The notes under the pieces are model-generated. The model was given only the letters and a program-made list of their open reading frames with translations, did not search any database and was not told the origin of the DNA. A stretch of DNA of 64,000 nt from Duganella sp. 1411 (GTDB lineage Bacteria > Pseudomonadota > Gammaproteobacteria > Burkholderiales > Burkholderiaceae_D). Within the stretch, counting starts at the first letter, position 1. Each line of letters begins with the position of its first letter. The translations under genes and the position numbers were made by a program. Shown piece by piece: positions 1 to 64,000 of the stretch. Location: NCBI RefSeq assembly GCF_017833525.1, contig NZ_JAFICD010000001.1:124001-188000 (forward strand). Reading direction: 5' to 3'.

Positions 1-1
1 A

Positions 2-2437
2 CTGCCCGATCCGCGCCAGTTCGCCGCGATCGTGCTGCGCGCCCGCGCCGACGGTTCCAAGGTCACGCTGGGCGACGTCGCCCGCGTCGAGCTGGGCGCG
101 CAAGGCTACGGCAACGCCACGCGCGAGAACGGCATGGTCGCCACCGGCGCGGCCGTGATCCTGTCGCCCGGCGCCAACGCCGTCAGGACCGCCGACGCGG
201 TGCGCGCGCGCATGGCCGAGCTGGCGCCGTCGCTGCCGGCCGGCATGCGCTACTCGGTGCCGTTCGACACCGCGCCGTTCGTCAAGATCTCCATCGAAAA
301 GGTCGTCCACACCTTGATCGAGGCGATGGCGCTGGTGTTCCTGGTGATGTACCTGTTTTTGCAGAAGGTGCGCTACACCTTGATCCCGGCCATCGTCGCG
401 CCGATCGCCTTGCTCGGCACCTTAGCCGTGATGCTGGCGGCCGGCTACTCGATCAACGTGCTGACCATGTTCGGCCTGGTGCTGGCGATCGGCATCATCG
501 TCGACGACGCCATCGTGGTGGTCGAGAACGTCGAGCGCATCATGGCCACCGAGGGCCTGCCGCCGAAGGAGGCCACCTCCAAGGCGATGCGGGAGATCAC
601 CGGCGCCGTGGTCGGCATCACGCTGGTGCTGACGGCGGTGTTCATCCCGATGGCGCTCGCCGGCGGCTCGGTGGGCATCATCTACCGCCAGTTCACGCTG
701 TCGATGGTGGTGGCGATCCTGTTCTCGGCGCTGCTGGCGCTGACGCTGACGCCGGCGCTGTGCGCGACGCTGCTCAAGCCGGTCGCGCCCGGCGAGCACG
801 CCGCCAAGGGCCGCTTCTTCGGCTGGTTCAATCGGGGTTTCGAGCGCATGACGGCCGGCTACGAGGGCTGGGTGGTCAAGCTGGTCCGGCGCAGCGGGCG
901 CGCCATGCTGCTGTTCGCCGCGATCGTCGGCGCGCTGGCGTTCGGGTTCGCCAACCTGCCGTCGTCGTTCATGCCGGAGGAGGACCAGGGCTACTTCATC
1001 ACCTCGATCCAGCTGCCGGCCGACGCCACCACCGGGCGCACGCTGGACGTGGTCCAGCACTTCGAGCGGCATCTGGCCCAGCGCCCCGGCATCGAGAACA
1101 ACCAGTCGATTCTCGGCTTCAGCTTCTCCGGCTCCGGTGCCAACTCGGCCATGGCCTTCACCATGCTCAAGGACTGGGACCGGCGCGACGGCGCCAGCGC
1201 GGCCGAGGAGGTGGCCATGGCGGCGGAGGCGATGGGCCGCATCAATGAAGGCAGCGCCTACAGCGTCATGCCGCCCGCGATCGACGAGCTGGGCAATTCG
1301 TCCGGCTTCGCGCTGCGGCTGCAGGACCGCGCCAACCAGGGCCATGCGGCGCTGGTGGCGGCGCAGGACAAGCTGCTGGAACTGGCCGCGCACAGCGCCC
1401 TGGTGACCGGCGTGTATGCCGACGGCCTGCCGTCCGGCGCCAGCGTGCGGCTCGACATCGACCGCCAGAAGGCCGAGGCGCTGGGGGTGTCCTTCACCGC
1501 CATCGGCGAGACCTTGACCGCCGCCATGGGCTCGACCTATGTGAACGACTTCGTCAACAACGGCCGCGTGCAGCAGGTCATCATCCAGGCCGACGCGGCG
1601 GCGCGCATGCAGGTCGACGACGTGCTCAAACTGTACGTGCGCAACGCCGGCGGCGGCATGGTCGCGCTGTCCGAGGTCGTCACGCCGGTGTGGACCACGG
1701 CGCCGCAGCAGCTGCTGCGCTACCAGGGCTATCCGTCGCTGCGCATCACCGGCGCCGCCGCGCCGGGTGCCTCGTCGGGCGCCGCGATGGCCGAGATGGA
1801 GCGGCTGGCGGCGCAATTGCCGCCGGGCTTCGCGGTCGAATGGAGCGGGCAGTCGCTGCAGGAGCGCGGCTCGGCCGCGCAGGCGCCGATGCTGATGGCG
1901 CTGTCGATGCTGGTGGTGTTCCTGGTGCTGGCGGCGCTGTATGAAAGCTGGGCCATCCCGCTGTCGGTGATGCTGGTCGTGCCGCTCGGCCTGGTCGGCG
2001 CGGTGGCGGCCGTGCTGTTGCGCGACATGAACAACGACGTGTTCTTCAAGGTGGGCATGATCACCATCATCGGCTTGTCGGCCAAGAACGCGATTCTGAT
2101 CGTCGAATTCGCCAAGCAGTTGCACGCCGAGGGCAAGGGACTGGCCGAGTCGGCCATCGAGGCGGCCCGGCTGCGGCTGCGCCCGATTCTGATGACGTCG
2201 CTGGCGTTCGGCCTGGGCGTGGTGCCGCTGATGCTGGCCACCGGCGCCAGCGCCGAGACCCAGCACGCCATCGGCACCGGCGTGTTCGGCGGCATGATCA
2301 GCGCCACCGTGCTGGCCGTGTTGCTGGTGCCGGTGTTTTTCGTGGTCGTGCTGGGGATTGCGGAGGCGCTGGGGCGCCGCTTCGCCGGCCGCGGCGCGCC
2401 GCCGGCCGTCCCGGCTGTTACCACTGACAAGGATTGA
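2..2437 (+). CDS. RND multidrug efflux permease, HAE1 type (5' end cut by window)
   Basis: Inner-membrane proton/drug antiporter subunit of a tripartite efflux pump. The reading frame is open from base 2, so the gene starts outside the window. About 811 residues are present against roughly 1,040 in AcrB/MexB, so about 230 N-terminal residues are missing. The TM4 motif GIIVDDAIVVVENVER, with the paired Asp used in proton relay, lies near fragment residues 164-180. Hydrophobic blocks after it, two periplasmic porter regions and a final multi-TM block match the family. The outer-membrane factor starts one base after the stop codon. The periplasmic adaptor presumably lies upstream. Substrate cannot be read from the sequence. 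Confidence 0.95.
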   Translation: MPDPRQFAAIVLRARADGSKVTLGDVARVELGAQGYGNATRENGMVATGAAVILSPGANAVRTADAVRARMAELAPSLPAGMRYSVPFDTAPFVKISIEKVVHTLIEAMALVFLVMYLFLQKVRYTLIPAIVAPIALLGTLAVMLAAGYSINVLTMFGLVLAIGIIVDDAIVVVENVERIMATEGLPPKEATSKAMREITGAVVGITLVLTAVFIPMALAGGSVGIIYRQFTLSMVVAILFSALLALTLTPALCATLLKPVAPGEHAAKGRFFGWFNRGFERMTAGYEGWVVKLVRRSGRAMLLFAAIVGALAFGFANLPSSFMPEEDQGYFITSIQLPADATTGRTLDVVQHFERHLAQRPGIENNQSILGFSFSGSGANSAMAFTMLKDWDRRDGASAAEEVAMAAEAMGRINEGSAYSVMPPAIDELGNSSGFALRLQDRANQGHAALVAAQDKLLELAAHSALVTGVYADGLPSGASVRLDIDRQKAEALGVSFTAIGETLTAAMGSTYVNDFVNNGRVQQVIIQADAAARMQVDDVLKLYVRNAGGGMVALSEVVTPVWTTAPQQLLRYQGYPSLRITGAAAPGASSGAAMAEMERLAAQLPPGFAVEWSGQSLQERGSAAQAPMLMALSMLVVFLVLAALYESWAIPLSVMLVVPLGLVGAVAAVLLRDMNNDVFFKVGMITIIGLSAKNAILIVEFAKQLHAEGKGLAESAIEAARLRLRPILMTSLAFGLGVVPLMLATGASAETQHAIGTGVFGGMISATVLAVLLVPVFFVVVLGIAEALGRRFAGRGAPPAVPAVTTDKD

Positions 2438-2438
2438 T

Positions 2439-3818
2439 ATGAAATACCTGGTTTTACCCGGCCTGCTGCTGTCGCTGTCGGCCTGTACGCTGGTGCCGCC
2501 GCTGCAGCGCCCGGCCGCGCCGCTGCCGGCCCGCTACGACGACGCCGTCGTCGAGGCCGCCAATGGCGCCGACCTCGGCTGGCGTCAAATCTTCACCGAC
2601 GCGCGGCTGCGGCGCCTGATCGAACTGTCGCTGGAGAACAACCGCGACCTGCGCATCGCCACCTTGAATGTCGAGGCGGTGCGGGCGCAGTTGCGGCTCG
2701 CCGGCGCGGCCCGCCTGCCGTCGGTGTCGGCCAGCGGCGGCATGACGCGCCAGCGCGTGCCGGCCGACGCCGGCGGCGCCACCAGCGGCGTGCAGCAACA
2801 AGACAGCGCCGGCATCGGCCTGAGCGCCTTCGAAATCGACCTGTTCGGCCGGGTGCGCGCGCAGTCGGAGGCGGCGTTCGCCCGCTATCTGGCCAGCGAG
2901 GAGGGGCGGCGGGCGGCGCACATCGCGCTGGTCGGCGCGGTCGCCGACGCCTATTTTGCCGAGCTGCTGGCGAGCCAGCAGCTGCAACTGACCGCCAGCA
3001 CGCTGGCAGACTGGCGCGCGTCGCTGCGGATCGCGCGCCTGTTGCAGCAGGCGCGCCAGAACAGCGGGCTCGATATCGCGCAGGCGGAGGGGCAGGTCGC
3101 CACCGCCGAAGCCGACCTGGAGGCGCGCCGGCGCGCCGTGGCGCAGGCGCGCAACGCGCTCGAGCTGTTGGTCGGCACGGCCGTGCCGGCCGACCTGGCC
3201 GACGCCGTGCCGCTGGAAACGCAGGCGCTGCCGGCCGCGTTGCCGGCGGGCCTGCCGTCCGACCTGTTGACGCGCCGCCCCGATATCCTGCAGGCCGAAC
3301 AGGCGCTGCGGGCGAGCAACGCCGACATCGACGCCGCCCGCGCGGCGTTTTTCCCGCAGATCTCGCTGACCGCCTCGCTGGGTTTCGCCAGCCCGTCGCT
3401 GGCAACGCTGTTCGACGGCGCCCGGCGGACCTGGAGCTTCAGCCCGCAAATCACGCAGCCGCTGTTCCAGGGCGGCCGCTTGCGGGCCGAGCTGGACCTG
3501 GCCAGGATACGCAACAGCGCGGCCGTGGCGGACTACGAGCGCGTCGTTCAAACGGCGTTCAGGGAGGTGGCCGACGGCCTGGCGGCGCGCGCGACCTACG
3601 GCCAGCAGATCGCGGCGCAACTGCGGACTGTCGCCAGCGCGGAGCGGGTGCGGGAGCTGTCCGACCTGCGCTACCGCGCCGGCCAGGACGGCCGCCTGCA
3701 GTTGCTCGACGCCCAGCGCAGCGCGTATGGGGCGCGGCTGGTGCTGCTGGAGTTGCGGCGCGACCAGTTGCGCGCCACGACAGCCTTGTATAAAGCCTTG
3801 GGCGGGGGTTATCGGTAG
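2439..3818 (+). CDS. Outer-membrane efflux lipoprotein, NodT/OprM family
   Basis: TolC-like exit duct for the RND pump just upstream. The ATG follows the permease stop by one base, so the two are an operon; a longer in-frame extension inside the permease gene is unlikely. The 459-residue product starts with a lipoprotein signal ending LSLSAC, so Cys16 is the predicted lipid anchor. Two OEP repeats follow, with the family sequence LPSDLLTRRPDILQAEQAL in the centre. Length and domain order match OprM/NodT proteins. The last 10 bases overlap the 3' end of the opposing VirK-like gene. Confidence 0.93.
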   Translation: MKYLVLPGLLLSLSACTLVPPLQRPAAPLPARYDDAVVEAANGADLGWRQIFTDARLRRLIELSLENNRDLRIATLNVEAVRAQLRLAGAARLPSVSASGGMTRQRVPADAGGATSGVQQQDSAGIGLSAFEIDLFGRVRAQSEAAFARYLASEEGRRAAHIALVGAVADAYFAELLASQQLQLTASTLADWRASLRIARLLQQARQNSGLDIAQAEGQVATAEADLEARRRAVAQARNALELLVGTAVPADLADAVPLETQALPAALPAGLPSDLLTRRPDILQAEQALRASNADIDAARAAFFPQISLTASLGFASPSLATLFDGARRTWSFSPQITQPLFQGGRLRAELDLARIRNSAAVADYERVVQTAFREVADGLAARATYGQQIAAQLRTVASAERVRELSDLRYRAGQDGRLQLLDAQRSAYGARLVLLELRRDQLRATTALYKALGGGYR

Positions 3819-4726
3819 GGCCGGTCGGCGGCCCGGTCCAGCGTGGCGGAGACGGCGCAGATCAATTGACGCAGCGTTTCATGCCGCCGGCGCGCGCTGG
3901 AGCGCTTGCTCGATGCCATGGCCAGCAGGTCAGGCGGCGCCAGCGCGGCGCAGGGCAGGTGATAGTCGCCGTCCTCGCGCGGCTGGGCGCCGCATTCGCG
4001 CCAGAAGGCGTCGTAGTCGGCGTATACCTTGCCCTCCCTCAATGCGCTGCGGACCGTCCGGTTGCGGTTGCCAACCAGCCGCATGCCGGCGCAACCGAAG
4101 TGGCGGCCCATCGCCGAAATCAGCTTGATGAGCAAACTTTTCGGACGCAAGCCATGCAACTGGCGCGTTGCCTCGCGCACCAGCGACAAACCGGCGTCGT
4201 TCTTGGGGCCCTGCAGGCAGCCGATGCCGATTTCAGTGCCGGCCATACCCTGAAGGAAGGAAAACGCGCAGGAATACACCAGCGCCTCGCCATGCCATAG
4301 CTGCAACGTCAGTTCGCCCTCGCGCTCCATCGGTTCGATGGCGCGCAGCACCACCCTGAACGGGACGCCGGATTTGCCCGCCACGTTGCCCAGCTCGACA
4401 CCCGTGCGCGCCGCCTGCAAGACCAGCGGCCCCCAACCCTGGCGCAGGATCGAATGGTAGTGGCCGATGAGCACGGAGGTGCGCTGTGCGCTGTTGAGCG
4501 TGGTGGAAAGATAGGGCCGAAACGCCTTGCCGACCAGGCGGGGCCTGGCGGCCACCAGTTCGCGAAACATGGGGTCGGAATTGAGCAAACCCAGCCATCC
4601 ATGGGTGGCGTGGGGATGGATCACGCTTCGAAGCGCCAGCTTGATCAGTTCACGCAGCCGGGCCAGCGGCGTGCCCCCGTGCGCCCCCGAGCGCAGGGTG
4701 ATAGGCGAAGAATAATTGGTCATCAT
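3809..4726 (-). CDS. VirK/YbjX family protein (DUF535)
   Basis: 305-residue protein of the VirK/YbjX family, whose biochemical role is unclear; family members have been linked to virulence and antimicrobial-peptide resistance in enterics. Recognisable family stretches are RTSVLIGHYHSIL, LWHGEALVYSCAFSF and FWRECGAQPREDGDYHLP. The start is placed at the first of two adjacent ATG codons because AGAG lies about 6 bases before it; an upstream extension to about 4867 has no good ribosome site. No signal peptide or clear membrane segment is seen. It converges on the efflux operon with a 10-bp tail-to-tail overlap, so a functional link is not implied. Confidence 0.82.
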   Translation of the reverse strand: MMTNYSSPITLRSGAHGGTPLARLRELIKLALRSVIHPHATHGWLGLLNSDPMFRELVAARPRLVGKAFRPYLSTTLNSAQRTSVLIGHYHSILRQGWGPLVLQAARTGVELGNVAGKSGVPFRVVLRAIEPMEREGELTLQLWHGEALVYSCAFSFLQGMAGTEIGIGCLQGPKNDAGLSLVREATRQLHGLRPKSLLIKLISAMGRHFGCAGMRLVGNRNRTVRSALREGKVYADYDAFWRECGAQPREDGDYHLPCAALAPPDLLAMASSKRSSARRRHETLRQLICAVSATLDRAADRPYR

Positions 4727-5058
4727 GTTTGTCTCTACCGACGATAAAGTTCGGCAGAGTACGTCCACCATGCGAACCTTTGATGGGCGATGTGTGGAGA
4801 AACGGTGGAGGGATGAAATCTCTTCCGACAGCCTGGGCGGCCTCGGCCGCGATGTGCGCCACGCCACAACCGTAGGCCAAGAAACAACAGCCGACTGAAT
4901 CTATATGAATCGACTTGCTTCATAGAAATTGCTGTCATACACTTGCAAGCGCGTCCCACCGGTTTCGTTCCCGTGGACGCGCACCACCGGCCACGCACCC
5001 GCCGGCTTCCCATAGCCGCAGCAAGATCCCGCAGCCAACCTCTCCGACGAGGCACAAC

Positions 5059-6681
5059 ATGAACGCACTCCAGAACCTCAAGATCGGCACCCGCCTCAAT
5101 TGTGGCTTCGCCCTGTTGATCACGCTGCTGATCGCGCTGGCGGTTTTCGGTCTCAACCGCATCCACGCCATCGACGCCGACACCGAGATCATCGTGCATG
5201 ACCGCTACGTCAAGGTTGCATTGGCGCACACGATCGAAAACGAGGTCAACCGGCAGGCCAGGGCGCTGCGCACCGCGCTGATCGCCATGGACGACGACAT
5301 CTCGGTGCGCGAACTGGCCAAGATCAGCGATTCGGCACCGATCATCGGCAAGGCGCTCGACCAGCTGCAAACGATCATCCACAGCGAGCAGGGCAAGGCG
5401 GCGCTGCAGGCGCTGGTGGCGGCGCGCGCCACCTTCCAGGACCACGAACACCGTTTGATCGAGCTGATCAAATCGAAACAGGCCGACGCCGCCCACGATT
5501 ACATGCTCAAGGAAATCATTCCGCCGCAAACCGTTTATCTGGGCGCGATCGAGGCGTTCGCCCAGACCCAGGTCAAGGGGATGGATCAATTCGCCGAGGA
5601 AGCCAACCAGATGGCCGACCGCGCCAGCACGTGGATGATCGCGCTGTCGGTGGTGGCCACGCTGCTGGCCCTGGTCACCGCCCACTTCTTGACGCGGTCG
5701 ATCGTGCTGCCTTTGCGCCGCGCGCTGGAGGTGGCCAAAACCGTCGCCGGCGGCGATTTGCGCACCCGTTTCGACACCTGCGCCAAGGATGAGACGGGCC
5801 AGTTGCTGCTGGCCCTGAAGGAGATGAACGACAGCCTGAAGAACATCGTCGGCCAGGTGCGCGCCGGCACCGACACCATCGCCACCGCGTCGACCCAGAT
5901 CGCCAGCGGCAACCAGGACCTGTCCTCGCGCACCGAGCAGCAAGCCGGCGCGCTGGAGGAGACCGCCTCGTCGATGGAGGAGATCACCAGCACCGTGCGC
6001 GAGAACGGCGACAACGCCCGCCACGCCAACCAGATGGCCGTCTCCGCCTCGGACGTGGCGGTCAAGGGCGGCGCGGTCGTGGCGCGCGTGATCGACACCA
6101 TGGGCTCGATCACCGATTCGTCGCGCAAGATCGTCGACATCATCGGCGTCATCGACGGCATCGCCTTCCAGACCAACATCCTGGCGTTGAACGCGGCCGT
6201 CGAGGCGGCGCGCGCGGGCGAGCAGGGCCGTGGCTTCGCGGTGGTCGCCACCGAGGTGCGCAACCTGGCCCAGCGTTCGGCCTCGGCCGCCAAGGAGATC
6301 AAGGCGCTGATCGGCGACTCGGTCGAAAAGGTGGAGATGGGCAGCCAGCTGGTCAACCAGGCCGGCACCACGATGGACGAGATCGTCGCCAGCGTCAAAC
6401 GCGTGACCGACATCATGTCTGGCATCGCCGTCGCCACCCAGGAGCAGAACACCGGCATCGAGCAGGTCAACCAGGCCATCACCGAAATGGACGCCGTCAC
6501 CCAGCAAAACGCCGCGCTGGTGGAGGAGGCGGCGGCCGCCGCCGAATCGCTGCAAAACCAGGCCGTCTCGCTGGCCGAACTGGTCAGCGTGTTCAAACTC
6601 GACGCCGACCGCCCGGCCGCGCCGGCGGCACCGGTGGCGAAGGCCGCCGGCCACCGGTCGCTGCGGCTGGCGTCGGCCTAG
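5059..6681 (+). CDS. Methyl-accepting chemotaxis protein
   Basis: 540-residue transmembrane chemoreceptor. TM1 is at about residues 13-35, followed by a periplasmic four-helix-bundle type sensor region, TM2 at about 192-212, a HAMP linker, then a long coiled-coil signalling domain. The highly conserved hairpin tip ([20 protein letters not shown] and the following [18 protein letters not shown]) lies near residues 362-410. The ATG at 5059 follows GAGG with six-base spacing; in-frame sequence upstream is low-quality. There is no C-terminal NWETF-type CheR tether. No che genes are nearby, so it signals to a remote array. The ligand is not predictable. A secreted Cache protein lies downstream on the other strand. 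Confidence 0.95.
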
Positions 6682-6790
6682 CCCTTCGCGCGGGATGCTT
6701 GCCGGTCAACCCCCGACCGGCGGCGCCCGCATGCGCGTACGAGAGCGCCTCCCGGTCTAGCCGCCGGCACACCCGGCATCCGGCGGGGGC

Positions 6791-7252
6791 TTATTTGTAG
6801 ACGCCGCAGCCGACCAGCGTGTCGTCGACTTTCTCGAAATACGTCGATTTCGATTCGATCGCCTTGCTCACCGGATTCGGCCATTTGTAATCGATCCAGC
6901 CCTTGCCCTTGGTTTTGGCGGTGTCGATCATCTCCTTCATGAAGAACTTGTCGTCGGCGTCCTTCAGGTTCATTAAATCCTTGCCGATCAGTTTGGCATT
7001 GGCGCCGTGGGCCTGCACCTTGCCGTTGAAATCGATGACGAACACATACAGGTCGCGGTCCTTGAACTGGCCGGCCTGATCGTTGAACGCGGCGTACGCC
7101 TTCGCCGGCCCGTTCGCTTTCAGATACTCGACGGCGCGCTGGACCATCGCGGTCGCCTCGGCGGCCGTGCCGCGGCCGTCGGCCGCCCAGCCCGGAACAT
7201 GGAGGGCCAGCACGCAGGCCGCGACGGACATCGATTTGAGCAATTGTTTCAT
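6791..7252 (-). CDS. Secreted single-Cache domain protein
   Basis: 153-residue protein with a signal peptide (residues 1 to about 23, ending PGWAA) followed by one small-molecule-binding Cache domain: FVIDFNGKVQAHGANAKLIG, then GWIDYKWPNP and a terminal VGCGVYK. It has no output domain, so it is probably a periplasmic binding or accessory protein. The start is set by GGGAGACGAAA before ATG. It converges with the chemoreceptor gene, which may be chance or may reflect a sensory pairing; that is inference. A GC-rich inverted repeat lies between the two 3' ends but lacks a T run. Confidence 0.8.
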   Translation of the reverse strand: MKQLLKSMSVAACVLALHVPGWAADGRGTAAEATAMVQRAVEYLKANGPAKAYAAFNDQAGQFKDRDLYVFVIDFNGKVQAHGANAKLIGKDLMNLKDADDKFFMKEMIDTAKTKGKGWIDYKWPNPVSKAIESKSTYFEKVDDTLVGCGVYK

Positions 7253-7512
7253 TTTCGTCTCCCGGAAAGGTCGTCTGTGTTGATCGTCTTCGATTGGTGC
7301 CGGCGCCCACGCGGCGGGGCCGGTGTTGAACGCTGATCCCATCGTAGCCCGTCCGCGCGGCCGGAAGTGTCATTGCGCGGACAATCGGCGCCGTGGCCGG
7401 CGCGATGTTGCGACAAGACAACAGACGCGCGCACGAATAGCGGCGGGCTAAAAAACCGCCCAATTGTCACGGGCCCGACAATTGCGCTCCGACAGCGATG
7501 CTACGCTAGGGT

Positions 7513-7538
7513 TTGACTTACGCTTACGTAAACGTCAA
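7513..7538. promoter_or_regulatory. LiuR-like palindromic operator
   Basis: Interrupted palindrome about 45 bases before the binding-protein start: TTGACTTACG on the left and CGTAAACGTCAA on the right. The right half, CTTACGTAAACGTCAA, resembles sites described for the MerR-family regulator LiuR of branched-chain amino-acid and acyl-CoA catabolism. The genes behind it (Leu/Ile/Val-type binding protein, acyl-CoA synthetase) fit that role. The regulator assignment is inference; the palindrome is seen directly. No convincing -10 element is placed. Confidence 0.5.
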
Positions 7539-7580
7539 AAAATGTGTTTCAGATAAGAAAACATAACGGAGACAAAACAT

Positions 7581-8789
7581 ATGAAGCTTACGCAGCTGTC
7601 GCTGGCCGCCGCCATGCTCACCGCGGTCATGGCCGGCGCCACCGCCCAGGTCAGCAACGACGCGGTGAAAATCGGCGTCATCACCGATCTGTCCGGCCTG
7701 TATTCGGACCTGTCCGGCCAGGGCTCGATCGCCGCCGCGCGCATGGCCATCGAGGACTTCGGCAAGACCGTGCTGGGCAAGCCGATCGAACTGCTCACCG
7801 CCGACAGCCACAACAAGGCCGACGTGGCCGCCTCCAGGGCGCGCGAATGGATCGACCAGCAGCACGTCGACGTGTTGATGGACCTGGTGCCGACCAACGC
7901 CGCGCTGGCGGTGATGGACATCGCGGCGCAAAAAAACAAGCTCGCCATCGTCGTCGGCTCGGCCTCGAGCGTCATCTCCAACGAGAAGTGCACGGCCACC
8001 AGCGTGCACTGGATGTACGACACCTATTCCAGTTCGGTCGGCACCGGCAAGGCGCTGCTCAAGCGCGGCGGCGACAGCTGGTACTTCCTCACCGCCGACT
8101 ACGCGTTCGGCAAGTCGCTGGAAAAGGACGTCTCCGACGTCGTCACGGCCGCCGGCGGCAAGGTGCTCGGCGCGGCCCGGCATCCGTTGAACAGCAACGA
8201 TTTTTCCTCCTTCCTGATGCAGGCGCAGGCCTCGAAGGCCAAGGTCATCGGCCTGGCTAACGCCGGCGGCGACGCCGTCAACGCCGTCAAGCAGGCCGGC
8301 GAGTTCGGCATCGCCACCAAGGGCGTGGTGGTGGCGCCGCTGTTGATGTTCATCAGCGACGTTCACGCCATCGGCCTGAAATACGCGCAGGACATGTACC
8401 TGACCGAGGGCTTTTATTGGGACTACAACGATGGCACGCGCGCCTGGTCGCGGCGCTTCTTCGCGATCCAAAAGAAGATGCCGACGATGGCGCAGGCCGG
8501 CATGTATTCGGCCGTGACCCACTATTTGAAGGCGGTCAAGGCGGCCGGCACGGACGACACGGCCGCCGTCATGACGAAAATGCGCGAGCTGCCCGTCAAT
8601 GACGTTATCATCCCCAAGGGCACCTTGCGCGCCGACGGCCGGATGGTGCACGACATGCTGCTGCTGCAAGTGAAGAAACCGGCCGAGTCGAAGTCGCCCT
8701 GGGACTACTACAGGGTGGTGGACGTGATCCCCGCCAACGAGGCGTTCAGGCCGTTGGCGCAGTCCGGTTGCGCGCTGGTCAAAAAATAG
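7581..8789 (+). CDS. ABC transporter substrate-binding protein, Leu/Ile/Val type
   Basis: 402-residue periplasmic binding protein with a signal peptide ending ATAQ near residue 22 and a type-1 periplasmic-binding fold. It opens with [20 protein letters not shown], typical of Peripla_BP_6 proteins, and runs to a C-terminal [14 protein letters not shown]. The ribosome site GGAGAC precedes ATG by eight bases. No permease or ATPase gene is adjacent, so it must use a remote transporter or act in sensing. Only 23 bases separate it from the acyl-CoA synthetase, suggesting co-transcription. The ligand could be a carboxylic or aromatic acid rather than an amino acid. Confidence 0.9.
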
Positions 8790-8812
8790 GCCCCGGCCAT
8801 ATGGAGAGTTCT

Positions 8813-10492
8813 ATGCAGGAACAATTAAGTTATGTGCACGGCGCCCACGACGTGCCGCTCATCGGGGTGACGATCGGCCCCTATCTTGCCTCGATCGCGG
8901 CGCGCCACGGCGACAGCGACGCGGTCGTCGTTCCCCATCAAAACGTGCGCTGGAGCTACCGCGAGTTCGACCAGCGCGTCACCCGCGTGGCCGCCGGGCT
9001 GCTCAAGCTCGGCCTGTCGCCGGGCGACCGGGTCGGCATCTGGTCGCAGAACTGCGCCGAGTGGGTGCTGGTGCAGTTCGCCACCGCCCGGGCCGGGTTG
9101 ATCATGGTGAACATCAATCCGGCCTACCGGCGCTCGGAGCTCGAGTATGTGCTCGACAAGGTGCAGTGCAGCGCGCTGATCCTGGCGCCGGCGTTCAAGT
9201 CGAGCGACTACATCGCCATCGTGCGCGACGTGGTGCCGGCCATCCACCACGCCAGGCCGGGCGGCTTGCACTCCGAACTGCTGCCGCATCTGCGCCACGT
9301 GATCCGGCTCGGCGACGAACGCACCGCCGGCATGTACAACTTCGGCGAGCTGCTGGCCGAGCCCAGCGCCGAACAGCTCGCGCAGCTGGCGCGGGTCGAG
9401 GCGGGGCTGCAGTTCGACGACCCGGTCAACATCCAGTTCACCTCGGGCACCACGGGCGCGCCCAAGGGCGCGACGCTGACCCACCACAACATCCTCAACA
9501 ACGGCTTCTTCATCGGCGAGGCGATGCGCTTGGGCGGCGACGACCGGCTGTGCATCCCGGTGCCGCTGTACCACTGCTTCGGCATGGTGCTTGGCAATCT
9601 GGCCTGCGTCACGCACGGCGCCGCCATGGTCTTCCCGGGCGAGAGCTTCGAGCCCAAGGCGGTGCTGGAGGCGGTGCAAGCAGAACGCTGCACGGCGCTG
9701 CACGGCGTGCCGACAATGTTCATCGCCATGCTCGACCATCCGGAGTTCGGCGACTACGACCTGTCGACGCTGCGCACCGGCATCATGGCCGGCTCGCCGT
9801 GCCCGGAGGAGGTCATGAGCCGCGTCATCGGCACCATGCACATGAGCGAGATCACCATCGCCTACGGCATGACCGAGACCTCGCCGGTCAGTTTCCAAAG
9901 CTCGGTCGACGACCCGGTGGCGCTGCGCGTGGCCACCATCGGCCGCGTGCACCCGCATCTGGAGGTCAAGATCGTCGACGGCGCCGGCCGCATCGTGCCG
10001 CGCGGCGTCAAGGGCGAGCTGCTCACGCGCGGCTACTCGGTCATGCTCGGCTACTGGGGCGACGACGAGCGCACCCGCGAGACCATCGACGATGCGCGCT
10101 GGATGCACACCGGCGACCTGGCCGTCATCGACGAGCAGGGCTACGCCACCATCGTCGGCCGCTCGAAGGACATGGTCATCCGCGGCGGCGAGAACATCTA
10201 CCCGCGCGAGGTGGAGGAATTCCTGTACCGGCACCCCAAGGTGCGGGACGTGCAATGCGTGGGCGTGCCGGACCGAAAATACGGCGAGGAGCTGTGCGCC
10301 TGCGTGATCCTGCGCCCGGGCATGCAGGCCGACGCCGACGACATCCGCGCCTTCTGCCAGGGACAGATCGCCCACTACAAGGTGCCGCGCTACGTCGTGT
10401 TCGTGGACGCCTTCCCGATGACGGTGACCGGAAAAATCCAGAAGTACCTGTTGCGCGAGCAAATCACCGGCGACCTCGGGCTGGGCGTTTGA
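8813..10492 (+). CDS. Acyl-CoA synthetase (AMP-dependent, fatty/short-chain acid type)
   Basis: 559-residue ANL-superfamily enzyme that adenylates a carboxylic acid and transfers it to CoA. The ATP loop [10 protein letters not shown] is near residue 209, YGMTETSP near 350, the hinge block [20 protein letters not shown] near 448, and the catalytic Lys in TGKIQKYLL near 540. The second of two nearby ATG codons is chosen because GGAGAG lies just before it. Similar AMP-binding genes often sit in leucine/isovalerate (liu) clusters, which agrees with the upstream palindrome. It is flanked at 23 and 32 bases by genes on the same strand. The exact acid is not predictable. Confidence 0.92.
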
Positions 10493-10524
10493 GGCCGCGT
10501 TCCTGGCCGAGGGAGTGATCCGGA

Positions 10525-11193
10525 ATGATCAGTTTGTACCATTGTGTCGCCGCGCGATCGTTCAGGCCCTTGTGGGCGCTGGAGGAACTGTCGCTGAACT
10601 ATGAGTTGAAAATGCTCGCCTTTCCGCCCAGGGTGATCGACAAGAACTATCTCCAGCTCAATCCGCTCGGCACGGTGCCGCTGCTGTGCGACGGCGACGT
10701 GCGCATGACCGAATCGGTCGCGATCTGCCACTACCTGGGCGCCAGGTACGGCCCTTCGCCCCTGATCGTCGATGTGGAGGAGCCGGATTACGGCGCCTTC
10801 CTCAACTGGCTGCACTTCGGCGAAGCCACGCTGACGTTCCCGCAAACCATCGTGCTGCGCTACGACCGGCTCGAGACGCCCGAGCGCCGCCTGCCGCAGG
10901 CGGTGGCCGACTACCGGCGCTGGTTCCTCGGCAGGTTGCGGACGCTGGAGCCGTTGCTGGCCGGGCGGGAGGGCATTTGCGCCGGCCGCTTCACGATGGC
11001 CGACATCTCCGTGGGGTACGCGCTGTTGCTGGCCGAGTATCTGGGGCTCGAGCCGGAGTTTCCGCCGTCGGTAAGGTATTATTGGCAGCAGTTGAAGCAG
11101 CGGGACGGGTACGGCAGGGCGCGTGTCGCGGAGCTTGTCGCGGCCGAGGCGCAGGGCGTCGATACCGTTCCCGCTCCATTGCGGTCGCCGTAG
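10525..11193 (+). CDS. Glutathione S-transferase
   Basis: 222-residue cytosolic GST. The N-terminal thioredoxin-like half contains SFRPLWALEELSLNYE, NPLGTVPLLCDGD and the glutathione-contacting MTESVAICHYL. The helical C-terminal half carries the TMADISVGYALLLAEYLGL signature. Length is normal. It lies 32 bases after the acyl-CoA synthetase and 22 before the Crp/Fnr gene, all on one strand, so it is probably part of the same transcript. The role may be detoxification or an isomerisation/ether-cleavage step in the local catabolic pathway; this cannot be decided. Confidence 0.9.
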   Translation: MISLYHCVAARSFRPLWALEELSLNYELKMLAFPPRVIDKNYLQLNPLGTVPLLCDGDVRMTESVAICHYLGARYGPSPLIVDVEEPDYGAFLNWLHFGEATLTFPQTIVLRYDRLETPERRLPQAVADYRRWFLGRLRTLEPLLAGREGICAGRFTMADISVGYALLLAEYLGLEPEFPPSVRYYWQQLKQRDGYGRARVAELVAAEAQGVDTVPAPLRSP

Positions 11194-11215
11194 GCAGAAA
11201 CCTGGAACGTAGAAG

Positions 11216-11923
11216 ATGGCGAGTGAGCAGATCAAAGAATTCATAGCTTCCTCCTTGTGGGGCCGCAATTTGACGGCGGAGCAGCTCGGGCGGGTACTCG
11301 GTGACACATCCGAGTTGATGGCGGAAGGCGGCCGGACGGTCTGCCACCGTGGCGTGCGCGCCGAATACTGGTATGGCGTGGTCGAGGGCCTGGTGAAGGT
11401 CTCGAACGTCACGCGGGATGGGCGGACGACGTCGTTGATCGGCATACCGACGGGGGGCTGGTTCGGCGAGGGTTCGGTGTTGAAAAATGAGATCCGTCCC
11501 TACGACGTGGTGGCGCTGCGCGCGAGCCACCTGGCGCAGGTGCCCGCCGCGACCTTCCACTGGCTGCTGGGCTGCAGCCTGCCGTTCAATCGCTTCCTGA
11601 TCGAGCAGCTCAACGCGCGGCTGGCGCAGTTTGTGATTCGCGTGGAGCATTTCCGTTCGTCCGGTCCGGAAAGGCACGTCGCGCACTGCCTGGCCGAGCT
11701 GTTCAACGCGGAGCTGTATCCGGGCACGGCGGCCATGCTGCGGATATCGCAGGAAGAAATCGCGTTGCTGGCCGGGGTATCGCGTCAGCTGGTGAACCGC
11801 GCGCTGCACCGGCTGGAGGACGCCAGGCTGCTGCAGGCCAGCTATGGCTCGATCCGCATACTCGACATCGAAGCGCTGCGCGCCTTCGCCTCCGAGGCGC
11901 ATGATCGATCTGGAGACACGTAG
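11216..11923 (+). CDS. Crp/Fnr family transcriptional regulator
   Basis: 235-residue regulator with an N-terminal cyclic-nucleotide-binding-like beta barrel (GGWFGEGSVL, the PBC-like turn) and a C-terminal Crp winged helix-turn-helix (ISQEEIALLAGVSRQLVNRA). No cluster of N-terminal cysteines is present, so it is not an Fnr-type oxygen sensor. It is the last gene of the run starting at 7581 and may regulate it. Its TAG stop codon is the TAG of a REP element's GTAG head, so the C-terminal end was defined, or trimmed, by the repeat. Confidence 0.88.
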   Translation: MASEQIKEFIASSLWGRNLTAEQLGRVLGDTSELMAEGGRTVCHRGVRAEYWYGVVEGLVKVSNVTRDGRTTSLIGIPTGGWFGEGSVLKNEIRPYDVVALRASHLAQVPAATFHWLLGCSLPFNRFLIEQLNARLAQFVIRVEHFRSSGPERHVAHCLAELFNAELYPGTAAMLRISQEEIALLAGVSRQLVNRALHRLEDARLLQASYGSIRILDIEALRAFASEAHDRSGDT

Positions 11924-11954
11924 GGCGGATTAGGCGGAACGCCGTAATCCGCCA
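11919..11954 (+). repeat. Solo GTAG-headed REP palindrome
   Basis: GTAG followed by GGCGGATTA and its complement TAATCCGCC around a small GGCG/CGCC inner stem. It carries the adjoining spacer TGCATGCGCCG seen in the two-arm units elsewhere in the window, but the second arm is absent. It supplies the stop codon of the Crp/Fnr gene and lies between convergent genes. Confidence 0.85.
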
Positions 11955-11987
11955 ATGCATGCGCCGTCGAAACGCACGCATATCACC

Positions 11988-13571
11988 TCAAGGCTGCGTA
12001 CAGGTGAAATTAACGGCCAGCTTACCCGCCTGCGCATCGTTGGCCGGCCCCGTATAGCGCGGATACTGCGGATATGGGCAAAGCGGCCTACTCAACTCCG
12101 CCTTGCCATCCACCGCGAATCTGGAAGCGACCAGCGTCCCCGGCGCGGTATTCTTGTCGACCCAGTTATCCAGCGCGGTCAGCAAATCGCTGGTATCCGC
12201 CCCGGGCCCACCGGCGCAATGATCCACCGCCGGCGCCAGATAAAACTGCGCAAACTCCGCCACCGCCGCCGGACTTCCAAAGCGCGTCTGCAAGCCCAGG
12301 TAATACTCGGTCGTCGACTTGTAGCTCAACGCCGCGTCGTTGGTGCCATGCCACAAAATCAGCTTGCCCCCGCTGTTTTTAAACGGACGCAGGTCGGTGC
12401 TGGTGGCCGAGTTGAGCGCCTCCAGCGCATAGAGCGCATTCTGGTTTTGATCGAACGCCCCATACGTCAGCGAATTGGCACTCGGACTGCGCGCCAGATA
12501 ATTCTTCACCGTCGTGTCCTGGAACAGGAACTGCAAGGCCCCCTGGACGTTGCCGCCTCCCGTCACCCACGCCGGCCAGGCGCCCGGATCGTCCTCGTTG
12601 CCGCTCAATTGCCAGCCGGCGTTGCGATAGGTCGGACTGCCGCTGAAGACGGCCGGCGTGGTCCACGATTCGACCACGGCGAGCTGCGCGTCGGACAGGC
12701 ATGAATCGCCGTTATCGGTGCCGCCGGCACAACGCAGCGACGCCGGGCTGAAATCGCTGGCGCTGCAAGCGGCGGGATTGGAGACCATGCCGTCGACGAT
12801 GCCGTCCTTGCCGTCGCAGGCTTCGCGCACCGACCGCGCCAGCAAGGCCAGTTTGGCGTTGGTGAATTGCCCGCCCGGCGCCGCCAACGCCACCGCCGTC
12901 CGGTTGAACGCGCCCATGAAGCCGACCCAGTTGTAGGCCGGCGCGCGCGCGATGATGCCGTCGAACAGGTTCGGGTAGCGCTGCGCCGTCATCAGCGCCT
13001 CGCGCCCGCCGTTCGAACAGCCCTCGAAATAAGCGTGCTTCGGCGCCGCCCCATACGCGGCCTTGACCATGTCGAGCGCCGACGACATCACCGTCGGAAT
13101 CGACAGGCTGCCGAATAGCTGCGCGGCGTTCGGATCGTTGAGCGCGAACGAGGCGTCCACCGGCGAGCCTTGGTGGCCGGAGTCGCTGTTGACCGTCGCA
13201 TAGCCTTGCCGCAGGGCGGCGAGGTTGAAGCCGCTTGCATCCGGGATGGCGCCGTTGTATCCGCCGCCACCGCCGTAATACAGTTTGCCGTTCCAGCTGT
13301 CCGGCAGGCGCAGTTCGAAATTCAGGCTGGGGTCGATCTTCGCCGTAATCTTGCAATAGGCCGGCGTCGGCGAGGCCGCCGCCACCAGGGTCGCGGAGCC
13401 GATCGTGGCGCCGCTGATGGCCTTGCCTTTGAGCGCGTCGCATGCTTGCTGGGCCGTGTTCTGGCGCATGTCGGGGGCGATGGCCGCGCCGTCGCTGCCG
13501 CCACAGCCAGCCAACAGCAACGAGGCGCAAGCGGCGGCCGGGGTGAGGAAAGCCTTGATGTACTGTGTCAT
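11988..13571 (-). CDS. Tannase/feruloyl esterase family lipoprotein
   Basis: 527-residue exported alpha/beta hydrolase that should cleave phenolic esters such as gallate or ferulate esters. The signal peptide ends in the lipobox LLAGC, so it is probably outer-membrane anchored. The nucleophile motif EGCSNGGREA lies near residue 182, Asp in LILWHGTNDAAL near 410 and His in VDHCAGG near 448. The Cys residues next to the Ser and His match the CS-D-HC arrangement of the family. It is followed on the same strand by nothing until the repeat, and preceded by a porin gene that may supply aromatic substrates. Substrate is inferred from family only. Confidence 0.9.
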   Translation of the reverse strand: MTQYIKAFLTPAAACASLLLAGCGGSDGAAIAPDMRQNTAQQACDALKGKAISGATIGSATLVAAASPTPAYCKITAKIDPSLNFELRLPDSWNGKLYYGGGGGYNGAIPDASGFNLAALRQGYATVNSDSGHQGSPVDASFALNDPNAAQLFGSLSIPTVMSSALDMVKAAYGAAPKHAYFEGCSNGGREALMTAQRYPNLFDGIIARAPAYNWVGFMGAFNRTAVALAAPGGQFTNAKLALLARSVREACDGKDGIVDGMVSNPAACSASDFSPASLRCAGGTDNGDSCLSDAQLAVVESWTTPAVFSGSPTYRNAGWQLSGNEDDPGAWPAWVTGGGNVQGALQFLFQDTTVKNYLARSPSANSLTYGAFDQNQNALYALEALNSATSTDLRPFKNSGGKLILWHGTNDAALSYKSTTEYYLGLQTRFGSPAAVAEFAQFYLAPAVDHCAGGPGADTSDLLTALDNWVDKNTAPGTLVASRFAVDGKAELSRPLCPYPQYPRYTGPANDAQAGKLAVNFTCTQP

Positions 13572-13617
13572 TCGATGTCTCCTGTTTTTTTATATTGAAT
13601 CGCCAGGTGGATCCGGA

Positions 13618-14703
13618 TCAGAAATTGTGGTGCACGCCCACGCCGTAGTAGTTGTAGCTGCCCAGCGCGTTCGGGCTGGTCAGCGGCGGCGTTTTCTTGT
13701 TCGAGAGATCGGCGTAGAGATAGGTGCGTGCGGACAGGTTGTGTTCATAGCCGAGCGACGCCTGCTTGATGCGCGGCGAGCCGTCCGGGGCCTTCTGGCC
13801 GTAGCCCAGCAATATCTTTCCGACGCCCACGTTGTAATTGGCGCCCAACAGCCAGGCTTTGGTGTCGGGGTTGGCGGCCAGCGTGTGGCTCTGGTCCTGC
13901 TTTTGGTAGGAGCCCATCAGTTTCAGGTCGGGAATGGGACGGAAGGAGGCGGCCACGGCCCAGATCTTGGTCTCGACGCCGTTGCGCTCGTAGGCGGCCA
14001 TCGCGCCGAAGCGGCCCAGCGTGTAGGTCGCGCTGGCCGAGTAGGGCGTGGCCGACGGCACGCTGTTGGCGGGGTACTGCGGCGCCAGCGCGGTGCCGCG
14101 TCCGATGATGGCCGGATTGCCGTTGGCCTCCTTGGCGCCGACCGTGAGGTTGAGCTGGAAGCCGTTGAACAGCGGCGAGTTGTAGAACACGGCGTTCGAG
14201 ATGCGGTTGCGCGAGTTGCCCGCCGGCCCCAGCGGATCGCTGGTGTAGCCGGCCACGTGCAGGTCGGACTGGAAGCCGGGACCGATGGCGCCGCCGGGCG
14301 AGCCCGCCACCACCGTCGGCAGGCCGTTCCACGGCTCGAACGGAATGCTCGACTCCTGGTACGCGGTCAGGCCGCGCCCCAGCCGCACGGTGCCGAAATC
14401 GCCCTGCAGGCCGACCCGGCTCTGGCCCTGGAACAGCGGACGCGAGCCCGATTCGACGGTGCCGGTGTCCGGCTCGAAGCGGATTTCCAGCTGAAACAGC
14501 GCCTTCAGGCCGTTGCCCAGATCCTCGACGCCGCGAAAGCCCAGTTTGTTATTGTCGCGCTTGGCCACTTGCGCCGTTGCCCCCGTGACCTTGGCGATCC
14601 CGGTGTCCAAGGTGCCGTAGACGGCGACCGACGATTGCGCCTGCGCGCCGGCCACGGTTCCGACTACGCCCAGCAATGTCAGTGTCTCCAATATTTTTTT
14701 CAT
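13618..14703 (-). CDS. Trimeric outer-membrane porin (Gram-negative general porin)
   Basis: 361-residue beta-barrel porin with signal peptide (ending AGAQA) then SSVAVYGTLDTGI, the standard first strand of beta-proteobacterial porins. It contains the internal KLGFRGVEDLGNGLKALFQL block and ends with the aromatic VGVHHNF expected for outer-membrane assembly. Length matches OmpC-like porins of Burkholderiales. It lies 46 bases upstream of the tannase-family gene on the same strand, so the two could be co-transcribed for uptake and cleavage of phenolic esters; this is inference. Confidence 0.92.
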   Translation of the reverse strand: MKKILETLTLLGVVGTVAGAQAQSSVAVYGTLDTGIAKVTGATAQVAKRDNNKLGFRGVEDLGNGLKALFQLEIRFEPDTGTVESGSRPLFQGQSRVGLQGDFGTVRLGRGLTAYQESSIPFEPWNGLPTVVAGSPGGAIGPGFQSDLHVAGYTSDPLGPAGNSRNRISNAVFYNSPLFNGFQLNLTVGAKEANGNPAIIGRGTALAPQYPANSVPSATPYSASATYTLGRFGAMAAYERNGVETKIWAVAASFRPIPDLKLMGSYQKQDQSHTLAANPDTKAWLLGANYNVGVGKILLGYGQKAPDGSPRIKQASLGYEHNLSARTYLYADLSNKKTPPLTSPNALGSYNYYGVGVHHNF

Positions 14704-14993
14704 TTTATTTGTCCATTGATGAAAGATGGTGCCGATCCGAGGTTCATGCGCGGCGGCCCGCGGATCGCGTTCAGGCCGGTTTTTCCAGCGTATGCGAGAT
14801 CCGTCGCCAACTTTGTCATGCTGAGGACAATGCCGATTTTTTATCGATGCGTGACAACACGCCGCCGCCGGAGACGTTGTAGAACTCCATGTCCATTGGT
14901 TTAGGCAAGATATCCGTAGGAAATGGCAAGCGTTTTCCAGGTGGTCGACGTCATACTCCCGCTAGATAACCTTTCACTGGAGATACACATACC

Positions 14994-15467
14994 ATGAGCA
15001 CACTCAATGTCAACGGCAGCCCGCGCGCCATCGATGTCGATGGCGACACGCCGATCCTGTGGGCGCTGCGCGACACGCTGGGACTGACGGGCACCAAGTT
15101 CGGCTGCGGCGCGGCATTGTGCGGCGCTTGCACCGTCCACCTCGACGGCCAGGCGATACGCTCGTGCGTCACGCCGGTCTCCGCCGCCGAAGGCAAGCAG
15201 ATCACCACCATCGAAGCCGCCACCGACGGGCACGACCGCGTCGGCAAGGCCGTGCACGCGGCTTGGGTCAAGCACGACGTGGCCCAGTGCGGCTACTGCC
15301 AGAGCGGCCAGATCATGAGCGCGATCGCCTTCCTCAAGTCGCTGCCGCGCGGGAAAAAGCCGACCGGCGCCGAGATCGAGTCCGCCATGGCCGGCAATAT
15401 TTGCCGTTGCGGCACGTACGACCGCATCCGCGCCGCCGTCGCCGACGCTGCCCGCACTCTCGCCTAA
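14994..15467 (+). CDS. Molybdenum hydroxylase small (2Fe-2S) subunit, IorA-like
   Basis: 157-residue electron-transfer subunit with two [2Fe-2S] clusters. The plant-ferredoxin set is Cys38, Cys43, Cys46 and Cys58 (CGAALCGAC...C), and the second set is Cys99, Cys102, Cys137 and Cys139 (CGYC...CRC). This matches isoquinoline 1-oxidoreductase alpha and membrane aldehyde dehydrogenase small subunits. The ribosome site GGAG precedes ATG. It is ten bases upstream of the large subunit, forming a clear two-gene operon. No FAD subunit is adjacent, as is usual for the IorAB group. Confidence 0.93.
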   Translation: MSTLNVNGSPRAIDVDGDTPILWALRDTLGLTGTKFGCGAALCGACTVHLDGQAIRSCVTPVSAAEGKQITTIEAATDGHDRVGKAVHAAWVKHDVAQCGYCQSGQIMSAIAFLKSLPRGKKPTGAEIESAMAGNICRCGTYDRIRAAVADAARTLA

Positions 15468-15477
15468 AGGAACCATC

Positions 15478-17712
15478 ATGCTGACCAATTTCAATCCCAA
15501 GGAAATGCCGCGCGCGCTGCAAAACATGCTCGAGCGCGACCAGGGCCCGGCGATGGCCAGTCCGCCGCGCCGCGCCTTCCTCAAAATGGCCGGCTTGTCC
15601 GGCCTGGCGCTGGGGGCGTTCCCGGGCCTGGCGCTGGCGCAGGGCGGGGCCGAGACCGCGCTCAAGCCGACCGAGCAGCCGCTGGCCTTCGTCCGCATCG
15701 CGCCCGACGGCGTCGTCACCGTCACCATCAACCGCCTCGAATTCGGCCAGGGCGTGCAAACCGGGCTGCCGATGATCCTGGCCGAGGAGCTCGACGCCGA
15801 TTGGGCGCTCGTCACCAGCCGGCTCGGCAGCGACGACCCGGCCTATATCGACCCGGTGTTCGGCATCCACCTGACCGGTGGCTCCGGCGCGATCAAGCAC
15901 AGTTACACGCAATACCGCGAACTGGGCGCGCGCGCCCGCGCCATGCTGCTGACGGCGGCCGCGCAGCGCTGGAACGTGGACGTTGCGACCTTGCAGACCC
16001 GTTCCGGCAAGGTGCTGGGCCCGGGCGGACGCCAGCTCGGCTACGGCGAACTGGCGCAGGCCGCGGCCGCGCTGCCGGTGCCGCAAAAGGTGGCGTTGAA
16101 GGACCCCAAGGACTTCCGCATCATCGGCCACGCGACGGGCCGCATCGACGCCAAGGCCAAGAGCAGCGGCAGGCAGGCGTTCGGCATCGACACCCGGCTG
16201 GAAGGCCAACTGACGGCGGTGGTGGCGCGGCCGCCGGTGTTTGGCGCCCGCCTCAAGTCGGTCGACGACGGCGCCGCGCGCGCCGTCAAGGGCGTGCGCG
16301 CCGTGCTGCGCGTGCCGCTCGACCGGGGCGCCGAGGGCGTGGCCGTGGTGGCCGACGGCTACTGGTCCGCCAAGCGCGGCCGCGACGCCTTGAAACTGGA
16401 ATGGAACACGGGCGACGTCGAAAAGGTCGACAGCGAAAAGCAACTGGCCCAATACCGGGAACTGGCCGGCCAGCCCGGCGCGCGCAAGTTCGATGCCGAC
16501 ATGGCGCCGCTGGCCGGCGCGCCGCTGACGATCAAGGCGGACTTCGTGTTCCCTTATCTGGCGCACGCGCCGATGGAACCGTTGAACTGCACCGTCAAGC
16601 TCGACGACGGCGCCGCCCAGCTGTGGGTCGGCACGCAGATGCCAGGCCTCGACAGCGCCGCCGCCGCGCGCGTGCTGGGCCTCAAGCAGGACAAGATCAC
16701 GATGAACGTGGCGGTCGCCGGCGGCGGCTTCGGCCGGCGCGCCACGCCGAGCAGCGACTTCGTGGTGGAAGGCTGCCAGATCGCCAAGGCCGCCCGCGCT
16801 GCCGGCGTGGCCGCGCCGATCCGCACCGTGTGGAGCCGCGAGGACGATATGCACGGCGGCTACTACCGCCCGATGCACCTGCACCGCGCGCACATCGGCT
16901 TCGACGCCGATGGCAACGTGCTGGCCTGGGACCACGCGATCGTCGGCCAATCGATCACGGCCGGCTCGCCGTTCGAACCGTACCAGGTCAAGAACGGCAT
17001 CGACGGCACCGCCACCGAAGGCATGCGCGATCCCTATCCGTTCCCGATGCGGCTGACCGTGCACCATCCCAAGCTGAACGTGCCGGTGCTCTGGTGGCGC
17101 AGCGTGGGCTCCAACCACACCGCGTTCGTCATGGAAACGCTGGTCGACGAGATCGCGCGCATGACCAAGCAGGACCCGGTGGCCTACCGCATGCGCCTGC
17201 TCGGCGCCAAGCACGCGCGCCACCGCGAAGCGCTGCAACTGGCGGTCGACAAGAGCGGCTACGGCAAGTGGCGCCTGGCGGCCGGCAGGGCCTGGGGCGT
17301 GGCGGTGCATGAATCGTTCGACAGCGTGGTGGCCTATGTGGTGGAGGCGTCGGTCAAGGACGGCGAACCGGTGCTGCACCGGGTCACCGCCGGCGTGCAC
17401 TGCAACCTGGCGGTCAACCCGCGCAGCATCGAGGCGCAGGTGCAGGGCGGGGCGGTCATGGGCTTGTCGATGTGCTTGCCTGGCGCGGCGATCACGTTCA
17501 AGGACGGCGTCGTCGAGCAAAGCAATTTCAGCGACTTCACGGTTGCGCGCATGACCAACGCGCCGGCCATCGATGTGCATATCGTGCCGAGCGCCGAAGC
17601 GCCGACCGGCATCGGCGAGCCGGGCCTGCCGCCGCTGGCGCCGGCGTTCGCCAACGCGATCGCCCGCCTGACCGGCAAGCCGCTGCGCGACATGCCGTTC
17701 AAGCTGGCTTGA
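15478..17712 (+). CDS. Molybdopterin-binding large subunit, IorB/xanthine dehydrogenase family
   Basis: 744-residue catalytic subunit that should hydroxylate an aldehyde or N-heterocycle using molybdopterin-cytosine dinucleotide. A Tat signal with the twin Arg at residues 31-32 (RRAFLKMAGL) predicts folded export to the periplasm with the Fe-S subunit carried along. Family blocks include LEFGQGVQTGLPMILAEEL, GGSGAIKHSYTQYRELGARA, VAGGGFGRRATPSSDF and the C-terminal GIGEPGLPPLAPAFANAI. The substrate is not predictable. Its stop codon lies ten bases before the left inverted repeat of the transposase unit. Confidence 0.93.
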   Translation: MLTNFNPKEMPRALQNMLERDQGPAMASPPRRAFLKMAGLSGLALGAFPGLALAQGGAETALKPTEQPLAFVRIAPDGVVTVTINRLEFGQGVQTGLPMILAEELDADWALVTSRLGSDDPAYIDPVFGIHLTGGSGAIKHSYTQYRELGARARAMLLTAAAQRWNVDVATLQTRSGKVLGPGGRQLGYGELAQAAAALPVPQKVALKDPKDFRIIGHATGRIDAKAKSSGRQAFGIDTRLEGQLTAVVARPPVFGARLKSVDDGAARAVKGVRAVLRVPLDRGAEGVAVVADGYWSAKRGRDALKLEWNTGDVEKVDSEKQLAQYRELAGQPGARKFDADMAPLAGAPLTIKADFVFPYLAHAPMEPLNCTVKLDDGAAQLWVGTQMPGLDSAAAARVLGLKQDKITMNVAVAGGGFGRRATPSSDFVVEGCQIAKAARAAGVAAPIRTVWSREDDMHGGYYRPMHLHRAHIGFDADGNVLAWDHAIVGQSITAGSPFEPYQVKNGIDGTATEGMRDPYPFPMRLTVHHPKLNVPVLWWRSVGSNHTAFVMETLVDEIARMTKQDPVAYRMRLLGAKHARHREALQLAVDKSGYGKWRLAAGRAWGVAVHESFDSVVAYVVEASVKDGEPVLHRVTAGVHCNLAVNPRSIEAQVQGGAVMGLSMCLPGAAITFKDGVVEQSNFSDFTVARMTNAPAIDVHIVPSAEAPTGIGEPGLPPLAPAFANAIARLTGKPLRDMPFKLA

Positions 17713-17722
17713 GTGAATGCGT

Positions 17723-17753
17723 GGGGGTCAAGTCTAACATTCATACACGGCCT
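17723..17753 (+). repeat. Left inverted repeat of RAYT unit
   Basis: Begins GGGGGTCAAGTCTAACATTC. The first 25 bases are the exact reverse complement of 18722-18746, and pairing continues for six more bases with two mismatches. It abuts the stop codon of the tyrosine transposase gene, so the pair delimits the element. Confidence 0.9.
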
Positions 17754-18610
17754 CATCCCTCACGCGATTCCTCACGGCCTTTTTTTTCCATTGCCGCGAC
17801 CGCACGGCTCACTGTTTGGACAGACACGCCAAAATGCGCGGCGATTTGATTCATGGAAAACACCGTTGATCGATAAGCCTGCGCCATCGCCACATCGCGT
17901 GGTGAATATTTCGAGCTATACTCTTCAAGCGACATCGCGAGCGCGCGCCTTTGCGTTCTGACGATCTCCGCGGATACCAGCTCGGCGGATTTCCGGTGTT
18001 CCGCGATAAATGAATCGTCGCCAAGAATAGATTGAAAGCAGACATTCTTTAGCGGACTTTCCGCGTTGATTCCCGCCATCACAAAGTTTCGATAGGCGTC
18101 CTTAGCGGTCGGATAGTCGGGGCCAAAGCTGGCCAGCAGCCAATCAATCGTCAGCCAGGACGGTGCTGACTCGCTCATCATATAGCGGTAGCTGCTCCAT
18201 TCCCATTTCTCCGGCGCATCCACGATACCAGCGCGGACGGGATTCAAGACAATGTAACGCGCCAGTTCGAGTAAATAGCTCTCCTTTTGTACCAAAACGG
18301 CGTGGTAGCGGCCTTGCATCACATGCCCGACCAGGTCGTGGCGACGATTGAAGTGTTGCGAGTAAGCGCTATTTAGCAAACGCATGCCTTGACCAAGATT
18401 TCCTTCGGGCGTCTCGATGAGCAGGTGAAAGTGGTTCGTCATCAGGCAAAACGCATGGACCACAAAATGAAATCGTTGACACATGCGTTCAGCTTCGACA
18501 AACCACGCAAGACGATCTGTTCTGTCGCGAAAGATATTTTCGCGTCGGTTGCCGCGGCAAGTGACGTGATAGAGAGCGCCGGGAAATTCTAGTCTGAGTG
18601 GTCTGGCCAT
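17753..18610 (-). CDS. REP-associated tyrosine transposase (RAYT, Y1/HUH family)
   Basis: 285-residue single-strand DNA transposase related to IS200/IS605 TnpA. The HUH metal site is in LMTNHFHLLIE (His60, His62) and the likely catalytic Tyr119 in ELARYIVLNPVRAG. A C-terminal extension of about 130 residues ends in a helix-turn-helix-like segment (MNQIAAHFGVSVQTVSRAV), longer than in minimal IS200 TnpA. The gene is bounded by perfect 25-bp inverted repeats, with its stop codon inside the left one. GTAG-headed REP elements occur elsewhere in the window and could be substrates, although their sequence differs from the flanking repeats. Confidence 0.92.
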   Translation of the reverse strand: MARPLRLEFPGALYHVTCRGNRRENIFRDRTDRLAWFVEAERMCQRFHFVVHAFCLMTNHFHLLIETPEGNLGQGMRLLNSAYSQHFNRRHDLVGHVMQGRYHAVLVQKESYLLELARYIVLNPVRAGIVDAPEKWEWSSYRYMMSESAPSWLTIDWLLASFGPDYPTAKDAYRNFVMAGINAESPLKNVCFQSILGDDSFIAEHRKSAELVSAEIVRTQRRALAMSLEEYSSKYSPRDVAMAQAYRSTVFSMNQIAAHFGVSVQTVSRAVAAMEKKGREESREG

Positions 18611-18715
18611 TCGCTCAATCTAACAGGCGATCACGGCGACGCGCTGATCGAACGCAGAAGAGAAGTAGTTATCGCTCGATTCAATAATACCTCCCTCCGA
18701 TACGTCAGCAGACCG

Positions 18716-18746
18716 AGGTCATGTATGAATGTTAGACTTGACCCCC
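18716..18746 (-). repeat. Right inverted repeat of RAYT unit
   Basis: Reverse complement of the repeat at 17723-17753 (25 exact bases, then six with two mismatches). It lies about 105 bases upstream of the transposase start codon and ten bases from the stop codon of the neighbouring aminotransferase gene. No target-site duplication could be recognised outside the pair. Confidence 0.9.
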
Positions 18747-18755
18747 CGTGAGCAT

Positions 18756-20021
18756 CTAGCCGGCGGCGATTTGCCGGAGCGCCGCCACCAGATGGTCCAA
18801 CTGCGCCGGCTGCGTGAACAGCGCCGGCGTTACGCGCACGCAGCTGCCGCCCACCGGCCCGTGGCGCGCCACGGTGAAGATGCCGAACTGGTCCATCAGA
18901 CGCCGCGCCAGCGCGACGTTCTGCTCGCGCGTGCCTTGTCCGCGCAGCCGGAACGACGTTACCGTGCCATACATGCCGTCCACGTCCGGCGTGAGGATGT
19001 CGACGTTGCCGAGCGGCCGCACCCGGCCCACCCAGTAGTCGCGTAGATAGCGCAGCCGCGCGCCCTTGGCGGCGGTGCCGATCTCCTCGTGCAGCCGCAG
19101 CGCCGCCGGGATCGTCATGACGGCCGCCGAGTTGAGCGTGCCCGAGTGCACGCGCGAGCGGATGTCGTCGCGCTCGTAGTCGCGGTCGCCCAGGTGGACG
19201 CCGATGTCGGCCAGCCGCTCCTTGCGGATGTGGATGAACCCCAACCCCAGCGGCGCGCCTATCCATTTATGCAGGTTGCCGCCGACGAAATCGGCCTGCA
19301 AGTCCGGCAGGCGGTAGTCCAGCTGTCCCCACGATTGCGCGACATCGACGATGACGTCGACCCCGCGCCGCTTGGCCATGCGGGTGATGTCGGCGACCGG
19401 AAACACCAGGCCGGTGCGGTGGCTGATGTGCGTCAGCAGCAACAGCCGCGCGCGCGGGTTGGCCCGCAGCGTCCGCTCGTAGGCGTCCAGCACGCCCTGG
19501 CGCGTGGCCGGCTCCGGCACCCGGACGATGGCCACGCGCGCGCCGCGCCGCTCGGCCAGGTCGTTCATCGCGTATTGCATGGCGTCGTAATCGAGGTCGC
19601 CGTACACGGCGGTGTCGCCCTTGCGCAGCGGCCGGTAGTTGGAGATCAGGTTTTGCAGCGATTCGGTGGCGCCGCGCGTGAGGGCGATCTCGTCGACCGG
19701 CACGCCCAGGTGCCGCGCCAGTCGCAGGCGGATCGCCTCGGTGCCGTCGCCGTCGAAGCTCTGGCGCAGCAGGCGCGAGTTGTCGCGGTTGAGGGTGTCG
19801 ATGTTGCGCTTGAAGTCGTCCGCGACCGGCCTGCCCATGATGCCGTAGTAGGCGTTCTCCAGGTTGACGAAGTCGGCGCTGACGTCGTAATGCGCGGCCA
19901 CGGCGCGCCAGTGCGATTCATCGTCGGCGGCGGCCGGCTGGGCGTAGAGCTCTTGGGAGGCGGCCAGCGCCGCCACGGCGGTGCCGTGCAGGAAGGCGCG
20001 GCGGGTCAGCGGGTCGGTCAT
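18756..20021 (-). CDS. Tat-exported class V aminotransferase-fold PLP enzyme
   Basis: 421-residue PLP enzyme of the isopenicillin-N epimerase/cysteine-desulfurase-like class V group. The start is set by GGAG six bases before ATG; the product then opens with a Tat-type signal (RRAFLHGTAVAALAAS). The PLP pocket is visible in LTRGATESLQNLI and DVAQSWGQLDYRLPDL, with the Schiff-base Lys in GGNLHKWIGAPLG. A periplasmic PLP enzyme is unusual but this exported subgroup is known from several proteobacteria. The substrate is unknown. It faces the transposase unit at its 3' end and is divergent from the XylR-type regulator. Confidence 0.87.
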   Translation of the reverse strand: MTDPLTRRAFLHGTAVAALAASQELYAQPAAADDESHWRAVAAHYDVSADFVNLENAYYGIMGRPVADDFKRNIDTLNRDNSRLLRQSFDGDGTEAIRLRLARHLGVPVDEIALTRGATESLQNLISNYRPLRKGDTAVYGDLDYDAMQYAMNDLAERRGARVAIVRVPEPATRQGVLDAYERTLRANPRARLLLLTHISHRTGLVFPVADITRMAKRRGVDVIVDVAQSWGQLDYRLPDLQADFVGGNLHKWIGAPLGLGFIHIRKERLADIGVHLGDRDYERDDIRSRVHSGTLNSAAVMTIPAALRLHEEIGTAAKGARLRYLRDYWVGRVRPLGNVDILTPDVDGMYGTVTSFRLRGQGTREQNVALARRLMDQFGIFTVARHGPVGGSCVRVTPALFTQPAQLDHLVAALRQIAAG

Positions 20022-20245
20022 GGGGATCTCCGTCGGTGGTGGCGTCACGTCATTGTACCGCCGCGGCGCCTTCCGTCTGGCTGGCGCCCACGACCGTTCT
20101 GTAGCGCCTTGATCCGGACTGTCACAAACCCATTGCGCAGGTCACTTGCGATTGGGCATCCTGCCGGCATCGACCGCTCCGGCCCCCTCGACGGCGCCAC
20201 CGAGCCGATGTCGAATAAATAAAATAATAGTGGGGAGACAATCTG

Positions 20246-21451
20246 ATGACGGCCAAGAAGGCACACCGGATCGCGTTGCTGTTCAACGCCAACAAGACCT
20301 TCGACCGCGAGGTCATGTCCGGCATCGCCGGCTATCTGGGCGGCACCCGCGCGCCCTGGGATCTGTTCCTGGAGGAGGACTTCCGCCTGCGCCTGTCCGG
20401 CATCGAGCAGTGGCGCGGCGACGGCGTCATCGCCGACTTCGACGACCCGACGGTGGCGGCGGCGCTGTCGCGATGCCGGGTTCCCGTGGTGGGCGTGGGC
20501 AGCTCGTACGCCGGCGACGCCGACTATCCGCACGGCGTGCCGTACGTGGCGACCGACAATTTCAAGCTGATCAAGCTGGCGCACGGCCACCTGATCGATA
20601 GCGGGCTGCGCCGCTTCGCCATGTTCAGCCTGCCCGAGGCGGTGGAGAACCGCTGGGCGCAGGAGCGCGAGCGGGCCTTCCGCGCCTTGATGCTGCGGGA
20701 CGGCTTGGAGGTCGAGATCTTCCGTGGCTGCGGCACCAGCGCGCCATCGTGGGACGAGGCGCTGCAACGCCAGGCCGCCTGGCTGCGCGGCCTGCCCAAG
20801 CCGGTCGGCATCATCGCCGTCACCGACGCGCGGGCGCGCCAGTTGCTGCAAGCCTGCCTGAGCGCCGGCATCAAGGTGCCCGAAGAGGTGGCGCTGATCG
20901 GCATCGACAACGATCCGCTGGTGCGCATGCTCACCAGGATACCACTCAGCTCGGTGATCCAGGGGGCGCCGGAGATGGGGCGCCGCGCGGCCCAGCTGCT
21001 CGAGCGCATGCTGCACGGCGACCGCGTCGGCGAGGCCCGCATCCTGGTGCCGCCGGCCGGCATCAACGTGCTGGCGTCGAGCCAGCACCAGCCGGCCATG
21101 CATCCCTACGTCATGCGCGCGCGCTATTTCATCGCCCGCTACGCCTGTCAGGGCATCAGGACCACCGACGTCGCCGACTACGTGGGCGTGTCGCGCTCCT
21201 CGCTCGAAGCCCATTTTCGCCAGGCGCTCGGATGCAGCGTGCACGACGAGGTGTTGCGGCTCAAGCTCGACACCGCCAAGAGCGGCCTGGCCAGCGGCGC
21301 GCGCAGCATCGCCGACGTCGCCCTGGCGTGCGGTTTCGGCTCGACCCAGTATATGCACCTGGTGTTCAAGCGCGAACTGGGCTGCACGCCGTGCGCCTAC
21401 CGCGATTGGGCGCTGGGCGAAAGATTCACCACAACGAAGAGACAAGCATGA
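20246..21451 (+). CDS. XylR-type regulator (LacI-like sensor plus AraC DNA-binding domain)
   Basis: 401-residue transcriptional regulator. The N-terminal part is a periplasmic-binding-protein-like sugar sensor (RIALLFNANKTFDREVMSGI, then ALIGIDNDPLV near residue 215), and the last 100 residues form a two-HTH AraC domain (TTDVADYVGVSRSSLEAHFR and IADVALACGFGSTQYMHLVF). This order matches E. coli XylR, which senses xylose. Its TGA overlaps the GH51 start codon in an ATGA arrangement, so regulator and enzyme are translationally coupled. It is the probable pentose-responsive controller of the glycosidase locus; the exact inducer is inferred. Confidence 0.9.
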   Translation: MTAKKAHRIALLFNANKTFDREVMSGIAGYLGGTRAPWDLFLEEDFRLRLSGIEQWRGDGVIADFDDPTVAAALSRCRVPVVGVGSSYAGDADYPHGVPYVATDNFKLIKLAHGHLIDSGLRRFAMFSLPEAVENRWAQERERAFRALMLRDGLEVEIFRGCGTSAPSWDEALQRQAAWLRGLPKPVGIIAVTDARARQLLQACLSAGIKVPEEVALIGIDNDPLVRMLTRIPLSSVIQGAPEMGRRAAQLLERMLHGDRVGEARILVPPAGINVLASSQHQPAMHPYVMRARYFIARYACQGIRTTDVADYVGVSRSSLEAHFRQALGCSVHDEVLRLKLDTAKSGLASGARSIADVALACGFGSTQYMHLVFKRELGCTPCAYRDWALGERFTTTKRQA

Positions 21452-22998
21452 AGTTCATCAGATTTTCCGTGTTGGCCGCCGGCGTGATGGCGGCGCTGGC
21501 GAGCGCGTCGGCGGCCGAGATCGGCCTGACGATCGAAGCCGCCACGCCGGGGCCGGTCATCAGCAAGTACGTCTACGGGCAGTTCGCCGAGCATCTGGGC
21601 ACCGGCATCTACGGCGGCCTGTGGGTGGGGCCGGAGTCCCGCATTCCCAACACCCGGGGCTGGCGCAACGACGTCGTCGGCGCGCTCAAGGCCCTGCGGG
21701 TGCCGCTGGTGCGCTGGCCGGGCGGCTGCTTCGCCGACCAGTATCATTGGCGCGACGGCATCGGTCCGCGCGCCGCGCGGCCGGTGCGCGTCAACACCAA
21801 CTGGGGCGGGGTGGAGGAATACAACAGCGTCGGCACCCACGAATTTTTCGAGCTGGTCGAGCAGCTCGGCGCCGACGCCTATGTCAACGGCAACGTCGGC
21901 ACCGGCTCCCCGCAAGAGATGGCCGAGTGGGTCGAGTACATGACGGCGGACGGCAAGTCGAGCCTGGCCACGCTGCGCGCTGCCAACGGCCATCCGGCGC
22001 CGTTCAAGCTGGCCTTCTTCGGCATCGGCAATGAAGCCTGGGGCTGCGGCGGCAACATGAGCGTCGGGCATTACGCCGACGAGTACAGCCGCTACGCCAC
22101 CTTCCTGCATCCCGGCGGCGGCAACAAGACGCAATTCATCGCCGCCGGCGGCCATGACGACGACACCAGCTGGAGCGAGCATCTGAGCGCGCGCCTACGC
22201 ACGGGCCGTTTCGACGGCGTCTCCTTCCACTATTACACCTCGCCGGGCCCGGATGCCGACGGCAAGTACGGCGCGACCGGCTTCGGCGAGGCCCAGTGGA
22301 TCAGCACGCTGAGCAACACGCGCCGCATGGACGATTTCATCACCAACAACGCCGCCAAAATGGACCTGCACGACCAGCACAAGCGGCTGTCCTTCGCGGT
22401 CGACGAGTGGGGCACGTGGTACGACGCCGAGGCCGGCAGCAGGTCGGGCTTCCTGGTCCAGCAGAACTCGCTGCGCGACGCCATGGTGGCCGCGCTCAAC
22501 TTCAACATCTTCCACGCCCATGCCGACCGCGTGCGCATGACCAGCATCGCGCAGATGGTCAATGTGCTGCAGGCCATGATACGCACCGACGGCGACAAGA
22601 TGGTGCTCACGCCGACCTACCACGCGTTCCGCATGTACGTGCCGTTCCAGGACGCGACCTCGGTGCCGGTCAAGCTTGAGCATAATCCACAGTACGCGTT
22701 CGGCGGCCTGGCCATTCCCGCCGTCAGCGCCTCCGCCGCGCGCGGCAAGGACGGCCAGTTGTATCTGGCGCTGGTCAACACCAATCCGGGGGAGCGGGCC
22801 GACGTCGCCGTCGACGTCGCCGGCGGCCGGGCCGGCTCGGCGTCCGGCACGGTGCTGACGGCCGCCGCGATGGACGCCCACAACACCTACGCGGCGCCCG
22901 CGGCGGTCAAGCCGGCGCCGTACGAGGCCAGGGCCGAAGGCGGCAAGCTGTTGCTGAAGCTGCCGCCCAAATCGATCGTGGTCGTCGCCGTGCGGTAG
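21448..22998 (+). CDS. Alpha-L-arabinofuranosidase, GH51
   Basis: 516-residue secreted glycosidase that removes arabinofuranosyl side chains from arabinoxylan, arabinan or arabinogalactan. A signal peptide ends ASASAAE. Family blocks are YGQFAEHLGTGIYGGLWVG and LRVPLVRWPGGCFADQYHWRDG. The acid/base Glu is in GIGNEAWGCGG near residue 195 and the nucleophile Glu in FAVDEWGTWYD near 321. The start overlaps the XylR-type gene's stop by four bases. The C-terminal beta domain is complete, ending LPPKSIVVVAVR. It converges on the GH3 gene with a 21-base gap. Confidence 0.95.
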   Translation: MKFIRFSVLAAGVMAALASASAAEIGLTIEAATPGPVISKYVYGQFAEHLGTGIYGGLWVGPESRIPNTRGWRNDVVGALKALRVPLVRWPGGCFADQYHWRDGIGPRAARPVRVNTNWGGVEEYNSVGTHEFFELVEQLGADAYVNGNVGTGSPQEMAEWVEYMTADGKSSLATLRAANGHPAPFKLAFFGIGNEAWGCGGNMSVGHYADEYSRYATFLHPGGGNKTQFIAAGGHDDDTSWSEHLSARLRTGRFDGVSFHYYTSPGPDADGKYGATGFGEAQWISTLSNTRRMDDFITNNAAKMDLHDQHKRLSFAVDEWGTWYDAEAGSRSGFLVQQNSLRDAMVAALNFNIFHAHADRVRMTSIAQMVNVLQAMIRTDGDKMVLTPTYHAFRMYVPFQDATSVPVKLEHNPQYAFGGLAIPAVSASAARGKDGQLYLALVNTNPGERADVAVDVAGGRAGSASGTVLTAAAMDAHNTYAAPAAVKPAPYEARAEGGKLLLKLPPKSIVVVAVR

Positions 22999-23019
22999 CC
23001 GCGGCGCGGCCGGTGCCGA

Positions 23020-25650
23020 TCAGAACGCCGGCAGGTCGACGCGTCCCTCGACCATCAGTTTCAACGCCACGCCGGACGAGGGACGCGCCGGCGTCGCCGG
23101 CGCCGGCTGGCCGCCGCCTATCCACAGGTAGGCGGCGCCCGCTTCAACGCCACGGTTGCCCGCCGCGTCGACGGTGCTCAGCGCCTTGGCGTCGAGCGGG
23201 AACGTCACGGTGCGCTTTTCGCCCGGTTTGAGCGTGACGCGGGTGAAGCCGGCCAGCGTGCGGATCGGCGCCGCCGCGCCCGGCCGGGTGACATACAGCT
23301 GCACCACCTCGTCGCCGGCGCGCCGGCCGTCGTTGCGCACGTCGACGGCGACCGTGGCCGCCTCGCCGGCGCGCACCACCTTGGGCAGGCCCGCCTTGGC
23401 CGCATAGGTGAAGCGCGTGTAGCTCAGCCCGTAGCCGAACGGGTACAGCGCCTGCCCCTTGAAATATTTATAGGTGCGCCCCCGCATGCCGTAGTCCTTG
23501 AACGGCGGCAGGTCGGCGGCCGATTTGTAGAACGTCACGGGCAGGCGGCCGGCGGGGCTGAAGTCGCCGGCGATGAGCTCGGCCACGGCGCGGCCGCCTT
23601 CGCCGCCCGGATACCAGGCCTGGATGATGGCCGGCGCCTGCTTGTCGGCCAGGTTCAGCGCCATGGCGCTGCCGCTCAGGTTGACCACCACCAGCGGCTT
23701 GCCGACGGCGGCCAGCCGTTGCAGCAGCGCCTCCTGCGGAGCCGGCAGGTCGATGCTGGTGCGGTCGCCGCCGGCGAAGCCGGGCGCGTGCACCGTCATT
23801 TCCTCGCCTTCCAGTTGCCAGTTCAGGCCGCTGACGAAGACCACCAGGTCGGCCTCGCGCGCCGCGTCCAGCGCCGCCGTGTCGTCGAAGCTGGGTTTGG
23901 TCCATTGCAGCCGCTGCTCGCCGTCCCAGCCGCTCTGCCGCGCCTCGACCTCGATCCGGTAGACCTGGCCGGCCACCAGGTCGATCGAGGTTTTGGAGGT
24001 CGGCCAGGCGATGTCCCACATGTCGGCCACCATGCGGCCGTCGACGCGGATGCGGTAGCCCTGGTTGCTCTTCATGCGGAAATGGTGGGCGCCGTTCTCG
24101 CCGGCGCGCAGGTAGCCGCGCCAGCGCGTGGAGGTCTTGCGGTCGCGGTTGTCGGGCCAGCCCCATTTGAGGTCGGCGCCGGCGCTGTCCTCGACGGCGA
24201 CCGGCGCGCCCTCCAGGTCCAGGTTGTCGAAGCGTTCGAGCTGGAGGCCGGGCAGGGCGCAGGACTGGTCGCGGCACAGCGCCGACGGCGGCACGTCCTG
24301 CAGCGGCGGCGCCACCCAGCCGGTGCCCTCGACGTGGGTCACCCGCGCCGCCGGGAACCTGGCGCGCAGGCCGGCCAGCACCGTGACCGGGCGCGACGGC
24401 GTGCCGCTGTAGTTGCCGACCAGCGCGTCGACGCTGTCGGCGTTCGGGCCGATCACGGCGATGCGGCGCGGCGCGCGCTTTAGCGGCAGCACGCCGTCGT
24501 TTTTCAGCAGCACCAGCGACTGGCGAGCCGTCTCCAGGTTCAGCGCCCGGTGGGCCGGCGTGTCGTAGTCCTTGGGGCCGATCTGCTTGAACGGCCGTTG
24601 CGCGGCCGGCTCGAGCAGGCCGAGGCGGATGCGCGCCTCGAGCAGGCGCAGCACGGCGCGGTCGACGTCGGCCTCGGCCAGCAGGCCTTGCCGCACCGCG
24701 CGCACCGTGGTGGCCGGGTTGGCCGTCGGGCTGCCGCCGAACTCGCACATCACGTCGGTGCCGGCCTGGATCGCCAGCGCGACCGCGCGCTCCGGCGTCG
24801 TGGTGTAGCGGTGCGCGCCGTCCGAGTGGATGTCGGCCACCGCGCCGCAGTCGGAGACGACGTGGCCCTGGAACTTCCACGCGCCGCGCAGGTAGTCGTT
24901 GAGCAGCGACGTGTTGGCGCAGGCCGGCACGCCGTCGACGGCGTTGTAGGCGCACATCACCGACAGCACGTGGCCCTCGGTCACGGCGGCGTGGAAGGCT
25001 GGCAGATAGGTCTCGACCAGGTCGTGGCGCGACGGATGGATGTCGTCGCGGTGGCGGTCCGCCTCCGGGCCGCTGTGCACGGCGAGGTGCTTGACGGTGG
25101 CCGAGACCTTGGGCGCGCCGGCGTCGGCGCCCTGCAGGCCGTGGATGTAGGCCACGCCCATGCGCGCGCTCAGGTAGGGGTCTTCGCCGTAGGTCTCTTG
25201 TCCCCGGCCCCAGCGCGGATCGCGGAAGATGTTGACGTTCGGCGACCACACCGTCAGGCCGCGGTAGATGCCGGTGCCGCCGTCGGCACCGACGGTTTCC
25301 AGGTACTTGGCGCGGAACTCGGTGCCGACCGTGTCGGCGACCCGCGCCACGAGGTCGTTGTTCCATGTCGCCGCCAGGCCGATGGCCTGCGGGAAGACGG
25401 TGGCGTTGCCGGCGCGGGCCACGCCGTGCAGGCCCTCGTTCCACCAGTTGTAGCCGGGGATGCCCAGGCGGGCGATGGCGGGCGCATCGTGTTGCAGCTG
25501 GGCGGCTTTTTCTTCCAGCGTCATGCGCGCGAGCAGGTCCCGGGCGCGCCGCGCGGGATCGGCCGGCGTTTGCGGGGTCGCCTGGTGGGCGAGCAGGGCC
25601 AATGCCAGGGCCGTGGCGGCCGCCAGGGCGGATTTGTGGTGACGTTTCAT
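23020..25650 (-). CDS. GH3 beta-glucosidase/beta-xylosidase with inserted PA14 domain
   Basis: 876-residue secreted exo-glycosidase. Signal peptide residues 1 to about 26. The GH3 N-terminal barrel begins ARMTLEEKAAQLQHDAPA and has KHLAVHSGPEADRH and the nucleophile Asp in HVVSDCGAV near residue 265. A PA14 carbohydrate-binding-like domain (about 470-580) is inserted in the GH3 C-terminal sandwich, and a fibronectin-III-like domain closes the protein (about 755-870). GYNWWNEGLHGVARAG is typical of the GH3 beta-xylosidase branch, which suits the XylR/GH51 neighbourhood, but beta-glucosidase activity is equally possible. It is divergent from the first GH42 gene across a 254-bp control region. 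Confidence 0.93.
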   Translation of the reverse strand: MKRHHKSALAAATALALALLAHQATPQTPADPARRARDLLARMTLEEKAAQLQHDAPAIARLGIPGYNWWNEGLHGVARAGNATVFPQAIGLAATWNNDLVARVADTVGTEFRAKYLETVGADGGTGIYRGLTVWSPNVNIFRDPRWGRGQETYGEDPYLSARMGVAYIHGLQGADAGAPKVSATVKHLAVHSGPEADRHRDDIHPSRHDLVETYLPAFHAAVTEGHVLSVMCAYNAVDGVPACANTSLLNDYLRGAWKFQGHVVSDCGAVADIHSDGAHRYTTTPERAVALAIQAGTDVMCEFGGSPTANPATTVRAVRQGLLAEADVDRAVLRLLEARIRLGLLEPAAQRPFKQIGPKDYDTPAHRALNLETARQSLVLLKNDGVLPLKRAPRRIAVIGPNADSVDALVGNYSGTPSRPVTVLAGLRARFPAARVTHVEGTGWVAPPLQDVPPSALCRDQSCALPGLQLERFDNLDLEGAPVAVEDSAGADLKWGWPDNRDRKTSTRWRGYLRAGENGAHHFRMKSNQGYRIRVDGRMVADMWDIAWPTSKTSIDLVAGQVYRIEVEARQSGWDGEQRLQWTKPSFDDTAALDAAREADLVVFVSGLNWQLEGEEMTVHAPGFAGGDRTSIDLPAPQEALLQRLAAVGKPLVVVNLSGSAMALNLADKQAPAIIQAWYPGGEGGRAVAELIAGDFSPAGRLPVTFYKSAADLPPFKDYGMRGRTYKYFKGQALYPFGYGLSYTRFTYAAKAGLPKVVRAGEAATVAVDVRNDGRRAGDEVVQLYVTRPGAAAPIRTLAGFTRVTLKPGEKRTVTFPLDAKALSTVDAAGNRGVEAGAAYLWIGGGQPAPATPARPSSGVALKLMVEGRVDLPAF

Positions 25651-25904
25651 TGATTTTCTTGACCGGCTGGTTGATGTCGGCGCGATGTTAGCACCGTCGA
25701 TTCAGGCCAGCGGCCGCGTCGATTCTCGTTGCGATAAATTGTTGGCGGAATTGATAATTTTTGTAACGCGGCGTCATATAAATCACCAGACGGTCGAACA
25801 ATATTTTGCAACCGACTTTGGCGCCGTGCCGGCGGCATGGGGGAGGTGCTAGCATCGCAGCGCTAAGCGATGCCACTAAAAGTAATAATATGGAGACCAG
25901 AACG

Positions 25905-28007
25905 ATGCGGTATTTTGTAACGAACGAGCCGGGCAAACCGGTTGCCGTCCAACTCGGAAAACTCGCCGCCGCCTGCGCGCTGGCGCTCGCCGCGCTGGGC
26001 GGCGTGCACGCGCCGGCGCACGGCGCCGACGCCCATCCCGGCTGGCCCGGCGCCGGCCAGCTGTTCGTCGGCACCTGCTACCAGCCAGTCGACCGCAGCC
26101 GCGAACAGATCGGGCGCGACATCGACCTGATGAAGCAATCGGGCTTCAAGGTGGTGCGCATGGGCGACCTGTCGTGGGACTATTTCGAGCCGTCCGAGGG
26201 CAAGTTCGAATTCGCCGAGTTCGACTGGATCATGGACCGCATGCACGCCGCCGGCATCCAGGTCATCCTCGACATCCCCGGCCAGCCGGCGCCGCTGTGG
26301 CTGCACCACCGCTATCCCGGCGTCGACCTGGTCAGCCAGCAGGGCACGCGCCTCGACCCGGCCGAGCGCTACATGGACAATAACAGCGATCCCGACTACC
26401 AGCGCCTGCTGACCCGCCTGGCCGACACGCTGACCAAGCGCTACGCCCACCATCCGGCGCTCAAGATGATCGGCTACAACAACGAGATCGGCAACGGCTA
26501 CCTTTCGTACTCGGAGGCGGACCGCAAGCGTTTCATCGTCTGGCTGCAAAAGAAATACGGCACCATCGCCGCGCTCAACAAGGCCTGGGCCACGCAGCGC
26601 TGGTCGCGCAAGATCAACGTCTGGGACGAGGTGCGCCTGCCGTACGCCGACGGCCCCGGCCCGTTCGAGCGCCAGCTGGACCTGCGCCGCTATTGGTCCG
26701 AGGTCAACATCGGCGTGCTCAAGGGGCTCGACGCGGTGCGCCGCAAGAACACGCCGGACAAGCCGGCCATGTCCAACCTGTGGGACAGCGCCGGGCGCAA
26801 GGGCTTCGACTACCTGTCCACCTACCGCGGGTACGCCAACTACGGCGCGATGGGCTTCTATCCGGGCGAGCCGGTCGGCGCCGGTTTCGAGGCGCTGATG
26901 ATGAAGGCCGGCATGTCGACGCCGATCTGGTTCAACGAATTCACCGCCGGCGGCCCCGGCTACTACGGCACCAAGGGGCGCTCGCGCATGTGGGCCCACT
27001 TCGGCCTGTTGCTGGGGTCGCAGGCGGCGATGGCGTGGACCTACAACAGCCACCTGGGCGGCGAGGAGCAAGCGCTGTTCGGCCTGCTCGACCATGACGA
27101 CCGGCCGTCGTGGAAGCTGGCCGAGTTCGCCACCATCGCGGCCGACTTCGCCAAGCTGGAAAAGCTCGGCTTCCCGCGCATGACCGCGCCGAAGGTGGCG
27201 TTCGCCTACTCATTCGACAATATGCAGGCGACCAACCCGGCCGGGCCGCAGGCGACCAACTCGGTGCGCCAGTATCTGACCACGCCTTACATGACGCAGG
27301 CGCACAACGCCTTCGCGCCGCTGTTGAAGGACAACATCGACGCGGCCGTCATCAACATCGCGCACGAGGACCTGGGCCGCTACAAGCTGCTGGTGGTGCC
27401 GGGCATGTACCTGCTCGACCGCGCCGCCACGGAGGCGATCCGCAAGTTCGTCGGCGATGGCGGCACCGTCATCATGACCGCCGTCTCGGCCAAGGTCGAC
27501 GGCAACAACCAATGGCACGCCACGCCGTTGCCGGGCGGCCTGACCGACGTCTTCGGCCTGCGCACAAACGAGTTCTACAACGGAGGCACCCTGGTCACCC
27601 GGATCGGCGACGAGGAGGTCAAGGGCTCGAACGGCCACTACGAGGTGCTGGAGCCGTCGACCGCCGAGACGCTGGCGCGCTTTTCCAACGTCGACGGCAC
27701 GCCGCCGTCGATCACCGTCAACCGCTACGGCAAGGGACGGGCGATCTATGTCGCCACGCCGGCCCAGCGCGAGATCATGGGGCCGCTGTACCGCCAGCTG
27801 TACGCCAGCCTGGGCATCGTGCCCGGACCGAAGACGCCCGACGGCGTCTACGCGCGCGCCGTCGACGGCCGCGTGCTGTATGTCAACACCACCGCCGAGG
27901 CGAAGGACGTGGCGATCGATGGCGCCATGACGGGCGTGCTCTCGGGCAAGCAGTTTTCCGGCACGCTGCGGCTCGAGCCGCTGGGCGTCGACTTATTGGG
28001 GAAATAA
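25905..28007 (+). CDS. Beta-galactosidase, GH42 (first copy)
   Basis: 700-residue exported beta-galactosidase. The start is taken at the ATG with GGAG nine bases upstream rather than at 25890. The N-terminus has a long n-region then a hydrophobic core (LAAACALALAALGG) and a likely cleavage after HGA. The barrel begins GTCYQPVDRSREQIGRDIDL. The acid/base Glu is in GYNNEIGNGY near residue 192 and the nucleophile Glu in IWFNEFTAGGP near 344. A GH42 trimerisation domain follows. Three bases separate it from the GH29 gene, so the two are co-transcribed, consistent with removing galactose and fucose from the same side chains. Confidence 0.92.
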   Translation: MRYFVTNEPGKPVAVQLGKLAAACALALAALGGVHAPAHGADAHPGWPGAGQLFVGTCYQPVDRSREQIGRDIDLMKQSGFKVVRMGDLSWDYFEPSEGKFEFAEFDWIMDRMHAAGIQVILDIPGQPAPLWLHHRYPGVDLVSQQGTRLDPAERYMDNNSDPDYQRLLTRLADTLTKRYAHHPALKMIGYNNEIGNGYLSYSEADRKRFIVWLQKKYGTIAALNKAWATQRWSRKINVWDEVRLPYADGPGPFERQLDLRRYWSEVNIGVLKGLDAVRRKNTPDKPAMSNLWDSAGRKGFDYLSTYRGYANYGAMGFYPGEPVGAGFEALMMKAGMSTPIWFNEFTAGGPGYYGTKGRSRMWAHFGLLLGSQAAMAWTYNSHLGGEEQALFGLLDHDDRPSWKLAEFATIAADFAKLEKLGFPRMTAPKVAFAYSFDNMQATNPAGPQATNSVRQYLTTPYMTQAHNAFAPLLKDNIDAAVINIAHEDLGRYKLLVVPGMYLLDRAATEAIRKFVGDGGTVIMTAVSAKVDGNNQWHATPLPGGLTDVFGLRTNEFYNGGTLVTRIGDEEVKGSNGHYEVLEPSTAETLARFSNVDGTPPSITVNRYGKGRAIYVATPAQREIMGPLYRQLYASLGIVPGPKTPDGVYARAVDGRVLYVNTTAEAKDVAIDGAMTGVLSGKQFSGTLRLEPLGVDLLGK

Positions 28008-28010
28008 TCC

Positions 28011-30302
28011 ATGAAACGAAACGCACTCGTTGCGGCGCTGGCGTTGGCGTTCGCGCCGACGGCCATCGCCGCCACCCCAACCATTCCGTATGCGACCGAA
28101 CACGTCATCGCGCCGGGCGATACCGACGCCGTGATCGCCGAGAAGGCGGCCAAGGTGCTGCCGCGCCCGAACCAGAGCGCGTGGATGCGGCTCGAGCGCA
28201 CCTTCTTCCTGCACTTCGGCGTCAACACCTTCAACCAGGTGGAGTGGGGCAGCGGGCGCGAGGACCCGGCCATCTTCAACCCGCCCGCGCTGGACGCCAA
28301 GCAGTGGCTGCGCTCGGTCAAGCAGCTCGACGGCAAGATGCTCGTGCTGGTGGCCAAGCACCATGATGGTTTCGCCATGTGGCCCAGCCGCTACACCGGG
28401 CACTCGTCGGCGGCCAGCCCCTGGCGCGGCGGCAAGGGCGACCTGGTGCGCGAGGTGGCCGACGCCGCGCGCGCCGACGGCGTCAAGCTGGGCATCTACC
28501 TGTCGCCGGCCGACCTGTACCAGTTGCGCACCAACCCGGTCAACCCGGCCGGCTACTACGGCAACGGCAGCCCGAAACTGAAAACGACGATCCCCACCGA
28601 TCCCGCCAGCTTCAAGGGCGACCCGTCCAAGGGCCGCGCGCCGGCGCCGGGCTTCAAGTCCTACAGCTACGAGGTCGACGACTACAACCGCTACTTCCTC
28701 AACCAGCTGTACGAGCTGCTGACGCAATACGGCCCAGTGCACGAGGTCTGGTTCGACGGCGCCAATCCGGACCCGAGCGTGCAACAGGCCTACGACTACG
28801 GCGCCTGGTACGACCTGATCCGCAAGCTGCAGCCCGACGCCGTCATCATGGGCAAGGGGCCGGACGTGCGCTGGGTCGGCACGGAAAGCGGCTACGGCCG
28901 CACCACCGAGTGGAGCGTGGTGCCGCTGCCGACCGCGCCGGGCGATTTCACCTGGCCCGACATGCACGGCGACCTCGGCCACCGGGCGCAGCTCACGCCG
29001 GGCTCGCACCTGTGGTGGTATCCGGCCGAGACCAACGTCACGATGCTGGCCAACGGTCAATGGTTCTGGGCGCGCGACAAGCGTCCGCGCCCGGTCACGC
29101 AGCTGGTGGACATCTACTATTCGTCGATCGGCCGCAACGGCAACCTGATCCTGAACCTGTCGCCCGACAACCGCGGCCTGGTGCCGGACGACCAGGTCCA
29201 GGCGCTCGGCCAGATGGCGGAAATCGTCGACACCACCTTCGCCACCAATCTGGCCGCCGGCGCCAGGGTGACGGCCGACCAGGCGGCGCGCGGCCACGGC
29301 GCCACGTCCGCGCTGGATGGCAAACTCGACACCTGGTGGGAGGCTGCCGGGCGCGACGGCGGCGCGCTGACCTTGACCATGCCGAAAGCGGTCAAGTTCG
29401 ACGTCGTGTCGCTGCAGGAGGCGGTCGACCGGCGCGGACAGCGCATCGAATCGTTCGTCATCGAGACCTGGAACGGCGCCGCGTGGGTGGCGGCCGAACC
29501 GATCGCCTCGGATGCGCTGACCACGGTCGGCCACCGGCGGCTGGTGCGCCTGCGCGCGCCGGTCAGCACCGACCGCGTGCGGGTGCGGATCACCGGCGCG
29601 CGGCTGCATCCGACCCTGGCCGAGGTGGGACTGTATCTGCAATCGACCGATCTGCTGCCGCCGGTTATCGCCGAGCGCGACGCCGACGGCAAGGTGGCGC
29701 TCAGCCATCCGGCCGGCGGCGCCATCGTCTACACCACGGACGGCACGGCGCCCCGTGCCGGATCGCCCGTCTATGGCGCGCCGCTGGCGGTGGCGAGCGG
29801 TGTGGTCAAGGCCGCGCGGGTGCTGCCCGGCGGCCGGCTCGGCGTCGTCGGCACGCGCGATTTCATAGGATTGTCGCCGCGCGGTTGGCAGGTGGTGGTG
29901 GCCGATGGCGACGCCGGCAACGCGGCGCTGGCCATCGACGGCGATCCGGGCACGTATTGGGAGGGGCAGTGGACGGCCGAGACCAAGGCGCCGCGCGCGG
30001 TCACGGTTGACATGGGCCAGCGGCGGCGGATCGCCGGCGTGGTGTATCTGCCGCGCCAGGACGGACAGCTTAACGGTACGGTGGAGAATTTCCGTTTCGA
30101 GGTCAGCGAGGATGGTGTGCGCTGGACGACCGCCATCGAGCGTGGGACGTTCGCCAATGTGCGCAATAATCCGGATTTGCAGCAGGCGCGCTTTGCGCCG
30201 GTGCGGGCGCGCTATTTCAGGTTCACGGCGCTGGATGATGTGTGGCGCAATGGCTGGACCAATGCGGCGGAGTTGTCGGTTATTCCGGCCGAGGGGGAGT
30301 GA
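28011..30302 (+). CDS. Alpha-L-fucosidase, GH29, with discoidin-type domains
   Basis: 763-residue secreted fucosidase. Signal peptide ends TAIAA. The GH29 barrel has FLHFGVNTFNQVEWGSG, LVAKHHDGFAMWPS and the nucleophile Asp in VHEVWFDGANP near residue 248. Beyond the catalytic part there is a first F5/8-type (discoidin) domain at about 410-545, a short chitobiase-C-like segment (VYTTDGTAPRAGSPVY) near 570-590, and a second F5/8-type domain at about 615-763. The carbohydrate-binding tail suggests attachment to plant glycans such as fucosylated xyloglucan or arabinogalactan. It is coupled to the GH42 gene three bases upstream. Confidence 0.94.
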   Translation: MKRNALVAALALAFAPTAIAATPTIPYATEHVIAPGDTDAVIAEKAAKVLPRPNQSAWMRLERTFFLHFGVNTFNQVEWGSGREDPAIFNPPALDAKQWLRSVKQLDGKMLVLVAKHHDGFAMWPSRYTGHSSAASPWRGGKGDLVREVADAARADGVKLGIYLSPADLYQLRTNPVNPAGYYGNGSPKLKTTIPTDPASFKGDPSKGRAPAPGFKSYSYEVDDYNRYFLNQLYELLTQYGPVHEVWFDGANPDPSVQQAYDYGAWYDLIRKLQPDAVIMGKGPDVRWVGTESGYGRTTEWSVVPLPTAPGDFTWPDMHGDLGHRAQLTPGSHLWWYPAETNVTMLANGQWFWARDKRPRPVTQLVDIYYSSIGRNGNLILNLSPDNRGLVPDDQVQALGQMAEIVDTTFATNLAAGARVTADQAARGHGATSALDGKLDTWWEAAGRDGGALTLTMPKAVKFDVVSLQEAVDRRGQRIESFVIETWNGAAWVAAEPIASDALTTVGHRRLVRLRAPVSTDRVRVRITGARLHPTLAEVGLYLQSTDLLPPVIAERDADGKVALSHPAGGAIVYTTDGTAPRAGSPVYGAPLAVASGVVKAARVLPGGRLGVVGTRDFIGLSPRGWQVVVADGDAGNAALAIDGDPGTYWEGQWTAETKAPRAVTVDMGQRRRIAGVVYLPRQDGQLNGTVENFRFEVSEDGVRWTTAIERGTFANVRNNPDLQQARFAPVRARYFRFTALDDVWRNGWTNAAELSVIPAEGE

Positions 30303-30337
30303 TTGGGGGAGGTGAGGGGCCGTTGGCGGCACTTCGA

Positions 30338-30483
30338 TGGCGGATTACGCTTCGCTAATCCGCCCTACGTGATTCCAGATTGATTCGGGTGCGGCGGGGG
30401 GGCTTCCGCGCTAGGTTGCGTGCGGTGGCCGCTCCGTCGCGGAGATACGTAGGGCGGATTAGGCGGAACGCCGTAATCCGCCA
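30338..30483. repeat. Inverted pair of GTAG REP palindromes (GTAG ends facing inward)
   Basis: Two REP copies at 30338-30369 (minus) and 30448-30483 (plus) between the convergent GH29 and second GH42 genes. Unlike the other pairs in the window, the GTAG heads point toward each other and the spacing is 146 bp overall rather than about 93. The transcribed RNA could form stem-loops that separate or terminate the convergent transcripts. Confidence 0.85.
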
Positions 30484-30523
30484 TCGACGAGCCGCCAACA
30501 CGCCCGCGTTACCCGTTCGCTTC

Positions 30524-32665
30524 TTACTTCGCGCTTTCCTCGACGATGGCCAGATCCCACGGCGCCAGCGTCACCTTGTCGTTCGACCCGACCCGCCCCG
30601 ACGTCAGCAGGTTGGTGCCACCCCGGTGCCGGTAGTCGAAGCTCACTTCCTCGCCCGAATAGTTGAAGTAGTAATGCACCGCGCGACCGAAGCTGTTGAC
30701 ACCCGAACGCGCCCGCACCTTGGCCGGCAGCTGCTGGTCCGGTCCCGTCAACCCCGCCTCCTGCAGCACCGAGCGCACCACCTCCGTCTGCAGCTTGTCC
30801 GACAGGTAGGTGCCCTCGTAGACCACCTTGCCGGCGCCGTACTGGTTCGACGTGATGGCCGGCCAGCGTCCGAAGAACGGGTGGTCGTAATAGGCCAGCG
30901 CCTTGGCCGTGTCCAGCTGCAGGAACTCGGCCCAGTGCCGCACCGTGTTTTCGCCACCCGTCTTATACGGATCGTCCTTCAGCTTGAGCGGCTGCGCCAG
31001 GTTGGAAAACTCCTGGTAGTGGAAGCCGAGCGCCTCGCGCAGCGGCCCAGGCGCCATGGTCCAGCGCACCGCCGTGTTCTCGTTGGTGAAGCCGCTCTTG
31101 AAGGTCATCAGCACGCGGCCGCCCTTGCGGATGTAGTCGTTGATGCGCGCCAGCAGCGCGTCGTCGGCCACGTACAGCGACGGCACGATCAGCACCTTGT
31201 ACGCCGAGAAGTCCTGCGCCTCCGGGAACACGAAGTCGGCGCTGACGTTCAGGTCGTACAGCGAGCGGTGCAGCTGGCGCACCAGCGAGCCGTAGTCGGC
31301 CTTGCTGCCGCCGCCGCCCCATTGCGAATCCTTGGCGAACGGCATGTCGTTGAGGGCGTTGAGCGAGTCGCGGCTCCACAGGATGGCGACGTCGCTGCGC
31401 AGCTTGAGGTTGGCCAGGCGCGGGCCGATCTTTTGCAGCTCATGGCCGGTGCGGCTCATCTCCGCGTAGGCGCGGTTCGGCTCGAGGTCGTGCGACAGCA
31501 CGCCTTTCCAGTAGGTTTCCTGGTTGGCGTGGATCGACGCCCAGTGCCAGTACTCGACCATGTTGGCGCCGTTCGACAGGTGCGTGTAGACGTCCTCGCG
31601 GAACTGGCCGTCGTACGGCGGGTACTGGAACGAGGAGCTCCAGTCGGTGGTCTGGGCGTTGGTCTCGATGACCAGGAAGTTGCCGCGCTTGAGCGCGCGC
31701 GTGAAGTCCGCCTGCAAGGTCTGCTGGGCGCCGTCGTACTGCTCCTGCGGCGACCAGTGGTAGATGTTGACGCCGGCGACGTCCAGCGCGGCGGCCACCG
31801 CGCCCTCGTTGACGTCGCTGTGCATGGCGCCGGCGAAGTCGTGGGTGACGAACTGGCGCGGCGAGGCGTGCTCGCGCACCAGCGCCGATTGCCAGCTCAG
31901 GAAGTCGGTCACGCGCATCTGGCTCCAGCGCGACCATTCGAGCTTGTAGCCGGTGCTTTGCGCGCCGTCGGCGGTGGGCAGGTCGGCCCAGCTGTGCAGG
32001 TCCTGGCCCCAGTAGTTCAGGAACCAGGCCTTGCTGAGGTTTTCGGGCGTGTCGAACTTTTTCTCCAGGTAACGCTGGAAGCCGACGAACACGTCGTCGT
32101 TGCTGGCGCCGTAGCTCGACGTTTCGTTGTCGACCTGCCAGCCGATGACGGCCGGGTTGTCCTTGTAGCGCGCGACGATGCGGCGGATCAGCCGTTCGGC
32201 GTAGAAGCGGTAGGCCGGGGCGTCGGTGTTCATGTTCTGGCGCATACCGTAGTTGTTGCGCACGCCGTTGGACTTGCGCGCCAGGATCTCCGGATGCTGG
32301 CGCGCCATCCACGCCGGCAGCGAGTAGGTCGGCGTGCCCATGATGACCTTGATGCCGGCCTTGCCCATGGCGTCGATCACGCGGTCCATCCAGGCGTACT
32401 CGAAGCGGCCGTTCTCCGGCTCCCACAGGCTCCATGTCGATTCGCCCAGGCGCACCACGTTGAAGCCGGCCGCCTTGATCATCGCCACGTCCTTGTCGAG
32501 GCGGTCGGTGGGCATGTATTCGTGGTAGTAGGCGGCTCCGTACAGGATGGTTGGAAACTCGGGCGGCGTCGCGCTGGGGGCGCGCACCGTGGCTGGCGCG
32601 GCCAGCGCGGCGGAGGCGATCGCCAACGACGACGCTACGAGTAGAACTGTTCGCTTAAGCAGCAT
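30524..32665 (-). CDS. Beta-galactosidase, GH42 (second copy)
   Basis: 713-residue secreted GH42 enzyme. The start is fixed by GGGAG five bases before ATG, giving a signal peptide MLLKRTVLLVASSLAIASAA. The barrel opens ILYGAAYYHEYMPTDRLDKD. The acid/base Glu is in IGWQVDNETSSYG near residue 180 and the nucleophile in NFLVIETNAQTTDW near 335. It is not a recent duplicate of the first GH42 copy: only motif-level similarity is visible. This canonical GH42 arrangement (DNE then ET) differs from the NNE/NEF form of the first copy, so the two may have different linkage preferences. Confidence 0.94.
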   Translation of the reverse strand: MLLKRTVLLVASSLAIASAALAAPATVRAPSATPPEFPTILYGAAYYHEYMPTDRLDKDVAMIKAAGFNVVRLGESTWSLWEPENGRFEYAWMDRVIDAMGKAGIKVIMGTPTYSLPAWMARQHPEILARKSNGVRNNYGMRQNMNTDAPAYRFYAERLIRRIVARYKDNPAVIGWQVDNETSSYGASNDDVFVGFQRYLEKKFDTPENLSKAWFLNYWGQDLHSWADLPTADGAQSTGYKLEWSRWSQMRVTDFLSWQSALVREHASPRQFVTHDFAGAMHSDVNEGAVAAALDVAGVNIYHWSPQEQYDGAQQTLQADFTRALKRGNFLVIETNAQTTDWSSSFQYPPYDGQFREDVYTHLSNGANMVEYWHWASIHANQETYWKGVLSHDLEPNRAYAEMSRTGHELQKIGPRLANLKLRSDVAILWSRDSLNALNDMPFAKDSQWGGGGSKADYGSLVRQLHRSLYDLNVSADFVFPEAQDFSAYKVLIVPSLYVADDALLARINDYIRKGGRVLMTFKSGFTNENTAVRWTMAPGPLREALGFHYQEFSNLAQPLKLKDDPYKTGGENTVRHWAEFLQLDTAKALAYYDHPFFGRWPAITSNQYGAGKVVYEGTYLSDKLQTEVVRSVLQEAGLTGPDQQLPAKVRARSGVNSFGRAVHYYFNYSGEEVSFDYRHRGGTNLLTSGRVGSNDKVTLAPWDLAIVEESAK

Positions 32666-32721
32666 GAAATCTCCCTGGTGAATGTTGGTCCGTCCGCCGA
32701 TGCGCCGCCGGCGGCCGTTTT

Positions 32722-32814
32722 CGTAGGGCGGATTAGGCGGAACGCCGTAATCGGCCATGCGTGCGTCGCCGGGACGCATGCATGGCCGATTACGCTGCGC
32801 TAATCCGCCCTACG
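32722..32814. repeat. REP pair, GTAG ends outward (93-bp unit)
   Basis: Plus-oriented copy 32722-32757 and minus-oriented copy 32783-32814 around a short spacer with GCATGCATG. The unit sits in the divergent region between the second GH42 gene and the GH35-like gene. The palindromes carry TCGGCCA in place of TCCGCCA on their inner sides, a variant shared with the pair at 40739-40832. Confidence 0.9.
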
Positions 32815-33041
32815 TGGTTTAGAGGAACTCTTGGTTTGGCGGTCATTTTGACGGCCTGCCCCACCGGCTGCAATTACTAAGTTCACCAACCGCCGCAATG
32901 ATTTTGCGGGGCACGGGGTTGCCAGATTGTGTGATTTTGTTGTCCGGACTGGTGATTTTTGGACTTGTTGCGCTCGGGTGTCGTGAACAGAATGGCCGCT
33001 TGCATCTTGTACCAAGACCATAAAAATTGGAGACAGCCCGA
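32815..33041. other. Upstream region of leader ORF and GH35-like gene
   Basis: The rest of the 376-base gene-free stretch between 32666 and 33041, after the REP pair. It contains a GTCCGGAC palindrome near 32942 and a relatively AT-rich tract before the leader ribosome site. Short minus-strand frames here show no codon bias or family resemblance. No sigma-70 promoter is placed with confidence; the promoter for the leader and GH35-like gene should be in it. Confidence 0.4.
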
Positions 33042-33128
33042 ATGAACACCCTTCAAAGGACGGCCATAGCGGCCGGCGTGGCGCAGTTTCCCGACGATTG
33101 CCAATCCCTCATCGATCCACGCATATGA
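33042..33128 (+). CDS. 28-codon leader peptide coupled to GH35-like gene
   Basis: Short ORF encoding a 28-residue peptide that opens MNTLQRTAIAAGVAQF and ends SLIDPRI. It has a good ribosome site (GGAGA, eight bases before ATG), better than that of the following glycosidase. Its TGA overlaps the glycosidase ATG as ATGA (33125-33128). This suggests the leader is translated and that reinitiation drives glycosidase synthesis. There is no run of one amino acid as in classic attenuators. The peptide itself is not recognised. An alternative is that it only serves as a ribosome loading site. Confidence 0.6.
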   Translation: MNTLQRTAIAAGVAQFPDDCQSLIDPRI

Positions 33129-34780
33129 AAAAATTAAACCGCTTGACTGCCCTGTGCGCGCTGTCCTGGCTCGCCGCCAACGCCGGGGCCGCCGCGCCGT
33201 CGGCCACCCCCTACCTGCTGCAGAAGGACGGCCGCCATGCGCTGATCGTCGACGGCAAACCGTTCACGATGGTCGGCGTGCAGACGCACAATTCCAGCAA
33301 CTACCCCGACGCCCTCGGGCAGGTATGGGACGCGGTCAGGGACGCCCACGCCAACACGCTGGAGATCCCGGTGGCGTGGGAGCAGATCGAGCCGGTCGAG
33401 GGCAAGTTCGATTTCAGCTATGTCGACACGCTGGTCGAGCAGGCGCGCCAGAAGCAGGTGCGCCTGGTGCTGCTATGGTTCGGCACCTGGAAGAACACCA
33501 GTCCGCAATACACGCCCGAGTGGGTCAAGTTCGACAACGCGCGCTTCCCGCGCATGCTGGACAAGGACGGCAAGGTGACCTATTGCCTGTCGCCGCACGG
33601 CGAGGAAACCATGAAGGCCGACAAGCGCGCCTTCGTCGCCCTGATGACGCATCTGAAGAAAATCGACGAGGCGCGCGCCACCGTCATCATGGTGCAGGTC
33701 GAAAACGAAGTGGGCACCTACGGCAACGCGCGCGACTACGGGCCCAAGGCGGAGGCCGCGTTCAGGCGGCAGGTGCCGCCGGCGGTGCTGGCACATAAGA
33801 AGCCGCCGGTCGCCGGCGCGGCCGCCGGCACCTGGACCGAGGTCTACGGCCCCTACGCCAGCGAGTATTTCCACGCCTATGCGATCGCCAGCTACATCGA
33901 GGAGATCGCCAAGGCCGGGCGCGCCGTCTACAACCTGCCGATGTACGTCAACGCCGCCCTGCGCGACCCGCTCGAGCCGATGGCGCCGTGGAAAGGCAAT
34001 TTCGCCAGCGGCGGGCCATCGTACGACGTGATCGACATCTACAAGGCCGCCGCGCCGCATATCGACGTCGCCGCGCCCGACCTGTACGCGTCCGACTCGG
34101 ACCGGGTCGCGTCCAACCTGGAGCGCTTCCAGCGCGGCGACAACGCGCTGTTCGTGCCGGAGATGGGCAACGCGCCGGTCTACGCGCGCTACGTCTACCA
34201 GATCCTGGGGCGCGGCGCGATCGGTGTGGCGCCGTTCGGTGTCGATTATGCCGACTACAGCAATTATCCGCTCGGGAACAAGCTGACGGACAAAACCATG
34301 GTCGAGCCGTTCGGCAAGATCTACGCGGCGTTCCGCCCCATGGAGCGGCTGTGGGCCGGCTGGGCGCTCGAGGGGCGCACCCGGGGCGTGGCCGAGAGCG
34401 ACGCGCGCAAGCCGCAGACCATGGCGTTCAAGGACTGGGGCGTGACGGTCTCGTTCCGCCAGTGGCAGATGGGCGAGCAGCCCGAGTCGGCCGACATGAA
34501 GGACATCCCGGCCGGCACCGAGTCGCCCAGTGGCGGCGTGGCCGTGGCCCAGATCGGCGAGGGGGAATTCATCGTGTTCGGGCAGCACGCCCGCGTCAAG
34601 TTCCACGGCACCGGCGCCAACGCCGGCAAGCCGGCCATGTTCGCGCGCGCCGAGGAGGGGCGTTTCGACGCCGACGGCAAATGGGTCATGCAGCGCAACT
34701 GGAACGGCGACCAGACCGACCATGGCCTGAATCTGACGGGACGCCCGACCGTGCTGCGGGTCAAAATGGGCACCTACTGA
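33125..34780 (+). CDS. GH35-like beta-galactosidase (DUF5597 family)
   Basis: 551-residue secreted glycosidase with signal peptide ending ANAGAA. The GH35-like barrel begins KPFTMVGVQTHNSSNYPDAL and has IPVAWEQIEPVEGKFDF. The acid/base Glu is in IMVQVENEVGTYG near residue 194 and the nucleophile Glu in LFVPEMGNAP near 346. The C-terminal part matches the DUF5597 beta domain found in Xanthomonas/Caulobacter enzymes. Directly before the ATG there is no Shine-Dalgarno; translation is probably coupled to the overlapping leader ORF. It complements the two GH42 enzymes and likely attacks beta-galactosyl side chains. Confidence 0.88.
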   Translation: MKKLNRLTALCALSWLAANAGAAAPSATPYLLQKDGRHALIVDGKPFTMVGVQTHNSSNYPDALGQVWDAVRDAHANTLEIPVAWEQIEPVEGKFDFSYVDTLVEQARQKQVRLVLLWFGTWKNTSPQYTPEWVKFDNARFPRMLDKDGKVTYCLSPHGEETMKADKRAFVALMTHLKKIDEARATVIMVQVENEVGTYGNARDYGPKAEAAFRRQVPPAVLAHKKPPVAGAAAGTWTEVYGPYASEYFHAYAIASYIEEIAKAGRAVYNLPMYVNAALRDPLEPMAPWKGNFASGGPSYDVIDIYKAAAPHIDVAAPDLYASDSDRVASNLERFQRGDNALFVPEMGNAPVYARYVYQILGRGAIGVAPFGVDYADYSNYPLGNKLTDKTMVEPFGKIYAAFRPMERLWAGWALEGRTRGVAESDARKPQTMAFKDWGVTVSFRQWQMGEQPESADMKDIPAGTESPSGGVAVAQIGEGEFIVFGQHARVKFHGTGANAGKPAMFARAEEGRFDADGKWVMQRNWNGDQTDHGLNLTGRPTVLRVKMGTY

Positions 34781-34854
34781 GCGCGACGCCATGTATATCT
34801 CCGGGAGATCCGAGAAGGCCATCCGCGGCACGCCGCCGCGCCGCCACCGGCGCG

Positions 34855-35604
34855 TTAGAGCGCCTGTCCGAGGCGCTTTTCCAGCTGGCCGCGGAAGGTC
34901 CGGCTGACTTTGGCGCGTCCGCCGTGCTTGAGCACCACCTCGAACTCGCCGTGCGAGATCGATTCCAGATGCAGGATGCTCTCGAGATTGACGATCGCCG
35001 AGCGGTGGATGCGCACGAAATGGGCCGGGTCCAGTTTGTCGGCCAGCAGGTGGATGGGCGCGCGGTACAGCGTCGCCTTGCCGCCGATGTACAAATTGAC
35101 GTACACGCCCACCGCCTCGATCCAGTCGATGTCGGCCGCCTTGACGAATTGCGTCGTGCCTTCCGACTTGACCACCAGCCGGTCCCAGCGCTCCGGTTCG
35201 GCGGCGCCGCTCTGGCGGCGTTCGTCGAGCCGCTTGCCGATGCGCGTCATCGTCGCCTCGAAGCGTTCGTCGCTGAAGGGCTTCAACAGGTAATCGAGGG
35301 CGTTGGCCTCGAAGGCGTTGATCGCGTGGTGGTCGTAGGCGGTGACGAACACCGTGACGGGCATGCGGTCCAGACCGACGGCGTCGACCACGCTCAGGCC
35401 CGACTGGCCGGGCATCTGGATGTCCAGGAACACCACGTCGGGGCGCCGGCTCTCGATCAGCCGCACCGCCGAGTCGCCGTCGGCGGCCTCGATGATCTCG
35501 GCCACGTTGGCGACGTTGCGCAACAAGTCGCCGAGGCGGCGCCGCGCGGGCGCCTCGTCGTCGGCAACCAGGGCGGTCAATGGCTTCATCGATGGCGTGG
35601 GCAT
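34855..35604 (-). CDS. LytTR-family response regulator
   Basis: 249-residue two-component regulator: a receiver domain with acidic pocket DDE near residue 15, phospho-acceptor Asp in VVFLDIQMPG near 60 and Lys in YLLKPF near 106, followed by a LytTR DNA-binding domain (HFVRIHRSAIVNLESILHL). GAGG six bases before the first ATG supports the longer start. It lies 13 bases after the histidine-kinase stop codon, so kinase and regulator form an operon. Targets are unknown; adjacency to the glycosidases suggests, but does not show, a role in that locus. Confidence 0.93.
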   Translation of the reverse strand: MPTPSMKPLTALVADDEAPARRRLGDLLRNVANVAEIIEAADGDSAVRLIESRRPDVVFLDIQMPGQSGLSVVDAVGLDRMPVTVFVTAYDHHAINAFEANALDYLLKPFSDERFEATMTRIGKRLDERRQSGAAEPERWDRLVVKSEGTTQFVKAADIDWIEAVGVYVNLYIGGKATLYRAPIHLLADKLDPAHFVRIHRSAIVNLESILHLESISHGEFEVVLKHGGRAKVSRTFRGQLEKRLGQAL

Positions 35605-35617
35605 GCTTGACCTCTTT

Positions 35618-36664
35618 CTATATGGCGAACGGTAATGAAATGCGCGCTTCGGTGCCGCCGCTGGCGTGCCGCCCGACGTCGAACTCGTATTCTTCCGCCG
35701 AGTACATGGCCGACAGCCGATCGCGCGTCACGCTCAAGCCCAGTCCCTGCGGCGCCGCCATGTGCCAGTCCGGCGGCAGGCCGACGCCGTCGTCGGTCAC
35801 GCGGATGTCGACCCGGTCGCCGGCGCGCCGCGCCGAGACGGACACGCGGCCACCGGTGACGCGCCCGGCGATGCCGTGCCTGATGGCGTTTTCCACCAGC
35901 GGCTGCAGCAGCAGCGATGGAATGCACGCCTGCTCGACGTCCGGCGCGATGTCCAGCGTGACCCGCAGGCGGTCTTCGAAGCGCATCCGGTGCAGCGCCA
36001 GGTAATGGTCGAGGAAGGCCATTTCCTCGGCCAGCGTGACTTCCTGGCGGTTGCGCGTGGCCAGCGACAGGCGCAGCAGGTCGCCCAGGTGCTCGATCAT
36101 CTTGCGCGCCAGCTTGGGCTCATGTTCGACGTAGGCGGAAATGCCGTTGAGCGAATTGAACAGGAAATGCGGGTCGAGCTGCATGCGCAACGCGTTGAGC
36201 CGGGTCTCGAGGAAGCGGCGCTCCAGGCGTTCGAGCTTGAGCGCGTCGACCACATGGTGGCGGTAGTATTGGTAGGCCTTCAGCGAGCCGAGGATCACGC
36301 AATGTACGAGCACGGCCCATAAAAACCAGTCGAGCACGCCGATCATCTCGACCCACGGGTTCCAGCTGTTGAGGCCAACGACATACTCGAGCGGCGCCAC
36401 GATGATGGTGTAGAGCGCCGGCAGCGCGATCCCGAACAGGATATGGGCGGCCAGCATTTGCAGCGGCGGCTTGCCGCTGGCGGAGAGCCGGTCGTCGAAT
36501 TTCTTGATGAGCGGCGCTAACAATCCCCACAACCACCAATTGATCATGCTGGCGAGCAGCGCCTTGTAGCCGTTGCCGCGCGCGAGATAAGGTATCGCGA
36601 ACACGAGCCCCATGGCCGACCAGGCGCCGACGGCGACGAGCAGGCGCGTTCTCCGACGTTTCAA
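35618..36664 (-). CDS. LytS/YpdA-type sensor histidine kinase
   Basis: Membrane sensor kinase partner of the LytTR regulator. The N-terminal half has about four hydrophobic segments; the second half is a His_kinase/HATPase module with the phospho-acceptor His in MQLDPHFLFNSLNGI, then LVENAIRHGI and GLGLSVTRDRL. The start is inferred to be TTG at 36664, because GGAAGG lies seven bases upstream and the product then begins with KRRRTRLLVAV, a normal positive-inside anchor. A longer ATG frame begins at 36766 but its extra 34 residues look non-coding. No periplasmic sensor domain is obvious, so sensing may be membrane-embedded. Confidence 0.88.
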   Translation of the reverse strand: MKRRRTRLLVAVGAWSAMGLVFAIPYLARGNGYKALLASMINWWLWGLLAPLIKKFDDRLSASGKPPLQMLAAHILFGIALPALYTIIVAPLEYVVGLNSWNPWVEMIGVLDWFLWAVLVHCVILGSLKAYQYYRHHVVDALKLERLERRFLETRLNALRMQLDPHFLFNSLNGISAYVEHEPKLARKMIEHLGDLLRLSLATRNRQEVTLAEEMAFLDHYLALHRMRFEDRLRVTLDIAPDVEQACIPSLLLQPLVENAIRHGIAGRVTGGRVSVSARRAGDRVDIRVTDDGVGLPPDWHMAAPQGLGLSVTRDRLSAMYSAEEYEFDVGRHASGGTEARISLPFAI

Positions 36665-36833
36665 TATGCATCCTTCCGTTGTGACTTGGAATTTTACCGC
36701 AATCGATGGGAGGTTCAGCGCTTGTTTTCGTTGCCAATCAGGTATTTCAGCTGAACTGACTTTCATTTTGTCATGAACAGGTCATTGTCGAGAAATAGAC
36801 TAGGCGCTTCACTATTTTTCGAGCACCAGTCCC

Positions 36834-38954
36834 ATGAACGAACACGGCAAAAGCAAATCCCCGCAGACCATCACCGCAGCCGGCGACGCGCCGCGGCCAC
36901 AGCGCCGCACCTTGCTCAAGATGGGCCTGGCCTCGGCGTCCGGCCTGTCGGTCGGCGGCCTGCTGGCCGGTTGCGGCGGTGGCAACAGCGACATCGGCAG
37001 CGCCGGCGGCGGCACCGCGCCGGTCGTGGTGCCGCCGAGCACGCAGATTTCCAGCTTCGCGCTGGCCGTGTTGCCGGACACGCAGTTCTACTCGCGCTAC
37101 GCCACCTCGTCGGAAAGCAGCCAATACCAGCGCCACTACGGCAACGAGCCGTTCGCCGCGCAGACCAACTGGGTGGCGCGCAACGCGGCGGCGCTCAACA
37201 TCCCGTTCCTGATCCATCTGGGCGACGTGGTCGACCAGGTCGGCAAGCCGGAGCAGTGGAAGGTGGCCGACAGCGCCATGCAGGTGCTGGAAGTGGCCAA
37301 ACTGCCGTACTCCATCCTGGCCGGCAACCACGACGTCGTCAACGACCTCGACTACACCGGCGACCAGAGCAAGGGCACGGACGCGCAGCGCGTGCTGGCC
37401 AACGAGCCGTACCTGCAATGGTTCGGCACCAAGCGCGCGCAGCGCCAGGCCACCTTCGGCGCGCGCGACAGCAGCGGCTTCCACGAGTACCACATCTTCA
37501 CCGCGCAGGAGCAGAAATTCATGGTGCTGTCGCTGTCGTGGCGCATCTCCGACGCCGGTATCGCCTGGGCGCGCAAGGTCATGGCCGACAATCCGACCCT
37601 GCCCGTGATCCTGGTCAACCACCAGCTGCTGAACATCGCGGCCGACGCCCTCAGCCCGCTGGAAACCGACTACGGCAAGATGCTGTGGGAAAAACTGATC
37701 CGCGACAACGACCAGATCTTCATGACCTTGAACGGCCACCACCATGGCGCCGCGCACCTGACCAAGACCAACAACTTCGGCAACCCGGTCGAGGAAATGG
37801 TGGTCGACTACCAGATGGACTACCAGGGCGGCAACGGGTTGATGCGCCTGTACGAATTCGACCTGACCAACAACCAGATCAAGGTGCTGTCGTTCTCGCC
37901 GTGGGTGCCGATGAAGCCGGCCGACACGCTCAACGCCTTCGACCGCGCGGTGCTGACCGAACCGAACGAGGCGTTTACCATCAACATCAACTTCGCCAAG
38001 CGCTTCGCCCGTTTCAACACCACCTTTGGCACCGGCAAGGCGACGGTGGCGTCGTCGCTGGTCGAGCAGGCCAAGGCGATCGTACTCAAGGGCTACACCG
38101 AGCCGGCCGTGGTCGCGCCGGTGGCGCCGAAGGACGCGGACGACTATCCCAAAGTGGCATCGACGGTGGCGCACTGGCGCTTCTTCGGCGGCGCCGAGGG
38201 CACGTCGGTGGCGCCGGGCGCGCGCATCGCCGACGTCACCGGCGCCAATCCGTTGACGCGGGACGCGCTCAACAAGGGCGGCATCGTCGGCGCCGAGGCG
38301 GGCGACATCGTCTGGAGCAGCGACCGCCACCGGCTGTCGTCGGCGCCCGGGTCGGTCAGCTTCATCAACACCGACAAGAACGTCCCGCGCCTGAGCTATT
38401 TCGTCACCGATCCGTCGGCCGCGATCAACGCCCAGACGTTCGCCAAGACCGGCTACACGATCGAAGCGTTCGTCAAGATCAACCAGGCGTGGGACAAGAC
38501 CAAGCACGCGTGGATGAACATCATGACGCGCGACGGCAAGCGCGGCGACCTGGCCGGCTTCGACGGCGGCGATCCGGAGTCGCCGCCGCTGCTGTTCGCC
38601 ATCTCCAGCCTGCGCGAAGTGCAGTGGGAAGTGGTGCCGGACGTGAGCGGCGCGCGCGACGCGATGGCCAACTGGTCGGGCGAGATCATCGCCGGCACTT
38701 GGGTGCACATCGCCATCGTCAACGATCCGGTCACGCACGACACGATCATGTACGTGGAAGGCGCGCCGGTGCTGCGCAACAGCAGCAACGTGGTCGGGCT
38801 GGCGACGCTGTCGGCGTCGTCGCAGTGGGTGGTCGGTGGCGGCTCGTGGGATGGCGCGCGGGCGGATGGCTTCTTCGGTAATATCGGCGAGGTGAGGGTG
38901 GCCGCCGCCGCGCTGGCGCCGGCGCAGTGGTTGACCGCGCGGCGAACGGTGTAA
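36834..38954 (+). CDS. Tat-exported metallophosphoesterase with LamG-like C-terminal domain
   Basis: 706-residue calcineurin-like phosphoesterase. The twin-arginine motif RRTLLKMG is at residues 24-31, followed by LLAGC, so it may be a Tat lipoprotein. Metal-binding blocks are LAVLPDTQFY, LIHLGDVVDQ (near 127), ILAGNHDVV (near 162), LVNHQLL and NGHHHGAAH (near 301). The last 260 residues form a concanavalin-like LamG domain (VAHWRFFGGAEGTSVAP through QWVVGGGSWDGARADGFFGN). It is divergent from the two-component operon across about 170 bases. The substrate is unknown: a phosphodiester or phosphorylated glycan is possible. Confidence 0.9.
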   Translation: MNEHGKSKSPQTITAAGDAPRPQRRTLLKMGLASASGLSVGGLLAGCGGGNSDIGSAGGGTAPVVVPPSTQISSFALAVLPDTQFYSRYATSSESSQYQRHYGNEPFAAQTNWVARNAAALNIPFLIHLGDVVDQVGKPEQWKVADSAMQVLEVAKLPYSILAGNHDVVNDLDYTGDQSKGTDAQRVLANEPYLQWFGTKRAQRQATFGARDSSGFHEYHIFTAQEQKFMVLSLSWRISDAGIAWARKVMADNPTLPVILVNHQLLNIAADALSPLETDYGKMLWEKLIRDNDQIFMTLNGHHHGAAHLTKTNNFGNPVEEMVVDYQMDYQGGNGLMRLYEFDLTNNQIKVLSFSPWVPMKPADTLNAFDRAVLTEPNEAFTININFAKRFARFNTTFGTGKATVASSLVEQAKAIVLKGYTEPAVVAPVAPKDADDYPKVASTVAHWRFFGGAEGTSVAPGARIADVTGANPLTRDALNKGGIVGAEAGDIVWSSDRHRLSSAPGSVSFINTDKNVPRLSYFVTDPSAAINAQTFAKTGYTIEAFVKINQAWDKTKHAWMNIMTRDGKRGDLAGFDGGDPESPPLLFAISSLREVQWEVVPDVSGARDAMANWSGEIIAGTWVHIAIVNDPVTHDTIMYVEGAPVLRNSSNVVGLATLSASSQWVVGGGSWDGARADGFFGNIGEVRVAAAALAPAQWLTARRTV

Positions 38955-38988
38955 CCACCTGAAGGACCATGTAAGGTCATCTAAAACA

Positions 38989-39081
38989 CGTAGGGCGGAT
39001 TAGCGAAGCGTAATCCGCCATGCATGCGCCGTTGGCGGCTCAAAGATGGCGGATTACGGCGTTCGCCTAATCCGCCCTACG
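38989..39081. repeat. REP pair, GTAG ends outward (93-bp unit)
   Basis: Copies at 38989-39020 (plus, short loop GCGAAGC) and 39047-39081 (minus, longer loop). The spacer TGCATGCGCCGTTGGCGGCT matches fragments flanking the solo copies at 11919 and 43195. It lies between the convergent phosphoesterase and photolyase genes. Confidence 0.92.
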
Positions 39082-39096
39082 TGTATCCGTTGTCCG

Positions 39097-40641
39097 TCAT
39101 AAATCCGCGAGCGTGGCCCGGGTACGGGCGGCCTGTTCGCGTAACGCTTGCCGGGTCGGCTCGTCCATCCGTTTGATTTGCAGATACACCATGTTGAGCC
39201 GGTTGTTCTTGCCCAGCGATTCGCGATTGCGGTCAAAGAAATCCCAGTACAGCGCGTTATAGGGGCAGGCCTTCTCGCCGATCCGCGCCTTCTTCTCGTA
39301 GTGGCAGCCCTTGCAGTAATCGCTCATGCGGTCGATATACGCCGCGCTGGACACATACGGTTTGGTGGCCAGCAGGCCGCCGTCCGCGTACTGGCTCATG
39401 CCCAGCGTGTTGGGCAGCTCCACCCACTCGAACGCGTCGATGTACACGCCCAGATACCATTGATGCAGCTGGTACGGCGACAGCCCGGCCAGCAGCGAGA
39501 AATTCCCGATCACCATCAACCGGTTGATGTGGTGGCTGTGCGCGTGCTCGAGCGACTGGCCGATCGCCGTCGCCATGCAGCGCATGCGCGTCTCGCCGGA
39601 CCAGAACCAGTGCGGCAGCGGCGCCGTGTGCTTGAAGACGTTGAGCCGGTCGTAGCCCGGCATCCGGTGCCAGTAGACGCCGCGCACATACTCGCGCCAG
39701 CCGAGTATCTGGCGGATATAGCCTTCGGCCGACGCCAGCGGCACGGCGCCGTCGCGCCACGCCGCCTCCACGCGTTCGATGACGGTGCGCGGATCGAGCA
39801 TCTTGCTGTTCATCGCGAACGACAGCAGCGAATGGAACAGGCGCCAGGCCTTGAAGCTCATCGCGTCCTGGAAATGGCCGAAATGCGGCAGCGCGTGCTT
39901 GACGAAGCGCTCCAGCTGTTCCAGCGCCTCGTCGCGGCTCAGCGGCCAGGCGAAATCGTCGGCGTTCGGTTGGCCGAAGCTGCGGGCGCCGGCCGCCTGT
40001 ATCGTGTTCCATAAGGCGCTGTGGTCGTGGCGCCCGCGCAGGTCGGCCGGCTCCCATGGCATGCCTTTCCAGGCTTCGCGGTTGTCGTGGTCGAAGTTCC
40101 ACTGGCCGCCGGCGGGCTTGCCGGTCTCCGACACCAGCACCTTGTGGCGCAGGCGCATGTGGCGGTAAAAGCGCTCCATCAGCCAGTTCTCGTGGCCGTC
40201 GAACAGGCGGGCCGCCTCGTCGCGGGCGGTGTAGAAATGTTCGGTGTCGTCCATCGTCGACGGGATGGACAGGCCGGCGGCGTAGTCGGCCAACTGACGG
40301 TCCAGGCGCCATTCGTCCGGCGCTTGCCAGTGGAAGGCCGCCGCGTTGTAGCGCGCGATCAGGTGATCGAGGTTGGCCGGCAGCGATTGACGGTTGTCGG
40401 CATCGTCGATGGCCAGATAGTGGACGCGGTGGCCGTCGGCGCGCAGCCGCCGCGCCATGTCGCGCATGGCGGCGAAGATGGCGATGATCTTTTGCGCGTG
40501 ATGCAGCACGTAGTCGGTTTCCTGACGGACCTCCATCATGACGAAGACCACGTCGTCGCGCGCCTGCGCGAACCAGCTGTGCCGGCAATTGAGCTGATCG
40601 CCCAGGATCAGCTTGAGTGTGGGTTGGCTTGTGCGGTTCAT
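39097..40641 (-). CDS. Cryptochrome/photolyase of the Fe-S (FeS-BCP/PhrB) type
   Basis: 514-residue DNA photolyase-related flavoprotein. The N-terminal Rossmann part begins LKLILGDQLNCRHSWF, the hallmark of the bacterial FeS-BCP group of (6-4) photolyases. The C-terminal FAD/4Fe-4S domain keeps a Cys in ETRMRCMATAIG and the cluster triad in YCKGCHYEKKARIGEKACPYN, giving the four expected ligands. AAGGTG precedes the ATG. The octamer TTGAACCG lies 76 bases upstream, and the same octamer occurs twice in the MerR/oxidoreductase intergenic region. It belongs to a light-response group with BLUF, FolE and a LitR-like regulator. Confidence 0.95.
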   Translation of the reverse strand: MNRTSQPTLKLILGDQLNCRHSWFAQARDDVVFVMMEVRQETDYVLHHAQKIIAIFAAMRDMARRLRADGHRVHYLAIDDADNRQSLPANLDHLIARYNAAAFHWQAPDEWRLDRQLADYAAGLSIPSTMDDTEHFYTARDEAARLFDGHENWLMERFYRHMRLRHKVLVSETGKPAGGQWNFDHDNREAWKGMPWEPADLRGRHDHSALWNTIQAAGARSFGQPNADDFAWPLSRDEALEQLERFVKHALPHFGHFQDAMSFKAWRLFHSLLSFAMNSKMLDPRTVIERVEAAWRDGAVPLASAEGYIRQILGWREYVRGVYWHRMPGYDRLNVFKHTAPLPHWFWSGETRMRCMATAIGQSLEHAHSHHINRLMVIGNFSLLAGLSPYQLHQWYLGVYIDAFEWVELPNTLGMSQYADGGLLATKPYVSSAAYIDRMSDYCKGCHYEKKARIGEKACPYNALYWDFFDRNRESLGKNNRLNMVYLQIKRMDEPTRQALREQAARTRATLADL

Positions 40642-40716
40642 GCGGACACCTTAGAGGATGCGCAAACCTCCGTCCAGCGCGCGCATCGCGATCCGGCATC
40701 AAAAATGGTACAAAGA

Positions 40717-40724
40717 CGGTTCAA
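40717..40724 (-). promoter_or_regulatory. TTGAACCG motif upstream of photolyase gene
   Basis: Reads TTGAACCG toward the photolyase, 76 bases before its start codon. It is the same octamer that occurs twice between the MerR-type regulator and the FAD oxidoreductase. It may be the -35 element of an alternative-sigma promoter or an operator of the light regulon; which of the two is inference. Confidence 0.45.
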
Positions 40725-40738
40725 TTACTTCTGATTTA

Positions 40739-40832
40739 CGTAGGGCGGATTAGGCGGCACGCCGTAATCGGCCATTGATGAGTGGCCGGCGGCGCATGCA
40801 TGGCCGATTACGCTGCGCTAATCCGCCCTACG
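40739..40832. repeat. REP pair, GTAG ends outward (94-bp unit)
   Basis: Copies at 40739-40774 (plus) and 40801-40832 (minus), same architecture and length as the units at 32722 and 38989. It lies between the BLUF stop codon side and the photolyase promoter, so its hairpins may also isolate the two minus-strand transcripts. Confidence 0.92.
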
Positions 40833-40859
40833 TGTTTCCGCTGTCACGCGCGGTGCATC

Positions 40860-41285
40860 TCAGGCGCGGCCCAGCACCGCGGCCGCCGCCATCAACTCGT
40901 CGATCAACGCCAGCGAGCTTTTGCCCGACAGCGAATGCGGGTCGAACTCCGCCGTTGCCGAGTAGCGCAGCAGCGTGCCCGGATTGAGCTTGTTCAAATT
41001 GGTCTGCCCCATGGTCCAGCCGGAGTAGCGGCGCTCGCAGATCTCCTCGTAATGCAGCAGCACCACGTCGGTGTGGCGCGTGTCGCGCAGGATTTTTCCG
41101 TACAGGCGGTTGACCTGGTCGCGCCCGCCCTCGATCACCTGCAGGTACGAGCGGTCGCTGTGGCATAGCACGCCGGTGATGCCGTGCTTGGGGTTGTAGG
41201 CATGCGATTGCTGCATGATGGCGGTGACCGCGCCCGTGTGGGTGTCAACGGCCGCGCGGCTGGCGTACAAGAGTCGGACGAGCAT
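40860..41285 (-). CDS. BLUF-domain blue-light photoreceptor
   Basis: 141-residue FAD-binding light sensor consisting of a BLUF domain with a short C-terminal helix and no output domain. The flavin-contacting Tyr is in MLVRLLYASRA, Asn in AYNPKHGITGVL, Gln in SYLQVIEGG, and the Trp/Met pair in YSGWTMGQ. All residues needed for photocycling appear present. GGAG precedes the start by seven bases. It is 18 bases downstream of folE on the same strand, so it is probably the last gene of a merR-folE-bluf transcript. Short BLUF proteins act through protein partners; one candidate is the MerR-type regulator. Confidence 0.95.
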   Translation of the reverse strand: MLVRLLYASRAAVDTHTGAVTAIMQQSHAYNPKHGITGVLCHSDRSYLQVIEGGRDQVNRLYGKILRDTRHTDVVLLHYEEICERRYSGWTMGQTNLNKLNPGTLLRYSATAEFDPHSLSGKSSLALIDELMAAAAVLGRA

Positions 41286-41303
41286 TCGTATTCTCCGGTG
41301 ATA

Positions 41304-42011
41304 TCAGCGTTTGATCAGTGACAGGAACTCGCGCCGCAGCGCCGGGTCCTTGAGGAAGGAGCCGTGCATGACGCTGTTGATCATGCGCGCATCCATATCC
41401 TTGACGCCGCGCCACTGCATGCAAAAGTGGTCCGCCTCCATGATAACGGCCAAGCCGTCCGGCTGCATCTTTTCTTGCAGCAGATCGGCCAGCTGCACCA
41501 CCGCTTCTTCCTGGATCTGCGGCCGGCTCATGATCCAGCTGGCCAGGCGCGCATATTTGGACAGGCCGATCAGGTTCGAGTGCTGGTTCGGCATGACGCC
41601 GATCCAAACTTTACCGATCACCGGGCACAGATGGTGCGAGCAGGCGCTGCGCACCGTGATCGGGCCGATGATCATCAACTCGTTCAGGTTGGCGGCGTTG
41701 GGGAACTCGGTCACCGGCGGCATATCGACGTAGCGGCCGCCGAACACCTCGGTCATGTACATCTTGGCGACGCGGCGCGCGGTGTCCTGCGTGTTATGGT
41801 CGCTGACGGTGTCGATGACCAGGCTTTCCAGCACCTTCTGCATATGGCCGCTGACCTCGTCCAGCAACTGATCCAGCTCGCCGGGCTCGATGTAGGCGGC
41901 TATGTTGTCGTTGGCGTGAAAGCGCGTGTTGCTGGCGACCAGACGCGCGCGGATGCGCTCGGAGGCGGTGGTGGTGGCAGGGCGATATGCCGGTGGCTGC
42001 TCGGTGGTCAT
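41304..42011 (-). CDS. folE: GTP cyclohydrolase I
   Basis: 235-residue FolE, which converts GTP to 7,8-dihydroneopterin triphosphate, the first step to folates and pterins. Zinc ligands are in SACSHHLCPV and HFCMQWRGVKD; the sequence IGLSKYARLASWIMSRPQIQ is the family core. The ATG at 42011 is preferred; a TTG 12 bases upstream is also possible and neither has a strong ribosome site. It is an extra copy-type folE sitting in a light-response cluster. Supplying pterin for a photolyase antenna or UV-protective pterin is an attractive explanation, but this is inference. Confidence 0.95.
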   Translation of the reverse strand: MTTEQPPAYRPATTTASERIRARLVASNTRFHANDNIAAYIEPGELDQLLDEVSGHMQKVLESLVIDTVSDHNTQDTARRVAKMYMTEVFGGRYVDMPPVTEFPNAANLNELMIIGPITVRSACSHHLCPVIGKVWIGVMPNQHSNLIGLSKYARLASWIMSRPQIQEEAVVQLADLLQEKMQPDGLAVIMEADHFCMQWRGVKDMDARMINSVMHGSFLKDPALRREFLSLIKR

Positions 42012-42066
42012 GCGGTAGTCCAATCAGAAATTCAAATAAAAAAGTGCGGCGGCGGTTGCGATGCGG

Positions 42067-43038
42067 TCAAAAGCCGTCGGGCAGCGGCAGGCCCTCCGCG
42101 TACGCCAGCCGTTCCAGCGCCTGCTCCATCATCACGCGCGCGTGTCCGGCGCTGCGGGCGAGGTCTTCGTGCAGCGCCGCGTCGGCCGCGTTGCGGGTTT
42201 GGCATTGGAGGCTGTAGCGTTCGAAACTCGCCAGCATCGTCAGTATATCCGCCAGATGGCGCGGGCACTCACAATTGATGCTGGAGGAGGATGCCGCCAG
42301 CGCCGCCAGCGCCTGGTCGTCGAGGCGGCGCGGCGCCGCCGCCGTGGCCGGGCCGGGAGGCGGCCGCGCCGCGCCGGTCAGCGCGGTGCCGCATAAGACG
42401 GCCACTTCGGCGGGGTCGGATGGCGCGCGCGCCACCAGACAGCCATGTTCGCGCAGGCGGCGCACGGTGGCGCTGTCGCAGAAGCGGTACAGCACCACCA
42501 CCGTGCGCACCTGCATCGCGCGGCGCGCGGCCTGGATTTGCGGCAGCGCGTCGGCGCTCATTTCGGACGATTCGATCAGCAGCACGTCGGCCGTGACGCC
42601 GGCCATGGCTTCGGCCGCGCCTTCGAGCTGCGCGCAGCTGGCGACGATGTCGAGCCCCGGCGAGGTGCGGATGGCGCTTAGCCGGCGCGCCAGCGCGGCG
42701 CCGGCGACGGCGAGCGTCAGCGTTTGCGTGGCGGCTCCCGAAGGCGTCGGGGAGGGCGCGGCGCCGGCCAGGGCGATCAGTTCGTCGGCGTCGAGCCGCG
42801 CGACCGTGCCGATCGCGTGCCCCTGGTCGACCACGCGTTTGAGCAGGCCAAGCCGGCGGACTTGGTCGGCCGAGTACAGGCGCTGGCCGTGCGGCGAGCG
42901 GTCGACGTCGGAGACGCCATAGCGGCGCTCCCATACCCGCAGCGTTTCCACCGGCAGGCCAGCCAGTCGCGCCGCCACGCCGCTGCGGTAGCCGGTGGGC
43001 TTCGTTTCTGGTTTTTGTTCCTGTTCCGGTTTTGGCAT
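42067..43038 (-). CDS. MerR-family regulator, LitR/CarH-like but without B12 motifs
   Basis: 323-residue regulator with an N-terminal MerR winged helix (YRSGVAARLAGLPVETLRVW and HGQRLYSADQVRRLGLLKRV). The rest resembles the helical plus Rossmann-like effector region of LitR/CarH light regulators (LDIVASCAQL, VTADVLLIESSE, VRTVVVLYRFC), yet no DxHxxG cobalamin motif or Trp-x9-Glu-His helix motif is seen after the HTH. It is therefore probably not a B12 photosensor and may depend on another light input such as the BLUF protein. A good ribosome site (AGGGA) precedes ATG. It heads the merR-folE-bluf direction and is divergent from the FAD oxidoreductase. Confidence 0.85.
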   Translation of the reverse strand: MPKPEQEQKPETKPTGYRSGVAARLAGLPVETLRVWERRYGVSDVDRSPHGQRLYSADQVRRLGLLKRVVDQGHAIGTVARLDADELIALAGAAPSPTPSGAATQTLTLAVAGAALARRLSAIRTSPGLDIVASCAQLEGAAEAMAGVTADVLLIESSEMSADALPQIQAARRAMQVRTVVVLYRFCDSATVRRLREHGCLVARAPSDPAEVAVLCGTALTGAARPPPGPATAAAPRRLDDQALAALAASSSSINCECPRHLADILTMLASFERYSLQCQTRNAADAALHEDLARSAGHARVMMEQALERLAYAEGLPLPDGF

Positions 43039-43098
43039 GTCGGTCCCTTTTTGTGTGTTGTGATTCGCATTTTAGCAGTTTGCGGGTCACTGTGTGGT

Positions 43099-43117
43099 TT
43101 GAACCGATATTGAACCG
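43099..43117 (+). promoter_or_regulatory. Tandem TTGAACCG repeats (11-bp period)
   Basis: TTGAACCG occurs at 43099-43106 and again at 43110-43117, one DNA turn apart, in the divergent region between the MerR-type gene and the FAD oxidoreductase. The motif reads toward the oxidoreductase. A third copy lies before the photolyase in the same relative orientation. It is a candidate operator or promoter element for the light regulon. Confidence 0.5.
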
Positions 43118-43194
43118 GCTTAAATGTGCTTTCGGCTTCTTTCGACTCCAGCTTCTCCTTATACTCGGGCCTTGGATACGGTGTTGGCGGCTCT

Positions 43195-43230
43195 TGGCGG
43201 ATTACGCCGTGCCGGCTAATCCGCCCTACG
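43195..43230 (-). repeat. Solo GTAG-headed REP palindrome
   Basis: One minus-oriented REP with the left spacer remnant GTTGGCGGCTC still attached, so it looks like a two-arm unit that has lost its first arm. It lies 36 bases upstream of the FAD oxidoreductase start, inside the likely 5' untranslated region, where its hairpin could affect expression. Confidence 0.85.
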
Positions 43231-43266
43231 TGGAACTCGTCATAATTTATTAAGGAAGTCATTGTC

Positions 43267-44259
43267 ATGCCTCATACGCGCCTTAACGTGGCGGTGGTCG
43301 GGGCCGGGTTGGCCGGCTTGTCTTGCGCGCGGCATCTGCAAAACGCGGGCTGCCGTGTGACCTTGTTCGAGAAGGCGCGCGGACCCGGCGGCCGCATGAG
43401 CACCCGCCGTGCCGACGGCTGGCAGTGCGATCATGGTGCACAGTATTTCACGGTGCGCGACAACGCCTTCCGCGACGAGGTCGCGCGCTGGGAGGCGGCC
43501 GGCGTGGCCGCGTTGTGGGAGCCGAGGATTGCCGTTATCGGCGGCGGCAAGGTGGAGCCGGACAGTGTCGCGCGCTTTGTCGGCGTGCCGCGCATGAGCG
43601 CTCCGGCGGCCTGGCTGGCGGCCGGCCTGCAGGTGCACAGCGGCGTTACCATCACACATATGCATCACGAGGCGGAGGGCTGGCGCCTGCATTCGAAGGA
43701 GCAGGGCTTGTACGCCGAGCCTTACGACGCGCTGGTGCTGGCGGTGCCGGCGCCGCAGGCGGCGGCGCTGCTGGAGCCGCTGCTGCCACTGACGGCGGTG
43801 CAGGCGAGCGCGGTCGCCATGCTGCCCAGTTGGACCTTGATGCTGCGTTTCGCGCGTCCCTACAAGCCGGGCTACGACGCCGCTTTCATCAACGACGGGC
43901 CGCTGCGCTGGATCGCGCGCGACAGCTCGAAACCCGGCCGCACCGGCAGCGAGGTGTGGGTGTTGCAGGCCGGCGCCGAGTGGAGCGCCGCGCATATCGA
44001 GGACGACGAATTGACGGTGACGGCGCTGCTGCTGGAGGCGTTTGCGGCGCTCGGCGGGCCGGCGCCGGATGCGGTCACCGCGCACCGCTGGCGTTACGCC
44101 AAGGCCGGCGCGGCGTCGTCGGGGCAGGCGGTGTGGCTGCCGGCGGTGGGGGTGGGCCTGTGCGGCGACTGGCTGGGCGGCGGCCGGGTGGAAGACGCCT
44201 GGCTTAGTGGACTGGCGCTGGCCGCCAAGGTGTTGACTAAAACTCCGTGCTTGCCGTGA
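43267..44259 (+). CDS. FAD/NAD(P)-dependent oxidoreductase, renalase/amine-oxidase type
   Basis: 330-residue flavoprotein with an N-terminal dinucleotide fold (VAVVGAGLAGLSCARHL, then FEKARGPGGRMSTRR) and C-terminal WLPAVGVGLCGDWLGGGRVE that closes the FAD site. The overall plan is that of small bacterial renalase-like amine oxidases. AAGGAAG precedes ATG. Relatives occur beside photolyase and LitR genes in other proteobacteria, and here it is divergent from the MerR-type gene and preceded by two TTGAACCG motifs. The substrate is unknown. The 3' end overlaps the opposing siderophore-receptor gene by 23 bases. Confidence 0.9.
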   Translation: MPHTRLNVAVVGAGLAGLSCARHLQNAGCRVTLFEKARGPGGRMSTRRADGWQCDHGAQYFTVRDNAFRDEVARWEAAGVAALWEPRIAVIGGGKVEPDSVARFVGVPRMSAPAAWLAAGLQVHSGVTITHMHHEAEGWRLHSKEQGLYAEPYDALVLAVPAPQAAALLEPLLPLTAVQASAVAMLPSWTLMLRFARPYKPGYDAAFINDGPLRWIARDSSKPGRTGSEVWVLQAGAEWSAAHIEDDELTVTALLLEAFAALGGPAPDAVTAHRWRYAKAGAASSGQAVWLPAVGVGLCGDWLGGGRVEDAWLSGLALAAKVLTKTPCLP

Positions 44260-46393
44260 GCGAAAGGCTGCGCGGCGCGCCCAGCACCAGATAGCCGCTG
44301 CCCTGCGCGCCGCCGGCCGAGGCCCAGTAGCTCTTGTCGGTCAGATTGTCGACACGCGCGCGCAGCGTGTAGGTTCGCCCGTCCAGATCCATCTCGAAGC
44401 GCGCGCCCGCGTCAAGCCGGTTCCACGACGGCAGGTTCTGGGTGTTGGCGGCGTTGACCGCCTGCGACGCCGTATGCAGCGCGCGCGCCGACAGGCTCAG
44501 GCCCGGCACGCCCGGCACGTCCCAGTCGACGCCCAGATTGACCTGCGACTTGGGCACGCCGATGACGTCCTTGCCGTCCGTCAGGCCGCCGGCGGTGCGC
44601 CGTTGCGAGGCGTCGAGCCAGGTCACGCCGCCCAGCACGCGCAGGCCGCGCAGCGGTTCGCCGAAGGCCGAGAGCTCGGCGCCACGGTTGCGCTGCTCGC
44701 CGTCGATGCCGAACACCTTGCTGGCCGGGTCCAGCACGCCCTGTGGCTGGGTGGTGGTGAACAGCGCGGCGTTGGCGCCGAAGCGGCCGCCGTCGTACTT
44801 CGCGCCCACTTCCTTCTGGCGCGATTTGTACGGGGCGAAAATCTGGCCGACGTTGACGGCGGTCGATCCGGCCACCGCGCCTTGTTGCAGGCTCTCGATA
44901 TAGTTCGCGTACAGCGACAGCCGTTTCGACGCCTTGTAGACCAGCGCCGCGATCGGCGTGTTCGCGCTTTCGCTGTAGTCGGCGTTTTGCTTGCCGGTGT
45001 TGTAGGCGTAGCCTTGTTGTCCGATGCGTTGGTGGCGCACGCCGACCGTCAGCAGCACGCGGTCGTCGAGGAAGCCCATGCTGTCGGCCAGCGCGCCGCT
45101 GACCAGCTTGACCTTGTTGGTGGTGCGCGGATCGGACAGCGCGTTGCCGAATGTGGTCAACTGCGGCAAGGCCAGCGCCGCCGGGTTGTACAGCGACGTC
45201 GCCTGGTAGGCCGATGTGGCGTAGGCGTTGCGCGAATCGAGCTCGAAGCCGGTGGTGGTCAGCGCCAGCTTGTGGCTCACGGCACCGGTGCGCAGCGCCG
45301 CGCGCAGTCCCAGTTCGCCGGTTTGCACATGGTCCTCGCGGGCGTTGTCGAAGCGGCGGATGTTGCCGGCGCCGGTGGCCGCCGTCAGGTTCAGCGTGCT
45401 GGCCAGGCGGTTGAGTTCATGGCCGCGCCGGCCGCCGAACGAGGCCCACGCCACCACGTCCCTGGCCACGTCCCATTCTCCGCGCAGGGTGCCGAAGACA
45501 TCGCGCTCGCTCGAGTAGTCCCACGGCTGGCCGAAGTTGGCGCCGCCGTCCGGCGCGGCGGGCACCGCCAGCCCGGCGGCGACGTTGACGGCCGGGCGGG
45601 CGTTGCGCATCCGGCTGTCCTGCCAACCCAGGTCGGCCGACAGCCGGAACCCGCGTCCGCGATAGTCGGCGCCCAGCGCGGCCAGTTGCAGCTCGCGGTG
45701 TTCGTCGTCGACGGCGGTGCCGCCCTTGCGCTGCACGGCGTTGAAGCGCACGCCGACGCGGTTCTCGTCGCCGAAGCGGCGCGCGATATCGGTGGCCAAA
45801 TGGGTTTGCCGGCCCGATTGCAGGCCCGCGCTGATTTCGGTCAGCGGTTGGACCGGCGCGCGCTTGGGCAGCAGGTTGATGGCGCCGCCGATGCCGCCGC
45901 CGCTGGGCGAGGCGCCGTTGAGGAAGGTGTTCGCGCCCCGGAAGACCTCGACGCGCTCCAGCAGTTCGGCGGCGATGTACTGGCGCGGCAGCACGCCGTT
46001 CAAGCCGTTGTAGGCCAGATCGTCCGAAGGCACGGGAAAGCCGCGAATGACGTACAGCTCCTGGTAATTACCGAAACCGCGCGCCACGCGCACCGACGGA
46101 TCGCTTTGCAGCACGTCGGCCACGCTGCGCGCCTGCTGGTCCTCGATGAAGCGTTGCGTGTAGTTGGTGCTGTTGAACGGCGTGTCCATGCTGTCCATGT
46201 TGCCAAGCAGGCCGACGCGCCCGCCCTTGGCGACCTGGCCGCCGGCGAATGCTTTCGACAGCCCGGCAGCCGAGGCGTCGGCGCTGGCGCTGATGACGAC
46301 CGTTTGCGGTTCGGCTTCGGTTTGCGCCTGCGAGGGCAGGGCGTACAGCGAGGAGAGGACGCACAACGTCAGCGGCTTTAATACAGGAGGCAT
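44237..46393 (-). CDS. TonB-dependent siderophore receptor
   Basis: 718-residue outer-membrane ferric-siderophore transporter. Signal peptide ends LPSQAQ. The plug domain includes SVADVLQSDPSVRVARGFGN, YVIRGFPVPSDDLAYNGLNG and ERVEVFRGANTFLNGASPSG; the barrel ends with the aromatic LSLTASTEF. The classical fhuE/FpvA-like branch is suggested by the plug. A sequence resembling a Fur box lies about 20 bases before the start codon, so iron repression is expected. No siderophore synthesis genes are adjacent, so it may take up xenosiderophores. Confidence 0.94.
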   Translation of the reverse strand: MPPVLKPLTLCVLSSLYALPSQAQTEAEPQTVVISASADASAAGLSKAFAGGQVAKGGRVGLLGNMDSMDTPFNSTNYTQRFIEDQQARSVADVLQSDPSVRVARGFGNYQELYVIRGFPVPSDDLAYNGLNGVLPRQYIAAELLERVEVFRGANTFLNGASPSGGGIGGAINLLPKRAPVQPLTEISAGLQSGRQTHLATDIARRFGDENRVGVRFNAVQRKGGTAVDDEHRELQLAALGADYRGRGFRLSADLGWQDSRMRNARPAVNVAAGLAVPAAPDGGANFGQPWDYSSERDVFGTLRGEWDVARDVVAWASFGGRRGHELNRLASTLNLTAATGAGNIRRFDNAREDHVQTGELGLRAALRTGAVSHKLALTTTGFELDSRNAYATSAYQATSLYNPAALALPQLTTFGNALSDPRTTNKVKLVSGALADSMGFLDDRVLLTVGVRHQRIGQQGYAYNTGKQNADYSESANTPIAALVYKASKRLSLYANYIESLQQGAVAGSTAVNVGQIFAPYKSRQKEVGAKYDGGRFGANAALFTTTQPQGVLDPASKVFGIDGEQRNRGAELSAFGEPLRGLRVLGGVTWLDASQRRTAGGLTDGKDVIGVPKSQVNLGVDWDVPGVPGLSLSARALHTASQAVNAANTQNLPSWNRLDAGARFEMDLDGRTYTLRARVDNLTDKSYWASAGGAQGSGYLVLGAPRSLSLTASTEF

Positions 46394-46412
46394 GGAAAGG
46401 TCTGTGGATGAG

Positions 46413-46431
46413 AATGATTGTTATTATCATT
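46413..46431 (-). promoter_or_regulatory. Fur box of siderophore receptor
   Basis: On the receptor strand it reads AATGATAATAACAATCATT, followed by CTC. This is close to the AATGATAATNNTTCTCATT-like Fur consensus of proteobacteria. It lies 20 bases before the receptor start codon, so it would overlap the transcription start or the early leader. Confidence 0.78.
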
Positions 46432-46458
46432 CAAATCCACGGAGCTGTACACTCCCAC

Positions 46459-47787
46459 TTATGGGATAGCCGGCGGCGCCACGCCCTGGACGCCGGCCAG
46501 GCCGAGGATGGTGAGCATGACGTTCTGCGGTCCGGTGTGGGCATTCTTCGGCGACCACCACTCGTTCTTTTCGGAGTGGTAGCCACCCGAGCTGCCGCCG
46601 CCGGACATCGTGATGGCCGGGATGCCAAGGCTCATCGGCAGGTTGGCGTCGGTGGAGTGGGCGCTGTCGAGCGCCGCCGGCCGGCCTTGCGCGGTGGCCG
46701 CCGCCAGCGCCAGTTTGACGATGGTCGAATCCTTGGCCATCTGGCCGGCGGGCCGGTCGCCGATCAGTTTTATCTCGGCGGTGATGGCCTTGCTGTTCCA
46801 GCGTTGGTTGGTGTCGTCCACGCCCTGCTGGATCGCCGCCTTGATCTGTTGTTCGACCTTGGCCAGCAAGGGCGCGTCGGCCGAGCGGATGTCGATCAGC
46901 AGGCTGGCCTCGGCGGCGATGCTGTTGACCGATTGCCCGCCCTGGACCACGCCGACGTTGAAGGTGACCTTGGGTTCGGCCGGCACGCGCACCTCGTCGA
47001 TGCGGGCGATGGCGCGGCCGGCCGCGTGCACCGCCGACGGCAGGCCGAAGCCTTCGTAGCTATGGCCGCCCGGACCGCGCAGCGTGACCTTGAAGCGGCG
47101 GCTGCCGGTACCGATGTGGGTGACCGGGTCGCCGTCCGCGCCCAGCGCCGGTTCCAGGCCGACGAAGGCCTTGATGTCCTTGCGTTGGTTGAACAGGTGC
47201 TTGACGCCTTTCAGATCGCCCAGGCCTTCCTCGCCGACGTTGGCGCAGACCAGGACGTCGCCCTCGGTGGCGATGCCGGCGTCGCGCATGGCGTTGACGA
47301 TGGTGAGCATGGCCGCCAGCGAGCGAGCGTTGTCGGCGATGCCCGGCGCGTACAGGCGGCCGTCCTTTTCGCGTACGGTCAGGTCGGTGCCGGCCGGGTA
47401 GACCGTGTCGAGATGGGCCGCCAGCACGATGGTCGGACCTTTGCCGCTGCCGCGCCAGGTGCCCAGCACGTTGCCCGCGTCGTCCAGGTGCACGTCGCGC
47501 AGGCCGGCGGCCTTCATGCGCGCCAGGTAGTCGGCGGCGCGCGCGCCTTCGGCGAAGGTCGGCGCCGGGATGGCGTTGATGGCCAGCGTGTTGGCGGTGG
47601 TGGTCGGCTCGTTCTTTTCGATATAGGCCAGCGCCTGTTTCACCGCCGGCTGCGCGGCGATGCGCGCCATGCCGCGGTCCTGGTCCTGGTTCTGGGCCTG
47701 GTTCTGGGCCTGGGCCTGGGCCTGGGCCTGCAGCGCGAGCGTCAGGGCGGTGGCGGCGATGGTGAGCAGCAGGGGGCTTGCGGGCAT
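46459..47787 (-). CDS. M20-family metallopeptidase
   Basis: 442-residue exported M20/M25/M40 dipeptidase- or aminoacylase-like hydrolase. The signal peptide is followed by a Gln/Ala/Asn-rich stretch encoded by nine copies of a six-base repeat. Zinc ligands are in VLAAHLDTVYP, GIADNARSLAA, VGEEGLGDLKG and YHSEKNEWW; the lid domain has GGHSYEGFGLPSAVHAAGR. AGGA precedes the ATG. It is 14 bases downstream of a hybrid sensor kinase, which in turn is six bases from an aminotransferase-like gene, so the three probably form one transcript. Substrate is unknown. Confidence 0.9.
   Translation of the reverse strand: MPASPLLLTIAATALTLALQAQAQAQAQNQAQNQDQDRGMARIAAQPAVKQALAYIEKNEPTTTANTLAINAIPAPTFAEGARAADYLARMKAAGLRDVHLDDAGNVLGTWRGSGKGPTIVLAAHLDTVYPAGTDLTVREKDGRLYAPGIADNARSLAAMLTIVNAMRDAGIATEGDVLVCANVGEEGLGDLKGVKHLFNQRKDIKAFVGLEPALGADGDPVTHIGTGSRRFKVTLRGPGGHSYEGFGLPSAVHAAGRAIARIDEVRVPAEPKVTFNVGVVQGGQSVNSIAAEASLLIDIRSADAPLLAKVEQQIKAAIQQGVDDTNQRWNSKAITAEIKLIGDRPAGQMAKDSTIVKLALAAATAQGRPAALDSAHSTDANLPMSLGIPAITMSGGGSSGGYHSEKNEWWSPKNAHTGPQNVMLTILGLAGVQGVAPPAIP
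47676..47729. repeat. Nine-copy hexanucleotide tandem repeat in M20 peptidase gene
   Basis: Nine units of GGNCCT/GGTTCT type (most are GGGCCT) encode the Ala/Gln/Asn/Asp tract just after the peptidase signal peptide. As the unit is six bases, copy-number changes keep the frame and would only lengthen or shorten the linker. Confidence 0.85.
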
Positions 47788-47801
47788 TGGGGTCCTGTTG
47801 G

Positions 47802-50006
47802 TTAGTGGAGGGTGGCGATCACCGCCAGCAAGCCGTCGACATCGAGCGGCTTGACGAAATAATGGTCGAAACCGGCGTCCCTGGCCAGCTCCTTGTCCTC
47901 GCGGCGGCCGTACCCGGTGACCGCCACTAGCGTGGCGTTGGCCGTTTGCGGCAGCTGGCGCAGTCCGCGCGCCAGGTCGTTGCCGCTGATGTCGGGCAGG
48001 CCGATGTCGAGCAGGCACAGTTGCGGCCCGATCGCCTGGGCGATCTCCAGCCCGGCGTGGGCGGTGTGGGCCACGAAGACCTCGTGGCCGACCGTTTCAA
48101 GCAGCAGCTGCAGCGTTTGGGCGGCGTCGATGTTATCGTCGACCACCAGCACCCGCAGCCTGGTTTGCGGCTTGGGCACCGGCTTGGCCGATGGCGGCGA
48201 TTGCGGGCCGGCCGAACCGGGCAGCGTGATGGTGAACGTGCTGCCTTTCTGGTCGCCGCCGCTGTCGACGGCCACCGTCCCGCCGTGCAGTTCGACCAGC
48301 GTCTTGACCAGCGCCAGCCCCAGTCCCAGCCCGCCCTGCGAGCGGTCCGGATTGCGGTCGGCCTGGGCGAACAGCTCGAACACGCGGCCGCGCAATTCCT
48401 CCGACATGCCGATGCCGTTGTCGCTGATGATCATCTTGACCCGCTCCGTCTCGGCGCGCACCTGCAGGCGGATGGTGCCGCCGGCCGGCGTGTACTTGGC
48501 CGCGTTGTTGAGCACATTGACCAGCACCTGCACCAGCCGTTTATGGTCGCCCATGACTTGCAGCGGCGTTTCCGGCAGCGCCAGCTCGAAGCGGTGCTGC
48601 TTGGCGCGCATCATCGGGTCGGCCTGTTCGACGGCGTCGGCGATGACGTCGGTCACGTTCAGCGGCACGCGCGTCAACGTCACCAGGCCGCGCGTGACGC
48701 GCGAGACGTCGAGCAGGTCGTCGACCAGGCGCGTCATGTGGGTGACCTGGCGCACGATGATGCCGGCGGTGCGCTCGACCGCCTGCGGGCTGGCGTTGCC
48801 GCTCTGGAGCAGCTGGGCGCCGGCGCTGATCGGCGCCAGCGGGTTGCGCAGCTCGTGCGCCAGCATCGCCAGGAATTCGTCCTTGCGCTGGTCGGCCTGG
48901 CGCAGCTGGGTCTCGGCCTGCAGGTGCTGCAGCTCCTTCTCCTGCAGCGCGGCGGCCATGGCGTCGAGCGCGCGCGCCAGTTCGCTGATCTCCTCGTTGC
49001 CGTAGGCGATGCCGCTGCGCGCGCCCAGCGAGCCGGAGGCGATGCTGTTGGCGGTGGTGGCCAGCCGCTTGACCCGGCGCAGCACCAGCACGTCGCCGAC
49101 GAACCACGCCGCCAGCAGCGCCAGGATCAGCGTCGCCGACAGCGCCAGCAGGTCGAGCTTCTGGTCGCGCCGCGCGGCCCGGGTGATGTCGTCGGCCGGG
49201 ATGCCGATCGTGACGATGTAGTCCGACAGCCCCTTGGCGCCGACGCGGGCGAAGCGGTGCAGCCGTTCGACGCCGTCCGGCCCGGTCAGCAGCACCGGCT
49301 TGCCCGGTTCGCCGGCCATCGCCGCGCGCATTTCGGGCCACACCTGCTTGCCGTACCATTGTTCCGGATGGGGCTTGCGGGCGATGATCAGGCCCTCGGA
49401 GTCGGCGGTCATCAGCAGCGAACCGGGTGGCAGCTGGATATCGGCGACGAAGCGATCGAGCTTGGTCAGGTCGAGCGCGGCGAACAGCACGGCCTGCACC
49501 TGCTGGCCCTCGTCGAGCAGCGGATAGGTGAGGTTGACGGTGTGCTTCTGGATCACCCGGCCGAAGACGTAGCCGCCGGCGACGAAACGGCGCAAATGGA
49601 CGGCGCGGCGGAAATGCGTGCGGTCGCCCAGGTTGACCGGGGTCTTGGACGGGATGGCGCTGCAGGTGACGTCGCCGTTGAGCTGGATCAGGCCGAAGTT
49701 GGCGTAGTCGGGGTTTTGCCGCTGTATGCCGGCCAGCAGGCGGCTGCAATGGGCCTGGTCGCCCGTCAGATCGGGCACGCCGGCCAGGTCGCGCAGGATC
49801 TGGCGCGCGCTTTCGATCGATTGGGCCTCGTTGGCGGCGGCCAGGTTGGTCAGCCGCTGCAGATTTTCCTCGGCCACGCGGATGGCGTGTTCGCGTTCGC
49901 GCACGCCGCTGACGATGGTCATTACGGCGATCGGCGCGATCGCCAGCGCCACCAGCAAAATCAGCCGGCCGCGCAGCGTATTGAGTTGAAAAAGGAGGAA
50001 GGCCAC
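47802..50006 (-). CDS. Hybrid sensor histidine kinase with receiver domain
   Basis: 734-residue membrane kinase: TM near residues 12-32, a periplasmic double-Cache-type sensor (DPYANFG-like NPDYANFGLIQLNGDVTCSA, TYPLLDEGQQVQAVLFAALD), TM near 285-305, HAMP, HisKA with H-box LAMLAHELRNPLAPIS near 378, HATPase (NAAKYTPAGG, DNGIGM, GGLGLGLALVK) and a C-terminal receiver with phospho-acceptor Asp in LCLLDIGLPDISG near 667. The start is GTG, six bases after the stop of the aminotransferase-like gene, with no clear Shine-Dalgarno, so translational coupling is likely. Cache sensors of this class often bind amino acids or carboxylates. No DNA-binding partner is next to it. Confidence 0.92.
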   Translation of the reverse strand: MAFLLFQLNTLRGRLILLVALAIAPIAVMTIVSGVREREHAIRVAEENLQRLTNLAAANEAQSIESARQILRDLAGVPDLTGDQAHCSRLLAGIQRQNPDYANFGLIQLNGDVTCSAIPSKTPVNLGDRTHFRRAVHLRRFVAGGYVFGRVIQKHTVNLTYPLLDEGQQVQAVLFAALDLTKLDRFVADIQLPPGSLLMTADSEGLIIARKPHPEQWYGKQVWPEMRAAMAGEPGKPVLLTGPDGVERLHRFARVGAKGLSDYIVTIGIPADDITRAARRDQKLDLLALSATLILALLAAWFVGDVLVLRRVKRLATTANSIASGSLGARSGIAYGNEEISELARALDAMAAALQEKELQHLQAETQLRQADQRKDEFLAMLAHELRNPLAPISAGAQLLQSGNASPQAVERTAGIIVRQVTHMTRLVDDLLDVSRVTRGLVTLTRVPLNVTDVIADAVEQADPMMRAKQHRFELALPETPLQVMGDHKRLVQVLVNVLNNAAKYTPAGGTIRLQVRAETERVKMIISDNGIGMSEELRGRVFELFAQADRNPDRSQGGLGLGLALVKTLVELHGGTVAVDSGGDQKGSTFTITLPGSAGPQSPPSAKPVPKPQTRLRVLVVDDNIDAAQTLQLLLETVGHEVFVAHTAHAGLEIAQAIGPQLCLLDIGLPDISGNDLARGLRQLPQTANATLVAVTGYGRREDKELARDAGFDHYFVKPLDVDGLLAVIATLH

Positions 50007-50012
50007 AGCGGC

Positions 50013-51164
50013 TCAGTGGGCGCGGTAAAGCGCGTTGCCGAATTCGACGATGGACAGCACGCCGCGCCGCAGCGTGGCCACGTCGTCCGAGATGTAGCCG
50101 AGGCGGATGTGGCCCGGCACGCCCAGCGCCTCGCCCGGCATCACCGCCACCGAGCGCTCGGCCAGCAGCCGCTCGGCCAGCGCGTTGGTGTCCATGGTCA
50201 GCCGCGAGACGTCGGCCCACAGGTAAGGCCCGGAGGCGGGAGCGTGCATCGTCAGCCAGGGCAGGCCGGCGGTCAGCTCGAGCACCAGGTCGCGTCGGGC
50301 GCGGTAATCGGCCATCATGCCGGGCGGCTCGTCCGATTCGAAGGCCGCCGCCAGCGCCAGTTGGGTGAGCATCGGCGCGGCGGCCGTGATCGGGCCCTGC
50401 AAGGTCTCCATGGCCGTCACCAGCTGCGGCGGCGCCACCGCGAAACCGGCGCGCCAGCCCATCATCGCGTGGCTTTGCGAGGCCGAGAACAAGGTGACGA
50501 CGCCCAGTTCGCGCCAGTCCGGGCGCGAGGCCAGGCTGACGTGGGCGCCGTCGAAGATCAGCTTCTCGTAGCTTTCGTCGACGATGGCGCGGGTGCCGGT
50601 GCGCTTGAGCCACGCGCCGACGCAGTCGATTTCGGCCGGCGTGAGCACCGCGCCGGTCGGGTTGTGCGGGTTGTTGATGATGAGGATGGCGGCCGGCGGC
50701 AGGCAGTCGAGCAGCTCGGTGGTGATGACGTCGGGCAGGTCGACCAGCACCGGTTGCAGCCCCAGCAGGCGGCTGGTGGCCACGTAGGCCGGCCAGTGCG
50801 GTTTGAAGATGATGACCCGGTCGCCCGGATCGGCCATCACGTACAGCGCCTGGTACAGCGCCTGTTTGGCGCCGTTGGTGACCAGGATGTCGGCCGGCGT
50901 GGCGTCGATGCGATTTTCCTTGACCAGCTTGGCGGCCAGCCGCGCGCGCACCGCCGCGTCGCCGACGACGGCGGTGTAGGCCAGCGCCGGCTGGCGCAAG
51001 CCCTCGCTGACGGCTTCGAGCACCGTCGCAGGGGCCTGGAAATGCGAGATCGCGATGGAAAAATCGATCACCTCCTCGCCGCCCGCCTTCATCGCCTCGA
51101 CCCGGCCGTGCATGGCCGTCGTCGCGAGCGGCCTGGAACGGGCTATGCGTTGGGAAATTTCCAT
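50013..51164 (-). CDS. Class I/II aminotransferase-like protein with PLP lysine replaced by Gln
   Basis: 383-residue protein of the aspartate-aminotransferase fold. Most PLP contacts are intact: TNGAKQALYQALYVMADPGD, NNPHNPTGAVLT, the cofactor Asp in IVDESYEKLIF and the carboxylate Arg in GHIRLGYI near residue 352. The Schiff-base position, normally SxSKxxxxxGWR, here reads FSASQSHAMMGWRAGF, so the catalytic Lys is Gln230 (codon CAA at 50475-50477). It cannot form the normal internal aldimine. The start is set by AGGGA eight bases before ATG. It heads a probable operon with a hybrid kinase and an M20 peptidase, and is divergent from a LivK-type binding protein. Confidence 0.88.
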   Translation of the reverse strand: MEISQRIARSRPLATTAMHGRVEAMKAGGEEVIDFSIAISHFQAPATVLEAVSEGLRQPALAYTAVVGDAAVRARLAAKLVKENRIDATPADILVTNGAKQALYQALYVMADPGDRVIIFKPHWPAYVATSRLLGLQPVLVDLPDVITTELLDCLPPAAILIINNPHNPTGAVLTPAEIDCVGAWLKRTGTRAIVDESYEKLIFDGAHVSLASRPDWRELGVVTLFSASQSHAMMGWRAGFAVAPPQLVTAMETLQGPITAAAPMLTQLALAAAFESDEPPGMMADYRARRDLVLELTAGLPWLTMHAPASGPYLWADVSRLTMDTNALAERLLAERSVAVMPGEALGVPGHIRLGYISDDVATLRRGVLSIVEFGNALYRAH

Positions 51165-51287
51165 CTTGATATCCCTGAGGCAATTGTTTCGATAAATTAT
51201 TTTACTGCACTTATACCGGGAGCAACGCACGGATGGCGTGCTCTGGTGTCGAATGGTATCCTTGCCAAGTTAACCATGAAGGATTGT

Positions 51288-52463
51288 ATGAAGTTCCCAA
51301 CAAAAGCAAGCGCAATAAATCCCGCAACGATCGCCGGCGCCGCCGCGCTGGCCCTGGCCCTGGCGCCGGCCGCACAGGCGCAGGACATCATTAAAATCGG
51401 CCACGTGGCCGCCACGTCGGGCCCGATCGCCCACCTGGGCAAGGACAACGAGAACGGCGCCCGCATGGCGGTCGAGGAGCTCAATGCCCAAGGAGTGGTC
51501 ATCGGCGGCAAAAAATACAAGATCGTGCTGCAGGCGGAAGACGACGCCGCCGATCCGAAGCAGGGCACGGCCGTCGCGCAAAAACTGGCCGACGCCGGCG
51601 TGCAGGGCGTGATCGGGCACGAGACGTCCGGCACCACCATTCCGGCCTCGCGGATTTACCACGACGCCGGCATCCCGCAGATTTCGCCGTCGGCCAGCAA
51701 TCCGCAATACACGCGCCAGCGCTACAACACCGCCTTCCGCAACATCGCCAACGACGAGCAGCTGGGCGCCGCGCTGGCGCGCTACGCCGTGCAAAGCGTC
51801 AAGGCCAAGCGCATCGCCGTCATCGACGACCGCACCGCCTACGGCAAGGGGCTGGCCGATGAATTCATCAAGAACGTCAAGCGCGGCGGCGCGGCGTCCG
51901 GATCGGCGATCGTCTCGACCCAGTTCACCAACGACAAGGCCACCGACTTCAGCGCCATCCTCACGGCGATCAAGGCCACCAAGCCGGATATGATTTTCTT
52001 CGGCGGCATGGACGCGGTGGCCGGCCCGATGCTGCGCCAGATGAAGCAACTGGCGATCCCGATCAAGTTCATGGGCGGCGACGGCATGTGTTCGGACTCG
52101 GTGCCGAGGTTGGCCGGTGACGCCATGAGCGACGGCCAGGTGATTTGCGCGGAAGCGGGCGGGGTCGAGCCGTCGCAGGAAAAAGGCATGGCCGATTTCC
52201 GCGTGGCGTACAAGAAGCGCTATGGGATCGAGGTGCAGACGTACGCGCCGTACACCTACGACGCGCTGATGACGATGGTGGCGGCGATGCGCAAGGCCGG
52301 CTCGCCGGAACCGGCCAGGTATCTGCCGGAGCTGGCCAAGATCCAGTACAAGGGCGTGACCGGCAATATCTCGTTCGACGCGCGCGGCGACGTGCGCGAT
52401 GGCGTGCTGACGATTTACACGTTCAAGAACGGCCGCCGCGACAAGCTGGCGGTGGTCAAGTAA
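51288..52463 (+). CDS. Branched-chain amino-acid type ABC substrate-binding protein (LivK-like)
   Basis: 391-residue periplasmic binding protein with signal peptide (ending PAAQAQ) and a LivJ/LivK fold: IIKIGHVAATSGPIAHLGKD, HETSGTTIPASRIYHDAGIP, SPSASNPQYT and the C-terminal YDALMTMVAAMRKAGS. AAGGA precedes the chosen ATG; another ATG lies four codons upstream. No permease or ATPase genes are adjacent, so it either serves a remote Liv transporter or presents ligand to a sensor. It is divergent from the aminotransferase-like/kinase/peptidase operon, across 123 bases. Confidence 0.93.
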   Translation: MKFPTKASAINPATIAGAAALALALAPAAQAQDIIKIGHVAATSGPIAHLGKDNENGARMAVEELNAQGVVIGGKKYKIVLQAEDDAADPKQGTAVAQKLADAGVQGVIGHETSGTTIPASRIYHDAGIPQISPSASNPQYTRQRYNTAFRNIANDEQLGAALARYAVQSVKAKRIAVIDDRTAYGKGLADEFIKNVKRGGAASGSAIVSTQFTNDKATDFSAILTAIKATKPDMIFFGGMDAVAGPMLRQMKQLAIPIKFMGGDGMCSDSVPRLAGDAMSDGQVICAEAGGVEPSQEKGMADFRVAYKKRYGIEVQTYAPYTYDALMTMVAAMRKAGSPEPARYLPELAKIQYKGVTGNISFDARGDVRDGVLTIYTFKNGRRDKLAVVK

Positions 52464-52470
52464 GGAGACA

Positions 52471-52502
52471 CGTAGGGCGGATTAGCGAAGCGTAATCCGC
52501 CA
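52471..52502 (+). repeat. GTAG REP with eroded second arm
   Basis: Intact plus-oriented copy followed by the TGCATGCGCC spacer. Where the second arm should be (about 52525-52545) the sequence GATGGGGGCTTACG differs from the expected GATGGCGGATTACG at two positions. The stop codon of the adjacent TonB-receptor gene lies in this eroded arm. Confidence 0.8.
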
Positions 52503-52534
52503 TGCATGCGCCGCCGGCGGCCCAAGATGGGGGC

Positions 52535-54793
52535 TTACGCGCCCGGTGGCGGACCGCCGCCCGGCCCCGGCCCGCCCGGCCCCATGCGCGGACCGAAACC
52601 GCCGCCTTCGCGCTCCGTCGAGCCGCCGGCGCCGCCGAAGCGGTACGACAATCCCAAATAAAACACCCGCCCGTCGAACCGGCGCGTGCTGGTCTCGCGC
52701 AGCGTCGCGCTGTTGATCACCGTTTCCATCTTGTTTTGATTGAACACGTCGGTGACGGTGGCCACCAGGCTCAGTCGCGGCGTCACCGCCTGGCGCGCGC
52801 TCAGGTTGAGGGTGCGGTTCGGCGAGCGGTAGCCCTGGCCCGACAAGGTCTTGCCCATCATCTGCAGCGCCATCTGCAGCTGGGTGGCGGCGCTGAGCTG
52901 GTAGTTCAAGCGCACCCGCCCGCTCAGCGAATTGGCGGTGCGCGTGCTGTAGGCGCCCGTGTCGTCCTGCGTGCGTTGCTGGCTGCGCGCCAGGTTGCCG
53001 CTGCCGTTGATCGTCAGCGTGGGCAGCAGTTTGCCGCTGATCGTGAATTCCAGCCCGCTGGCGTGGCTGCCTTCGCCGTTTTGCTTGGTGGTCAGCAGCA
53101 CGTTGTTGGCGATGAAGTAGCGGTAGTCGACGATGGCGTCGGTGTCCTCGCGGTAGTAGGCGCGCAGGTTGGTCTCCAGGCCGGCCACCTTGGTCTCGTA
53201 GCCCACCTCGAACGAATCGGTCTTGGTCGGCATCAGCTGCGGATTGCCGGCCGAGACGTTGAATTCATCGCGGTAGACCTGGTAGGGATTGAGGTCGTTG
53301 GCGCCGGGGCGGCGGATGCGGCGCGCGTACGCGAAGCGCAGGTTGGCCGTGTCGTTGACCTTGTAGGTGGCGAACAGGCTGGGGATGAAGTTGACGTAGC
53401 TGTTCTTGTCGTCCGTGCCGCTTGTGATCTGGCGGATGTCCATGTCGGTGTATTCGGTGCGCAGGCCGGCCAGCGCGCCCCAGTTCTCGCTCAGGCGCAT
53501 CTGGTAGGAGCCGTACAAGGCGAACACCGTCTCGTCGACCTCGAAGCGGTTGCTGCGCGCCGGGTTGACGATGGCGACCGATGTCAGCGGATCGATATCG
53601 GTGTACAAGGTGTCGAAGGTGCTCGTGGTGCGGGCCGCCTTGTAGCCGGCCTTGGCCGAGCCGCCCCACAGCGGGCGCTCGTAGTCGCCGGTGAAATCGA
53701 CCACCTTGATGGTGGTGTCGCTGTGCTGGAAGGCGCGCGTGTCGGCGATGCCGGGCGTGGTGTAGTCGTTGGCGTAGTTGCTGTCGTTGTCGTTGTCCGA
53801 CGACGACACGCGCAGGTCGATCTTGAGCGTCTCGCCGGGCAGCTCGCCCTTGTGGTCGTAGCGTCCGCCCCAGCTATAGTTCTTGCTGTCGCCGTTGCGC
53901 ACCGTCGAGCGCGTGTAGTCGCTGGCCGGGATGAAGGCGGTGGCGCCGTTGGCGTAGACGTCGGTGGCGCGCTGGTCGTTGCTGCGGCCGTTGTAGGTGG
54001 CGCTGGCGGTCAAGGTGTCGGTCTGGTTGAGGTTGTAGCTCAAGGTGCCGTTGGCGCCCAGCATGTCGTTGAGGCCCTTGCCGACCGACGACTGGCTGCT
54101 GTGGACGAAGCGGCCGGTGACCGGATCGAGGCGGTCGCGGCTGACTTCGGCGGTCGAGTCGCGGCCGTCGTGCCGCACGTTGAGGCCGCCCTGGAAGCCC
54201 CAGGCGCCCTCGTTGTAGCTGCCGTTGACGGCGCTGTTGTAGCGGCCGTCCTTGCCGGCGTTGGCGTTGACGGTGGCAAAGCCGCCCGGCTTGCGGTTGC
54301 GCCGCATCACCAGGTTGAGGATGGGGCCGCCGCCGCCCTCGTTGCCGAACTGGGCGCCGGGGTTGTTGATGACCTCGACCGATTCGATATCGTCGGCGCC
54401 CATGGCCTGCAGCGCGGCGCCGCGGTTCTCGCCCTGCAGCATGGCCGACGGCTTGCCATCGACCAGGATCTGCACATTGGTGCTGCCGCGCAAGGAGACG
54501 GTGCCATCCGGATCGACGGCCACCGACGGCACGTTGTTGAGGGCGTCGGCGGCGGTGCCGTTGGTGCTGGAGACGTCGGATTTGACGTCATATACCTGGC
54601 GGTCGATGCGGTTGGTGGGGCGTTCGCCGGCGACGGTGACGGAGGGCACGACGGCCGCTTCCTTCGGTTTCGCCGTGACCGGCTTGGTGTCGGCCGTGGT
54701 TTGGGCCAGCGCGCCGAGCGGGGCGGCCAGCAGCACCCCGAGGGAGCCGCCGGTCAGGCACTGGGACAGGAGTTTCTTTTGTTTCTTTTGCAT
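52535..54793 (-). CDS. TonB-dependent receptor with Gly/Pro-rich C-terminal tail
   Basis: 752-residue outer-membrane receptor of the outer-membrane beta-barrel (OMP_b-brl_3) group. A plug is visible in ADALNNVPSVAVDPDGTVSL, NVQILVDGKPSAMLQGENRG and IESVEVINNPGAQFGNEGGG; the barrel runs to YLGLSYRFGG. The last ~33 residues (720-752) are a Gly/Pro-rich tail with Arg and Met, beyond the normal terminal aromatic strand. The substrate is unknown. The stop codon lies in an eroded REP arm. It is convergent with the LivK-type gene and no TonB or periplasmic partner is adjacent. Confidence 0.9.
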   Translation of the reverse strand: MQKKQKKLLSQCLTGGSLGVLLAAPLGALAQTTADTKPVTAKPKEAAVVPSVTVAGERPTNRIDRQVYDVKSDVSSTNGTAADALNNVPSVAVDPDGTVSLRGSTNVQILVDGKPSAMLQGENRGAALQAMGADDIESVEVINNPGAQFGNEGGGGPILNLVMRRNRKPGGFATVNANAGKDGRYNSAVNGSYNEGAWGFQGGLNVRHDGRDSTAEVSRDRLDPVTGRFVHSSQSSVGKGLNDMLGANGTLSYNLNQTDTLTASATYNGRSNDQRATDVYANGATAFIPASDYTRSTVRNGDSKNYSWGGRYDHKGELPGETLKIDLRVSSSDNDNDSNYANDYTTPGIADTRAFQHSDTTIKVVDFTGDYERPLWGGSAKAGYKAARTTSTFDTLYTDIDPLTSVAIVNPARSNRFEVDETVFALYGSYQMRLSENWGALAGLRTEYTDMDIRQITSGTDDKNSYVNFIPSLFATYKVNDTANLRFAYARRIRRPGANDLNPYQVYRDEFNVSAGNPQLMPTKTDSFEVGYETKVAGLETNLRAYYREDTDAIVDYRYFIANNVLLTTKQNGEGSHASGLEFTISGKLLPTLTINGSGNLARSQQRTQDDTGAYSTRTANSLSGRVRLNYQLSAATQLQMALQMMGKTLSGQGYRSPNRTLNLSARQAVTPRLSLVATVTDVFNQNKMETVINSATLRETSTRRFDGRVFYLGLSYRFGGAGGSTEREGGGFGPRMGPGGPGPGGGPPPGA

Positions 54794-55016
54794 TATGCTG
54801 GCGGGCCGCCGGGCGGCGCCGTCTTATTCGACGTTGGAAGCCTGCTATTTTACAGAAGGCCGCCGCCAATTATTTCCATTTACAAATCTTTACCAATATG
54901 AAGCTTGCGTGAAGGACGGGCCTGGGCTAGGCGGCAACGGCCCGGCGTGCCGGTCCCTCCTTCGGCATACCCGAACCGGTGCCCGGCGCGATAAAATGGT
55001 GCCAAGGAGAATGACT

Positions 55017-55406
55017 ATGGCACAAGGTATTGCACGCATCGGCAGGGATACTTATCAGACGGCGATCGAGGTCGGCGGCCACGCGCTGACCGGCGACGAG
55101 CCGGCCCGCAACGGCGGTGCCAACACCGGCCCGGCGCCTTACGATTTCGTGCTGGCCGGGTTGGGCGCTTGCACCGCGATCACGCTGCGCATGTACGCCG
55201 ACCGCAAACAGTGGCCGATGGAGGCGGTGGACGTGGCGCTGCACCTGGCGCCCGACGCCGACGGCGCGCTGCGGATCAAGCGCGTGCTGACCTTCCACGG
55301 CGCCCTCGACGCCGATCAAATCGCCCGCATGGCGGAAATCGCCGAGAAGACCCCCGTGACGCTGACGCTCAAGGGCGGCGTGCGCATCGATACGACCGTC
55401 GGCTGA
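55017..55406 (+). CDS. OsmC-family protein with only one cysteine
   Basis: 129-residue OsmC/YhfA-like protein. The start at 55017 is preferred to 55011 because AAGGAG then has proper spacing. The N-terminal catalytic Cys is kept as Cys52 in LAGLGACTAITLRMYADRKQ. The second redox Cys of OsmC peroxidases, normally in a KCPV sequence, is Thr112 (EIAEKTPVTLTL). The normal dithiol peroxide cycle is therefore not possible; a one-Cys mechanism or a non-peroxidase role is likely. Some OsmC subgroups may share this, so it need not be a defect. It stands alone between a TonB receptor and a post-PEP-CTERM-like gene. Confidence 0.9.
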   Translation: MAQGIARIGRDTYQTAIEVGGHALTGDEPARNGGANTGPAPYDFVLAGLGACTAITLRMYADRKQWPMEAVDVALHLAPDADGALRIKRVLTFHGALDADQIARMAEIAEKTPVTLTLKGGVRIDTTVG

Positions 55407-55558
55407 CACACCCCGTCCACCATCCCGCTGTTGAACCAGATCAGGGAATCTGTCGGCCTGAAGTGGAACCAAATCGCGCTTCGCCTCGTCTAACCGTGGC
55501 AAGTTGAGCCATACCGATGGTTTTTGTTCGATTTGATGTTCTTACCCAAGGGCTTGAT

Positions 55559-55987
55559 ATGAACCTGACTACACATCTGGCGGGACTGTTCGGCGTCGCC
55601 GCCAGTCTTGGCGCGTCCGCCGCGCCGCAAGCGGCCGACACCGGCATCATGCAATTTCCCAACGTAACGCTGGCCGCGCAGGCGCCGCCGGCGCAGGGGC
55701 GGGCGGCGCCGCCGGGCGGCGGCGCCATGGCCTACAAGGACCCCGCGACCGGCAAGCTGACCGGCCCCACGCCCCAGCAGGCGGCGGCATTGGCCGGCCC
55801 GCCCCGCGCCGCCGCCACCGCGGGCGCCACGCCGAGGCCGTCGCTCAGGCGGCTGCCCAACGGCGGCGTCGCCATCATGCTCGACGAGCGCCACCAGCGC
55901 CACGCCGTCGCGCACAAGGATGCCGACGGCAAACTGGGCGAGACTTGCGAACCGGCAGGCCAGGCGGGAGGCCATGATGAAAAATAA
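55559..55987 (+). CDS. Post-PEP-CTERM-1-like small exported protein
   Basis: 142-residue protein with signal peptide (MNLTTHLAGLFGVAASLGAS) and an Ala/Pro-rich middle. The sequence AYKDPATGKLTGPTPQQAA followed by HAVAHKDADGKLGETCE near the C-terminus matches the pattern of proteins annotated as post-PEP-CTERM-1 in beta-proteobacteria; their function is unknown. AAGGGC precedes the ATG by six bases. The last 11 bases overlap the following metalloprotease gene, so the two are translationally coupled. Recognition of the domain is from memory of the motif and should be confirmed by profile search. Confidence 0.68.
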   Translation: MNLTTHLAGLFGVAASLGASAAPQAADTGIMQFPNVTLAAQAPPAQGRAAPPGGGAMAYKDPATGKLTGPTPQQAAALAGPPRAAATAGATPRPSLRRLPNGGVAIMLDERHQRHAVAHKDADGKLGETCEPAGQAGGHDEK

Positions 55988-57389
55988 ACTGATCGCCATC
56001 TGCGGCGCCTTGGCCATGCTGTGCTGCTCGGCCGGCTGGGCCGCCGCCACCCTCACCATCGTCAACGGCGATCCGGCCGGCGTCGGCTTCAACGATCCGA
56101 CGCCGGTGGCGCCCGTCGGCGGCAACGCCGGCACCACCTTGGGCGCGCAGCGCCTCAACGCTTTCCAGGCGGCCGCCAGCATTTGGGGCGCGACGCTCGA
56201 CAGCAGCGTGCCGATCCGCGTGCTGGCGACCTGGGAGTCCCTGGCCTGCAACGATACCGGCGCGGTGCTCGGTTCGGCCGGCGCGTTGCAGGTGTTCGCC
56301 AATTTCCCCGGCGCCCCGCAGACCAACGCCTGGTACGGCGAGGCCGAGGCCAACAAGTTGACGGGCGTCGACAACGACCCCGACACCCCCGAGATCCGGG
56401 CCCGCTTCAACGTCAACCTCGGCCAGCCGGGATGCCTGACCGGCTTGCCGTTCTATCTCGGCCTGGACAACAACCATGGCGACAACGTCGATCTGGTGGC
56501 GGTGTTGCTGCACGAGTTCGGGCACGGCCTCGGCTTCCAGACCTACACCGACGACGCCACCGGCGAGCTGCTGCAGGGTATCCCCAGCATCTGGGATTAC
56601 TTCCTGCTCGACAATTCCACCAACAAGCTGTGGAAGGACATGAGCGACGCCGAGCGGGCCGCGTCGGCCACCCGCGCCGGCCGGCTGGTCTGGAACGGCC
56701 CGGTCGTCACCGACGCGGCGCGCATCGTGTTGCGGCCCGGCACGCCGTTGCTGACGATCCTGTCGCCGGCCCGCGTGGCCGGAATCCAGCGGGTGGGCGT
56801 GGCCCAGTTCGGCCCGCCGCTGGCCAGTCCGGGCGTGACCGGCGAGGTGATGCCGGTGGTCGACACGCCGCCCGACACGGGACTGGCCTGCACGCCGTTG
56901 GCGCCGGCCAACGCGCGCGCGGTGGCCGGCAAGATCGCGCTGATCGACCGCGGCGTGTGCCCGTTCGTGGACAAGGTCAAGAATGCGCAGAACGCCGGCG
57001 CCATCGGTGTGATCATCGTCGACAACGCGCCCGGCTCGCCGCCGCCGGACCTGGGCGGCGACGATCCCGCCATCGTCATTCCGGCCGTGCGCATCACCTT
57101 GGAGGACGGCCGGGCGCTGAAGGCGGTGCTGGCCACGCGCTCGCGCACCCGTTCCGGCCTGGTCGCCAACCTGGGTGTGAATCTGGCCGTGCGCGCCGGC
57201 ACCGATCTGGCGGGCAGGGTGCTGATGTACGCGACCGACCCCAATCAGCCAGGGTCGTCGGTGTCGCACTACGACATCAGCGCCATTCCCAACCAGCTGA
57301 TGGAGCCGGCGATCAACCAGGACCAGCCGCACGCGGTCGCACCGCCGCGCGACCTGACGTATCCCTTGCTGCGCGACATAGGCTGGTGA
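55977..57389 (+). CDS. Secreted PA-domain zinc metalloprotease
   Basis: 470-residue exported protein. Signal peptide ends CSAGWAA. A zinc site of metzincin type, LLHEFGHGLGF, is near residue 180, and a protease-associated (PA) domain follows at about 290-400 (IALIDRGVCPFVDKVKNAQN, AGAIGVIIVDNAPG, IPAVRITLEDG). GGGAGG five bases before the second of two adjacent ATG codons fixes the start. It overlaps the post-PEP-CTERM-like gene by 11 bases, which suggests that the small protein is its substrate, chaperone or export partner. No PEP-CTERM sorting signal is visible at its own C-terminus. Confidence 0.85.
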   Translation: MKNKLIAICGALAMLCCSAGWAAATLTIVNGDPAGVGFNDPTPVAPVGGNAGTTLGAQRLNAFQAAASIWGATLDSSVPIRVLATWESLACNDTGAVLGSAGALQVFANFPGAPQTNAWYGEAEANKLTGVDNDPDTPEIRARFNVNLGQPGCLTGLPFYLGLDNNHGDNVDLVAVLLHEFGHGLGFQTYTDDATGELLQGIPSIWDYFLLDNSTNKLWKDMSDAERAASATRAGRLVWNGPVVTDAARIVLRPGTPLLTILSPARVAGIQRVGVAQFGPPLASPGVTGEVMPVVDTPPDTGLACTPLAPANARAVAGKIALIDRGVCPFVDKVKNAQNAGAIGVIIVDNAPGSPPPDLGGDDPAIVIPAVRITLEDGRALKAVLATRSRTRSGLVANLGVNLAVRAGTDLAGRVLMYATDPNQPGSSVSHYDISAIPNQLMEPAINQDQPHAVAPPRDLTYPLLRDIGW

Positions 57390-57461
57390 TCGCGAACGCG
57401 CCGGCCGGCCGAAACCGCCGGGCGGTGCGTTGGCGTACATACCAACATGGCTGCCTTGTCT

Positions 57462-57494
57462 ACTCTTTCAGCAGTCCCGCTGAATAGAAAGAGT
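57462..57494 (+). promoter_or_regulatory. Stem-loop covering recQ ribosome-binding site
   Basis: ACTCTTTC (57462-57469) pairs with GAAAGAGT (57487-57494), with AGC/GCT as an inner stem. The right arm is the only plausible Shine-Dalgarno for the helicase ATG at 57498. Folding would hide it, so this could be a simple translational control element or thermosensitive hairpin. The pairing is seen directly; the function is inference. Confidence 0.45.
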
Positions 57495-57497
57495 GTC

Positions 57498-59078
57498 ATG
57501 GCAGCCCCGAAAAACAAACAAATCAACGACGTCCTGCGCAAGGTGTTCGGCATGGAGTCGCTGCGCGACGGCCAGCGCCACGTCATCGACAGCGTGCTGG
57601 CCGGCCAGGACACGCTGGCCGTCATGCCCACCGGTAGCGGCAAGTCGCTGTGCTACCAGTTGCCGGCGCGGCTGATGAAGGGCGTGACGGTGGTGGTGTC
57701 GCCGCTGATCTCGCTGATGAAGGACCAGGCCGAGAAGCTGGAGGAGGCCGGCATCGCCAGCGCCGCGCAGATCAACAGCAGCCTGTCGCGCGGCGACGAG
57801 CTGGCGGCGCTGGAGGGCATCGAGAGCGCCAACAAGGACATTATCTTCTGCACGCCGGAGCGGCTGGTGACGCCGGACTTCCTGGCGCTGCTCAAAAACA
57901 GCGACATCGCGCTGATGGTCATCGACGAGGCGCACTGCATTTCGCAATGGGGCCATGATTTCCGCCCGGCCTACCTGGAGATCGGCGCCGCCCTCAACGC
58001 GCTGGGCCGCCCGCCGGTGCTGGCGCTGACGGCGACCGCCACCGACGAGGTGATCGCCGACATCCGCGCGCAGCTGGGACGCCCGCGCATGGCCGTCATC
58101 AACACCGGCATCTACCGCCCCAATCTGCACTACCGCGTGCGCCAGGTGACCAATCCCGGCGAGAAGTGCGCGCAGGCGCTGCAACTGGTGCGCGAGACGG
58201 CCGGCGTGGGCATCATCTACGCCGCCACCGTCAAGGCGGCCGAGGAAATGCACGAGATGCTGCGCAACGCCGGCGAGAGCGTGACGCTCTACCACGGCAA
58301 GCTGAAAGCGGCCGAACGCAGCGAAAACCAGAACCTGTTCATGAGCGGCGAACGCCGTGTGATGGTGGCCACCAACGCCTTCGGCATGGGCATCGACAAG
58401 ACCGACACGCGCTTCGTGATCCATCTGCAGGTGCCCGCCAATCTGGAGGCCTACTACCAGGAGTCCGGCCGCGCGGGGCGCGACGGCCTCGATGCCGAAT
58501 GCACGCTGCTGTACTACCACGCGGACAAGCGCCTGCAGCAGTTTTTCCTGATCAAACACTATCCATCGGCCGAGGAGTTGAGGGCGGTGTACGAGGCGGC
58601 CGCCGCGTCGGAACAGCCGACCTTCACCGAGGCCGACCTGAAGCCGCGCCTGGAGCAGCTGCCCGCCAGCCAGTTGAAGATCTGCCTGAAGATGCTCAAG
58701 GATGGCAAGCTGTTAAACCGGAACAGCAAGCTGGCCTACCTGCTGGCGAAACAGCCGAAAGGCCCGCCCAAGGCGGCGGACTTCGAGCGGATGGCGCAAG
58801 TGTATGTGGACAAGCATGAGCGCGACCGCGAGGGGCTGGAGCAGATGGTGGCCTACGCGCAGAGCGGCTACTGCCGCTGGAAGCTGCTGCTGGATTACTT
58901 CGGCGATCTGGCGCCCGGCTTCGAGCGTTGCTGCAAGTGCGACAACTGCCTGTCGCCGCCGTCGATCCAGGAAAGCGGGCCGCTGCTGGCGGGCGAGCCC
59001 GAACCGGTAGCGCCAACGCCGCCGCTGCCCGGGTTGTTGACCGCTACGGGATCAGTTCAAACAGCAGCAGCTGCGTGA
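57498..59078 (+). CDS. recQ: ATP-dependent DNA helicase, RecQ family
   Basis: 526-residue superfamily-2 3'-5' helicase. The Walker A loop is MPTGSGKSLCYQLP near residue 44, the DEAH box is VIDEAHCISQWGHDFRP near 140, and motif VI is QESGRAGRDG. A RecQ zinc-binding region follows, with Cys in GYCRWKLLLDYFGD then CCKCDNC. The C-terminus has a short Pro-rich tail and no HRDC domain, so it is shorter than E. coli RecQ (about 610). The ATG at 57498 is preferred because the longer frame begins within the leader hairpin. The last 35 bases overlap the opposing phytase-like gene. Confidence 0.93.
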   Translation: MAAPKNKQINDVLRKVFGMESLRDGQRHVIDSVLAGQDTLAVMPTGSGKSLCYQLPARLMKGVTVVVSPLISLMKDQAEKLEEAGIASAAQINSSLSRGDELAALEGIESANKDIIFCTPERLVTPDFLALLKNSDIALMVIDEAHCISQWGHDFRPAYLEIGAALNALGRPPVLALTATATDEVIADIRAQLGRPRMAVINTGIYRPNLHYRVRQVTNPGEKCAQALQLVRETAGVGIIYAATVKAAEEMHEMLRNAGESVTLYHGKLKAAERSENQNLFMSGERRVMVATNAFGMGIDKTDTRFVIHLQVPANLEAYYQESGRAGRDGLDAECTLLYYHADKRLQQFFLIKHYPSAEELRAVYEAAAASEQPTFTEADLKPRLEQLPASQLKICLKMLKDGKLLNRNSKLAYLLAKQPKGPPKAADFERMAQVYVDKHERDREGLEQMVAYAQSGYCRWKLLLDYFGDLAPGFERCCKCDNCLSPPSIQESGPLLAGEPEPVAPTPPLPGLLTATGSVQTAAAA

Positions 59079-60210
59079 CCTGGTCCTTGCCGAAGTTATC
59101 GTCCGAGATCAGCACCACGCTGGCGTGGCCGTTCGGCAGCGCCGGTCCCAGGGAGATGCCTTCCAGGTTGTCCACCCGCGGCATCTTGAGCTGGTTCAGG
59201 TCCAGCACCAGGCGCTTTTTCAGCATCGTATAGGAGGCGCCCTTGAGCGTGGCCAGGTTCTGGATGTCGCTGGCGCCATCGGTGCTGATCTCGTAGATGC
59301 GGACGTAATCCTGATAGCTGCCGTCGTCGGCCTGGACGCCGGAGCGTTCCATCGCTAGCAGACGGGTGTCGCTCAGGGCCAGGATCTCGGAGATGCCGTT
59401 GTCGGCGAACTTGCCTTTGCCGGGGACGGCGGGAATCGGTTCGAGCGGGTAGGCGAACTGGCCGAGCACCTTGCCGTCGCGGGCGAAGCGCGTGATGCGG
59501 TTGACGGCGCCGGTTTGCGGATTGGGCAGCGGGCCGTCCTGGATCATCGGCCCTTCCATCGACACCCATAGCGTTTTGCCGTCCGGGGAAAAGCTCAGCC
59601 CCTCGAAACTCTGGTTGTTGCGCGGGCCGGATTTGCCGTCGGCGGGGACGTCGAACATATCCGGCAGCGGCAGCTCCGACATGAAAGCGCCATCGGGCTT
59701 GGCCTGCCGCACGAACGGCGGCAAGCCGGCGGGGGCGTCGCCCTCGCTGGTGTACCAGATGCTTCCGTTCTGCGGATCGACCCGGATCGCTTCCAGATCG
59801 GGCACCACGCCGCCATGCCGCCTGAAGTTTTCCTTCGACGGATAGGCTTTGCCGTCCGGTTGCAGCAGCGTGACGACACTGGTCAGCTCGACCGACTTGA
59901 ACGACTTGTCATCGTACGCGAGCCGCGCGCGGTAGTAGCGGGCCGGATTGTGCTCGGAGCGGTCGTCGGAGATCATCACCCAGTCGCCATGCACGGCGTC
60001 GTAGTCGATGCCGGACAGGCCGCCCACCATCGTATCGCGGAACTGCACGCGCCACGGCAGCCGCTGCTCGCCGATAAGGCGCATCGACGAGACGGTATCG
60101 GGCGTGGTTTTGGCAGTCGGCAGCTGGGCGCAGCCGCCCAGCGCCAGAAGCAGGGAGAGCGAGCCGGCCAGGGTTCGGAGGGAGCGGCGCGAGGGGTTTT
60201 GGGCCTTCAT
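59044..60210 (-). CDS. Esterase-like activity of phytase family lipoprotein
   Basis: 388-residue exported beta-propeller-like protein of the phytase-like (PF13449-type) family. The signal ends in LLALGGC, a lipobox. Family blocks include GGLSGIDYDAVHGDWVMISD, PDLEAIRVDPQNGSIWYTSE, NQSFEGLSFSPDGKTLWVSM and ISEILALSDTRLLAMERSG. Enzymatic activity within the family is poorly defined: phytase or phosphoesterase is possible. It is downstream of the ABC-exporter operon on the same strand (48-base gap) and may be part of it, and overlaps recQ by 35 bases tail to tail. Confidence 0.85.
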   Translation of the reverse strand: MKAQNPSRRSLRTLAGSLSLLLALGGCAQLPTAKTTPDTVSSMRLIGEQRLPWRVQFRDTMVGGLSGIDYDAVHGDWVMISDDRSEHNPARYYRARLAYDDKSFKSVELTSVVTLLQPDGKAYPSKENFRRHGGVVPDLEAIRVDPQNGSIWYTSEGDAPAGLPPFVRQAKPDGAFMSELPLPDMFDVPADGKSGPRNNQSFEGLSFSPDGKTLWVSMEGPMIQDGPLPNPQTGAVNRITRFARDGKVLGQFAYPLEPIPAVPGKGKFADNGISEILALSDTRLLAMERSGVQADDGSYQDYVRIYEISTDGASDIQNLATLKGASYTMLKKRLVLDLNQLKMPRVDNLEGISLGPALPNGHASVVLISDDNFGKDQVTQLLLFELIP

Positions 60211-60258
60211 ATTCTCTTGTCGTAAGCAGCAAACCCAGCAGTATAACGTGAGCCGGTG

Positions 60259-61752
60259 CTAGCCCCGCCGAACGCGCGCCATCAGGCCCGCCGCGAGCGC
60301 CAGCAGGACCGCGATCCACGCCGCCAGCGCCGCCAGTTGCGCCGGCGCGGCGGGCGCCTCCACCAGCGCCGCCGAGGCACTGAAGCGCGGCACCCGGTCG
60401 AAATCGCGGAAGCCGTAGCCGCCCAGGCAGGTGGCGGGGCAGGGGTGCTGTTCGTCGCCCAGCGCCGCCAGCTGGATCGCGCGCTGGAAGTAGTCGCGCA
60501 GCCGCTGCTGGTGGCGCCGCACCTCCGCCATGAATTGCTGATGGCGCCCGCCGTCGTTGCCGGCGATGGCCGACAAGGTTTGATACACCAGCGTCACGGG
60601 GCTCAATACGATCGCCTGGTCGAACAGGTTTTGCTGGCGCAGCCTGGCCTGCTCGAACTGGCGCTCGACGCCGGCCATGACCCGCTCCAGCTCCTGCGCG
60701 CGCTGCAGCCGCGTTACGGTCGACGATACCTTGGACAGCGGCGTGGCGGCCGGCTTCCATTCCGGATGGCTGTCGTAGAAGCGCGCCAGGCTGCCCAGTT
60801 TATCGGCGTTGACCTGGTCGCCGGCGTCGCGCAAGGCCTGGACGTAGCGCTCCCGCACCGGCACCGGCGCCCCCAGCTGGATCGCCGCCGTCATCGCGCC
60901 GGGCAGCAGCACCGCCAGCATCAGCCAGGCGCCGAAGCCGGCGAAAGCGGCCGTCATCCGGTTGCCGCACACGGCGCAGATGACGATGGTGACGGCCGCC
61001 CAGAACATCGAATACAGCAGCACCACGCCGGCCCATGCCGCCAGCGCGGCCAGGCCGGCGCCGTCGGCACTTATCGCGCCGGTGGCGAGCGCCGCGCCGC
61101 CGGTGGCCAGCACCAGCAGCAAGCTGGCGGCCAGCGTGCGCGCCGTGACCTGCGCCGCCAGCATGCGGCCAAGGCGTACTCCTTGCAGTTTCAGGGCGCG
61201 CAGCCGGTGGCTTTCGCGGTCCTGCGTCAGCACGGAGGTGCACAGCGCCAGCAGGATCAACGGCCACAGATAGACCACGAAGAACATCAGGTCGAAACGG
61301 CCGACCGCAAGGCGGCCCGGATGTTCGATCTCCAGCGCGGTGCGTGTCGATTCCATCGATTCGGCGCGCACGCGGACGTAGGCCGGCAGCAGGTCGGCCT
61401 GGCCTATCGCCAGCGCGGCGCCGGCCACGGGAGGCTTGCCGGCGAATCCGACGTGTTCGCGAAAGGCGTAGCCGCGCACATCGATCGGTGTCCGGTACCA
61501 TTGCAGCGCGCTGAATTCGGGCGCCGCCGGGTCGGCGAAGTAGCGCCGCGCCAGCGCGATGGCATCGGCGCGGGCGGTGATTTCCTGGGCAGTGGCGGCG
61601 GCCACCGCCTGGCGCTGGTGGCGTTCGAAGCGCGATCCTTCGAACAGGCCGAAGCCGGCCAGCGCCAGGGCGGCCAGCAGCAGCGCGACGGTGCCGCGCT
61701 CGCGCAGCTGGCCGCGCAAATCGTAAGCGATCAAGGTGAACATCTGTGTCAT
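60259..61752 (-). CDS. ABC-2 type permease (DUF3526 family), second of pair
   Basis: 497-residue membrane protein with an N-terminal TM (TVALLLAALALAGFGLF), a large periplasmic loop, then five or so TM helices (MFFVVYLWPLILLALCTSVL onward) and a final TM near the C-terminus. The plan fits the DUF3526 permeases that work with NosF-like ATPases. The ATG overlaps the TGA of the upstream permease by four bases (ATGA), so the two are coupled and likely form a heterodimer. The periplasmic region contains a CPATC pair not seen in the partner. Cargo is unknown. Confidence 0.85.
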   Translation of the reverse strand: MTQMFTLIAYDLRGQLRERGTVALLLAALALAGFGLFEGSRFERHQRQAVAAATAQEITARADAIALARRYFADPAAPEFSALQWYRTPIDVRGYAFREHVGFAGKPPVAGAALAIGQADLLPAYVRVRAESMESTRTALEIEHPGRLAVGRFDLMFFVVYLWPLILLALCTSVLTQDRESHRLRALKLQGVRLGRMLAAQVTARTLAASLLLVLATGGAALATGAISADGAGLAALAAWAGVVLLYSMFWAAVTIVICAVCGNRMTAAFAGFGAWLMLAVLLPGAMTAAIQLGAPVPVRERYVQALRDAGDQVNADKLGSLARFYDSHPEWKPAATPLSKVSSTVTRLQRAQELERVMAGVERQFEQARLRQQNLFDQAIVLSPVTLVYQTLSAIAGNDGGRHQQFMAEVRRHQQRLRDYFQRAIQLAALGDEQHPCPATCLGGYGFRDFDRVPRFSASAALVEAPAAPAQLAALAAWIAVLLALAAGLMARVRRG

Positions 61753-63251
61753 CGTAAGTTTCCGCTGCGGAGATGGCGCAAGCCGGCGCCGCACAGCAGC
61801 AGGCTTGCGATGAAGAGGGCGATCAGGGGCAGGCCCTGGCGCAGTGCCAGCGCCTTCAGGTCGAGCGCCGCGAAGGTGAATCTGAAAGTTGGCACCTTGT
61901 CCCACAACGCTTGGTCGCCGTCGTGGCGCACGCCGTCGCGCTCGGGATGCTCGGTGATCGCCTGGTTCAGCACTTCCTGGATGCGGCGCCGTTGCTGCTC
62001 CGCGCCGTCGATGAACTGCAAGTGGTGGTTGGTGTCGCTGCCCGCCGCCGCGCTGGACAACCCGGCCATCGCCACCGCCGGCGACAGCCAGCCGGCCAGC
62101 GCCGAGGCGTCGCTTTGGCGCCGCATGGCGTCGAACAGGCGGCCGTAATGTTCGTCGAAGATGCGGTCGCCGTGGTGTTCGCCGCGTTGCAGGCTGATGC
62201 CGGCCCAGTTGACCGGCAGGTCCTTGACGTCCTTGACGCCGTATTCGCGCAGCAGTTGCTGCTTGTCGCGATTGGCCTGTTCGGGGTCGTCGGGCATGCC
62301 GAGCGCCGCATCGAGGCCGGCGCGGAACTGCTGCATGGTCGGCAGCGGCGCCGCCATTTGCGACAGTTCCACCGCCGCGCGCGGGACCACCAGCGTGGTC
62401 GCCGCCCATAATCCGATCAGGATGGCCAGGCTGGCGCGCAGCGTCGGCGCGCGCGCCGAGACGGCGGCGATCAGCGCGGCCCAGGTGCACAAATAGATCA
62501 AGTAGCCGACGCCGAACAACGCCATGCGCATTACGCCGTCGCTGAACGGACTGCGCGCCTCCAGCGTCCATTCCAGCACGCCGACGGCGACGCAGGCCGG
62601 CAGCACCAGCACCATCGCCAGGCAAAGCAGCACGGCGCCGCGCGCCAGCGCCAGGGCGCCCAGCGGCGCGGCGTTGATGCGCAGCGCGGCGAGCGTGCCC
62701 CGTTCGCGCTCCGCCGCGAACATGCCGAAGCCGAGGAAGATCATCGCCATCGGCGCCAGCACCTGCAGCACGAAGGCGGGATTCAGGCGGAACTGGCGGG
62801 TGACGCCGGGTTCGTCGTTGGCGGGGCGGTACACCAGTTCATTTTGCTTGTGCGCCTCCAGCCACACGCTGGCGCCGACGTAGTGCTCGACGCCGGGGTC
62901 GAGCGCGGCCAGCGCCGACAGCGGCTTGAACACGTAGACGCCGTAATGGGCCGCCGCGTGCGGGTATTTTTTGCCCTGCTGCGACCAGCGATGTTGCTCG
63001 GCCTGTTGCGCGACGGCGCGGCCATCGAGCGTGGCGCGCAGCTCCATCGACGACAACAGCGCCGCGCACGCGGCCAGCGCCAGGCCGACGCCAACCACCA
63101 GCCACACGCGCCAGTCGCGCCGTCGCTCGCGCCAGTCGGCCTGCCAGGCGCCGTGCAGCGCCCGCAGCCAGCCGCGCGGGCGGTGCCGGTCCAGCGCCTC
63201 AGGCGCGGCCGGCGAGGATGCCAAGGTAATTGCGTTCAAGTTCGCCTGCAT
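61749..63251 (-). CDS. ABC-2 type permease (DUF3526 family), first of pair
   Basis: 500-residue membrane protein with an N-terminal TM (VWLVVGVGLALAACAALLSS), a large periplasmic part with the conserved VYRPANDEPGVTRQFRLNPA, then a TM block (LQVLAPMAMIFLGFGMF onward) and a terminal TM (LIALFIASLLLCGAGL). GGGAG six bases before ATG supports the start, which overlaps the 3' end of the ATPase gene by 53 bases. It overlaps the second permease by four bases. The long periplasmic loops are typical of exporters that hand cargo to periplasmic or outer-membrane partners. Confidence 0.87.
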   Translation of the reverse strand: MQANLNAITLASSPAAPEALDRHRPRGWLRALHGAWQADWRERRRDWRVWLVVGVGLALAACAALLSSMELRATLDGRAVAQQAEQHRWSQQGKKYPHAAAHYGVYVFKPLSALAALDPGVEHYVGASVWLEAHKQNELVYRPANDEPGVTRQFRLNPAFVLQVLAPMAMIFLGFGMFAAERERGTLAALRINAAPLGALALARGAVLLCLAMVLVLPACVAVGVLEWTLEARSPFSDGVMRMALFGVGYLIYLCTWAALIAAVSARAPTLRASLAILIGLWAATTLVVPRAAVELSQMAAPLPTMQQFRAGLDAALGMPDDPEQANRDKQQLLREYGVKDVKDLPVNWAGISLQRGEHHGDRIFDEHYGRLFDAMRRQSDASALAGWLSPAVAMAGLSSAAAGSDTNHHLQFIDGAEQQRRRIQEVLNQAITEHPERDGVRHDGDQALWDKVPTFRFTFAALDLKALALRQGLPLIALFIASLLLCGAGLRHLRSGNLR

Positions 63252-63903
63252 TCAAATCTCCCAATTTCCATTCACCGGCCAGGCGGCCGCCCACCAGCAT
63301 GCCGCAACGGTCCGCCAGCTCCTGCGCCCGAAACAGGTCGTGCGTCGCCATCAGCACGGCGGCGCCATCGTCGGCCAGCGCCCGCACCAGCGCGCCGAAG
63401 GTCACGCTGGCTTCCGGATCGAGGCCGGAGGTCGGCTCGTCGAGCACCAGTACCTGCGCGCCCTTGGCCAGCGCCATCACGATCCCCACTTTTTGCCGCA
63501 TGCCCTTGGAATAGCCGGAGGCCAGCCGGTGCCACGCGTGTTCCGGCAGCCCGGCGCGGTCCAGCAGGGCCTCGATCTCGTCGCGCCGGGGCTTACCGCC
63601 CAACAGGCGCATGAAGAATTCGACGTTTTCGACACCGGTGAGGCGTTCGTACAGCGCCACGTTTTCCGCGATGTAGGCCGCATGCCGGATCGCCGCCTTC
63701 GCGGGCGGCAGCGTGGAGCCGGCCAGCCGGATGGTGCCGGCGTCGGCGTCCACAAACCCCAGCAGGCAGCCGATGGTGGTGGATTTGCCGGCGCCGTTGG
63801 GGCCGAGCAGCGCGTAGATCTCGCCTTCCTTGACTTGCAGGTCGAGCCCATCGACCACGGTCCTGCCTTCGTAGCTTTTGCTCAGTTTTTCAATGTGTAT
63901 CAT
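63199..63903 (-). CDS. ABC transporter ATP-binding protein
   Basis: 234-residue nucleotide-binding subunit of an ABC-2 exporter. Walker A is GPNGAGKSTT near residue 35, the Q-loop is GFVDADAG, the signature is SGYSKGMRQKVG (YSKGM in place of LSGGQ, common in this class), Walker B is VLVLDEPTSGLDPEA and the H-loop is LMATHD. It overlaps the first permease by 53 bases and begins 19 bases after the TonB-receptor stop, so all four genes read as one transcript. Confidence 0.94.
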   Translation of the reverse strand: MIHIEKLSKSYEGRTVVDGLDLQVKEGEIYALLGPNGAGKSTTIGCLLGFVDADAGTIRLAGSTLPPAKAAIRHAAYIAENVALYERLTGVENVEFFMRLLGGKPRRDEIEALLDRAGLPEHAWHRLASGYSKGMRQKVGIVMALAKGAQVLVLDEPTSGLDPEASVTFGALVRALADDGAAVLMATHDLFRAQELADRCGMLVGGRLAGEWKLGDLNAGELERNYLGILAGRA

Positions 63904-63922
63904 CCGTGCTCCCTGATTGGCC

Positions 63923-64000
63923 TTAGAAGGCGTAACGCATTTCCGCGAACAGCGTGCGCCCCGGATAGGGATGCATCTGATAGGCGTGATAGTTGGTGAC
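63923..64000 (-). CDS. TonB-dependent receptor, C-terminal fragment (cut by window)
   Basis: Last 25 codons of a minus-strand gene that enters from beyond the window end. The residues YPGRTLFAEMRYAF form a typical terminal beta-strand of a TonB-dependent receptor, ending in Phe followed by TAA. It is 19 bases upstream of the ABC ATPase gene, so the receptor is probably the first gene of that operon. Too little is present to say which substrate class it belongs to. Confidence 0.75.
   Translation of the reverse strand, partial: VTNYHAYQMHPYPGRTLFAEMRYAF

Follow-up and report, generated by a model that had tools for sequence, protein, structure and literature searches.

What can a protein with the fold of an aminotransferase do when the lysine that forms the Schiff base with PLP has been replaced by glutamine? 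This question is raised by a gene on the minus strand (50013..51164) of the 64,000-nucleotide stretch of Duganella sp. 1411 DNA analyzed here (the window), which comes from a 7.63 Mb genome assigned to a GTDB genus that includes strains named Duganella, Rugamonas and Pseudoduganella. The translated ORF starts with the ATG at 51164 and encodes 383 amino acids, and the CAA codon at 50475..50477 (minus strand) specifies Gln230 within the sequence SASQSHAMMGW. Alignment with the aspartate aminotransferases 1j32 and 1bkg places Gln230 in the column of the Schiff-base Lys, exactly as the original prediction had claimed from this one sequence.

The overall identity of the protein is clear. Pfam identifies a single domain, Aminotran_1_2 (PF00155; residues 31-357), at 149.3 bits compared to the cut-off of 19.7, and the closest relatives with solved structures are aspartate and prephenate aminotransferases, with 1j32 at E 1.1e-51. 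The scores with the curated NCBIfam models for aspartate aminotransferase (NF041091; 213 bits, cut-off 550) and GntC (NF041364; 197.1 bits, cut-off 415) fall below the respective cut-offs, so membership in these two equivalog families was rejected. An AlphaFold2 model (22 sequences; pLDDT 85.4, pTM 0.87) matches aminotransferases in the PDB over its own length, with Z scores of 40-47 among the 50 matches listed, including 5wml, the K306A variant of prephenate aminotransferase (Z 47.2), and 1j32 (Z 45.3, TM 0.89); the aspartate and prephenate aminotransferases represented by 1j32, 1bjw and AtPAT (5wmh/6f5v) span Z 42.7-45.8.

The simplest explanation of Gln230 would be a strain mutation, a sequencing error, the decay of a pseudogene or the takeover of the role of Lys230 by another lysine; nothing beyond the single sequence speaks for these possibilities, and we consider them hardly credible. 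Among the 65 distinct proteins of what we denote the Gln-type family (distilled from 106 locus rows by redundancy removal, many of the rows duplicating one place; only L072 is partial), all 65 contain Gln in this position, well in excess of what chance would produce; this count covers the proteins with fetched loci, a subset of all genome matches. One additional copy outside this set (L199) likewise has Gln. The Schiff-base Lys expected of a PLP-dependent aminotransferase is thus replaced throughout the family, and the orthologue alignment reveals Gln, with Lys not seen. Both Gln codons are used (CAA in 32 and CAG in 33 of the 65 sequences), and the dN/dS values for 19 pairs of Gln-type genes are about 0.04-0.35 (Nei-Gojobori), suggesting that Gln230 is maintained at the protein level; these observations rule out mutation, error and pseudogene, the last of which the original prediction had also deemed unlikely. 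As for a substitute lysine, K79, K121 and K172 vary within the family, and K100, the only invariant Lys, is shared with the Lys-bearing relatives; accordingly, we rejected an alternative Lys, none having newly appeared as judged by sequence.

Whole-protein searches, which are free of seed bias, delineate the family. Within the genus, relatives at 62-100% identity were detected in 34 of the 74 genomes, and in the sample of the taxonomic family, at 57-100% identity, in 70 of the 392 genomes from 5 of 44 genera, 27 of the 70 belonging to the host genus. A peptide-pattern search also retrieved exclusively Gln-containing proteins, an outcome biased by a seed pattern that itself contains the Gln. 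Next in similarity come Lys-bearing relatives (about 30-35% identity): 41 of the 42 outgroup rows have Lys in this column, and the remaining one (L008) has it one column over, an alignment slip. In the order sample (300 genomes, E 1e-45), the 7 genomes with matches beyond the family (32-35% identity) all have Lys, as do the best 28 loci beyond the family in the phylum sample (349 genomes, 221 of them matched in a profile search at E 1e-50). The class sample (369 genomes, E 1e-55) yielded only the window itself, 20 plasmid records matched at 30-37% identity, and viral contigs gave no match. As seen in these thin samples, with a handful of candidates scored per genome, the family is confined to Oxalobacteraceae, and members elsewhere are possible. 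In the phylogenetic tree, the 65 Gln-type proteins fall on one side of a branch with SH-aLRT support of 94, some outgroup branches being flagged as long; the placement of L008 next to the Gln-type clade was set aside because its branch is one of those flagged. Judging from these sequence comparisons, the family is monophyletic and under purifying selection, and the Lys-to-Gln change is fixed in it.

The loss of the lysine contrasts with the preservation of the rest of the cofactor site. Y63, G98, K100, W124, N168, D196, Y199, R238 and R354 are invariant across the 65 proteins; we take these residues to be the contacts of aspartate aminotransferase with the ring, the phosphate and the pyridine nitrogen of the cofactor and with the α-carboxylate of the substrate. 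In the numbering of E. coli aspartate aminotransferase, Tyr63 (50976..50978) would correspond to Tyr70* contributed by the partner subunit, Trp124 (50793..50795) to Trp140, which in that enzyme stacks on the PLP ring, Asn168 (50661..50663) to Asn194, Asp196 (50577..50579) to Asp222 that pairs with the pyridine nitrogen, Tyr199 (50568..50570) to Tyr225, Arg238 (50451..50453) to the phosphate-binding Arg266, and Arg354 (50103..50105) to Arg386 that binds the α-carboxylate; G98-K100 (50865..50873) lies in the phosphate-loop region (all on the minus strand). Thus, apart from the Schiff-base Lys, the PLP contacts and the Arg386 equivalent are all invariant in the 65 proteins, and the retention of the NPHNPTG motif (which contains Asn168), Asp196, Tyr199 and Arg354, noted originally for the single protein, extends to the family. 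Thr15 (51120..51122, minus strand) is invariant as well. By alignment offset (query 1-360, chain 70-451), Thr15 and Lys100 map to Thr84 and Lys169 of the prephenate aminotransferase from Arabidopsis, the pair of positions substituted in 5wmk, and Lys100 also aligns with the KQ Lys of Tth AspAT, which is substituted in 1b5o, a single mutant of the Thermus enzyme. We assume that the equivalents of Thr15 and Lys100 play a role with acidic substrates, with Thr15 reading the distal carboxylate. The Gln-type protein shares with the aspartate and prephenate aminotransferases the cofactor contacts and the dicarboxylate site formed by Thr15/Lys100 and Arg354; it differs from them in having Gln in place of Lys and AISHF in place of GEPDF, at about 30% identity, and in the linkage of its gene to a sensor kinase gene (see below).

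Compared to 37 close Lys-bearing rows, the family displays 23 conserved replacements, among them G38A, E39I, P40S, D41H, V125P, S126A, S167H, G227S, K230Q, T235M, A312G and F313P. Several of these signature changes adjoin active-site motifs in the alignment, suggesting that the active site has been remodeled rather than decayed. In particular, IAISH (residues 37-41; 51042..51056, minus strand) replaces AGEPD of the Lys-bearing relatives in the substrate loop and is a signature of the family; with the GEPDF segment of this loop changed to AISHF, the ligand may be other than an ordinary amino acid. Two of the clade-specific residues, His41 and His167, are invariant and located near the active site by alignment. 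The rebuilt loop, together with the loss of the Schiff-base Lys and the near-strict linkage to the kinase, would also fit a pseudoenzyme scaffold that no longer takes up PLP and either controls the kinase purely through protein-protein contact or has an unrelated ligand. We consider such a scaffold improbable given that the phosphate, ring and pyridine-nitrogen contacts are invariant down to 57% identity, which would be unexpected in the absence of a cofactor.

Without the lysine, there can be no internal aldimine and the 1,3-proton shift is deprived of its usual base, so ordinary transamination should fail. Given that the remainder of the site is intact, and by analogy with Lys variants, PLP, PMP or a PLP-amino acid adduct should still bind in the Gln-type site. 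Apart from 5wml, the PDB entries that match the model include 3eia (Z 40.1) and 3ei9 (Z 40.4), which according to their titles are the K270Q and K270N variants, respectively, of LL-diaminopimelate aminotransferase; the titles name L-Glu complexes and appear to denote external aldimines, and that of the sister entry 3ei5 specifies a PLP-Glu external aldimine. The fold match and the titles indicate that in all three variants the Lys is replaced in the position of Gln230, in 3eia by the same Gln that the family carries naturally. These proteins, however, are laboratory mutants of active enzymes, whereas the replacement in the Gln-type family occurs in nature, is fixed and comes together with 22 other signature changes.

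To our knowledge, fold type I proteins in which the absence of the Schiff-base Lys is both natural and fixed are rare, the cases we are aware of involving either a His replacement, as in ColD, or a catalytic paralogue, as in LCB1. LCB1, a subunit of serine palmitoyltransferase, belongs to fold type I, lacks the Lys and supports a partner; that partner is a catalytic paralogue with the aminotransferase fold, whereas the partner proposed for the Gln-type protein is a kinase. The sugar 3-dehydratases ColD, E1 and SpnQ resemble the Gln-type protein in being Lys-replaced proteins of the aminotransferase fold, in their case with His in place of the catalytic Lys (PMC8987622). They employ this His as acid/base with PMP as the cofactor, whereas the Gln-type protein has Gln and no common biosynthetic neighbors; with Gln rather than His in the Lys site, membership in the ColD/E1 type of 3-dehydratases was rejected. 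The precedent of retained chemistry after Lys replacement (PMC8987622) bears on the main rival explanation, namely, that the Gln-type protein is still an enzyme catalyzing PMP/PLP-dependent chemistry other than transamination, as E1, ColD and SpnQ do, with another residue serving as acid/base and a product that could enter a pathway or act as a signal for the kinase. The invariance of all other cofactor contacts and of the substrate Arg is compatible with this possibility, and His41 and His167 could act as bases. Nevertheless, Gln, unlike the His of ColD, is a poor acid/base, no biosynthetic gene is a common neighbor among the 42 loci with flanking sequences, and the Gln-type gene appears to have been lost repeatedly next to a retained kinase gene; on balance, we regard retained catalysis as unlikely, albeit a serious contender.

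The genomic context is dominated by this kinase gene (47802..50006, minus strand), which encodes a hybrid histidine kinase with a dCache_1-like sensor, HAMP, HisKA, HATPase_c and receiver domains; its GTG start codon lies 6 bases past the stop codon of the Gln-type gene. HisKA (58.5 bits), HATPase_c (94.6), the receiver (63.6) and HAMP all score above the Pfam cut-offs, and dCache_1 just under (42.2 bits, cut-off 45). The kinase gene is the next one downstream, on the same strand, in 41 of the 42 flanked loci, with one place counted twice (L058 and L082). By coordinates, it directly follows 73 of 74 copies of the Gln-type gene in 73 genomes, with 5-203 bases between the match ends, and the pair is also adjacent in 4 further genomes from the search of the taxonomic family (L062, L066, L069 and L199), for an overall adjacency of 77 of 78 copies (77 genomes, genus and taxonomic-family searches combined). 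The exception is genome G098, where the Gln-type gene (L072) is truncated by the contig start and the kinase gene (L159) resides on another contig; here, proC/yggS/pilT-like genes (named by eye) follow the Gln-type gene, the only separated case seen. Two further loci have unusual organization. Contig C1 of genome G380 carries two diverged copies of the pair (L070 and L071) about 50 kb apart on opposite strands; the two Gln-type proteins are 57-58% identical to that of the window, and each gene is followed by its own kinase gene. In L084 (5231-8495), the kinase match is divided between one ORF at 5231-7486 and another at 7536-8495, next to an intact Gln-type gene, possibly due to a frameshift or an assembly error.

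The Gln-type gene was never found without the kinase gene in the 77 genomes of the genus and taxonomic-family searches, and the linkage between the two is nearly absolute. The pairing could also be purely operonic, the Gln-type product being an ordinary metabolic or moonlighting protein with dosage set together with that of the kinase. Under this interpretation, the partner would be dispensable to the kinase, as indicated by the 31 of 95 kinase-bearing genomes that are not among the 70 Gln-type positives; yet the Gln-type gene does not occur without the kinase, and G098 retains both genes even though they are separated, so we find a merely operonic association quite improbable. The linkage itself would also fit an enzyme with expression simply tied to that of the kinase.

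The other flanking genes are less constant. Divergently oriented from the Gln-type gene is a gene for a LivK-like periplasmic binding protein (PF13458; 51276..52463, plus strand; the start codon was selected by eye), and the two gene starts lie no more than about 110 bases apart. In 8 loci of the genus that lack the Gln-type gene, the LivK-like gene faces the kinase gene directly (ORFs inspected by eye). A LivK-like match (tblastn, E 1e-4) is absent from the 20 kinase loci L159-L178, the 13 of these that were read containing other upstream genes, and we therefore rejected the idea that the pair requires the LivK-like protein as a third member. The other flank is occupied by a flavoprotein-like gene (identified by eye) in 9 of the 42 loci with the Gln-type gene and, among the 13 loci read in which the Gln-type gene is not next to the kinase gene, in 8. 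The only features shared by more than 18 of the 42 loci are the kinase gene (41) and ORFs running antisense to it; the kinase gene is the only constant neighbor of the Gln-type gene. Farther away in the window, genes for TonB-dependent-receptor-type outer-membrane barrels are located on either side of the region (44237-46393 and 52535-54793, minus strand), and the start of an M20-peptidase gene (46459-47787, minus strand) contains a short 6/18-bp repeat (47679-47730) that, by eye, encodes a QAQAQ-like linker after a presumed signal peptide.

The kinase gene, in turn, does not depend on the Gln-type gene. Among the 74 genomes of the genus, 34 have both genes, 14 only the kinase gene (two of these, G008 and G027, on the basis of partial matches), none only the Gln-type gene and 26 neither (Fisher p 3.8e-10, uncorrected for shared ancestry); the persistence of the kinase without the Gln-type gene in 14 of its 48 genomes means that it can do without this partner. 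In samples of the taxonomic family, the kinase gene was detected in 95 of 385 genomes, a few matches being partial, and it is from these that the 31 genomes mentioned above fall outside the Gln-type positives, the 385-genome kinase sample and the 392-genome Gln-type sample being not identical. The 3-3.5 kb preceding the kinase gene, examined for 19 of these 31 genomes, contained no match to the Gln-type gene. On the kinase tree (73 rows, 44 with and 29 without an adjacent Gln-type gene), this label requires 13 changes, at least 9 of them on starred branches. The protein distances of the two families are strongly correlated (Mantel r 0.875, 0 of 999 permutations, 38 loci), as expected of any linked pair. 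Given that the kinase often occurs alone, the Gln-type gene looks like a repeatedly lost accessory, and the plainest history is that the pair is old and has lost this gene on several occasions; repeated gain is a possible alternative.

A protein with the aminotransferase fold that functions in regulation has a precedent in the MocR family. GabR senses GABA in the form of the PLP-GABA external aldimine, which stabilizes the closed form (PMC6917764), and GabR and other MocR proteins retain Lys312 (PMC6677901). The likeness to the role proposed here is in the regulatory use of the fold; the MocR proteins carry the Lys and an HTH domain, whereas the Gln-type protein has neither, and its proposed partner is a separate kinase. 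With no N-terminal winged-helix domain found by Pfam and with Gln230 in the position equivalent to Lys312, membership in MocR/GabR was rejected.

Taken together, the Gln in 65 of 65 proteins, the invariant contacts, the 23 signature changes, the kinase adjacency, the 3eia and 3ei9 structures and the example of GabR lead us to favor, tentatively and at a little short of an even chance, the view that the Gln-type protein used to be an aminotransferase, now retains PLP or an amino acid-PLP adduct without turning it over, and conveys amino acid status to the kinase. The intact remainder of the site, the GabR precedent and the kinase linkage together suggest an accessory sensor or modulator. In this scenario, the family would have given up ordinary transamination through the replacement of the Schiff-base Lys by Gln while keeping the cofactor and carboxylate sites, and would bind, non-covalently, PLP or the adduct that PLP forms with a dicarboxylic amino acid or a related one. 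The protein would then be a cytosolic, ligand-responsive accessory partner of the linked dCache-type hybrid histidine kinase, the two genes being probably co-transcribed, and might contact the kinase and act in a GabR-like manner, where the aminotransferase domain moves the attached DNA-binding domain. That the protein could bind such a ligand non-covalently and serve as a sensor was part of the original prediction; what is added here is the linked kinase gene, which was not mentioned there and lends support to the idea of a sensor, and the ligand binding we still infer. A more specific possibility, speculative and rather unlikely, is a new type of two-component input, in which the Lys-less protein traps an amino acid (or a keto acid) in a PLP/PMP adduct that persists because the releasing residue has been replaced, and reports this to the kinase. 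The intracellular status of amino acids or vitamin B6 would then be integrated with the periplasmic dCache-type signal of the kinase.

As far as our literature searches reach, neither the fixation of Gln in place of the Lys nor the association with a kinase has been described, the fold and the kinase themselves being of known kinds: among the matches listed, in a search with most subscription journals outside its coverage, there was neither a Lys-to-Gln aminotransferase family nor an aminotransferase-kinase pair. This clade keeps the cofactor site, bears the very Gln used by crystallographers in a glutamate complex and accompanies a sensor kinase. The annotation of its members as "aminotransferase" is unproven and calls for caution. 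If the proposed role is correct, the Gln-type protein would link vitamin B6 and amino acid status to two-component signaling.
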